From positions 1 to 37,405 of the forward strand of contig NZ_JAFKRG010000051.1 of the NCBI RefSeq assembly GCF_019038415.1: DNA of 37,405 nucleotides. The letters run 5' to 3'. The first letter of the stretch is position 1, and every line of letters begins with the position of its first letter. The translations under genes were made by a program, and so were the position numbers. The stretch is from Synechococcus sp. CCY 9618 (GTDB taxonomy: Bacteria; Cyanobacteriota; Cyanobacteriia; PCC-6307; Cyanobiaceae). Shown here piece after piece: positions 1 to 37,405 of this stretch. Under the pieces are notes generated by a model. The model was not told the origin of the DNA and made no database searches. It saw nothing but the letters and a program-made list of their open reading frames with translations.

Positions 1-18
1 GGGCGAAGAGCGGCCTTA

Positions 19-35
19 TTGCGAATGGCTCTCAA
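19..35. promoter_or_regulatory. Candidate Fur-family operator box 1
   Basis: The 17-mer TTGCGAATGGCTCTCAA is an imperfect inverted repeat with the 7-1-7 layout usual for Fur/Zur/PerR boxes (TGCGAAT-G-GCTCTCA). A second, similar box lies 23 bases downstream and a Fur-family gene lies within 400 bases. It may control a gene leaving the left edge of the window. The regulator and target are inferred. Confidence 0.4.
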
Positions 36-57
36 CCTAAACGCCCCACCGCCCCTT

Positions 58-74
58 TTGCAAGCGATTCTCAA
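58..74. promoter_or_regulatory. Candidate Fur-family operator box 2
   Basis: TTGCAAGCGATTCTCAA shares the frame TTGC-A--G--TCTCAA with the box at 19-35. One half site, ATTCTCA, looks intact; the partner half, TGCAAGC, is degenerate. Two boxes close together suggest a regulated promoter at the left edge. A similar half site, TTGAGAA, lies at 864-870 upstream of the Fur-family gene. Confidence 0.4.
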
Positions 75-83
75 TAGCAGCTG

Positions 84-410
84 GTGGTTGCGAAGGGCGG
101 GCCTGGCATGGCCATTCCCTGGGCCGGCGTGCCCGGCGGCGGCGAGGGCCGATCCATCACCCCCGGGCGTCTCCTGCCATGCCCGCCGTGGTGCCATCGG
201 CTGCTGGCCCTCCGCCGGCGGGAACCAGCCTGGGGACAGGACCTCGCCATCACCCCCATGCTCCGCATCCGCGGCGACCGCACCAGCCTGCTGGCCGCCC
301 TGGCGGCCCACTGGGCCGATCAGCAGCTGAACCTGCCCCAGACCAGCCCCCGGACCCCGTTCAGCCCCGCTCCTCAGCGGCGCAGGACGGACAGAGGGCC
401 CGCACGTTGA
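84..410 (+). CDS. Doubtful small ORF at the left edge
   Basis: This is a GTG-initiated 108-residue frame that overlaps the 3' end of the Fur-family gene by 50 bases. An in-frame stop at 75-77 limits it on the left, and I see no ribosome binding site. The part around residues 50-85 (ITPMLRIRGD, then LLAALAAHWADQQLNL) looks mildly protein-like, but the N-terminal half is low-complexity Gly/Pro/Arg typical of chance GC-rich frames. It could be a decayed gene remnant. I do not recognise it. If it is not a gene, positions 36-360 hold nothing I can name apart from the second box. Confidence 0.2.
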   Translation: MVAKGGPGMAIPWAGVPGGGEGRSITPGRLLPCPPWCHRLLALRRREPAWGQDLAITPMLRIRGDRTSLLAALAAHWADQQLNLPQTSPRTPFSPAPQRRRTDRGPAR

Positions 411-831
411 GCACGCACTCCAGCAACCGGAACCCGAAGGTGCCGGCGGCCTCCTGACCGGCGGCCAGAACGGCGCCGCTCTCGAACTCCTCGGTGCGGC
501 CACAGCGGACGCAGAGCAGATGGTGGTGGTCGCGGTGGGCGTCGCCGGCCAGCTCGAACCGGCGCCCCCCCTCCGGAAGCTCCAGCTCCTGCAGCAGTCC
601 CATCGAACTCAGCAGCCGCAGGGTGCGGTAGACGGTGGCCAGAGACACCCGCTCCTGGCTGCGCACGAGGCGCAGATGGACCTCCTCGGCGCTCAGGTGG
701 CTGCCCTCGCCGATGCGCTCGAACAGATCCAGCACCCGCTGGCGCTGGGGGGTGAGTCGCTGGCCCCGGTCGTTGAGGGTGGTGCGCAGGCTGCTGGGCT
801 GGGCCAGACCAGTGGGGGGAGTGTTCACCAC
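361..831 (-). CDS. Fur-family metal-responsive transcriptional regulator
   Basis: This 156-residue protein is a metal-dependent DNA-binding repressor of the Fur/Zur/PerR superfamily. The winged-helix part covers about residues 20-90, with LTPQR at the start and the recognition helix around VYRTL (67-71). The dimerisation and metal part carries HHH (102-104), a first CxxC (C107, C110) in the usual H-x-x-C-x-x-CG context, and a second CxxC (C147, C150) for structural zinc. The start is GTG GTG at 826-831; the nearby ATG at 834-836 is out of frame and stops at once. The sequence resembles the picocyanobacterial Zur-type member more than Fur or PerR, but metal specificity cannot be read reliably, so no symbol is given. 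Fur-type box candidates at 19-74 lie downstream of its stop and may be targets. Confidence 0.93.
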   Translation of the reverse strand: MVNTPPTGLAQPSSLRTTLNDRGQRLTPQRQRVLDLFERIGEGSHLSAEEVHLRLVRSQERVSLATVYRTLRLLSSMGLLQELELPEGGRRFELAGDAHRDHHHLLCVRCGRTEEFESGAVLAAGQEAAGTFGFRLLECVLNVRALCPSCAAEERG

Positions 832-860
832 GGCATGCCAGTTCTTCGCAACACTAGACC

Positions 861-1943
861 CTATTGAGAAGAGTTGCCTGGCGTCTCCCGGACGCTCCGG
901 TCCTGCCTGGCCAGGGCCCTGGCCACCGTGCCGTCCAGGGCCACCAGGGAGGCCGCCAGCAGGTCGGTGAGGGTGACGATCAGTCGATAGCTCAGGGCCA
1001 CGGCCAGCAGGGGCGCTTCCGGCAGGGCCGTCCCCAGCCGCAGCAGCAGCACCGCCTCAAACACCCCCAGTCCGCCGGGCGCGCCGGGCACCACGAGCCC
1101 GGCGGTCCAGGCCAGGGCGAAGCCCGAAAGCCAGGCAGGGGCCTCCATGCTCAGCTGCAGATCAAAGGCGCGGATGCAGCAGAAGAAGCCGGCGAAACGC
1201 AGCAGCACGAAGACCAGCTGGGCCAGCAGGGGGGGCCAGGGGTAGCCCCGCAGCCAGGTGGTCTGCACGGCGGCCGCCTCCTGAGTCAGGTCCTCCTCCA
1301 GGCCCAGATCCCTGGCCCGGCGCCGCTCAAGGCGGCACAGCAGAGGGTCGAGACAGCGGGGAAGCAGCAGAGCCAGGGGCAGCAGGCAGACCAGGCCGAG
1401 TCCGCTCTGCCAGCCCCCCAGGACCACCAGGGCCAGGGCCGCCACCGCCGCCAGCAGGGGATCCAGCAGCACCGCCAACAGGGCCAGGGTGGTGCCGGTG
1501 GGGGCGCCCAGGGGCGCTCCCTCGCTGCGCAGCCGCTGCACCCGGGAAGCCAGATGCCAGATGCCACCGGGCAGGAACTTGCGCAGATTGGTGGCCAGGT
1601 GCAGTTCCACCACCGCCGACCAGCGGGGCCGCAGGCCCAGCCAGCGCAGCACCACCCCCCAGGCCAGGCCGTTCATCACCAGGCTCAGCAGGCTCACGCC
1701 CACCCCCAGCAGCAGCCACAGCCAGCCCTGGCCATCCAGCCGCAGCTGCACCATCTGTTGGCCATGGCTGAACAGGGCCGCGAGCACGAAGCCGATGCTG
1801 CCCAGGGTGATCCAGGGCCTGAGGCCGCCCGGCAGGGCTGGAAGCCTCCGGCCGGAGGGCAGCTTCAGCCCCCCCAGGGCCTTGCGGCAGGTCGCGGCCA
1901 GACCATCAAGGCGAAGCCACCCCGGGCGGGACCATGGGCTCAT
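861..1943 (-). CDS. UPF0104 / LPG-synthase-type membrane protein
   Basis: This 360-residue integral membrane protein belongs to the YbhN/UPF0104 family, which shares the membrane domain of lysylphosphatidylglycerol synthase (MprF). I see about seven to eight hydrophobic segments. Family marks are NLRKFLPGGIWHLASRV (about residues 118-134) and PGGLGVFE near residue 290. No soluble aminoacyl-transferase domain follows, so MprF activity is not implied; substrate export or lipid handling is a guess. Its ATG overlaps the larC stop by 4 bases (ATGA on the minus strand), so it is the last gene of a leftward operon starting at 4540. Its 3' end holds the TTGAGAA half site noted upstream of the Fur-family gene. 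Confidence 0.85.
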   Translation of the reverse strand: MSPWSRPGWLRLDGLAATCRKALGGLKLPSGRRLPALPGGLRPWITLGSIGFVLAALFSHGQQMVQLRLDGQGWLWLLLGVGVSLLSLVMNGLAWGVVLRWLGLRPRWSAVVELHLATNLRKFLPGGIWHLASRVQRLRSEGAPLGAPTGTTLALLAVLLDPLLAAVAALALVVLGGWQSGLGLVCLLPLALLLPRCLDPLLCRLERRRARDLGLEEDLTQEAAAVQTTWLRGYPWPPLLAQLVFVLLRFAGFFCCIRAFDLQLSMEAPAWLSGFALAWTAGLVVPGAPGGLGVFEAVLLLRLGTALPEAPLLAVALSYRLIVTLTDLLAASLVALDGTVARALARQDRSVRETPGNSSQ

Positions 1944-3190
1944 CGGTCCCCCTCCGCAGCGTCGAGGGCGGTGTCGAGGGCACGCTGAACCACGGCGCGC
2001 ACATCCGCCAGGGAGCGCCCGTGGCGGCGGGCCAGCTCCGCCAGATCCCCATGTTCCGCCTTGGCCCGCCGACGGCCGTCAGGGAGCGTGGCCCACTTGA
2101 TCCGCACCGGGCCCAGGGCTGTGGCGAGGGAGGCGGTGCGGCGCGGCAGGATCCAGCGCCGCTGCAGCTGCTCCCGCACCCCCAGGGTGGTGCCGTGGAG
2201 CCACCACACCCGGCGCAGCTCCGGCCCCAGTTGCGGGACCATCAACGCCGTCAGCAGGGTGCCCGGACGCCCCTTCTTCATGGCCACGGGCTGCCCGAAC
2301 ACCTCCAGGGCCCCTGCCTGGCGAAGGGCCTCGGCCAGGAAGGCCAGATCCTCGGGGGTGGCATCGTCGATCTGGGCCTGTTGCTGCAGAACGGTCTCCC
2401 AGTTCTCCCCATGGTCGTCGCAGCCCCCAGCGGCGTCGGAGGGGACGGCCACCTCCTCTATAGGGCGGGCCAGGGTGAGGCGCAGCAGGTTGGCCCTGTC
2501 GAGCCGGCGGGTACCCAGGCCCACGCCCACCTGCAGCGGCAGGGCTGCGGGAGGCGGGCCGAAGCGATCGGCCCAGCAGGCGATCAGAGCGATCCCGGTG
2601 GGCGTGGTCAGCTCACCGGCAGGGAACCCCTGGCTTGAGGCCAGCGGCATGCTCCTCGAGCGGGCGATCTCCAGCACCGCCGGGGCAGGCAGGGGCAGGG
2701 GCCCGTGGGCGGTGGCCACGCAGCCATGGCCTGCGGGCGGCACCCCGCAGACCAGCTGGTCGACGCCGAAATGGATCAGCCCCGCGCAGACCCCCACGAT
2801 GTCCACCAGGGCGTCGATCGCCCCCACCTCATGGAATTCCACGACCTCGGCGGGGTGGCCGTGGACGGCGGCCTCGGCCTCCGCCAGCAGGGTGAACACC
2901 GCCAGCACCTTCTCCTGAAGCCCCGCCGCCAGGGGGGCGGCGAGGATGCGCTGACGCAGCTCGCCCCAGGGGCGATGGACCGGTTGCCGCTCCAGGACGT
3001 CCACCGCCAGATGCAGTCCACGCATCCCGGCGCTGCGCCGCTCCTCGATCTGCAGCTCGTAGCGACCCTCCAGCCCCAGGGCAGCCAGGGGCCCATGGAT
3101 CGCTTCCGCCGGGAGACCCAGGTCGAGCAGGGACGCCAGCAGCATGTTGCCCGCCAGGCCGGTGGGGCAGTCCAGCAGGGCCAGGGTCAT
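1940..3190 (-). CDS. larC: LarC-like nickel insertion protein (nickel pincer cofactor biosynthesis)
   Basis: LarC (old DUF111) uses CTP to insert nickel into the pyridinium bis-thiocarboxylate precursor of the nickel-pincer nucleotide cofactor of lactate racemase-type enzymes. This 416-residue protein carries the family motifs: GLAGNMLLASLLDLG near residues 11-25 (usually GxxGDM, here Asn for Asp), the FHEVGAIDALVDIVG block at 119-133, and a C-terminal region with VGVGLGTRRLD and the KKGRPGTLLTALM block. The length is normal. The usual partners LarB and LarE are not in the window. It overlaps both neighbours by 4 bases, so translation is probably coupled with the M41-type protease upstream and the UPF0104 protein downstream. 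Confidence 0.9.
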   Translation of the reverse strand: MTLALLDCPTGLAGNMLLASLLDLGLPAEAIHGPLAALGLEGRYELQIEERRSAGMRGLHLAVDVLERQPVHRPWGELRQRILAAPLAAGLQEKVLAVFTLLAEAEAAVHGHPAEVVEFHEVGAIDALVDIVGVCAGLIHFGVDQLVCGVPPAGHGCVATAHGPLPLPAPAVLEIARSRSMPLASSQGFPAGELTTPTGIALIACWADRFGPPPAALPLQVGVGLGTRRLDRANLLRLTLARPIEEVAVPSDAAGGCDDHGENWETVLQQQAQIDDATPEDLAFLAEALRQAGALEVFGQPVAMKKGRPGTLLTALMVPQLGPELRRVWWLHGTTLGVREQLQRRWILPRRTASLATALGPVRIKWATLPDGRRRAKAEHGDLAELARRHGRSLADVRAVVQRALDTALDAAEGDR

Positions 3191-3828
3191 GCCGGTGGGC
3201 GACGCCCCAGCCTGGGGGCCGTCGTCAGCAGCCGTTCGGCCTCGGCCTCGATCTCCGCCCGGCGGGACCGCAGGGCCTGCTCCACCTCACGGCGGGCCCG
3301 ACGCTGCTCCATACGAGCCGTTTCGGCATCAAAACCGGACAGGCCCCAGAGCCGCCCTAGCAGGGCCCGGTCGTCATCGCCACCAACGCTCTCGCCGTAG
3401 ATCAGGGACTCGGCCACCATGCCGGCCTGCAGAACCCGGCTCCAGCGCCGCAGATCCTCGGCAGGCAGCCGCACACTCTCGGGCAGGGCGAACTCGGTGC
3501 AGCCGCCGCTCTCCACACCGGCCTGAAGGCAGGCCAGTGTGCCCACAAGCACCCGTCGCACCGAAAGCCCGTCGATGGCCGCCGCCAGGGCATGACCCGC
3601 CTCATGGATGGCGATGCGGCGCAGACGCAGCCGACCTCCGGGCAGGGCTTCGGCCAGCAGATGGCCACCCCGGCCGCCGAAGCGGGCCGCATCGAGGGTG
3701 AGGGAGCCCAGGCCCAGGGCCACCAGCAGGGTGATCCACCAGGGCGAGAGACCCACCAGCGGACCCACCAGGGCAGCGAGGCTGACCAGCAGCACCGCAA
3801 TCCCTGCCGTGAGGGCGCCGCCTGTCAC
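3187..3828 (-). CDS. Membrane M41 (FtsH-type) peptidase without AAA ATPase domain
   Basis: This 213-residue protein has two hydrophobic segments at residues 4-26 and 30-46, followed by a domain resembling only the zinc-peptidase half of FtsH. HEAGH (75-79) gives the two zinc histidines and the catalytic Glu. The later block VAESLIYGESVGGDDDRAL (139-157) matches the FtsH helix that supplies the third ligand, an acidic residue. No Walker motifs or AAA domain are present; full FtsH has about 600 residues. Such stand-alone proteins occur in cyanobacteria, but their substrates are unknown to me. The start is GTG, one base after the stop of the gene at 3830-4540, and its end overlaps larC by 4 bases. 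Confidence 0.85.
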   Translation of the reverse strand: MTGGALTAGIAVLLVSLAALVGPLVGLSPWWITLLVALGLGSLTLDAARFGGRGGHLLAEALPGGRLRLRRIAIHEAGHALAAAIDGLSVRRVLVGTLACLQAGVESGGCTEFALPESVRLPAEDLRRWSRVLQAGMVAESLIYGESVGGDDDRALLGRLWGLSGFDAETARMEQRRARREVEQALRSRRAEIEAEAERLLTTAPRLGRRPPA

Positions 3829-3829
3829 C

Positions 3830-4540
3830 TCAGCGCCCCTGGCGGGTCACCGCCCGGCCATGGCCCTTCGGCTTGGCCGGGCCGCCCCGGTCCCCAACGG
3901 GGCGGCGGGCCTTGCCGCCGCGGTTGCCGCGGGCGGCCACCGGTCCGATGACGTCGAAACGCTCCACCGCGAGCTGCTGACCCTGGCGCCGCAGGTCGAG
4001 GGCGACGAAATGGCGCAGGTGCTCCAGGGGAATCTCGCCCCGCAGCTGAAGCTTGAAGGGAACGGGCCGGTTGCCATCGGGGCGGGGCTGCTGCCGCACC
4101 TTGATCACCAGATCTCCCGTTTCGGGGCGGGTGAAGATCAGCTCGCCCCGGATCGAGAAGTAGTCGTCGCCCTCGGGCAGCTGATCGGCGGCGGCGTCGG
4201 GATCGGTGTCGAGCGCGCTGTCGGCGCCCTCGGCCTCCGTGGCAGCCGGTGGCGCCAGGGTGCTGGGCTCCCACACCCCCACCATCTGCAGATGGAGCTG
4301 GTTCTCCTCACGGGAGCGGGGATAGACCACCCACAGATGCGGCATCTCCAGATCGAGATGGCGACGCATGAGCGTGAGCAGGCGGCCCAGCACCACCGCC
4401 TCGATCTCGGTGCCTTCGGAGGTGCGGATCACCCCGCGGGTGAGCTGGTCGGGGTCGGCGGGAACGTAGCAGCCACGCACCACTCCGATGGCCCGGTACT
4501 GCATCGGCTCGGTGACCGGGGAGATGGGATGCTGGCGCAT
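3830..4540 (-). CDS. Conserved cyanobacterial protein of unknown function with basic tail
   Basis: This 236-residue protein is the first gene of the leftward operon. It has no signal peptide or membrane segment. The N-terminal part (YRAIGVVRGCYVP, LTRGVIRTSEGTEIEAV, HLWVVYPR) looks like a cyanobacterial family I remember only as uncharacterised. An acidic linker (about residues 97-122) leads to a second conserved part (FKLQLRGEIPLEHLRHFVAL). The last 35 residues are rich in Arg, Lys and Gly, suggesting RNA or nucleic-acid binding. Starts at 4540 (ATG) or at the internal Met 13 (4504) are both possible. The next gene begins one base after its stop. Confidence 0.75.
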   Translation of the reverse strand: MRQHPISPVTEPMQYRAIGVVRGCYVPADPDQLTRGVIRTSEGTEIEAVVLGRLLTLMRRHLDLEMPHLWVVYPRSREENQLHLQMVGVWEPSTLAPPAATEAEGADSALDTDPDAAADQLPEGDDYFSIRGELIFTRPETGDLVIKVRQQPRPDGNRPVPFKLQLRGEIPLEHLRHFVALDLRRQGQQLAVERFDVIGPVAARGNRGGKARRPVGDRGGPAKPKGHGRAVTRQGR

Positions 4541-4608
4541 GGTGGAACTGAAAACCGGGGGCGATGCAAGGACGGGTCCGGGTCAATGTAAGCAGCAGCG
4601 GAAGCGCG

Positions 4609-5508
4609 ATGCCCAGGCCAGACTCGGACCCGACCCCGCGCCCCCTGCGCCAGCGGATGCCCAGTTCGAACCGAAGCCTTCCCGGCCTCCGGGCGCTGCT
4701 GGCGACCATCGTCGTCGCGGTCCTGGCCCTGGGGGGTGGCTGGTGGCTGGGACAACGCCAGTCGGCCACCCAGGCCAGCGCCGACCCCAAGCGGACCCTG
4801 CTCACCAAGGAGGTCACCCGGCTGCGGCTGCGGGTGGATGCCGACGAGGCAGGACCCGCCGACCGCCAGCGCCTGCTGGAGCTGTTGGTGGCTCTCGACC
4901 GCAAGGCCGAGGCGATCACGCTGCTGGAGCCCATGGCTGACCGGGAGCCGGAGCGGTGGTCGCTGCGACTGATGCTCGCCGAACTGCGTCGCGATCAGGA
5001 CGACCGCAGCGGCGCCGAACGGGAACTGCGCCAGATCCTCAACCTGCGGCCCACCCAGGTGGAAGCCCTGCAACTGATGAGTCTGCTGAACCTGGAGCAG
5101 GGGCGAGGGGCCGCTGCCGAAGCCCGCGTCAAGGCGGCCTATGCCATGGCCACCAAACCCGAGGTGAGGCCCGAAGCTCTGGGCATCGGCCTGCTGCTGG
5201 CCGAACTGCAGCTGAAGCGCAACCAGGCGGCCACGGCGGCCGCCACCTACCTGCAGCTCGCCACCCTCTTTCCCCAGGACCAGCGTCCCCTGCTGGGTCT
5301 GGCCCTGCTGCGCCACGATCAGGGGGACAGCAAGGGGGCCCAGGAAGCCCTGGCCCAGGCACGGCTGCGGACCCCCAACCCGGACAAGCCCGATCCGAGG
5401 CTCGACAAGCTGGCGGCCAGCTGGGGGCTCGAACCGCTCAGATCCCCTTCAGCTGACCCGAAGACCCCGCCGGGGCCGGTGTCGTCACCTGAGCGTCGAA
5501 CTCCCTGA
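4609..5508 (+). CDS. Membrane-anchored TPR protein
   Basis: A tetratricopeptide-like protein with a single N-terminal membrane anchor. From the start at 4609 it has 299 residues; an in-frame ATG at 4564 would add 15. After a Pro/Arg-rich head comes one hydrophobic segment ending in GGGWWLG, then helical repeats of TPR type (RLLELLVALDRKAEAITLLEPM; LAELRRDQDDRSGAERELRQIL; then LQLMSLLNLEQGRGAAAEARV) to about residue 270 and a disordered Pro-rich tail. It probably serves as a scaffold at the plasma or thylakoid membrane; the partner is unknown. It diverges from the gene at 3830-4540 and its 3' end overlaps the convergent small secreted-protein gene by 71 bases. Confidence 0.75.
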   Translation: MPRPDSDPTPRPLRQRMPSSNRSLPGLRALLATIVVAVLALGGGWWLGQRQSATQASADPKRTLLTKEVTRLRLRVDADEAGPADRQRLLELLVALDRKAEAITLLEPMADREPERWSLRLMLAELRRDQDDRSGAERELRQILNLRPTQVEALQLMSLLNLEQGRGAAAEARVKAAYAMATKPEVRPEALGIGLLLAELQLKRNQAATAAATYLQLATLFPQDQRPLLGLALLRHDQGDSKGAQEALAQARLRTPNPDKPDPRLDKLAASWGLEPLRSPSADPKTPPGPVSSPERRTP

Positions 5509-5815
5509 GGGCCTGGTCCACCGCGGAACTGGGCGGGGTGGCGTCGTCAAGGGCCGTGTTGCGCTTCAGCTTGTTCAGCAGATCCAGCGGATTGGTGCTG
5601 TCGAGGATCGAGCCTCCGCTGGAACCCGAAGTCCCCGGCCCGTAGTCGTACAGCTGGCGCTCCATGGGGCTGGTGCCCAGGGTCTGGCCGTAGCCGGCCT
5701 CCTGGGCACGGGCTTCAGGGGCCGGCAGCAGAACCAGGGCAGCGACAGGAAGGGCCGCGACCGGGAGGGAACCGAAGACCGCGCCCCAGGCGCGCAGGGA
5801 AGGCAGACGGACCAT
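5438..5815 (-). CDS. Small secreted protein of unknown function
   Basis: This is 125 residues from the ATG at 5815; an upstream in-frame start at 5842 would add nine. Residues 1-38 form a clear Sec signal peptide: basic start, long Ala/Leu/Val core, and an ARA-Q cleavage site. The mature part is short, polar and rich in Gly, Ser and Pro, with a DLLNKLKRN stretch that recalls small conserved cyanobacterial periplasmic proteins. No enzyme motif is seen. The gene runs head to head with exonuclease III and tail to tail, with a 71-base overlap, with the TPR gene. Confidence 0.6.
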   Translation of the reverse strand: MVRLPSLRAWGAVFGSLPVAALPVAALVLLPAPEARAQEAGYGQTLGTSPMERQLYDYGPGTSGSSGGSILDSTNPLDLLNKLKRNTALDDATPPSSAVDQALREFDAQVTTPAPAGSSGQLKGI

Positions 5816-5897
5816 GACTCCAGCCGGCGAAGGTTCGAACAACTGTGGCCTTCATGATAAGGGCCCCTTGCCGGTCGCCCGGCCTGCTGCCTTCGCC

Positions 5898-6728
5898 ATG
5901 CGGATCGCCACCTGGAACGTGAACTCGATCCGCACCCGGCTCGATCAGGTGAGCTCCTGGCTGAAAGCGGAGGATCCCGACGTGCTCTGTCTTCAGGAAA
6001 CCAAGGTGGCCGACGAGCTGTTTCCCCACGCCGCCTTCGAAGCCCTGGGCTACCGGGCGGCGATCAGCGGCCAGAAGGCCTACAACGGCGTGGCCATTCT
6101 CAGCCGGCTGCCGATCGATGACGTGAGGGTGGGCTTCGCCGCCCTGCTGAGGGACGAGCCGGGAGCCACCGAGCTGGGGGAGCAGAAACGGGTGATCAGC
6201 GCCTCGATCGACGGGGTCCGGGTGCTGAACCTCTACGTGCCGAACGGCTCGGCCCTGGCGTCGGAGAAATACGCCTACAAGCTGCACTGGCTGGCCTGTC
6301 TGCGGCGCTATCTGGAGGCCCAGGAAAGGGAGGGGGACCCCCTGGCCATGGTGGGGGACTTCAACATCGCCCTGGAGTCCCGCGACATCCACGACCCTGA
6401 ACGGCTGAGCGGCGGCATCATGGCCAGCGATCCGGAACGGCAGGCCCTCAGGGCCGCTCTCGACGGGCGGCTGAGCGATGTGTTCCGGGTCTTCGAGCCG
6501 GAGAGCGGTCACTGGAGCTGGTGGGACTACCGCACCGGTGCCTGGGACAGGGACCGGGGCTGGCGCATCGACCACATCTATCTCTGCGAGCAGCTGCTGG
6601 CCTGCGCCACGGGCTGCGTGATCCACAAGGCGGTGCGGGGCAATCAGCAGCCCAGCGACCATGTTCCGGTGGTGGTCCATCTGGCCTGGCCGCCCGAATC
6701 GACACAGGACGACAACGGGGAATGGTGA
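5898..6728 (+). CDS. xth: Exodeoxyribonuclease III (AP endonuclease)
   Basis: This 276-residue enzyme of the exonuclease III/APE1 family acts in base-excision repair, cutting at abasic sites and removing 3' blocking groups. The start at 5898 gives the classical N-terminus MRIATWNVNSIR; the frame is open upstream to 5814, but that part is non-conserved. Metal and catalytic motifs are visible: LQETK (metal Glu), NLYVPNG, VGDFNIALESRDIHDP (catalytic Asp and Asn), the WSWWDYR block, DHIYL and the terminal SDHVPVV with the catalytic His. Length and motif order are normal for bacterial XthA, so the call is firm. Confidence 0.95.
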   Translation: MRIATWNVNSIRTRLDQVSSWLKAEDPDVLCLQETKVADELFPHAAFEALGYRAAISGQKAYNGVAILSRLPIDDVRVGFAALLRDEPGATELGEQKRVISASIDGVRVLNLYVPNGSALASEKYAYKLHWLACLRRYLEAQEREGDPLAMVGDFNIALESRDIHDPERLSGGIMASDPERQALRAALDGRLSDVFRVFEPESGHWSWWDYRTGAWDRDRGWRIDHIYLCEQLLACATGCVIHKAVRGNQQPSDHVPVVVHLAWPPESTQDDNGEW

Positions 6729-6740
6729 GCAACCGGCGCC

Positions 6741-7826
6741 TCAGCCCCCCTGACGGGCCACGACCACGCCGGAGGGGCTGACGATCCGCGGCGGCAGGGC
6801 GGTCAGGGGGATCGGACGCAGGCTGTTCATGTCGTAGGTGGTCAGCACCGGCGCCGGGGCGCCATCGAAGAGATCGATCACCGTGAGGGTCTGCAGAGGG
6901 GCGGCGGTCTGTCCGAGCCAGGTGCGTGGCCCGCTGCCCAGGGCTCCCAGGGCGATCAGATCGAGGGAGCCCACCCGGCCGGGGAAATAGGCATGGTGGT
7001 GGCCGCTGATGTAAGCGCGGACGTTGTGGCGTTCCATCAGCTGCCGCAGCCGATCGGCCTGCACCAGCACGTTGCCGCCCCCCTCCCGGCCCCGGCCGAC
7101 GGGATAGAGGGGGAGGTGACCCAGCACGAACCGCTCCCGGGCCGAGCGAGCCTCGGGGCTGGCCAGAGCCCGCTCCGCCCAGGCCACCTGTTCTGCCGGA
7201 ACCGTGGCCGACGAAGCATCCCAGACCAGCAGGAACAGGTCGTTCTGGCGCAGGCTGTAGGCGAAGGGAAAGGCCGTGGCATCCAGGAGCCTGAGCCCCA
7301 GCCGGTCCCTCCGGGCCTGCCAGAACCGACGTGCCTCTTCCCGGTCGAGGGGAAAGGCGTACTGCCCCCGGGCCCTGCTGCCGGAGGCATCGTGGTTGCC
7401 CATGGTGACCACCACAGGCAGACCGGCCCGCCGCAGGGGCTGGAGGATCCGGGTATCGAAGCCGGCCCACATGGCCTGGAGCCGCTCGCGGCCCAGGCCC
7501 CGCTTCTGGCCGGCGATCATGTCGCCGCCGCAGAGCACCAGATCCGGCTGCCAGCCTGGGATCAGAGTGATCCCTCGGGTCACCTGGGACAGATAGCTGG
7601 TGGAGCCATAGGCGGAATTGAGGTCGCTGATCGCCACCAGCCGCACGTCGCCCCGGGGCGGGGCCGCCAGGCCGGCAGGGCCGACGGGGGGCCCTCCCAC
7701 GGGGGCAGCGGGTCCCATCCCCCGTCCGAGCGCATGGCCGGCCCAGGCCCCGATCGCCAGCCCGGGAAGGGCGAGCACGTCGCGACGGCGCCAGCCCTTC
7801 CCCTCCCGGGACGCCTGCCCCCTCAC
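6741..7826 (-). CDS. Tat-exported calcineurin-like metallophosphoesterase
   Basis: A 361-residue phosphoesterase with a twin-arginine signal (RRRDVLAL followed by a hydrophobic stretch), so it is probably exported folded to the periplasm or thylakoid lumen. The catalytic domain carries GGDM (motif II), GNHD (motif III), GHLPLY (motif IV) and GHHHAYF (motif V). Motif I reads SDLNSAYGS: the metal-binding His of the usual D-x-H is Asn. The substrate is unknown. The GTG start at 7826 overlaps the stop of the fibrillin gene by 4 bases (GTGA on the minus strand), so the two are probably translated together. Confidence 0.85.
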   Translation of the reverse strand: MRGQASREGKGWRRRDVLALPGLAIGAWAGHALGRGMGPAAPVGGPPVGPAGLAAPPRGDVRLVAISDLNSAYGSTSYLSQVTRGITLIPGWQPDLVLCGGDMIAGQKRGLGRERLQAMWAGFDTRILQPLRRAGLPVVVTMGNHDASGSRARGQYAFPLDREEARRFWQARRDRLGLRLLDATAFPFAYSLRQNDLFLLVWDASSATVPAEQVAWAERALASPEARSARERFVLGHLPLYPVGRGREGGGNVLVQADRLRQLMERHNVRAYISGHHHAYFPGRVGSLDLIALGALGSGPRTWLGQTAAPLQTLTVIDLFDGAPAPVLTTYDMNSLRPIPLTALPPRIVSPSGVVVARQGG

Positions 7827-8428
7827 GGCAGCAGGGCGGCGAGGTCCAGGTCCGGACGCCGCAGCAGGGCGAAGAGGGTGCCGGCATTGCCCCGGCTCAC
7901 CCTCAGGTCGTCGTCGAGCACGGTGACATCGAGCCAGGCGGGGAAGTTCTGCCTGACATCCCGGAACAGTTGCAGGCGCCGTTCCCCGATCCGGGGCCCC
8001 AGCCAGCCACCCCGCTCGAAGCGCACCGTGACGCGCTGGTGGGGCGGCTCAGGCGCGATGGCAATTTCAGCCTGCACACCGATGCCCGCCAGGGGGCCCA
8101 GGGGACCGGCCAGCCGCAGCAGGTTCATGGCGCGGCCGGCCGGGGGATCCAGCATCTGCAGGTTCTCCAGCCAGGGCTGGGTGGCCAGGTAGGGCAGGGA
8201 GCTGCTGCTCCAGCGCAGCTCCCAGACCCCTGCCAGCGCCGAAGGCTGGAGCGTCAGGTCGGCCGGTTGCAGATGCTCCAGACGCTCGATCAGGCCTCGG
8301 ATCCGGGCGTCGTCGTCCCGGCCGGGCCGGGGGGCCCCGGGGCGCAGCCAACCGAGCAGCTCCTCGCGGCAGCCCGGTGCTCCATCGGCGGGACCGGTCG
8401 GGTCGGGGGCGGTCCTGGAAGCATCCAT
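7823..8428 (-). CDS. PAP/fibrillin family protein
   Basis: This 201-residue protein of the plastid-lipid-associated protein (fibrillin) family has a lipocalin-like barrel found in cyanobacteria and plastids, linked to lipid or carotenoid bodies and thylakoid stress. The family signature GVWELRWSSSSLPYL (about residues 67-81) and the paired strands around VTVRFERGGWLG and VTVLDDDLRVSRGN support the call. The ATG at 8428 was chosen because upstream sequence in the same frame is the antisense shadow of the divergent cupin gene. The metallophosphoesterase start overlaps its stop. Confidence 0.8.
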   Translation of the reverse strand: MDASRTAPDPTGPADGAPGCREELLGWLRPGAPRPGRDDDARIRGLIERLEHLQPADLTLQPSALAGVWELRWSSSSLPYLATQPWLENLQMLDPPAGRAMNLLRLAGPLGPLAGIGVQAEIAIAPEPPHQRVTVRFERGGWLGPRIGERRLQLFRDVRQNFPAWLDVTVLDDDLRVSRGNAGTLFALLRRPDLDLAALLP

Positions 8429-8575
8429 CACCGGTTGGCACCGGTTGGCGCCCGCGCAACAGGGTCCATGGTGCCAGCACCCCGTCGTCATCGGATACCG
8501 TGTCGCCACTTCCGCTGTGCCAGGCCCCCGGCCAATGTCCGCGCACCTGTCGCCGGCCTTGCCGATTCGCCGACC

Positions 8576-8974
8576 ATGATCGAGTGCATCCGGCTCTGGA
8601 CCGACGCGCACCAGCTCTCGGCGTTCGAGCGCGGCTTCGTGGAGCTCGCGCCGGGGAAACCGGGTGATCTGATCAGCGCGGCGCTGGCGACGGGGGAGGT
8701 CTCCTTCAGTGAAACCGCCAGCGGCGGCAGCTACGGGTGGCACACCGCCCCCACCCGTCGCTTCGTGATCACCCTCAGCGGCAGCCTCGAATTCCGCCTC
8801 CGGAACGAGAGCACCTTCCTGCTGACCCCCGGGATCGTGCTGCTGGCCGAGGACACCAGCGGCAGCGGCCACGCCTGGCGGATGGTCGGACCCGAGCCCT
8901 GGCGTCGCCTCTACGTCACCCTGGCCGAGACGGTGGTGGTGCCCTTCCGCACCGCCCCCCTGCCCCCCCCGTGA
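8576..8974 (+). CDS. Small cupin-like protein
   Basis: A 132-residue single-domain protein with a cupin-type beta barrel: GGSYGWHTAPTRRFVITLSG (first motif, one His), EFRLRN, the turn LLTPGIVLLAEDTSGSGHAWR (second motif, one His), then RLYVTL. Only some of the classical metal ligands can be identified, so metal binding is uncertain and no reaction can be named. Its stop overlaps the GTG start of mqo (GTGA), suggesting translational coupling and perhaps a shared role around malate oxidation. The gene diverges from the fibrillin gene across a 147-base spacer that must hold both promoters. Confidence 0.75.
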   Translation: MIECIRLWTDAHQLSAFERGFVELAPGKPGDLISAALATGEVSFSETASGGSYGWHTAPTRRFVITLSGSLEFRLRNESTFLLTPGIVLLAEDTSGSGHAWRMVGPEPWRRLYVTLAETVVVPFRTAPLPPP

Positions 8975-10455
8975 CGCTGACCACCGTCGATGTGATCCTG
9001 GTGGGGGCAGGAATCATGAGCGCCACCCTGGGCACCCTGCTCAAGCAGCTGCAGCCAGGCCTGCGGGTGCTGCTGGTCGAGAGCCTCTCCAGCGAAGCCC
9101 AGGAAAGCTCCAGTGCCTGGAACAACGCCGGCACGGGCCACGCGGGCAACTGCGAGCTGAATTACACACCGATGGCGGCGGACGGCTCGATCAGTCTCGC
9201 CAAGGCCCTGGACGTCAACGAGGCCTTCGATCTCTCTCGCCAGTTCTGGACCCATCTGGTGCGGCAAGGGGCCCTCGGCGCCCCCGAGAGTTTCATCCAT
9301 GCCGTCCCCCACATGAGCTTCGTGCTGGGGGAGGAGCGGCGGGCCTACCTGCGGGAACGCCATCGGCAGATGGGCGCCCATCCGTGTTACGACGGCATCA
9401 GCTACAGCGAGGACCGGGCCCGGGTGGCCGAGTGGGCGCCGCTGCTGATCGAGGGGCGCGATCCGGCGGCGACCGTCAGTGCCACCCGCTATGCCGGCGG
9501 CACTGACGTGAACTTCGGCGCCCTCACCAGCCAGCTGCTGGCACACCTGCGCGCCGGGCCAGGTTTCGCGGCGCGGTTCGGCATTGCGGTGAGCGGTCTG
9601 AAACGCTGCCCCGATGGCGGCTGGCGCCTCGAACTGCGGGATATGAAGACGGGGGAACTGCACCTGGCGGAGGCCGCCACCGTGTTCCTCGGCGCCGGGG
9701 GTGGTGCCCTCTCCCTGCTGCAAAAGGCCGGAATTCCCGAGGCGCGGGGTTACGGCGGCTTTCCCGTGAGCGGCCTCTGGCTGCGCTGCAGCGATCCCGG
9801 CCTCTGCGGCCGCCACCACGCCAAGGTCTACGGCATGGCCGCCGCCGGCTCGCCGCCGATGTCGGTGCCCCACCTCGACACCCGCCTGGTGGAGGGCAGA
9901 CGCTGGATCCTGTTCGGTCCCTATGCGGGGTTCTCCAGCAGGTTCCTCAAGAGCGGCTCCCTCTTCGACTGGCCCCGATCCCTGCGGGCGGGCAATCTGC
10001 TGCCCCTGCTGGCGGTGGCCCGCGACAATCGGCCGCTGACCGAGTACCTGATCGGCCAGGTGTTCGCCAGGTCCGACCAGCGCTTCAGCGCTCTGCAGGA
10101 GTTCTACCCGAATGCCCGCCCCTCGGACTGGGAGCTGGCGGTGGCCGGCCAGCGGGTGCAGATCATCAAGACCGACCGCCGCAGGGGTGGGGTGTTGCAG
10201 TTCGGCACCGAGGTGGTCCATGCGGCCGACACCTCCCTGGTGGCCCTGCTGGGGGCGTCCCCCGGGGCGTCCGCCGCCGTGGCGATCGCCCTCGAGATCC
10301 TGCGCTCCTGCTTCCGCGGGAAGCTGCCTGACGGCTGGGAGCGGACGCTGCAGGGCATCCTTCCCTCCTATGGCCTGTCGATCCGCCATGACCCCGACCT
10401 CTGCCGCCGGATCCGGCGTGAGAGCGCGGAGGTGCTCAGGCTGCAGACGCCCTGA
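8971..10455 (+). CDS. mqo: Malate:quinone oxidoreductase
   Basis: Mqo is a membrane-associated FAD enzyme that oxidises malate to oxaloacetate and passes electrons to quinone. From the GTG start at 8971 it has 494 residues, the normal length. The N-terminal dinucleotide-binding motif VGAGIMSATLGTLL is followed by the Mqo signature WNNAGTGHAGNCELNYTP; later blocks include TDVNFGALTSQL, VFLGAGGGALSLLQKAGI, FGPYAGFS and DKDR-like TDRRRGGVLQFGTEVV. The start is fixed by the first beta strand (VDVILVGAG) and the GTGA overlap with the cupin stop. Its 3' end overlaps convergent crtL by 20 bases. Confidence 0.95.
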   Translation: MTLTTVDVILVGAGIMSATLGTLLKQLQPGLRVLLVESLSSEAQESSSAWNNAGTGHAGNCELNYTPMAADGSISLAKALDVNEAFDLSRQFWTHLVRQGALGAPESFIHAVPHMSFVLGEERRAYLRERHRQMGAHPCYDGISYSEDRARVAEWAPLLIEGRDPAATVSATRYAGGTDVNFGALTSQLLAHLRAGPGFAARFGIAVSGLKRCPDGGWRLELRDMKTGELHLAEAATVFLGAGGGALSLLQKAGIPEARGYGGFPVSGLWLRCSDPGLCGRHHAKVYGMAAAGSPPMSVPHLDTRLVEGRRWILFGPYAGFSSRFLKSGSLFDWPRSLRAGNLLPLLAVARDNRPLTEYLIGQVFARSDQRFSALQEFYPNARPSDWELAVAGQRVQIIKTDRRRGGVLQFGTEVVHAADTSLVALLGASPGASAAVAIALEILRSCFRGKLPDGWERTLQGILPSYGLSIRHDPDLCRRIRRESAEVLRLQTP

Positions 10456-11716
10456 GGCCGGCGGCGTCGGGGGCCAGCACCTTGCCCAGCAGGCCGAGTT
10501 CCCGGTCGCGGGGTTCCATCAGTCCCCAGCGCACGTCGCCGGGGGCCTGGGCGAACAGCACCGCCATGGCACGCACCAGCTCGGGCACGGTGAGGGTGTT
10601 GGTGAGAAAACCCTGCCACTGCTCCGGCGGCAGACGGAAGAAGGTGGCGAAGAAGTGCTGCAGCTGGTGCTCGTCAAAGCGCATCAGCTTCTCCAGCCCG
10701 AAACGGTAGAGGGCGTGCTTGCGGCGCATCGCCCCGGGCCACAGGGCGTCCCAGGCCGCCCGGGAGAGGGCAGGACCGGGGAGCACACCTGGTGCTGGAG
10801 CGGCGGTGCAGGCGGCGGCGATGGCTTCGGCCAGGCCCGGGGCCCTGCGCAGCAGGGAGCCCACCATGTAGCCCGAGGCAGGGTGCACCATGCTGGCGGC
10901 GCCACCGAAGCCCACCACCCGCTGGCGGCGATCCGGCAGGGCCGGATTCATGGGAAACAGGCAGTGCTCCTGCTCGTGGATCTCCTCCACCCGCACGCCC
11001 CGGTGGGCCAGGCGCCGCCGCAAACGATCCTTCAGCACGGCGAAGGGCACGGCCGGAGCCAGGGCCAGGGACGTCTCCTCGACAAAATGAAGCCCATCCC
11101 CCAGGTCCATGGCGTAGAGGAAGGTGGGGGGCTGGCGCCGCTCCGCCTCGCTGAGGTGATCGCTGCGGTAGTCCATCAGCACGAACCGACCCGGCGCCAC
11201 CGGCGCGGCACTGAAACGGCCCACGATGCCGTAGGCCGCCTGGCCCGCCACCGGCCCGTCGTCGGGGCGGCGCACGAACACAGGCTCATGGCCGCTGGCA
11301 TCGATCACCAGCCGGGCACGCAGGGCATCACCGGTGGCGGTGCCGACCCGCGAACCGGTGTCGTCATGGTCGATGGTGACCGCCCGGCCGCGATGCCAGC
11401 CCAGTCCCGCCCGCTCCGCCTCCGCCAGCCAGTGGGCCTGGAGACGGCTCCTGTCGAACAGGCCGTAGTCCTGGCCGTGGGGCGTGGGCTCGGGGCCGAA
11501 CCAGCTGACCGTGTCGCTCCAGCGGTGGGCCAGCAGATGGGACATCCCACAGGCATCGACTTCCTGGCCCCAGATCCCGTAGGTGTTCGTCCAGGGATGG
11601 TCCGGCTCCCGCTCGGCCAGGGCCTCCACCCTCAGTCCACGGCGGGCCAGGGCTCCGGCCAGGCAGAGGGCTGCGGGCCCGGCGCCCACCACCAGCACGT
11701 CGGCGCAGGGGGGCAT
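10436..11716 (-). CDS. crtL: Lycopene cyclase (CrtL type)
   Basis: A 426-residue FAD/NAD(P)-fold lycopene cyclase making beta (or epsilon) end groups on lycopene in carotenoid synthesis at the membrane. The N-terminus has the FAD motif VVGAGPAALCLAGALARRG. Family blocks follow: NTYGIWGQEVD, DASGHEP, AAYGIVGRF, VLMDYRSDH, FLYAMDLGDG, the cyclase motif FVEETSLA, VVGFGGAASMVHPASGYMV, and FFATFFRLP near the C-terminus. CrtL-b and CrtL-e cannot be separated by eye; picocyanobacteria can carry both. The start lies two bases after the gyrA stop, so it is probably cotranscribed with gyrA. Confidence 0.92.
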   Translation of the reverse strand: MPPCADVLVVGAGPAALCLAGALARRGLRVEALAEREPDHPWTNTYGIWGQEVDACGMSHLLAHRWSDTVSWFGPEPTPHGQDYGLFDRSRLQAHWLAEAERAGLGWHRGRAVTIDHDDTGSRVGTATGDALRARLVIDASGHEPVFVRRPDDGPVAGQAAYGIVGRFSAAPVAPGRFVLMDYRSDHLSEAERRQPPTFLYAMDLGDGLHFVEETSLALAPAVPFAVLKDRLRRRLAHRGVRVEEIHEQEHCLFPMNPALPDRRQRVVGFGGAASMVHPASGYMVGSLLRRAPGLAEAIAAACTAAPAPGVLPGPALSRAAWDALWPGAMRRKHALYRFGLEKLMRFDEHQLQHFFATFFRLPPEQWQGFLTNTLTVPELVRAMAVLFAQAPGDVRWGLMEPRDRELGLLGKVLAPDAAGLRASAA

Positions 11717-11718
11717 GG

Positions 11719-14379
<2,661 letters not shown>

Positions 14380-14412
14380 GCAAGACCGTATGAGGCACAC
14401 CCCACTCTATCG

Positions 14413-15564
14413 ATGACCCTGCCGGCCCGGAGCGAATCAGCCCTGCGTCAGCGTCAGCGCAAAGGTCAGCTGCGGGTGCGGGCCGCCGCCGACTTCCGTC
14501 GTCTGGTGGCTGAGGCGGGACTGGCCGAGGCCTACGCCGCCACCGACGTGGTGGTGGCGGCCGACGCCGAGTTCACCGACCAGGGCAGCCTGCACCTCAG
14601 CATCGGCCCCAGCGATCCGCCGATCCGCTTCCGCGAGGCCCAGCTGGAGGGCATGGGAGCCCAGAGCAGCGGCGGCGGTGATCTGGTGCTGCCCATCGGG
14701 GGGGGGCTCGGGGAGGCCCAGCGGCAGGGGGGCGCCCAGCTGCTCGACCGCCTGCTCAGGGGGGAGCCGCTGGCCCTGGCCGCCACCGGGGAGGTCACCG
14801 CCCTGCAGCCCCGGCGGGACCTGCAGGCCCGGCTGGATCTGGAGCGGATCGGCTCCGGCCGCCTGGTGCTGCACCGGGCGATCACGGAGAACGGGGTGGT
14901 CGCCGTCAGCAGCGGCGAGGGCGTGTTGCGCAGCCCCTGGGGGCCGGTGCTGGGGCCCTTCGGCAATGCCCTCTACGGTTGCGGCGGTGCCGGCAGCATC
15001 GGCCTGACCATGCCGGGGCTCAGCCTGCTGGGTCCCGGATCGCCGCTGCTGGTGGGGGGGAGCATCGGCTGGGTGATCGGCAGCGGCAGTGGTCACCAGC
15101 CCGGAGTGCCCCGTTCCGCCGGCGGCCATGCCCTCAGCCCTGGGGCGGTGGCGGCCGTGAGCGTCGATCTGCATGGCCTGCGCCCCGAATGGCTGCGGCC
15201 CTGCTTCTTCGAGGGCCATGGCGCTGCCCTGCTGGTCGGGGTGGCGGCGCCGATCCCCCTGATCAACGCCGGTGTCGCCGCACAGGCCGCCTGCGGCGAT
15301 GGGGATCTGGAGGCCCCGGTGCTGGATGTGGCGATTCCGCGCCGCATCCGGCCCCGCTTCGGATCCGTCAGCTACGCCCGCCTCAAATCCGGTGCGATCC
15401 GGGTGGAGGGCCACCGTGTGAGCGCCGCGCCGGCCCACAGTCCGCGGCTGGCCGAAGCCATCGGCCAGGAGCTGATCACCTGGCTCGAGGAGGATCGCTT
15501 TCCCCTGCGCCTGCCGCTCCGGCCCCTCTCCGGACGCACCGGGCTGATTCCTCTCGACAGCTGA
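14413..15564 (+). CDS. HcyBio/DUF39-like protein (homocysteine biosynthesis family)
   Basis: This 383-residue protein resembles the DUF39/HcyBio family, whose methanogen members incorporate sulfur to form homocysteine from aspartate semialdehyde. Matching blocks are GPSDPPIRFREAQLEG (65-80), the glycine-rich GGSIGWVIGSGSGHQPGVPR (215-234), VDLHGLRPEWLR and GHGAALLVGVAAPIPLIN (268-285), and the DLEAPVLDVAIPRR block. It lacks a ferredoxin or CBS tail. The archaeal N-terminal Cys (in MCSSG) is not present: the equivalent stretch reads FTDQG. Cysteines remain at 190, 264 and 294. The same function is therefore uncertain. The start at 14413 leaves 33 bases to the divergent gyrA start. Confidence 0.7.
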   Translation: MTLPARSESALRQRQRKGQLRVRAAADFRRLVAEAGLAEAYAATDVVVAADAEFTDQGSLHLSIGPSDPPIRFREAQLEGMGAQSSGGGDLVLPIGGGLGEAQRQGGAQLLDRLLRGEPLALAATGEVTALQPRRDLQARLDLERIGSGRLVLHRAITENGVVAVSSGEGVLRSPWGPVLGPFGNALYGCGGAGSIGLTMPGLSLLGPGSPLLVGGSIGWVIGSGSGHQPGVPRSAGGHALSPGAVAAVSVDLHGLRPEWLRPCFFEGHGAALLVGVAAPIPLINAGVAAQAACGDGDLEAPVLDVAIPRRIRPRFGSVSYARLKSGAIRVEGHRVSAAPAHSPRLAEAIGQELITWLEEDRFPLRLPLRPLSGRTGLIPLDS

Positions 15565-15636
15565 CGAGCCCGCGGGCATCGGCAGCGGTTCAGGAAAACG
15601 GCCGTAAGCTCCGGCGAGAGCCGCCCCGCGCCAGCC

Positions 15637-16248
15637 ATGGCCGAGACCCCCTTCTTCAGCCCCGAGCCCCCCTCAGGCCCAGAGCACGAGGAGATCGGGA
15701 CGTCCCCGCAGCCCACGCCGACAAGCCCGGAAGGGGCCATCCCGGCGCCACCCGAGCCCGTGGCCGAGACCTTGGCTGAGCCGGGCAGCGAAGGGCAGCC
15801 CTCCGCCCCGGAGCCCTTCAGTGAGCCGGTCAGCGAGCCGGAACCCAGCCCGGTTGCGAGCCCGGAGCCCGGCTTCGCCGCCACCCTGGACGTGCCCGCC
15901 CTGGAGGATGCAAGCGCTCCGCCCGCGGAGGGCGGAGGGGAGTTCGAGCTGCTCCTGGAGAAGCTGCGGGACTGGTTCGGCAGCGGTGAGCTCCAGGCCC
16001 AGTGGCAACGCTTCCGCGGCCCGCTCAAGGGTCTGGCGATCCTCATCGGCGTCGTGCTGCTGCTGCGGGTCTACGCCGCCCTGATCGGCACCCTGGACAG
16101 CCTGCCCCTGGTGGGCGGCCTGCTGGAGCTGGCGGGCCTGATCGCCGTGACCCGCTTCTCCCTCACCCGACTGGTGCGGAAAAGCGACCGGGAAGAGGTC
16201 TTCGCCGACTGGAGCCGTCGCTGGAAGGATTTCCGCGGCAAGGACTGA
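15637..16248 (+). CDS. CAAD/CURT1-type thylakoid membrane protein
   Basis: This 203-residue protein starts with about 110 residues of Pro/Glu/Ser-rich disordered sequence containing EP and SEP repeats. It ends in a CAAD domain: an amphipathic helix (FELLLEKLRDWFGS), two membrane helices (LAILIGVVLLLRVYAALIG and LVGGLLELAGLIAVTRFSL) joined by a short turn (TLDSLPL), and a basic helix (WSRRWKDFRGKD). The domain is found appended to cyanobacterial aminoacyl-tRNA synthetases and in CURT1, which bends thylakoid margins. This one has no synthetase part, so a CURT1-like role is the simplest reading. It sits 72 bases after the DUF39-like gene. Confidence 0.8.
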   Translation: MAETPFFSPEPPSGPEHEEIGTSPQPTPTSPEGAIPAPPEPVAETLAEPGSEGQPSAPEPFSEPVSEPEPSPVASPEPGFAATLDVPALEDASAPPAEGGGEFELLLEKLRDWFGSGELQAQWQRFRGPLKGLAILIGVVLLLRVYAALIGTLDSLPLVGGLLELAGLIAVTRFSLTRLVRKSDREEVFADWSRRWKDFRGKD

Positions 16249-16324
16249 CCCCTCGCCGCTGGGATGGCGCCAGGGGGCGTTCGCGGACCGGTTGATAGTT
16301 TGTGGCCACTGTGTCCCTGCAACG

Positions 16325-17488
16325 GTGAACATTCAGCTCGGTCGCTCCCGGATCGTCCGCCGCGCCTATGGCATCGATGAAATCGCTCTGGTGCCCGGTG
16401 GCCGCACCGTCGATCCGGAAGTGACCGACAGCAGCTGGAGCCTGGGGGGCATCGAACGGGAGATCCCGATCATCGCCAGCGCCATGGACGGCGTGGTGGA
16501 CGTGGGCATGTGCATCGAGCTCACCCGGCTGGGAGCCCTGGGCGTGCTGAATCTGGAAGGTGTCCAGTGCCGCTACGACGACCCCGAACCGATCCTGGAG
16601 CGGATCGCCTCGGTGGGCCGCGAGGAGTTCGTGGGCCTGATGCAGGATCTCTACAGCCAGCCTGTGCGGGAAGATCTGGTACGGCAGCGGATCGCCGAGA
16701 TCAAGGCGGGCGGGGGCATCGCGGCGGTGAGCGCCACCCCGGCGGCGGCACTGCGCTTCGGGACAGCGGTGGCTGAATCGGGCGCCGACCTGTTCTTCGT
16801 GCAGGCCACGGTGGTCTCCACGGAGCACATCGGCCCCGAAGGCCGCCAGACCCTTGACCTGGCGGCCCTCTGCCGCGACCTGGGGGTGCCTGTGGTGATC
16901 GGCAACTGCGTCACCTACGACGTCACCCTGCAACTGATGCGGGCTGGAGCCGCCGGCGTGATGGTGGGCATCGGTCCCGGTGCCGCCTGCACCTCCCGCG
17001 GGGTGCTCGGCGTGGGCATCCCCCAGGCCACCGCCGTGGCCGACTGCGCCGCCGCCCGGGATGACTTCGAGAAGGAGAGCGGCCGCTACGTGCCTGTGGT
17101 GGCCGATGGCGGCATCGTCACCGGCGGCGACATCTGCAAATGCCTGGCCTGCGGGGCCGACGCCGTGATGATCGGCTCGCCGATCGCCCGGGCGGCCGAA
17201 GCGCCGGGCCGCGGCTTCCACTGGGGCATGGCCACCCCCAGCCCGGTCCTGCCCCGGGGCACCCGCATCAAGGTGGGCACCACCGGCAGCCTCGAGAAGA
17301 TCCTGCGGGGCCCCGCCGGCCTCGACGACGGCACCCAGAACCTGCTGGGCTGCATCCGCACCTCCATGGGCACCCTGGGGGCCCGCACCCTGAAGGAGAT
17401 GCGCCAGGTGGAGGTGGTGGTGGCGCCCTCGCTGCTCACCGAGGGCAAGGTGTACCAGAAGGCCCAGCAGCTGGGCATGGGCAAGTAA
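16325..17488 (+). CDS. guaB3: GuaB3 family IMP dehydrogenase-related protein
   Basis: A 387-residue TIM-barrel protein of the IMPDH/GMP reductase family without CBS domains. The GTG start at 16325 gives the typical N-terminus VNIQLGRSR followed by [14 protein letters not shown]. Substrate and catalytic motifs are [22 protein letters not shown] with the catalytic Cys, [29 protein letters not shown], and a flap-like C-terminal region. GuaB3 is the cyanobacterial and actinobacterial clade; as I recall, IMP dehydrogenase activity has been reported for the Synechocystis enzyme, so GMP synthesis is the probable role. Yfr1 and trxA follow it, a conserved cyanobacterial order. Confidence 0.92.
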
Positions 17489-17533
17489 CGCGTCCCACTT
17501 CTGGACGCCCCCGCCTCAGGGCGAGATGGGAGC

Positions 17534-17539
17534 TAACCT
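17534..17539 (+). promoter_or_regulatory. Putative -10 element of Yfr1
   Basis: TAACCT lies 7-9 bases before the expected 5' end of Yfr1 (about 17546-17548), in the right place for a cyanobacterial -10 hexamer. No clear -35 is visible, as is common in cyanobacteria. The assignment rests on position only. Confidence 0.4.
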
Positions 17540-17546
17540 CATGACG

Positions 17547-17604
17547 TGGGGGCTACGGCTCGCACACTCCTCACACCACCCGGCCCGGCGTGCCCGGGCT
17601 TTTT
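17547..17604 (+). ncRNA. yfr1: Yfr1 small regulatory RNA
   Basis: Yfr1 is a short cyanobacterial antisense-type sRNA reported to pair with mRNAs of outer-membrane porins. The invariant single-stranded motif ACTCCTCACACCAC lies at 17566-17579. It is flanked, as in the family, by a 5' hairpin (GGGC-TACG-GCTC, 17550-17561, UNCG-type loop) and a 3' terminator hairpin (17583-17599) followed by five T. The size (about 58 nt) and the location between guaB3 and trxA match the known family. The exact 5' end is estimated. Confidence 0.93.
17583..17604 (+). terminator. Rho-independent terminator of Yfr1
   Basis: The stem GCCCGG / CCGGGC with the loop CGTGC is followed by TTTTT (17600-17604). It forms the 3' half of Yfr1 and probably also stops read-through from guaB3 into trxA. 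Confidence 0.85.
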
Positions 17605-17727
17605 GTCTTCTCCTGTTCCACCGCCCGCGCGAGGACGCTTGCGCTACGGCCTGCAACGCTGGCCCCGAGCCCGGGGAGGGCGGAGGAACCCGGTTGCTAG
17701 ATTCGCCCCAACCCGAGTCAGCAAGGA

Positions 17728-18051
17728 ATGTCCAGCGCCGCTGCCGTCACCGACGCCTCCTTTGAGCAAGACGTGCTCAAGAGTGATGTGCCCGTGCTGG
17801 TCGATTTCTGGGCCCCCTGGTGTGGGCCCTGCCGGATGGTGGCCCCGATCGTCGATGAGATCGCCAAGGAATTCGAAGGCAAGATCCGCGTCTACAAGCT
17901 CAACACCGACGAGAATCCCAACGTCGCCAGCCAGTACGGCATCCGCAGCATTCCCACCCTGATGCTGTTCAAGGGCGGCCAGAAGGTCGACACCGTCGTG
18001 GGTGCCGTTCCCAAGAACACCCTCTCCGGCACCATCTCCAAGTACCTCTGA
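17728..18051 (+). CDS. trxA: Thioredoxin (m-type)
   Basis: A 107-residue thioredoxin with the redox motif WAPWCGPC, the cis-Pro region SIPTLMLF and the usual [18 protein letters not shown] block, close to the essential m-type thioredoxin of cyanobacteria that reduces target disulfides with electrons from ferredoxin- or NADPH-thioredoxin reductase. The start at 17728 follows AAGGA-type sequence (agcaagga). The stop TGA at 18049-18051 overlaps a CTG codon that may start the LOG gene downstream. Confidence 0.96.
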
Positions 18052-19130
18052 AGCCTCTCCAAGCACCTCCGCCCCCGTCGGCCGGCAGAAGTCCCCTCCA
18101 GGCCCTGGCCGAGGAGCTCCATGGGCACCCCCAGCGTCGCCAGATCGAGCGTGCCGTTGTTTCCCTGCTCCAGGTGGCCCGCCAGGAGAAGGACGAACAG
18201 GAATGGCGGCTGATCACCGGCTGCCTTGCCGACATCAGCGAGGCCCTGGAGGTGTTCCGTCCCCGGCGCAGCTCGCGCAAGATCAGCGTCTTCGGTTCGG
18301 CCAGAACCCGCCGGAACGACCCCTGCTACCGCCTGGCCGAAGAGGTGGCCCATCTGGCGGTCAAAGAGGGCTTCGAGGTGATGACCGGCGCTGGCGGTGG
18401 CGTCATGGAAGCCGCCAACAGCGGCGCCGGCCGCGAGCACAGCATCGGCCTGAACGTGGATCTGCCCTTCGAGCAGCATCCCAACCCCTACGTGAGTGCC
18501 AGCGACAACCGGTTGCTGTACTTCCGCTACTTCTTCACCCGCAAGCTGTTCTTCCTGATGGAGAGCGATGCGCTGGTGGTGATGCCGGGGGGATTCGGCA
18601 CCCTGGATGAACTGTTCGAATGCCTCACCCTGATCCAGACGGGTCGCACACCACCGATTCCCCTGGTGTTGCTCTCCCCTGAGGGCGACGATTTCTGGAG
18701 CAACTGGCGGCGCAACGTGCATCAGGAGCTCGCCGTCCGGGAACTCATCTCGCCGGAAGATGTGGACCTGTTGGTGGAATCCTCCTGCGCCGAGGAGGCG
18801 GTCGACCACATCTGCCGCTTCTACCGCGTGTTCCACAGCGCCCAGCTGGGCGAGGACCGCATCGAACTGCTGCTGAACGCCGAGGTGCCGCGCGCCCTGC
18901 TGCCGGAGCTGAACCACACCTTCGCCGACCTGCTGGAGGAGGGCGCCATCCAGAGCGGCGAGGGGGTCGACGACAACGGCCTGCTCAGGCCCAGTCTGCG
19001 GCTGCGTTTCGACAAGCGGCGCGTCGGGCGGCTTTACCAGTTCATCGACCACCTCAACGGCCTCGAGCTGCCGGCCTCGGCGGCCCTCGAGCACCCGGCG
19101 GAGCGGGTCCCCACCGGGGCGGAGCCATGA
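18048..19130 (+). CDS. LOG-family protein (lysine decarboxylase-like, long cyanobacterial type)
   Basis: This Rossmann-fold LOG-family protein carries [16 protein letters not shown] and the nucleotide-binding [12 protein letters not shown] motif; smaller relatives release cytokinin-type bases from nucleoside monophosphates. The cyanobacterial type is longer, with an N-terminal helical part and a C-terminal extension ([14 protein letters not shown]). The first conventional start is GTG 18174, yet the frame upstream encodes the family's helical N-terminus ([22 protein letters not shown]) and holds no ATG, GTG or TTG. A CTG at 18048 overlaps the trxA stop as CTGA and would give 360 residues. I use it as the likely start; the conservative start is 18174 (318 residues). 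Its stop overlaps hisH. Confidence 0.9.
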
Positions 19131-19750
19131 GCCCCATTGGCCTGATCGACTACGGCATGGGCAACCTGCACTCGGTGCAGCGCAGCTTCGCCCGTCTCGG
19201 CGCCGACCTGGAGACCGTGCACGGACCGGCGGACCTGGATCACTGTGAGGCCCTGGTGCTGCCTGGTGTAGGCGCCTTCGATCCCGCCATGGAGCGGCTG
19301 AGGGCGAGTGGTCTGGACGCCGCCCTGCGGCGCTCCTGCGCTGACGGACGCCCGCTGCTCGGCATCTGCCTCGGCCTTCAGCTGCTGTTCGAGTCGAGCG
19401 ACGAGGGACGTGTCGAGGGGCTGGGGGTGCTGTCCGGGCAGGTGAAGACCCTGCCCCGGGTGACAGGCCACCCCCTGCCCCACATGGGCTGGGCCCCCCT
19501 GATTCCTGCCACCCCCAGTCCGCTGCTGCCGGCCTCAACCCCCGAAGCCTGGGTCTACTTCGTCCACTCCTTCGCGGCGCAGCCGGCCGTTCCGGATGCC
19601 ACCACGGCCCTGGTCGAGTACGCCGGCACCACGGTCACAGCGGCGGTCTGGCAGGACACCATCGCCGCCTGCCAGTTCCACCCCGAGAAATCGGGGCCGG
19701 CGGGCGAGGCCATGCTGCGCCGCTGGCTCGGCTGGGTGGCCCGCCCATGA
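19127..19750 (+). CDS. hisH: Imidazole glycerol phosphate synthase, glutaminase subunit
   Basis: HisH (207 residues) hydrolyses glutamine and feeds ammonia to HisF in histidine synthesis. The class-I glutaminase triad is visible: Cys81 in LGICLGLQLL, and His185 and Glu187 in CQFHPEKS. The N-terminus IGLIDYGMGNL and LVLPGVGAF are typical. ATG overlaps the LOG stop (ATGA), and its own stop overlaps rsmD the same way, so the three genes are coupled. hisF is not in the window. Confidence 0.96.
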   Translation: MSPIGLIDYGMGNLHSVQRSFARLGADLETVHGPADLDHCEALVLPGVGAFDPAMERLRASGLDAALRRSCADGRPLLGICLGLQLLFESSDEGRVEGLGVLSGQVKTLPRVTGHPLPHMGWAPLIPATPSPLLPASTPEAWVYFVHSFAAQPAVPDATTALVEYAGTTVTAAVWQDTIAACQFHPEKSGPAGEAMLRRWLGWVARP

Positions 19751-20346
19751 CGCTGCGGGTGAGCGGCGGCCGGCGCCTGCAGAGCCCCCCCGGCGCCACG
19801 GCCAGGCCCACCGCCTCCAGGGTGCGCCTGGCCACCATGAATCTGCTGGCCAGGGAGATCCCGGGCTGTCGCTGGCTCGATCTCTGCAGCGGCAGCGGTG
19901 CCATGGCCTGCGAGGCCCTGCAGCGGGGAGCGGCGGCCGTGGTGGCGGTGGAGCGGGATCGCCGCATCGCGGCGGTGGCCAGAGCCAATCTCGAGGCGGT
20001 GCTCGCCGGTCGGCCTCCGGCATCCTGCAGCGCCATCTCCCGGGTGCATGTGGCCTGCGATGAGGTGCTTCGCTGGCTCGACGCCCCACGCGGCGCAGAG
20101 GTTGAGGAGGGCTTCGACCTCATCTACGTGGATCCTCCCTACGCCGCCGGACTGCATGCGCCGATCGCGGCCGCTGTGGCCAGAGGCCGCTGGCTGGCCC
20201 CCGGAGGGACCATGGTCTGGGAATGCGGCTCCGAGGCCGTTCCGGACGACCCTCCGGGCTGGGAGCGGCGGGACAGGCGGCGCTACGGCGGCACTACGCT
20301 GGTGATGCTTTGTGAATCACGCCTTCCCACAGGGAACAAACCCTGA
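19747..20346 (+). CDS. rsmD: 16S rRNA m2G966 methyltransferase RsmD
   Basis: A 199-residue Rossmann-type SAM-dependent methyltransferase of the RsmD/YhhF family, which methylates G966 of 16S rRNA. Markers are the N-terminal RVSGGRRLQSP, RPTASRVR, the SAM motif WLDLCSGSGAMACEAL, and the catalytic DPPY in LIYVDPPYAAG. It is coupled to hisH by an ATGA overlap and ends five bases before the stop of convergent petG. This hisH-rsmD-petG-cytM neighbourhood is one I recognise from other cyanobacteria. Confidence 0.93.
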   Translation: MTLRVSGGRRLQSPPGATARPTASRVRLATMNLLAREIPGCRWLDLCSGSGAMACEALQRGAAAVVAVERDRRIAAVARANLEAVLAGRPPASCSAISRVHVACDEVLRWLDAPRGAEVEEGFDLIYVDPPYAAGLHAPIAAAVARGRWLAPGGTMVWECGSEAVPDDPPGWERRDRRRYGGTTLVMLCESRLPTGNKP

Positions 20347-20350
20347 TGGA

Positions 20351-20464
20351 TCAGCCCCCGAGGGCACTGCCGCGGCGGTACTGATTCCAGGCCGCCACGA
20401 ACAGACCCACCAGGGTGATCGGGATCAGTCCCAGCACGATGCCGCAGAGGAGGGGTTCAATCAT
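20351..20464 (-). CDS. petG: Cytochrome b6f complex subunit V (PetG)
   Basis: This is a 37-residue single-span subunit of the cytochrome b6f complex, easily missed because of its size. The product begins [12 protein letters not shown], has one membrane helix ([14 protein letters not shown]) and ends [11 protein letters not shown], which matches PetG in sequence and length. It is needed for b6f assembly or stability in the thylakoid. The gene lies tail to tail with rsmD (four bases between stops) and head to head with cytM, 75 bases between starts. Confidence 0.96.
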
Positions 20465-20539
20465 GGAATGGCTGGCGCTTCGAGCGATGCACAATTCTTC
20501 CACGACCACCGCCTGCTACGCGAGTCCATCCCCATCAAC

Positions 20540-20953
20540 GTGATCAGTCCGCCCCCCAGCCCCCCCGCCCAACAGACGCCCCTGGGCGTTCCGGACCCCA
20601 CCCGCCGCCGCGGGCTGGTTGCGGCGCTGGCCTCCGTGGCGGCGGTGGCCTGCATCCTGCTGGTGCTGGTGGTGCTGCCGGCGGCCCACAGCGACCCTTA
20701 CACCCGCCAGACCCTCGAGCTCACCGGATCGGCGGCCGATGGCGGACGCCTGTTCCGCCTCAACTGCGCCGGCTGCCACGGGCTGGCCGCCCAGGGGTTG
20801 GTGGGTCCCAACCTGCACGGCGTCGATCGACGCAAGAGTGATCGCCAGCTGATCCGGCAGGTGGTGAGCGGTCGCACCCCGCCCATGCCGAGTTTCCAGC
20901 CCGAGCCTCAGGCCATGGCCGATCTGCTGGCCTTCCTGCACAGCCTGCCTTGA
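20540..20953 (+). CDS. cytM: Cytochrome M (CytM)
   Basis: This 137-residue membrane-anchored c-type cytochrome has a GTG start at 20540; the frame is open further upstream but runs through the antisense of petG. One hydrophobic segment (about residues 25-48) anchors it. The haem site is CAGCH (76-80), and the axial Met lies in TPPMPSF (M116). CytM is a low-potential cyanobacterial cytochrome that as I recall affects photosynthesis and respiration balance under mixotrophic conditions. Its stop overlaps the TTG start of the next gene (TTGA). It shares the divergent promoter region with petG. Confidence 0.92.
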   Translation: MISPPPSPPAQQTPLGVPDPTRRRGLVAALASVAAVACILLVLVVLPAAHSDPYTRQTLELTGSAADGGRLFRLNCAGCHGLAAQGLVGPNLHGVDRRKSDRQLIRQVVSGRTPPMPSFQPEPQAMADLLAFLHSLP

Positions 20954-21693
20954 GGCCGAAGCTGGTGCTGGTCGAGCCGGCGGGCCCCCTCAACGTGGGC
21001 AGCGTGGCCAGGCTCTGCCGCAATTTCGGCCTCGAAGCTCCGCGGCTGGTGGCGCCCCGCTGTGACCACCTGGGCGAGGAGGCCCGGCGGATGGCGGTGA
21101 AAGGTCTGCCCCTGCTTCAGGAAGCCCAGGTGTTTGCCACCCTGGCCGATGCCCTGGCCGACTGCGGCCGGGTGGTGGCCACCAGCGGCCGGCCGGAAGG
21201 GGAGCCCCTCCCCCTGCATGGCCCCGACGAGGCCCTGACCTGGCTGCTGGCCGGCGATCCGACCGTGCCGGCGGCTCTGGTGTTCGGCCGCGAGGACCGG
21301 GGCCTCAGCAACGACGAGCTGCTGCAGGCGGGCCGCCTGCTCCAGGTGCCGACCCCCACGCCCCATGGCTCCCTGAACCTCTCCCACGCGGTGGCGGTGG
21401 TGCTGCACGACCTGCACCGTCTCGAGCACGGGGAGCACCGGGCCTCCCCGCCGGCCGCGGTGCCGGCCCCCTGTCTGCGGGGGCAGCTCGAAGCCATGCT
21501 CACCGATGCGGAGGACCTGCTGCTGGAGGTGGGCTTCCTGCTGCCCCACACGGCCCACGCGCGGATGGCCAAGCTGCGGGCCCTGCTGCAACGCAGCCAG
21601 GTCAGTGCCCCGGAGGTGGCCCTGCTGCGGGGCATGGTGTGCCAGTTGCGCTGGGCGAGCCGTCGCCCTTTCCCTTCCTCCCGGGACCACTAG
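20950..21693 (+). CDS. TrmJ-type tRNA/rRNA ribose methyltransferase (SpoU family)
   Basis: A 247-residue SPOUT methyltransferase. SAM-knot motifs are NVGSVARLCRNFGL (motif 1), ALVFGREDRGLSNDEL (motif 2) and GSLNLSHAVAVVLHD (motif 3). The short N-terminus and C-terminal helical extension are those of the TrmJ/LasT branch, which makes Cm/Um32 in tRNA; exact target not proven. The start is a TTG overlapping the cytM stop (TTGA); no better start is visible and the first beta strand (KLVLVEPAGPLN) follows at once. Confidence 0.88.
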   Translation: MRPKLVLVEPAGPLNVGSVARLCRNFGLEAPRLVAPRCDHLGEEARRMAVKGLPLLQEAQVFATLADALADCGRVVATSGRPEGEPLPLHGPDEALTWLLAGDPTVPAALVFGREDRGLSNDELLQAGRLLQVPTPTPHGSLNLSHAVAVVLHDLHRLEHGEHRASPPAAVPAPCLRGQLEAMLTDAEDLLLEVGFLLPHTAHARMAKLRALLQRSQVSAPEVALLRGMVCQLRWASRRPFPSSRDH

Positions 21694-21724
21694 CGTCGAG
21701 CCATCGCGATCTTCCCCGATCTCC

Positions 21725-22786
21725 GTGAGTTCCGGCCGTCCGCCCCGTCCCCGCAGCAACCCCTGGTTTCGCCCGGTGGGTCTGGTGCTGCGGCTGATCG
21801 TGCTCGGAGTGGGGCTGGGCGTGATCGTGGGAACGTCCCTGAAGCTGCTGGAGCCCCGGCTCGCCCAGGGGGCGATGAGCACGGCACCGTCGGAGCCGAA
21901 GGAGAAGAAGCCCGGTACCGGAGCGATGGCCCTGGGCAGCTTCGAACCGCGCCGGGAACTGGTGGGCCTCAGCCAGCAGTGGGGCCGGCTGGCCGCCGCC
22001 CAGAAGGGCCTCACCGCCAGCGGCTTCCTGCTGGTGCTCGACGACGGCCGTTTCGCTCAGCTGCAGCCCGACATGGCGCTGCCGGCGGCCAGTGCCATCA
22101 AGGTGCCGATCCTGCTGGCCGGCCTGGAGGATCTCGATGTCGGCAAGCTGCGCTGGAACGAAGCCATGCCCCTCACCAAGGAGGTGGTGGGAGGTGGGGC
22201 CGGCTGGATGGCCAGCAAGCCGCTGGGTACCCGCTTCCCCTTCTACGAGGCCGCCACGGAGATGATCCGGGTCAGCGACAACACCGCCACCAACCTGCTG
22301 ATCCGTCGCCTGGGCGGCAGGACCAGCCTCAACACCCGCTTCCGCAGCCTCGGCCTGCCGGCCACGGTGATCAACAACTGGCTGCCTGATCTCGACGGCA
22401 CCAACACCACCAGCTCCCGCGACCTGGCCCGCTCCATCGCCCTGGTGGACACCGGCGAGACGCTGACCCCGAGGGCCAGAGATCTGTTCCGGGAGATCAT
22501 GGCCACGTCGCGTACCAACACCCTGATCCCCCTCGGCCTGCTGATGGGGATGGGCAAGGATTCCTCCGATCCCGACAGCGAGCTCCTGCCCGAGGGCGTC
22601 ACCGTCTACAACAAAACGGGCGATATCGGCATCGCCTACGCCGACGCCGCCCTGATCCAGCTTCCCAACGGCCAGCGGGCCGTGGCGGCCTTCATGGTGA
22701 AAGGTCCCTTCAACGACCCCCGTTCCGCCGAACTGATCCGTGCGATGGCCGGCACCGTCGCCAAGACCCTCGTCAAAGGTTCATGA
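21725..22786 (+). CDS. Membrane-anchored class-A beta-lactamase-fold serine hydrolase
   Basis: This 353-residue protein has one N-terminal membrane segment (about residues 18-38) and a class-A beta-lactamase/DD-peptidase fold facing the periplasm. Active-site motifs are SAIK (S123-K126), SDN (184-186) and KTG (297-299). In the omega-loop, where true class-A enzymes have the deacylating Glu in W-E-P-x-L-N, this one reads WLPDLD (219-224): the Glu is Leu. A role in peptidoglycan metabolism or penicillin binding is therefore more likely than antibiotic hydrolysis. The GTG start was chosen because the hydrophobic anchor begins shortly after it. Its stop overlaps the next start by ATGA. Confidence 0.85.
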   Translation: MSSGRPPRPRSNPWFRPVGLVLRLIVLGVGLGVIVGTSLKLLEPRLAQGAMSTAPSEPKEKKPGTGAMALGSFEPRRELVGLSQQWGRLAAAQKGLTASGFLLVLDDGRFAQLQPDMALPAASAIKVPILLAGLEDLDVGKLRWNEAMPLTKEVVGGGAGWMASKPLGTRFPFYEAATEMIRVSDNTATNLLIRRLGGRTSLNTRFRSLGLPATVINNWLPDLDGTNTTSSRDLARSIALVDTGETLTPRARDLFREIMATSRTNTLIPLGLLMGMGKDSSDPDSELLPEGVTVYNKTGDIGIAYADAALIQLPNGQRAVAAFMVKGPFNDPRSAELIRAMAGTVAKTLVKGS

Positions 22787-24246
22787 AATCCCTCCTTTCC
22801 ACCCTTGTGCTGCCCTGGCTGGGCGCCCTCGGCGGACCCCTTCTCGCCCAGCCGGCCGCCGCCCCCGCACCGAGCCCACCCCTGCTGCGCCCCGGCACGG
22901 TGGCGCCGCTGCCCGGACGGCTGGACGCGGTGCCGATGCTGAACGACAACAACCCCGAGGTGATCAAGGGCCCCGGCATCCTGCTGTCCACCTTCGACGG
23001 CCGGAGAGGCTTCGACGGCCGCCCCCTCGGTGATCCCGCCGCCCACCTGAACACGGCGGTCAGCGGCCCCTTCGAGCTGTTCAGTCATCACATCTTCGCC
23101 GGCAGCCCGGAAAGCCTCGACTCCACCCTCTGGCTGGCAGTGGTGGCGGCCCCGCGGGGCGACACCCCGGTGAAGCTGCGGGTCGTGGCGGGGTCCACCG
23201 CCCTGTCCCAGTCGGTGGACGCCGCCCAGCCGTCGGCCCCCTTCCTGCCGCTGCCGGCGCTGATGGAACAGGGAACGACGCCGATCTACGCCGGTCCGGG
23301 CAGCCGGGTGGCCACCGAACTGCTGGACCGGCAGCGCAGCCCCCTGGTGCCGGAGGGCTGGACCCTGCCACCCGGGCAACTGAGCACATTGTTGGTGCTG
23401 CCCCTGCCGGTGCGGGGGCTCGATCCCCTGCTCAACGGCCGCAACCTGCAGCTGCGCCTCCACAGCGACGGGCCGGTGGACCTGGCCACCCTGGCGGCCT
23501 TCGGACCCGTCGACCGACCGCCGGATCCCGCCGTCTGGACGCCGTTGCTGGAGGGTGGCCTGAGTCCGAAGGAGCACAGCCCCAGCCCCCGGGGAGCCAG
23601 CGGCCCGATGATCTACTCCCGGGTCAGCGGCGTCCAGGTGGGCAGCGTCTGGCAGGGACGGATCACCGATCCGGGCCAGCCGACCCTGTCGGTGCGCCGG
23701 GCACCGATCTCCTGGCCGATCAGCGCCCTGGAACGGGGCACCCTGGGCACCGGCCAGGTGCAGACGGCCCCGCTGCGGTCCTTCTACCCGGGCACCGCCT
23801 GGGCAGCCCACGGCAATTACGGCGTCACCTACGACATCACCCTGCCGTTGCGCAACGACACCTCCAAGCCGGTGCAGCTGGCCCTGGCCCTGGAATCCCC
23901 ACTCAAGACCGACCAGGCCCTGGGTGGCCTGCGCTTCAACACCACCCCGGCGCGGGCCGTGATGTTCCGGGGCACCGTGGAAGTGAGCGGCCTCGACGCC
24001 GTGACCGGCCGCGCCGGAGGGCGGCGCCGCTTCCACCTGGTGCAGCGGGCCGGCCAGGAGGGACCGGCCCTGGGCACGGTCAGCCTCGGCGCTGGCCAGC
24101 AGCGCCAGCTGCGGGTGCGACTGATCTATCCGGCCGACGCCACTCCACCCCAGGTGCTGTCGCTGCTGCCCGTGGCGCCGCTTCCGGCCACAGCCCCAGG
24201 GGGGGCTGTGAAACAATCCGGGACGCCGCCCGCTCACCGCCCGTGA
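22783..24246 (+). CDS. DUF3370 family exported protein
   Basis: A 487-residue protein with an N-terminal signal peptide (MKSLLSTLVLPWLGALGG, LAQPAAA). The body fits the cyanobacterial DUF3370 family: RPGTVAPLPGRLDAVPMLNDNNP, GPFELFSHHIFAG, QGTTPIYAGPGSRVATELL, and the C-terminal GNYGVTYDITLPLRNDTSKP and GGLRFNT blocks, rich in beta strands. The function is unknown; an envelope or cell-surface protein is likely from the signal peptide. It is coupled on both sides by 4-base overlaps, to the beta-lactamase-fold gene and to chlI. Confidence 0.82.
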   Translation: MKSLLSTLVLPWLGALGGPLLAQPAAAPAPSPPLLRPGTVAPLPGRLDAVPMLNDNNPEVIKGPGILLSTFDGRRGFDGRPLGDPAAHLNTAVSGPFELFSHHIFAGSPESLDSTLWLAVVAAPRGDTPVKLRVVAGSTALSQSVDAAQPSAPFLPLPALMEQGTTPIYAGPGSRVATELLDRQRSPLVPEGWTLPPGQLSTLLVLPLPVRGLDPLLNGRNLQLRLHSDGPVDLATLAAFGPVDRPPDPAVWTPLLEGGLSPKEHSPSPRGASGPMIYSRVSGVQVGSVWQGRITDPGQPTLSVRRAPISWPISALERGTLGTGQVQTAPLRSFYPGTAWAAHGNYGVTYDITLPLRNDTSKPVQLALALESPLKTDQALGGLRFNTTPARAVMFRGTVEVSGLDAVTGRAGGRRRFHLVQRAGQEGPALGTVSLGAGQQRQLRVRLIYPADATPPQVLSLLPVAPLPATAPGGAVKQSGTPPAHRP

Positions 24247-25328
24247 CGCCACCCAGGAAGCGCAGGGTCTTCCCCTTCACCGCCATCGTTGGCCAGGAGG
24301 AGATGAAACTGGCGCTGCTGCTCAACGTGATCGACCCCCGCATCGGCGGCGTGATGATCATGGGCGACCGGGGCACAGGCAAATCCACCACGATCCGGGC
24401 CCTCGCCGATCTGCTGCCGGCGATCGAGGTGGTGGCGGGCGATCCCTACAACAGCTCCCCCAGCGATCCCGATCTGCAGAGCAGCGAGGTGCGCCAGCGG
24501 GCGGAACGGGGCGAGCAGCTGCCGCTGGAGGCCCGCCAGGTGCCCATGGTCGACCTGCCCCTGGGCGCCACCGAAGACCGGCTCTGCGGCACGATCGACA
24601 TCGAGAAGGCCCTCAGCGAAGGGGTGCGCGCTTTCGAACCGGGCCTGCTGGCCAAGGCCAACCGGGGCCTTCTTTACGTGGATGAGGTGAACCTGCTCGA
24701 CGACCACCTGGTCGATGTGCTGCTGGATTCGGCCGCGTCGGGGTGGAACACGGTGGAGCGGGAGGGGGTGTCGGTGCGGCACCCGGCCCGTTTCGTGCTG
24801 ATCGGTTCGGGCAACCCCGAGGAGGGGGAGCTGCGGCCCCAGCTGCTGGATCGCTTCGGCATGAGCGTCGAGGTGCGCACGGTGCGGGATCCGGAGCTGC
24901 GGGTGCAGGTGGTGGATCAGCGCACCAGCTTCGACGCCGATCCGGACACGTTCAGTGACCGGCTCCAGGACACCCAGGAGGCCCTGCAGGCCCGGGTGGC
25001 GGAAGCCCAGGAGCGGTTGCCGCAGGTGGCCATCGACGACGACCTGCGCATCCGCATCTCGGCGGTCTGCGGGGAACTGGACGTGGACGGCCTGCGGGGC
25101 GACATCGTCACCAACAGGGCCGCCCGGGCCCTGGCGGCCTTCGAAGGCCACCTGGAGGTGACCGACGACGACGTGGCCCGGGTCGTGGCCTGCTGCCTGC
25201 GCCACCGGCTGCGCAAGGACCCCCTCGAGCAGATCGACTCGGGCGAGCGGGTGGTGAAGACGTTCTGCAAGGTGTTCGAGCGGGCCGAAGCCGACCCGGC
25301 CGCGTTCCAGCTGGCCCTGGCGGGGTGA
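24243..25328 (+). CDS. chlI: Magnesium chelatase subunit I
   Basis: ChlI (361 residues) is the AAA+ motor of magnesium chelatase, which with ChlD and ChlH inserts Mg into protoporphyrin IX at the start of chlorophyll synthesis. Walker A is GDRGTGKST (41-49), Walker B lies in [14 protein letters not shown], and the sensor region reads [23 protein letters not shown]. The N-terminal [14 protein letters not shown] is typical. The GTG start overlaps the DUF3370 stop (GTGA) and its own stop overlaps the ruvC GTG. An essential pigment enzyme inside a chain with a cell-wall hydrolase and a recombination nuclease is notable. Confidence 0.97.
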
Positions 25329-25807
25329 GGATTCTCGGCATCGATCCCGGCCTCGCCCGCGTCGGCTATGGGGTGATCGATGTGGAGGGGCGCTCCGCCG
25401 GCGGCGATGGTCATCAGCGCCTGCTCGACTGCGGCATGATCCGCACCGAACCCGGCCGCAGCGACGGCGACCGCATGGTGGAGATCGCCCGCGACCTGCG
25501 GGTGATCGTGCGCCGCTGGCGGCCCCAGCTGGCAGCCGTGGAGAAGTTCTTCTTCTACCGCTCCAGCACCACGATCTCGGTGGTGCAGGCCCGGGGAGTG
25601 GTGATGATGACGCTGGCTCGCTTCTCCATCCCGGTCGTGGAGTTCCCACCGATGCAGATCAAGCTGGCCCTGGCCGGCTCGGGCCACGCCGAAAAGGACG
25701 AGGTGCTGGCGGCGGTGATGCGGGAGCTGGATCTCCAGGTCCCCCCGCGCCCCGACGACGCCGCCGACGCCCTGGCGGTGGCGCTGACGGGGTGGTTCCA
25801 GCGGTGA
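25325..25807 (+). CDS. ruvC: Holliday junction resolvase RuvC
   Basis: RuvC (160 residues) cuts Holliday junctions together with RuvAB. The four acidic residues are in place: Asp in [15 protein letters not shown], Glu in [14 protein letters not shown], and two in the C-terminal [24 protein letters not shown] and HAEKDEV are family features. The GTG start overlaps the chlI stop (GTGA). This is the last core gene before the accessory segment beginning near 25.9 kb. Confidence 0.96.
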
Positions 25808-25831
25808 GGGACATCGGCCTTTCCTGCGACT

Positions 25832-25864
25832 AATCCGTTGCAGAAACGACAAATCCGTGCAGAA
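25832..25864. repeat. Short direct repeat 20 bases apart upstream of the SDR gene
   Basis: AATCCGTTGCAGAA (25832-25845) and AATCCGTGCAGAA (25852-25864) begin exactly 20 bases apart, two helical turns, about 50-80 bases before the SDR start. This spacing suggests tandem binding sites for a regulator, or duplication at an insertion junction. Confidence 0.45.
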
Positions 25865-25914
25865 TCCCTTAAACGATCGGGCAGCCATTCCGCGCGGCTT
25901 CGTTATCCCCATCC

Positions 25915-26829
25915 ATGCCTGCCTTCCGTATCCCGGAGCAATCGGGTCGTATCGCCCTGGTGACCGGGGCCAACAGCGGGCTGGGACTGGAAACCGCTCG
26001 GGCCCTCTCGGCACGGGGAGCGACCGTCATTCTTGCCTGCCTGTCCCTGGATCTGGCCGAACAGGCGCGGGTCTCGCTGCTTCCAACGGCCACAGGGCCC
26101 CTGGAAAAACTGGAACTTGACCTTGGTGATCTGGACGTCGTGGCCCGCGCCTCGGAGTCGGTCGCCAGTCGCTTCGGCAAGCTTGACTTGCTGATCAATA
26201 ATGCTGGGGTGATGGGACTGCCATGGGGACTCACAAAGAACGGCTATGAACAACACTTCGGAATCAACCATCTTGGTCACTTCGCGCTCACTCAGCATCT
26301 GATGCCACTGTTCAAGGACCGTCCCGGTGCTCGGGTGGTCACAGTGACGTCCATCTGGCAGCACATTGGTCGCTTCAGGCTCGACGATCTGCGAGGAAGA
26401 AGGAAATATAATCGCTGGAAGGCGTATGCTCAGAGCAAGTTCGCGAACACCTGCTTTGGCTTCGAACTGCAAGAGCGGCTATCTCAACAAGGAGCCAAAG
26501 CGATCTCTCTGGTGGCTCATCCCGGGTTCGCCCGCACCAATATTCAAGCCGCATCAATCAAAGCCAGTGGCAATCGATTCGAAGCCTTTCTGGATTGCCT
26601 GGTAAGACCATTCTTTCAGAGTGCGGCAGAAGGGGCACGCTGCCAGATCTACGCCGCTACATCACCCACAGCCAAGGGAGGCGAAATCTATGCGCCCAAT
26701 GGCCCACTGGAATCAGGTGGGTGGCCGAAAAGAGGACGAGCGCCGAAGCGGGCCCTGGACCACTCCTACAGACGGCAGCTCTGGCAAATCAGCGAGGAAC
26801 TCTGCCATAGGCATTGGAATTCCAGGTAA
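25915..26829 (+). CDS. Short-chain dehydrogenase/reductase (retinol dehydrogenase/POR-like)
   Basis: A 304-residue classical-to-extended SDR. Cofactor motif TGANSGLG (17-24), structural NNAGVMG (95-101), catalytic Ser146, Tyr171 and Lys175 (YAQSK) are present. The overall look (NHLGHFALTQHLMPL, HPGFARTNI) is that of the retinol dehydrogenase/protochlorophyllide reductase-like group that acts on large hydrophobic substrates. After beta-2 those enzymes have ACR, where Arg selects NADPH; here it is ACL, so cofactor preference may differ. The first 240 bases are GC-rich like the core genome and the rest is more AT-rich. The gene stands 107 bases after ruvC with its own upstream region. The substrate is unknown. 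Confidence 0.88.
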   Translation: MPAFRIPEQSGRIALVTGANSGLGLETARALSARGATVILACLSLDLAEQARVSLLPTATGPLEKLELDLGDLDVVARASESVASRFGKLDLLINNAGVMGLPWGLTKNGYEQHFGINHLGHFALTQHLMPLFKDRPGARVVTVTSIWQHIGRFRLDDLRGRRKYNRWKAYAQSKFANTCFGFELQERLSQQGAKAISLVAHPGFARTNIQAASIKASGNRFEAFLDCLVRPFFQSAAEGARCQIYAATSPTAKGGEIYAPNGPLESGGWPKRGRAPKRALDHSYRRQLWQISEELCHRHWNSR

Positions 26830-26903
26830 GCCAAGATTCACAGGCATTCATCCTCTGAGATCATCGGGCTCAACCATGGATCAGAGCTGTTGTTTCCGTT
26901 AAT

Positions 26904-28283
26904 GTGTACTTTCATTCGATGGGTTCGATGATCAACGGAGTGTTTTCTGCAGAATTCGGCCCACTCGGTTGGGCAGCATTGATCCTTTGCCTGCTGCCAT
27001 GGTTGCTGCTGCTGAAAATGCTGGCGGATTTCCAGGATGTGCTCAGCATCGGCAAACCTGAGCCTGAGCTTGCGAGTCAAAAACCGATGGTCTTCGGGGC
27101 CGCCGCGGAACCAGCCAGCTCATTGCTCGCCCTGCTGCAGCAGGAGCGAATGCAGCGTGACCATGATCCATCCGTTGAGGCCATCCCCTGGGACATTGAA
27201 ATCATCATCCCCGCCTACAACGAAGAATACAACATTGAATCCTGCGTGCAGTCGCTAGCGGAAACGGCCATTGAACTCCACCACCTTCATGCACTGCGCA
27301 CACGCATCATCGTGGTGGATGATCAATCCACCGATCGCACCTATTCACTCGTTGCCAACTGCAGGGATCGGCTGTCGGCCAAATGGACCGACCGGCAACA
27401 GGAGCATCCTGGAATCAACGAGATCGCCCCAGTCTCCATTGCCCTGCTCCAGACATCCAAACGCCCTGAAGACGAGCTATGGCTTGGCAAGAACTGGGCG
27501 TGCCATACCGGCTTTTCACACTCACAAGCCCATCATCTGTTCTTCGTTGATGCAGACGTCACGGTGAGGCCAACCTTCCTGAGAAAGTTTCTTGATGCCC
27601 TCTCAAAGCAGATCCAGTTCTCCGGATTCGTCCCTACAATCGCCTGCAAGTCTCTCATTGACTATATCGTACAACCCAACGTAGCCCTGTCAGCCCTGAT
27701 CCAGAACAACATCAGTTCATCACTGAAACCCGGCACGAAAAGGCCCCATGCCTTCGGCCAATGCATCTATATACGAAGGTCGGCTTATCTTGTTACGGGT
27801 GGCTATGAAGTCGCTAACAAAGATTCTAAAGAAACACGTGGGCTGGAAACTCGAGCCCTCTCAAAGAGCATCGTAAAAGCGGGAGTGCCAGCCCTGAACG
27901 TCGCCGCTGGCGATTTGATCACGGTCTACATGTACAGAGATGCCAAATCACTGTGGGAAGGGTGGACGAAGAACTTTTTCATGACAGTCGATCAAAGCCT
28001 TTATAAGGCATGCCTGAGCATTGCCATGTTGCTGATGCTGTTCGACATCCCTCTGCTGTTCTTTGCCTGGCCCCAGACCAGACTATTCGTCCCTTTCCAC
28101 ATCGTCGGCCATTTTGGATTGAGGCTCTTCGTCGCCAAAGCTTACAAGGTGCCCCTGAAGGGCTGGCCGCTGTTTCCCCTGGGAGGTCTGGCCCTTTCCG
28201 CCATTATGGTTGGATCAGCTTACAAAGTGAAATCCCAGAAGAACTGGACCTGGAAAGGCCGCAGTCTCGCCATCAAGCCGTGA
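26904..28283 (+). CDS. Membrane GT2-family glycosyltransferase, CruG/CrtQ-like
   Basis: A 459-residue glycosyltransferase with one N-terminal membrane helix (about 20-40), a GT-A domain, and C-terminal membrane segments after residue 368. Motifs: IIPAYNEEYNIESC (101-114), VVDDQSTDRT, LGKNWACHTG (194-203), and DAD (216-218). The later LWEGWTKNFF (350-359) matches the motif of CruG and CrtQ-type carotenoid glycosyltransferases, as I recall them. The acceptor-base ED motif expected near residue 313 is not found; the stretch reads TRGLETRALSKS. The start is GTG 26904 or ATG 26919. It lies 74 bases after the SDR gene on the same strand and has similar, less GC-rich composition. Carotenoid or other lipid is the likely acceptor, by inference. 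Confidence 0.83.
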   Translation: MYFHSMGSMINGVFSAEFGPLGWAALILCLLPWLLLLKMLADFQDVLSIGKPEPELASQKPMVFGAAAEPASSLLALLQQERMQRDHDPSVEAIPWDIEIIIPAYNEEYNIESCVQSLAETAIELHHLHALRTRIIVVDDQSTDRTYSLVANCRDRLSAKWTDRQQEHPGINEIAPVSIALLQTSKRPEDELWLGKNWACHTGFSHSQAHHLFFVDADVTVRPTFLRKFLDALSKQIQFSGFVPTIACKSLIDYIVQPNVALSALIQNNISSSLKPGTKRPHAFGQCIYIRRSAYLVTGGYEVANKDSKETRGLETRALSKSIVKAGVPALNVAAGDLITVYMYRDAKSLWEGWTKNFFMTVDQSLYKACLSIAMLLMLFDIPLLFFAWPQTRLFVPFHIVGHFGLRLFVAKAYKVPLKGWPLFPLGGLALSAIMVGSAYKVKSQKNWTWKGRSLAIKP

Positions 28284-28339
28284 AGGAGAAAACCATGGGA
28301 AGCTGGCCCTGCGTTCTCTGCCTGAACAGTCGCGGAGCA

Positions 28340-29278
28340 TCATCCCCTCTTGCTGATCAGCCAGTCATTCCAGATGTCTTCCAGTTGCTGAGGATGTTCC
28401 CATTGGGGGAGATGACCACAGGCCGGCAACTCCATGATTCTGTCTCCTAGAAAATTACTCACAAGCTGCCGTTGCCGCTTGTCGACAAGCCGATCCTCCC
28501 TGCCGAGGATGGCAAGAATCGGCTGCGCAGGCAGGGGGCGATCGCTCTTTTTGAATCCTCCCGAGCGGCCAAAGCGCCGCAGAGATTCTTTCCATCCGGG
28601 AGTGGCCAGATGAACGGAGCAGATCTCCAGCTCACCAGCCGAACAGGTTTCTCTGGCATGGGCATGCATCAGTCGACGCAGCCAGCGCCGAAACCAGTGC
28701 AGATTCAGGAGCCAGAGACTCAGGGACTCCAGCCATAGTGGGAGGGGTTGTTCCACTGGCGGCTCCGTGAGCCCTACGGGTCCCAGAAGCATCAGCCGCT
28801 CGATGCGTTCAGGTTGGCGCCGGGCCAGATCCACGGCCACTCTCGTGCCCATGGAGGCGCCAATCACCGAAACACGCGCCAACCCATCCTCAGCCTCCAC
28901 AGACGTTCCGATCGCCTGATGGAACGCGGGGCAAGCCAGCAACGCCTCAAGATGGTGAAGAACACCTTCAGCTGAGTAGTCTCCATCGTTCGGACGCGGG
29001 CAGAATCCGAATCCATACACATCGGGAATCAGCAATCGATACTGCTTCGCCAGACGGATGGCGAGTGGGGTGGCGTCGAGGAAAGAGCCGTCGAAACCTC
29101 CGATGATCAGCAGGGGCCGGCCTTCGCCCAGTACGGCGACGGGCCAGCGCTCATCCGAACCGGGCAGCTCCCACCATTCGACAGCCGAAGCCAGGTGCCT
29201 CGCCCGTGGATCCTTGAGATGGATGGCAGCCTCCTCAACCAACTCTCGAGATCGCAACCAGAGAGGCTGATCGGGCAT
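28340..29278 (-). CDS. Alpha/beta hydrolase
   Basis: A 312-residue alpha/beta hydrolase. The nucleophile elbow is VIGASMGTRV (Ser142), the acid is Asp262 in LGREDRLVD, and the base is His289 in ACGHLPQWEHP. The early strand LLIIGGFDGSFLD supplies the oxyanion region. The ATG at 29278 was preferred to 29323 because the extra 15 residues look non-conserved. It is convergent with the glycosyltransferase (56 bases between stops). The substrate is unknown. It differs clearly from the two hydrolases at 33-36 kb. Confidence 0.83.
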   Translation of the reverse strand: MPDQPLWLRSRELVEEAAIHLKDPRARHLASAVEWWELPGSDERWPVAVLGEGRPLLIIGGFDGSFLDATPLAIRLAKQYRLLIPDVYGFGFCPRPNDGDYSAEGVLHHLEALLACPAFHQAIGTSVEAEDGLARVSVIGASMGTRVAVDLARRQPERIERLMLLGPVGLTEPPVEQPLPLWLESLSLWLLNLHWFRRWLRRLMHAHARETCSAGELEICSVHLATPGWKESLRRFGRSGGFKKSDRPLPAQPILAILGREDRLVDKRQRQLVSNFLGDRIMELPACGHLPQWEHPQQLEDIWNDWLISKRG

Positions 29279-29615
29279 CAATGGAGAATGGTCATGGCGA
29301 ACAGCAGATCGTGCAGGTTTCATCCCGTTTCCAGACTCCGCTTCAAAAGGACCTGGGAGCAGCTTTCATGCTAGGTGGAAGACATATCGTCAGACCTGAG
29401 CCGCCCCCCCCCGTTCAGATCGACAGCCTGGCCCAATCCCTCCATTCACATCCCTGTCCGAAGCGAAGTGCAGGATTTACGATCGCGTGGTGCTCCCACC
29501 ACGACGGAAACCTGGTGATGGGAGGGCAGGACGGCAGCCGATGGGGAATCTCCCGCGGGACGACCCCAGCCAGATGGCAGCGGGTCGTCGTCCAGCCCCT
29601 CCAATGCGATCCCCG
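29279..29615. other. Intergenic spacer, no gene seen
   Basis: The stretch separates the divergent hydrolase and 5-formyl-THF cyclo-ligase genes. Open frames here are antisense or low-complexity and show no family likeness. It holds a run of nine C at 29403-29411 and must carry two promoters; none is clear enough to mark. Confidence 0.5.
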
Positions 29616-30209
29616 ATGCGATCGATGCAGGAACGCGGAAAAACGGACCTGAGACGGCATTTCCGCCAGCAGCGGCGGACAACCATCAGCCTGGCGGCCG
29701 CAGGCATCCTGGAGGTGGCTCTGCATGAGCTGCCCTCCAGGGTTCCTGATGGGGAGTGGCTGGGGCTCTACTGGCCCCTGGCCGATGAGCCCGATCTCAG
29801 GATCCTGGCGGAGACGCCGTACCTCCAGGTGGCCCTGCCGGCCGCCCAGGCCGATGACGGCCTGGCCTATCTCCCGTGGAGGCCACAGGCTGCCGTGGGG
29901 CCGGACACCTGTGGCATTCCGGCTCCCCTGGAGGGACCACCGCTCAACCCGGAGGCCATGGCCCTGCTGCTGGTTCCAGCGCTGGCGGTGACCCCCCGAG
30001 GCTGGCGACTTGGCTCCGGTGGCGGCTGGTATGACCGGTTGAGGGCCGATCCCCGCTGGCGGGCGGTTCCGGCGCTGGCGGTGCTGCCGGCGGCCTGTGT
30101 GACCCCCGAGCTGCCCCTGGACTCCTGGGACGTCCCTTTCTCCGGCTGGCTGGATGAGAATGGCATCCACTGGGTCGACAGATCACCCGAGACCATTGCA
30201 AGGGTTTAA
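29616..30209 (+). CDS. 5-formyltetrahydrofolate cyclo-ligase
   Basis: This 197-residue enzyme converts 5-formyl-THF to 5,10-methenyl-THF with ATP, in folate salvage and one-carbon metabolism. The family signature is GSGGGWYDR near residue 134, with an N-terminal DLRRHFRQQRR helix and LLVPALAVTPRGWRLG before the signature. Starts at ATG 29616 and ATG 29625 are both possible; further upstream Mets lie in non-conserved sequence. Base composition is core-like. Core-type genes continue downstream to 32.8 kb. Confidence 0.85.
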   Translation: MRSMQERGKTDLRRHFRQQRRTTISLAAAGILEVALHELPSRVPDGEWLGLYWPLADEPDLRILAETPYLQVALPAAQADDGLAYLPWRPQAAVGPDTCGIPAPLEGPPLNPEAMALLLVPALAVTPRGWRLGSGGGWYDRLRADPRWRAVPALAVLPAACVTPELPLDSWDVPFSGWLDENGIHWVDRSPETIARV

Positions 30210-30269
30210 GCAACCCCCCTCCAACTGCCACTCCTGGGGCGTCGTTTGCCAGGATCCAGCCAGCGATCC

Positions 30270-30485
30270 ATGTCTCGATTGGACCTGACTTCGATGGGGA
30301 TCCCCGCAACGGCCCGCTCTCAACGACGTGACGGTCCCTCAGCTCCCACCGCAGCCGAGCGAGTGATGGCCGCCGAACTGCAGGGTCGTGGCAACGGAAA
30401 CGACGCCCTCACCATGATGGTCGCCTCAATGGCGAGGATGGTGCAGACCGGCAAAGCAAGCGATAGTCGGTGGAAATCCAACTAA
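30270..30485 (+). CDS. Small basic protein of unknown function
   Basis: A 71-residue protein starting MSRLDLTSMGIPATARS, with a conserved-looking middle (AAERVMAAELQGRGNGNDALTMMV is the region at residues 29-52) and a basic C-terminus. There is no signal peptide or membrane helix. It lies 60 bases after the cyclo-ligase and 7 bases before the next gene on the same strand, which supports translation. An in-frame ATG at 30246 would add eight residues. No function is recognised. Confidence 0.5.
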   Translation: MSRLDLTSMGIPATARSQRRDGPSAPTAAERVMAAELQGRGNGNDALTMMVASMARMVQTGKASDSRWKSN

Positions 30486-30492
30486 GGGCGTC

Positions 30493-31005
30493 ATGATCCG
30501 GTCCATCCACCTGCAGGCCCTGTGCGGTGGGGCAGCCATGGCGCTCTTCTCTGCGCTGCTTCCGGCTCCGGCCCGGGCCCACGGCATCCAGAGCACCCTC
30601 GAGCGGTTCGCCAGCCTTGAAAGTGCCGGCAGAGACGAGAGGCTGGAGCTGCGGAGCAGTTTCTCCAGCGGCGTCCCTGCCAGCGATGCCCATGTTCGCC
30701 TGCTCCCTGCTGGTGGGGGCAGCCCCGTGGAACTCGGAATCACCGGAGCGGATGGACGCCTCGCCTTCGTCCTGCCGGCCAGAGCCCTGGAGGGAGGAGA
30801 GATCCAGGTGGATGCGGGTCCGGGCCACAGGGACTATCTGGAGGTTTCCGATCTTGAGCCCGCCAGTCCCGGCCAGGCGCCCGCCACCCATGTGCCCGTG
30901 GAAGGCCGCCAACAGCCGTGGACCGGGCATGCTTCAGCCGCCCTCATCCTGATCGGCCTGGTCAGTGGTGCAGGGCTATTCAGTCGGCTTCGCAGAGGTG
31001 CCTGA
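30493..31005 (+). CDS. Exported protein with C-terminal membrane anchor, unknown function
   Basis: A 170-residue protein with a signal peptide (hydrophobic core to residue 27, cleavage at ARA-H), a beta-rich middle domain (ELRSSFSSGVPASDAHVRLL, LGITGADGRLAFVLP, GGEIQVDAGPGHRDYL) and one C-terminal hydrophobic helix (AALILIGLVSGAGLF) followed by Arg residues. This signal-domain-anchor layout recalls small periplasmic transthyretin-like proteins linked to metal transport; that is only an analogy. Mature His 30 and GHRDY might bind metal. It follows the 71-aa gene by 7 bases and precedes sufE by 17. Confidence 0.65.
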   Translation: MIRSIHLQALCGGAAMALFSALLPAPARAHGIQSTLERFASLESAGRDERLELRSSFSSGVPASDAHVRLLPAGGGSPVELGITGADGRLAFVLPARALEGGEIQVDAGPGHRDYLEVSDLEPASPGQAPATHVPVEGRQQPWTGHASAALILIGLVSGAGLFSRLRRGA

Positions 31006-31022
31006 GTCGTTACGATCCAGCC

Positions 31023-31460
31023 ATGAGCACCGGCAGCCCAGCCCTTGATCGGATCGTTGATCGGCTCGGCAGTTCCTCCGATGCCCGTCGCCGCTACGAG
31101 TACGTGCTCTGGTTGGCCAAGAAACTGGCCCCTTTGCCTGACGACCTCAGACAGGAGGCCTTCAAGGTCAAGGGGTGCGTCTCTCAGGTGTTCGTGGTGG
31201 GGCAGCTGGAGGATGGGAAACTTCACTGGCAGGGAGATTCCGATGCCCAGATCACCAAGGGATTACTGGCTCTGCTGATTGAGGGTCTGGAGGGTTTGAC
31301 TCCCAGCGAGGCCGTTGCGATCGATCCGGCGTTTATCGCGGCCACAGGGCTCCAGGCAAGCCTCACCCCGTCGCGAGCCAACGGTTTTCTGAACATCCTG
31401 CGCATGATGCAGGCCCAGGCCCGTCAGCTGGAACGAACCGGGGCAGTGGCCGATTCCTAG
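31023..31460 (+). CDS. sufE: SufE-like sulfur acceptor protein
   Basis: SufE (145 residues) accepts sulfane sulfur from the cysteine desulfurase SufS and activates it during Fe-S cluster assembly. The active Cys is C52 in KVKGCVSQVFV, with the flanking PLPDDLR and the C-terminal SRANGFLNILRMM typical of the family. The start at 31023 is supported by the first family residues and by normal length. The gene lies 24 bases before hom and may be cotranscribed. Confidence 0.94.
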   Translation: MSTGSPALDRIVDRLGSSSDARRRYEYVLWLAKKLAPLPDDLRQEAFKVKGCVSQVFVVGQLEDGKLHWQGDSDAQITKGLLALLIEGLEGLTPSEAVAIDPAFIAATGLQASLTPSRANGFLNILRMMQAQARQLERTGAVADS

Positions 31461-31484
31461 GATCGGGGTTTGAGGATGCTGCCC

Positions 31485-32825
31485 ATGACCATCGGCGTTG
31501 GCTTGCTCGGACTGGGCACGGTTGGAGCCGGCGTTGCCGCGATCCTCTCCAGCCCCCAGGGGCGTCACCCGCTGGTGGGGCTGCTGGCCCTGCGCCGCAT
31601 CGCCGTCCGCGACTTTGATCGACCTCGTTCTGTGGAGGTGGACACCGCGCTGCTGGTGACCGATCCGGCCCTTGTGGTGGACGACCCCTCCGTCGACATC
31701 GTGGTGGAGGTGATGGGCGGACTTGAACCAGCCCGCACGCTGATCCTGAGGGCGATCGCGGCCGGGAAGCCGGTGGTCACCGCCAACAAGGCCGTGATCG
31801 CACGCTTCGGAGAGGAGATCGCTGCGGCAGCCGAAAAGCAGGGTGTCTACGTACTCATCGAAGCGGCTGTAGGCGGCGGCATTCCCATCATCGAACCGTT
31901 GAAACAATCCCTTGGTGGGAATCGTATCCATCGGGTGAGCGGCATCATCAACGGCACCACCAACTACATCCTCAGCCGCATGGCCGATGAGGGCGCCGCC
32001 TATGGAGAGGTGCTTGCCGACGCCCAACGACTCGGCTACGCCGAAGCCGATCCCGCCGCAGATGTGCAGGGAGGAGATGCCGCGGACAAGATCGCCATTC
32101 TGGCAGGTCTCGCCTACGGCGGCCCGGTCCCCCGCTCCGGAATCCCCACCGAAGGCATCGACCGGCTCGACGCCAGGGACGTGGCTTACGCGGCCCAGCT
32201 GGGGTTCGTGGTGAAGTTGCTGGCCGTGGCAGAGCGGATCGCCGACGGGGCGCCTTCATCCGATCGACAGGCCGATACGCCCGGCGATGCCGACGGCATC
32301 CAACTTGACGTCCGGGTGCATCCGACACTGGTGCCCAAGCACCATCCGCTGGCCGGCGTCCATGGAGTAAACAACGCCATCCTGGTTGAAGGGGATCCAG
32401 TAGGCCAGGTCATGTTCTACGGACCGGGCGCAGGCGCCGGCCCCACAGCCTCTGCCGTCGTCGCCGACATTCTCAACATCGCGGGAATCCGCCAGGTGGG
32501 CGGCGCCGATGCCGGACTTGACCCTCTGCTCGCGGCAAGCAGCTGGCGAAAGGTGGGGCTGGCCGATGCCTCCCGATCACGTCACCGCAACTACGTGCGC
32601 CTCCAGACCTGCGATCAGGCAGGCGTGATCGGCCGGATCGGCACCTGTTTCGGCACCCGGGGCGTGTCCATCCAATCGATCGTGCAGTTCGAAGCCACTG
32701 ATGGCAGTGCTGAGATCGTGGTGATCACCCACGAGGTTCAGGAATCGAGCTTCCGCGAAGCCCTTGCCGCCATCAGCGCGCTGGAGGAAGTGCAGCGCGT
32801 CGCAGCCTGTCTGCGCACCCTGTGA
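31485..32825 (+). CDS. hom: Homoserine dehydrogenase with ACT domain
   Basis: Hom (446 residues) reduces aspartate semialdehyde to homoserine for threonine and methionine. The N-terminal NAD(P) motif is VGLLGLGTVGAGVA; catalytic-domain blocks are TANKAVIA, EAAVGGGIPII, GIINGTTNYILSRM, EADPAADVQGGDAADKIAILA and the C-terminal ACT domain begins near residue 370 (NYVRLQTCDQAGVIGRIG), giving feedback control. ATG 31485 has a GAGG-type site nine bases upstream; ATG 31476 and TTG 31470 are alternatives. Confidence 0.95.
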   Translation: MTIGVGLLGLGTVGAGVAAILSSPQGRHPLVGLLALRRIAVRDFDRPRSVEVDTALLVTDPALVVDDPSVDIVVEVMGGLEPARTLILRAIAAGKPVVTANKAVIARFGEEIAAAAEKQGVYVLIEAAVGGGIPIIEPLKQSLGGNRIHRVSGIINGTTNYILSRMADEGAAYGEVLADAQRLGYAEADPAADVQGGDAADKIAILAGLAYGGPVPRSGIPTEGIDRLDARDVAYAAQLGFVVKLLAVAERIADGAPSSDRQADTPGDADGIQLDVRVHPTLVPKHHPLAGVHGVNNAILVEGDPVGQVMFYGPGAGAGPTASAVVADILNIAGIRQVGGADAGLDPLLAASSWRKVGLADASRSRHRNYVRLQTCDQAGVIGRIGTCFGTRGVSIQSIVQFEATDGSAEIVVITHEVQESSFREALAAISALEEVQRVAACLRTL

Positions 32826-33362
32826 GCCCATGATCGTTTCCAGGCGGAAACGTGACCATGAGTCCTTCCATCGAGGACCTGAAAAAGCCGGTCAGACTCT
32901 GCAAAAGGGAACCGCGATGGAAACATTCGTGGGGATCGGATGAAGATCTTGTGGCAGGTGCGATCTGGGCACGGCAGCAGGGCAACCGACAAACGAGCAC
33001 CAAGCGCGGCACCCCATCAATCTGCCGCGATCACTGCAGAGCACAGACAAAAACTGCCGTCAGAAATGACTTTTAGCCATATTCACGGAAACTGGCTCCC
33101 TCATGCGTCGACGGCCCCTGATCAAGAACTCCTCATGACTGTCGTGATCGAAAGAAATGGCGGCCCCTAACATGGATCCTGACTTCAAATCCACTGTGAA
33201 TCTGCTTAAGCTGCATCTTGTTGCTGGTGGGAAATATGAACATTTACGCATCAAGCCCGCGCAACAGACGCTAAATCACAGTGATAAGAGTATCTTATGG
33301 GTCTCACATGGCTATGCAGGGCAGATACATTGAGTGCAAGCCAGCTCAATGTCAAGGGCACC
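32826..33362. other. Long gene-poor spacer at the start of the AT-rich segment
   Basis: About 540 bases lie between hom and the first tandem hydrolase. A hairpin, CGTTTCC-AGGC-GGAAACG at 32835-32852, follows the hom stop but has no T-run. A 74-codon frame at 32852-33076 is open but unconvincing. Base composition becomes more AT-rich rightward. An upstream promoter for the hydrolase must lie near the right end; I cannot place it. Confidence 0.45.
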
Positions 33363-34442
33363 ATGCAGTCCATCTCGATCAAGGAAGGCCTAGAAAAGGG
33401 CGGTTACCAGTGCGACCAGTTAATTGCGTCGGTAGAGCCCAAAAGACTCCAATTCAGGGGATTCACCTTTTACTGCAAGGACATACCTGCTGGCATTCCT
33501 GGCACCATCCCCACACTGTTCATCAGCGGGGCGTTTCAGAGCATGCCGTCCTGGCATCGGTTTGCTCGTATCTTCCTAGGAAGAGAAAAGCCGGTCATCA
33601 TGGTGGATCTGCCGGGAACCGGCCGAGCAGACCCATTGCCAACGGAGTATGGCCTGGAATACCTTGCTGATGCCATCAAGTATTTGCTGGATGAACTCGG
33701 CCACCAGAAAGTAGCGATCGTTGCCGCCTCCTATGGAACACCGATTGCCTACAGATTCGCTGAGCTCAATCCATCCATGGTGGAGAGCCTGATCCTTTGT
33801 GGCACGATGAAAGAGGTTCCCAACCACATCCATGGGGATCTGGCCCACTCCTTCAAGACCCTTGAAGAAGGGAACATGGAACAGTTTGCCAATGAATTGC
33901 TTGGGGTTTCCGGCCCTCAGCAGGGTTGTGGGTTGATCTGTACAGACCCCCAGAAGCCTATTGCCAGGAGAAAACTGGCCCACCGGCTTCTTCATTCTCA
34001 GTTGATCAGCATGAATGCAGCTGATCGGGAAAAGTACGTTATCAATACAAAACGACTGCTGAATCACGGCAGGATCGATCTCACGAATCCGCCAAACGTA
34101 AGAACGCTCGTCTTCACAGGCGAGCATGACTGCTTCACACGCCCGGACTTCTGCCGTGAGATTGCCAGTGCGTTTCCACTGGCAACCTTCACGACGATCC
34201 AGCAAGCCGATCACTTGTTTCATATCGAGCAGTTTGACACCACAGCTGAGTTGCTTTTCCGCTTCTCCTACAACGAATCCATCAATGACATTCCCATGCT
34301 GAACAACATTGAAATTGTCCGCAGAAAGATCAAGAAGCGGTTGAGCAGTCGCCCGAGTGATTCCCGATACAAGCTCCGATGCCAAGACAAGTTTATCCAG
34401 AAGTCAATGAACCCTGAGCCTGCCCTGGCCCAACCCTCCTGA
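33363..34442 (+). CDS. Alpha/beta hydrolase, tandem paralogue A
   Basis: A 359-residue alpha/beta hydrolase from the ATG at 33363; the frame is open to 33297. After a short N-terminal domain (RLQFRGFTFYCKD) come PTLFISGAFQSMPSWHRF (oxyanion region), VIMVDLPGTGRADPLP, the nucleophile elbow VAASYGTP (Ser123), the acid Asp256 in FTGEHDCFT, and His284 in QADHLFHIEQF. The elbow is A-x-S-x-G rather than G-x-S-x-G. A basic tail of about 45 residues follows. Codon use is more AT-rich than in core genes. It is a close paralogue of the gene 180 bases downstream. The substrate is unknown. Confidence 0.87.
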   Translation: MQSISIKEGLEKGGYQCDQLIASVEPKRLQFRGFTFYCKDIPAGIPGTIPTLFISGAFQSMPSWHRFARIFLGREKPVIMVDLPGTGRADPLPTEYGLEYLADAIKYLLDELGHQKVAIVAASYGTPIAYRFAELNPSMVESLILCGTMKEVPNHIHGDLAHSFKTLEEGNMEQFANELLGVSGPQQGCGLICTDPQKPIARRKLAHRLLHSQLISMNAADREKYVINTKRLLNHGRIDLTNPPNVRTLVFTGEHDCFTRPDFCREIASAFPLATFTTIQQADHLFHIEQFDTTAELLFRFSYNESINDIPMLNNIEIVRRKIKKRLSSRPSDSRYKLRCQDKFIQKSMNPEPALAQPS

Positions 34443-34468
34443 TTCAGGCAACTATTCGCCTTCACTCA

Positions 34469-34486
34469 GCGGATCTCAAGATCTGC
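34469..34486 (+). other. Hairpin between the tandem hydrolases
   Basis: GCGGATCT-CA-AGATCTGC can form an 8-pair stem (one G-U) with a minimal loop, 27 bases after the stop of the first hydrolase. No T-run follows, so it is not a typical intrinsic terminator; it may slow or stabilise the transcript end. Confidence 0.35.
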
Positions 34487-34622
34487 GGCACTTATCTCCG
34501 GCCGGATGAGTAAGTGACTGCATTGGGCTTTGAGATACGAGGCGTAATGGATAGGATGTATTGGAGTTTCTTCTTAGTGTTGTCTCCGCCTGTTTCAGGA
34601 TGGCGGCAATGCTAAATGAGCC

Positions 34623-35690
34623 ATGACACAGACGTTCAATGCCAAGAAGTCAACGGGACAGAATCAATGTCAATGGATAGCTGCAGATGTCCCAACCAAA
34701 AGGCTTAACTTTCAAGGATTCAATTTCAGTTACAAACATATCAATCCACAAACATCGAAATGCATACCCACTTTGTTCATAAGTGGTGCGTTCCAGTCTA
34801 TGCAGTCATGGTATCGCTTTGCCAAATATTTCCTGACCAAAGGCAAACCGGTGATCATGGTGGATCTTCCTGGAACGGGGGAATCCGATCCTCTCCCCAG
34901 TGATTTCGGCCAGGATTTTTTGGCTGAATCCATCGGGTTGATGCTTGCTGATGCGGGCGTTGAACGTGTCTCCATTGTTGCGGCCTCCTACGGCACACCA
35001 ACAGCCTATTGTTTTTCTCAAGCTTTTCCTGACAAGATTGAACAACTAATCCTGTGCGGAACGATGAGGGAGATTCCAGACTACGTAAAGGAAGGATTAT
35101 CCCATACACTGATCACGCTCAAGTCAGGATCTATCGAAAATTTTGCTAATGAGGTGATGGGTTTCAGCGGGCCCTATCAGGGCCAAGGTTTGCTCTGCAC
35201 CGACTCGTCAAGGAAAATCACCAAACACAAGGTTGCCATGCGCTTGCTCTATGGCCAGCTGATCAGCATGACTCCACTTGAAAAAACCAAGTATGAGCTA
35301 AATACTTTGAGACTTATCAAGCATGGCAGCATGGATCTTAATGACGCGCCAGCTTGCAATACATTAATCTTCACGGGTGAGCATGATTGCTTCACATTGC
35401 CTTGCTATGGCAAGGAAATGGCCAATTTACTGAAGGACTGCACTTTCACCACGGTCAGACATGCTGATCATCTCGTTCACATTGAGCAGTTTAATACTAC
35501 AGCAGAGCTTATTTACCATTTTTCCTATGGTATTGCAATCAACAGTATCTCCAATTTGAATCCGATCGAACGCTTAGGAACACGTCACAAGTTGCGTGAC
35601 CCTCAATTCAGCTCAGCACCCCATCCATTCGGAGCGGTTTCCGACAATTCATCCTTCCACCACCCTTCATGTGCTCCACTCGCCGCCTAA
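34623..35690 (+). CDS. Alpha/beta hydrolase, tandem paralogue B
   Basis: A 355-residue paralogue of the preceding gene, with roughly half or more of the residues identical by eye across residues 26-290. The same core is present: PTLFISGAFQSMQSWYRF, VIMVDLPGTGESDPLP, VAASYGTP (Ser122), FTGEHDCFT (Asp255) and HADHLVHIEQF (His283). The C-terminal tail is different, rich in His, Ser and Pro. Composition is the most AT-rich of the window's complete genes. A 180-base spacer upstream may give it its own promoter. The N-terminal motif KRLNFQGFNFSYKHI, shared in form with paralogue A, seems characteristic of this subfamily. Confidence 0.87.
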   Translation: MTQTFNAKKSTGQNQCQWIAADVPTKRLNFQGFNFSYKHINPQTSKCIPTLFISGAFQSMQSWYRFAKYFLTKGKPVIMVDLPGTGESDPLPSDFGQDFLAESIGLMLADAGVERVSIVAASYGTPTAYCFSQAFPDKIEQLILCGTMREIPDYVKEGLSHTLITLKSGSIENFANEVMGFSGPYQGQGLLCTDSSRKITKHKVAMRLLYGQLISMTPLEKTKYELNTLRLIKHGSMDLNDAPACNTLIFTGEHDCFTLPCYGKEMANLLKDCTFTTVRHADHLVHIEQFNTTAELIYHFSYGIAINSISNLNPIERLGTRHKLRDPQFSSAPHPFGAVSDNSSFHHPSCAPLAA

Positions 35691-35998
35691 AGCTACGGAC
35701 AATTATTCTGCAACTTGACTCAACTACCTATCCACAGCGAAACCTTCTCTAGATGGTTTTACCCATGACTGAAAGTTGATAGTCATTGGTCATCTTCCAA
35801 GAGTATGGCACACTATTCTTTATTTGAGATGGACTCTAGGGATGCTGATCAGGATGTTGATCCAAGACATCTCTGATTAATCCGCACGATTGAACTTGCT
35901 CACCTGAGTTGGGTAACTGGGGACTCCTGAAAAACAGCCGACGCCACATCGCCCCGCAACGGGCATCTGAGCAGGACTTACGCAGGCTATGGCCACGT
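35691..35998. other. Spacer with left end of the insertion sequence
   Basis: No gene is seen. Positions 35691-35919 are AT-rich and hold an imperfect direct repeat (GATGCTGATCAGGATGTTGATCC, two GATG-TGATC units, near 35841-35862). From about 35920 the sequence belongs to the insertion sequence. Confidence 0.45.
35920..35939. repeat. Candidate terminal inverted repeat of the IS
   Basis: GGGACTCCTGAAAAACAGCC lies 60 bases beyond the transposase stop, where an IS end is expected. The partner copy is not in the window. Confidence 0.45.
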
Positions 35999-37405
35999 CT
36001 ATGCGGTGACTGGCCAATCGTTCCATCCTTCGTCTGTAATTGTGCAGGCCTTCGCTGGTGAGGTATGGAGCCAGAGAAGGCTGCAGAGACAGGCAAAAAG
36101 GAGCACAGAAAGGAGGCGGAGCACCCTCAGGATCTTCTCGGCACACATCACCAGGAAACTCATGGAGATTGAGGTTGCAGCGCCGTGGGTAAGCCTCGCC
36201 ATGATCAGCTTCAGTGAATACTTTCGCTTGCCCGAGCCAAAGACTCCCTCCACTTCATTCCTCCGGCGCTGATCCGCACTGAGCTGTTGCTTGTGAGCTG
36301 CATTGATCTCTGCGTTTTTAGGAGGCCTTCCCAATCGTTTGCCCGAGAGACGAATTCCTGCTATCGCACAGAAGTGCCTGTTCTTAGCATTGATGTAAAT
36401 GCGATCAGCGCATATTCGCTCAGGGTAGCAACCATTGTCCTGCTTATACTTCTCGGCCTGAGCGATCAGATCCTCGCCTTCGTTGTAAGCATCCCAGCTG
36501 AGCCGATGCAGGAACGCAAATCCATTGCTAACAGAAATACTGATCTTGGCTCCGAATTCGACAGCAGCCCTTGCCTTTCCGCGCACAATGGGCCGTACCT
36601 GTCGCTGCACCAAATTGACAAGGCGATCAGGGATGCTCCTGGTCTTACTGTGGAGCAGAATGGTTTGCTGCCGGTGTAGCTCACTGCAGGCGAGGAGCTT
36701 ATGCCACCAATGCCTCCTCAGGGCTGAAAGGCATGCCCCATCAGCGATCAGGGCATCAATGGCTTCCAGATTGCGCTGCAGATAGTCAAGCTGCCGCCTC
36801 ACCGCAGCCTTGAGTCTTCTCCGTCGTGGTCTTTTCTGCTTGGCGACATTGAGAAAGTGTGCACGCGCTTTGCCGCGGTCATAACGAGGGCGATGCGCGC
36901 CATAACCGTTGGATTGCTTGCAGAGGTCATCAATCACTCTCTCTGTCGACTGCCTCGCCTCATTCAAAAGCTTGAGATCCGTTGGGTAGGTGATATCGGC
37001 AGGCGTGCAAGAGGCATCAATACTGAGCGTGCCCCAATTCTTCCCTTCTGGCCAGTCTGCGGGTTTGACCAGGCTATCGAGCAAGAGCTGATCGCCGTTG
37101 TCTTTATCATCTCCGCTTGAATCGTCATGGGTCTGAGCAGCGGCAGCCTCAATCAACTTCTCCTTATCTCGCTGAACCACAAGCTCTTTGATGTGCCTCA
37201 GGTCTTCATCTGAGAAACGCTTGCGGAAATGAACCATCATTGATGGATCAAACGGCACCTTGCTGGAGTAACCGGAAAATCCAAGGAAGAACTGCATGTA
37301 GGGATTCTCCTGTGACGTGACCCCCATCAGTGGTCCAGTTCCTATGAGAGCTGGTGGGGTGATCAGGCCGCTTTCCATTGCTGGAGGACTTCCATAGGCG
37401 TACGC
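35999..37405 (-). CDS. DDE transposase, IS5/IS1182-type (partial)
   Basis: The frame is open from the window edge; the first visible ATG (37378) is probably not the start, since about 70-90 N-terminal residues of this family should come before. ENPYMQFFLGF and PFDPSMMVHFRKRF belong to the DUF772-type N-terminal domain. The DDE domain has the first Asp in SIDASCTPADI, the second in ICADRIYINAKNR, and the Glu in RRNEVEGVFGSGKRKY. An Arg/Lys-rich insertion (KQKRPRRRRLKAAVRRQ) lies between. The visible sequence has no stop or frameshift, but the stretch before ENPY aligns poorly with my memory of the family, so N-terminal damage is possible. The host gene base composition is AT-richer than core. 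Confidence 0.88.
   Translation of the reverse strand, partial: AYAYGSPPAMESGLITPPALIGTGPLMGVTSQENPYMQFFLGFSGYSSKVPFDPSMMVHFRKRFSDEDLRHIKELVVQRDKEKLIEAAAAQTHDDSSGDDKDNGDQLLLDSLVKPADWPEGKNWGTLSIDASCTPADITYPTDLKLLNEARQSTERVIDDLCKQSNGYGAHRPRYDRGKARAHFLNVAKQKRPRRRRLKAAVRRQLDYLQRNLEAIDALIADGACLSALRRHWWHKLLACSELHRQQTILLHSKTRSIPDRLVNLVQRQVRPIVRGKARAAVEFGAKISISVSNGFAFLHRLSWDAYNEGEDLIAQAEKYKQDNGCYPERICADRIYINAKNRHFCAIAGIRLSGKRLGRPPKNAEINAAHKQQLSADQRRRNEVEGVFGSGKRKYSLKLIMARLTHGAATSISMSFLVMCAEKILRVLRLLSVLLFACLCSLLWLHTSPAKACTITDEGWNDWPVTA

Follow-up and report, generated by a model that had tools for sequence, protein, structure and literature searches.

The window analyzed here, that is, the whole 37,405-nt stretch of DNA, ends together with its contig (C51) at position 37405 and belongs to the freshwater picocyanobacterium Synechococcus sp. 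CCY 9618, whose assembly comprises 2,925,826 bases in 133 contigs. Near its right end we found two adjoining alpha/beta hydrolase genes, hyd1 (33363..34442, + strand, 359 aa) and hyd2 (34623..35690, + strand, 355 aa), arranged head to tail with intact open reading frames. The longest reading frame of hyd1 starts at 33297; alignment with the ortholog from Synechococcus sp. CCY 0621 favours the start at 33363, and an AAGGG stretch lies immediately 5' of the latter. Both proteins match Abhydrolase_1 (Pfam PF00561) at 83.2 and 65.5 bits, with a gathering cut-off of 25.8. The two proteins are 52% identical, and a search with hyd2 detected hyd1 with an E-value of 6.7e-111 at 53% identity. The motifs SGAFQSM, DLPGTG, AASYG, GEHDCFT and ADHL/ADHLVHIEQF are common to both, a resemblance far beyond chance. 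This agrees with a preliminary description of the window, which had reported tandem paralogous hydrolases with these motifs.

The same description had assigned a Ser-Asp-His triad to both proteins, and the corresponding alignment positions are indeed conserved. In hyd1, the putative nucleophile, as judged from the fold, is Ser123 in A-A-S-Y-G (33729..33731, + strand), the putative acid is Asp256 in G-E-H-D-C-F-T (34128..34130, +) and the putative base is His284 in A-D-H-L (34212..34214, +), all three invariant in a 9-row alignment. In hyd2, Ser122 (34986..34988, +), Asp255 (35385..35387, +) and His283 (35469..35471, +) may play the equivalent roles. Ser, Asp and His are invariant at these positions in all four cyanobacterial proteins, i.e. 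hyd1 and hyd2 of two genomes.

On the left, the pair follows a gene (31485..32825, + strand) that we take from its sequence to be hom, encoding homoserine dehydrogenase, the conserved left neighbor of the island described below. On the right lies an IS5-family transposase gene (35999..37378, − strand) with a DDE domain, which matches NF033578 at 296.9 bits (cut-off 275), so the insertion sequence noticed earlier is real. The GC content in the window is 0.52 for hyd1, 0.46 for hyd2 and 0.66 for hom, and across both genomes it is 0.46-0.53 for the four hydrolase genes and 0.66-0.67 for hom. The pair had been placed in AT-rich DNA, which given these values holds only relative to the neighbors and not in absolute terms.

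In CCY 0621 (genome G041), hyd1 and hyd2 likewise follow hom as a pair and in this order. Its hyd1 is 80% identical to that of the window strain, and its hyd2 is 60% identical over the length and 63% over the matched part. Each copy is nearer to its ortholog than to its neighbor (tree forks 99/97 and 100/99), indicating that the duplication predates the split of the two strains. Between orthologs, dN/dS was 0.11 for hyd1, 0.14 for hyd2 and 0.08 for hom; with dS at 1.1 for hyd1 and 2.4 for hyd2, the hyd2 ratio is rough. Both copies are under constraint. The preliminary description had further deduced specialization from the different tails. Duplication stands and the tails do differ, but only 23 of 47 and 13 of 39 aligned C-terminal positions are identical between orthologs, and tails so poorly conserved are poor evidence of specialization. 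Retention of both copies might reflect two different acceptors, or two different chain lengths, but this is a guess.

Searches at E ≤ 1e-20 recovered the pair from 2 of 42 genomes in the genus, 2 of 400 in the family and 2 of 386 in the phylum, so hyd1 and hyd2 are not core genes. A looser search of 197 relatives gave matches in 51, and beyond the two pair genomes these were only distant hydrolases (best E 8.3e-10). Scans of broad contig and viral contig collections added nothing beyond the CCY 0621 locus. A broad-family search of the phylum (E ≤ 1e-15) reached 15 further genomes of 386; among 8 of these loci that we inspected, the four that could be read cleanly all lack the loop signature described below. 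Three phage records also match, at 27-31% identity.

Since the pair lies directly 3' of hom in both genomes and gives weak matches to MetX (NF006449; 21.9 and 13.6 bits), we considered that it might encode a homoserine O-acyltransferase-like enzyme partnered with the adjacent hom. The MetX cut-off of 296 bits is missed by far, however, and the GC content of the pair is unlike that of hom. In addition, 38 of the 42 genus genomes gave a hom match (E ≤ 1e-50) and 2 of 42 gave the pair, so that the position looks less like a pathway than like a site of insertion. We regard such a partnership as very unlikely.

In six relatives (G025, G026, G004, G020, G018 and G009) we found no open reading frame matching either hydrolase to the right of hom; instead, among the matches listed, a conserved gene follows hom after about 0.1 to 1.9 kb, which by eye we take to encode a substrate-binding protein. 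In CCY 0621 the distance from hom to this gene is 7.4 kb, about 5.5 kb longer than in G004, and the interval holds the pair, a convergent gene for a secreted-type protein and a membrane protein gene. The substrate-binding gene of the window strain (83% identical) is located on another contig, C52. To its left, C52 carries transposase-like reading frames (presumably IS21-type and others), a protein C-terminally similar to the secreted-type one of CCY 0621, and a membrane protein of the HpsJ-like type, as in CCY 0621. The join between C51 and C52 is suggested by the gene order in CCY 0621. Taken together, the occurrence of the pair in only two genomes and the site without it in six relatives imply that hyd1 and hyd2 form an acquired island with an old duplication inside.

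Several further features of this region were observed. The ends of C51 and C52 have 93 identical bases in inverted orientation (window 37313-37405 and L077 2-94), probably the end of a mobile element that broke the assembly. The secreted-type gene is convergent in both genomes (L077 2923-3705 and L023 12416-13228, both − strand), and its product ends in PGPLP.LGAGAAFGYSRRLRKRVKG in both, an ending that resembles a PEP-CTERM-like sorting signal; the protein had no match among Pfam or NCBIfam models. The adjoining membrane protein (L077 4140-4967 and L023 13464-14402, both + strand) gives sub-cut-off matches to HpsJ-like, cyanoexosortase-associated families, and CCY 0621 has a second, diverged relative of it close by (L023 15291-16526). 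Among the translated reading frames to the right of the CCY 0621 pair we recognized no transposase by eye, so the IS5-family element is probably incidental to the pair. Past the insertion sequence, among the C52 reading frames, part of which were run against families, no biosynthetic partner was recognized, in line with the earlier remark that no pathway partner was in view.

The NCBIfam families listed for hyd1 and hyd2 all stay below their cut-offs, which is consistent with the proposal that the subfamily lies outside characterized families. Sub-cut-off matches to HsaD and BphD raised the idea that the pair might hydrolyze a C-C bond in a ring-cleavage product, as HsaD/BphD/MhpC-like enzymes do, and HsaD chains were among the top Foldseek matches. 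The HsaD model, however, has a cut-off of 400 bits and scores only 38.6 and 28.5, no ring-cleavage genes were recognized beside the pair, and the structure model behind the Foldseek matches is unreliable. The predicted models of hyd1 and hyd2, made with four input sequences, were poor (pLDDT 46.5 and 45.6), and because Foldseek was run on one such model, where it returned mixed hydrolases, its result carries no weight. C-C bond hydrolysis is thus unlikely in our view. Weak profile and fold matches also exist to haloalkane and fluoroacetate dehalogenases, the haloalkane dehalogenase model giving 27 bits against 241. These dehalogenases use an Asp nucleophile, which is contradicted by the Ser at the nucleophile position of all four cyanobacterial proteins, and we consider this activity hardly conceivable.

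The closest relatives found outside cyanobacteria, in a plasmid collection, came from Streptomyces, the best with 35.6% identity over 85% of hyd1 (E 2e-46). Ten records from Streptomyces and Streptantibioticus were listed for hyd1, among them two from one S. cattleyicolor strain, and we opened four loci of this Streptomyces type, the best-scoring among the records listed. The gene order is acyl carrier protein (ACP), ketosynthase (KS) and hydrolase in both NBC_01237 and BHT-5-2; SDR, KS III, ACP and hydrolase in S. cattleyicolor; and SDR, hydrolase and SDR in S. aurantiacus, where one SDR has a sub-cut-off match to a thioester reductase domain. Hence, ACP and KS genes are directly upstream of the hydrolase in three of the four loci. 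The small ACP, KS and hydrolase sets of these three (L031, L032 and L076) resemble unassigned fatty-acid or polyketide mini-clusters. Relatives from Acinetobacter (L029 9926-11221) and Pseudomonas (L030 7947-9170) are longer at the C-terminus by about 100 residues, a region with no Pfam match, and both adjoin a glutamate-5-semialdehyde dehydrogenase gene.

We collected 41 proteins for trees and a motif table, and dropped 7 before the first tree, 11 before the second and 5 before the motif table. Excluded were fragments or wrong frames (cy_L005, L011, L013, L017 and L018), proteins with Asp at the elbow (L016 and L019) and long branches (L008, AcoC, Thermomicrob and PhaZ). All 10 family rows carry the loop [SG]GA[FL]Q, and none of the other 26 does (one has a gap at this place). 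The family rows also formed a common clade with support of 95/92 in the first tree and 93/89, under the starring threshold, in the second. This loop and clade place the pair in an unnamed subfamily with the Streptomyces-type relatives, which extends beyond cyanobacteria, spanning Streptomyces, gammaproteobacteria and two picocyanobacteria. Literature searches on PA4008, RhlA in cyanobacteria, Streptomyces cattleya ACP clusters and picocyanobacterial thioesterases found no publication on the subfamily by title or abstract start.

Our first, tentative choice for the function of the pair (probability roughly 0.38) is acyl-thioester hydrolysis or acyl transfer, with fatty acid synthesis as the source of substrate. 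Almost as likely is the reading that they are ordinary esterases or lactonases for small molecules, from the broad PcaD-like/esterase groups, used for scavenging or detoxification. Placement relative to two known groups bears on this choice. PhaG and RhlA are 3-hydroxyacyl-ACP enzymes for PHA and surfactant precursors, and PcaD is the 3-oxoadipate enol-lactonase (TIGR02427).

A tree of hydrolase families had been suggested in the preliminary description. Two maximum-likelihood trees placed the ten-row family and PhaG/RhlA together, apart from the other hydrolases sampled (20 and 16, respectively), with support of 98/89 and 98/90, which speaks against the esterase reading; PhaG/RhlA occupy a long branch, and the pair lies outside their clade in both trees, as a sister group at best. 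A tree grouping the family with PcaD was not rejected by the AU test (p-AU 0.096), which favors the esterase reading. In a search from the PhaG/RhlA side, family members were 4 of the best 5 proteins. The ten-row family profile scored 140.5 against PhaG/RhlA, above eight random ten-protein control profiles (105.5-120.2) and three fixed ones (106.4-119.2). The same profile, however, scored still higher against an unnamed pair (179.5), PcaD (166.7) and two other groups. With a profile from the four cyanobacterial proteins, PhaG/RhlA reached 16-24 bits, under 22 control hydrolases, and PcaD 61.1; in the profile comparison from these four, PhaG/RhlA were the lowest of 11 groups, at 73.4 versus 120.8 for PcaD. 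Single-protein scores to PhaG/RhlA overlap between the family (41.5-94.1) and others (34.8-72.9). RhlA, whose solved structure is 8ik2, was absent from the best 60 of 312 PDB matches to the profile of the pair.

Motifs were also tabulated. All 14 rows from the family and PhaG/RhlA show the oxyanion-loop pattern G-[AS]-[FL], and none of the remaining 22 in the table does (one of these is gapped at the loop). A missing loop His and a D-[LQ]-P motif are likewise common to the family and PhaG/RhlA, yet they are present in some controls. The pair lacks the NG[AS]LAT.ASF loop of PhaG/RhlA (read from 4 rows) and has SGAFQSM.SW instead. Kinship of the subfamily with PhaG/RhlA is thus suggestive only, and the pair itself appears not to be a member of that group.

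The esterase reading gains further from the raw profile scores just given, in which PcaD exceeds PhaG/RhlA, and from the top NCBIfam models, which are PcaD types (hyd1 75.9 and 63.9 bits), though far under cut-off. PHROG 789, 'esterase/lipase', matches both proteins (E 1.7e-17 and 5.7e-13), and among proteins of solved structure, the best sequence match to hyd2 is an esterase (E 3e-9). On the other hand, TIGR02427 itself gives only 63.6 and 42.2 bits against a cut-off of 255.85, no catabolic genes were recognized in the island, and the oxyanion loop is unlike both PcaD rows.

The acyl-thioester reading draws on the Streptomyces-type relatives, since ACP and KS genes beside three of the four opened loci fit with thioester or acyl-transfer chemistry. 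The preliminary description had named such chemistry as an example; it agrees with these relatives, while the raw scores favor PcaD-like esterases. Overall, what that description observed was confirmed, and its interpretation is partly supported. Beside the cyanobacterial pair itself, no ACP or KS gene was recognized, which counts against the acyl-thioester reading, as do the semialdehyde dehydrogenase neighbors of the Acinetobacter and Pseudomonas relatives. Among the 42 genus genomes searched, a single PF00109 ketosynthase match (E ≤ 1e-10) and a single PF00550 carrier-protein match (E ≤ 1e-4) turned up in the window genome and likewise in CCY 0621, and the two genes adjoin in both (contigs C19 and C16, respectively), an arrangement that seems to be that of ordinary fatty acid synthesis. 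Should the enzymes depend on ACP, the one ACP detected in the host would have to supply them, with an ordinary fatty acyl- or 3-hydroxyacyl-ACP as donor.

We therefore propose the following mode of action for the acyl-thioester reading. The pair would be two copies, now diverged, from a subfamily of serine alpha/beta hydrolases acting on acyl thioesters, in which the serine takes the acyl group from ACP or CoA to form an acyl-enzyme, with the [SG]-G-A-[FL]-Q loop possibly lining the oxyanion hole. The acyl group may then be passed to water, as by a thioesterase, or to a hydroxyl acceptor, as by an acyltransferase; RhlA passes its acyl group to a hydroxyl acceptor. The outcome would be either a free fatty or hydroxy fatty acid, or an ester lipid. 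A more specific version, a two-enzyme acyltransferase system of picocyanobacteria that draws 3-hydroxyacyl-ACP away from normal fatty acid synthesis to make an undescribed ester-linked lipid or surfactant, with a different acceptor for each copy, seems improbable. If the acyl-thioester reading is true, the pair marks out a subfamily for which NCBIfam has no model and which may be kin to RhlA and PhaG, and the single carrier protein and single PF00109 ketosynthase detected in the host make it a compact test case. If the proteins are ordinary esterases, the pair is of little importance.

We compared the pair with known systems. With PhaG/RhlA, the Ser, Asp and His align, the G-[AS]-[FL] loop is common and the two trees give a sister group; however, the 264-column profile alignment over core and cap is only 16% identical, and the elbow is SWGG in PhaG/RhlA and SYGT in the pair. 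A PhaG context would also lead one to expect a PHA synthase, whereas the class III form (TIGR01836, E ≤ 0.001) was found in neither of the two pair genomes, with control matches in 1 of 14. PcaD has the same fold as the pair and its types supply the top NCBIfam models, but the scores are far under cut-off, the oxyanion loop differs in both PcaD rows and no pca genes were recognized nearby. The Streptomyces-type alpha/beta fold hydrolases (WP_326683019.1 beside ACP/KS and WP_269246430.1 between two SDRs) differ from the pair in their 26-36% identity and in adjoining ACP, KS and SDR genes, none of which was recognized around the cyanobacterial pair, but they have the same [SG]GA[FL]Q loop, serine elbow and clade. 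By this comparison, the pair represents a new subfamily without a curated NCBIfam model, but a known sort of system.
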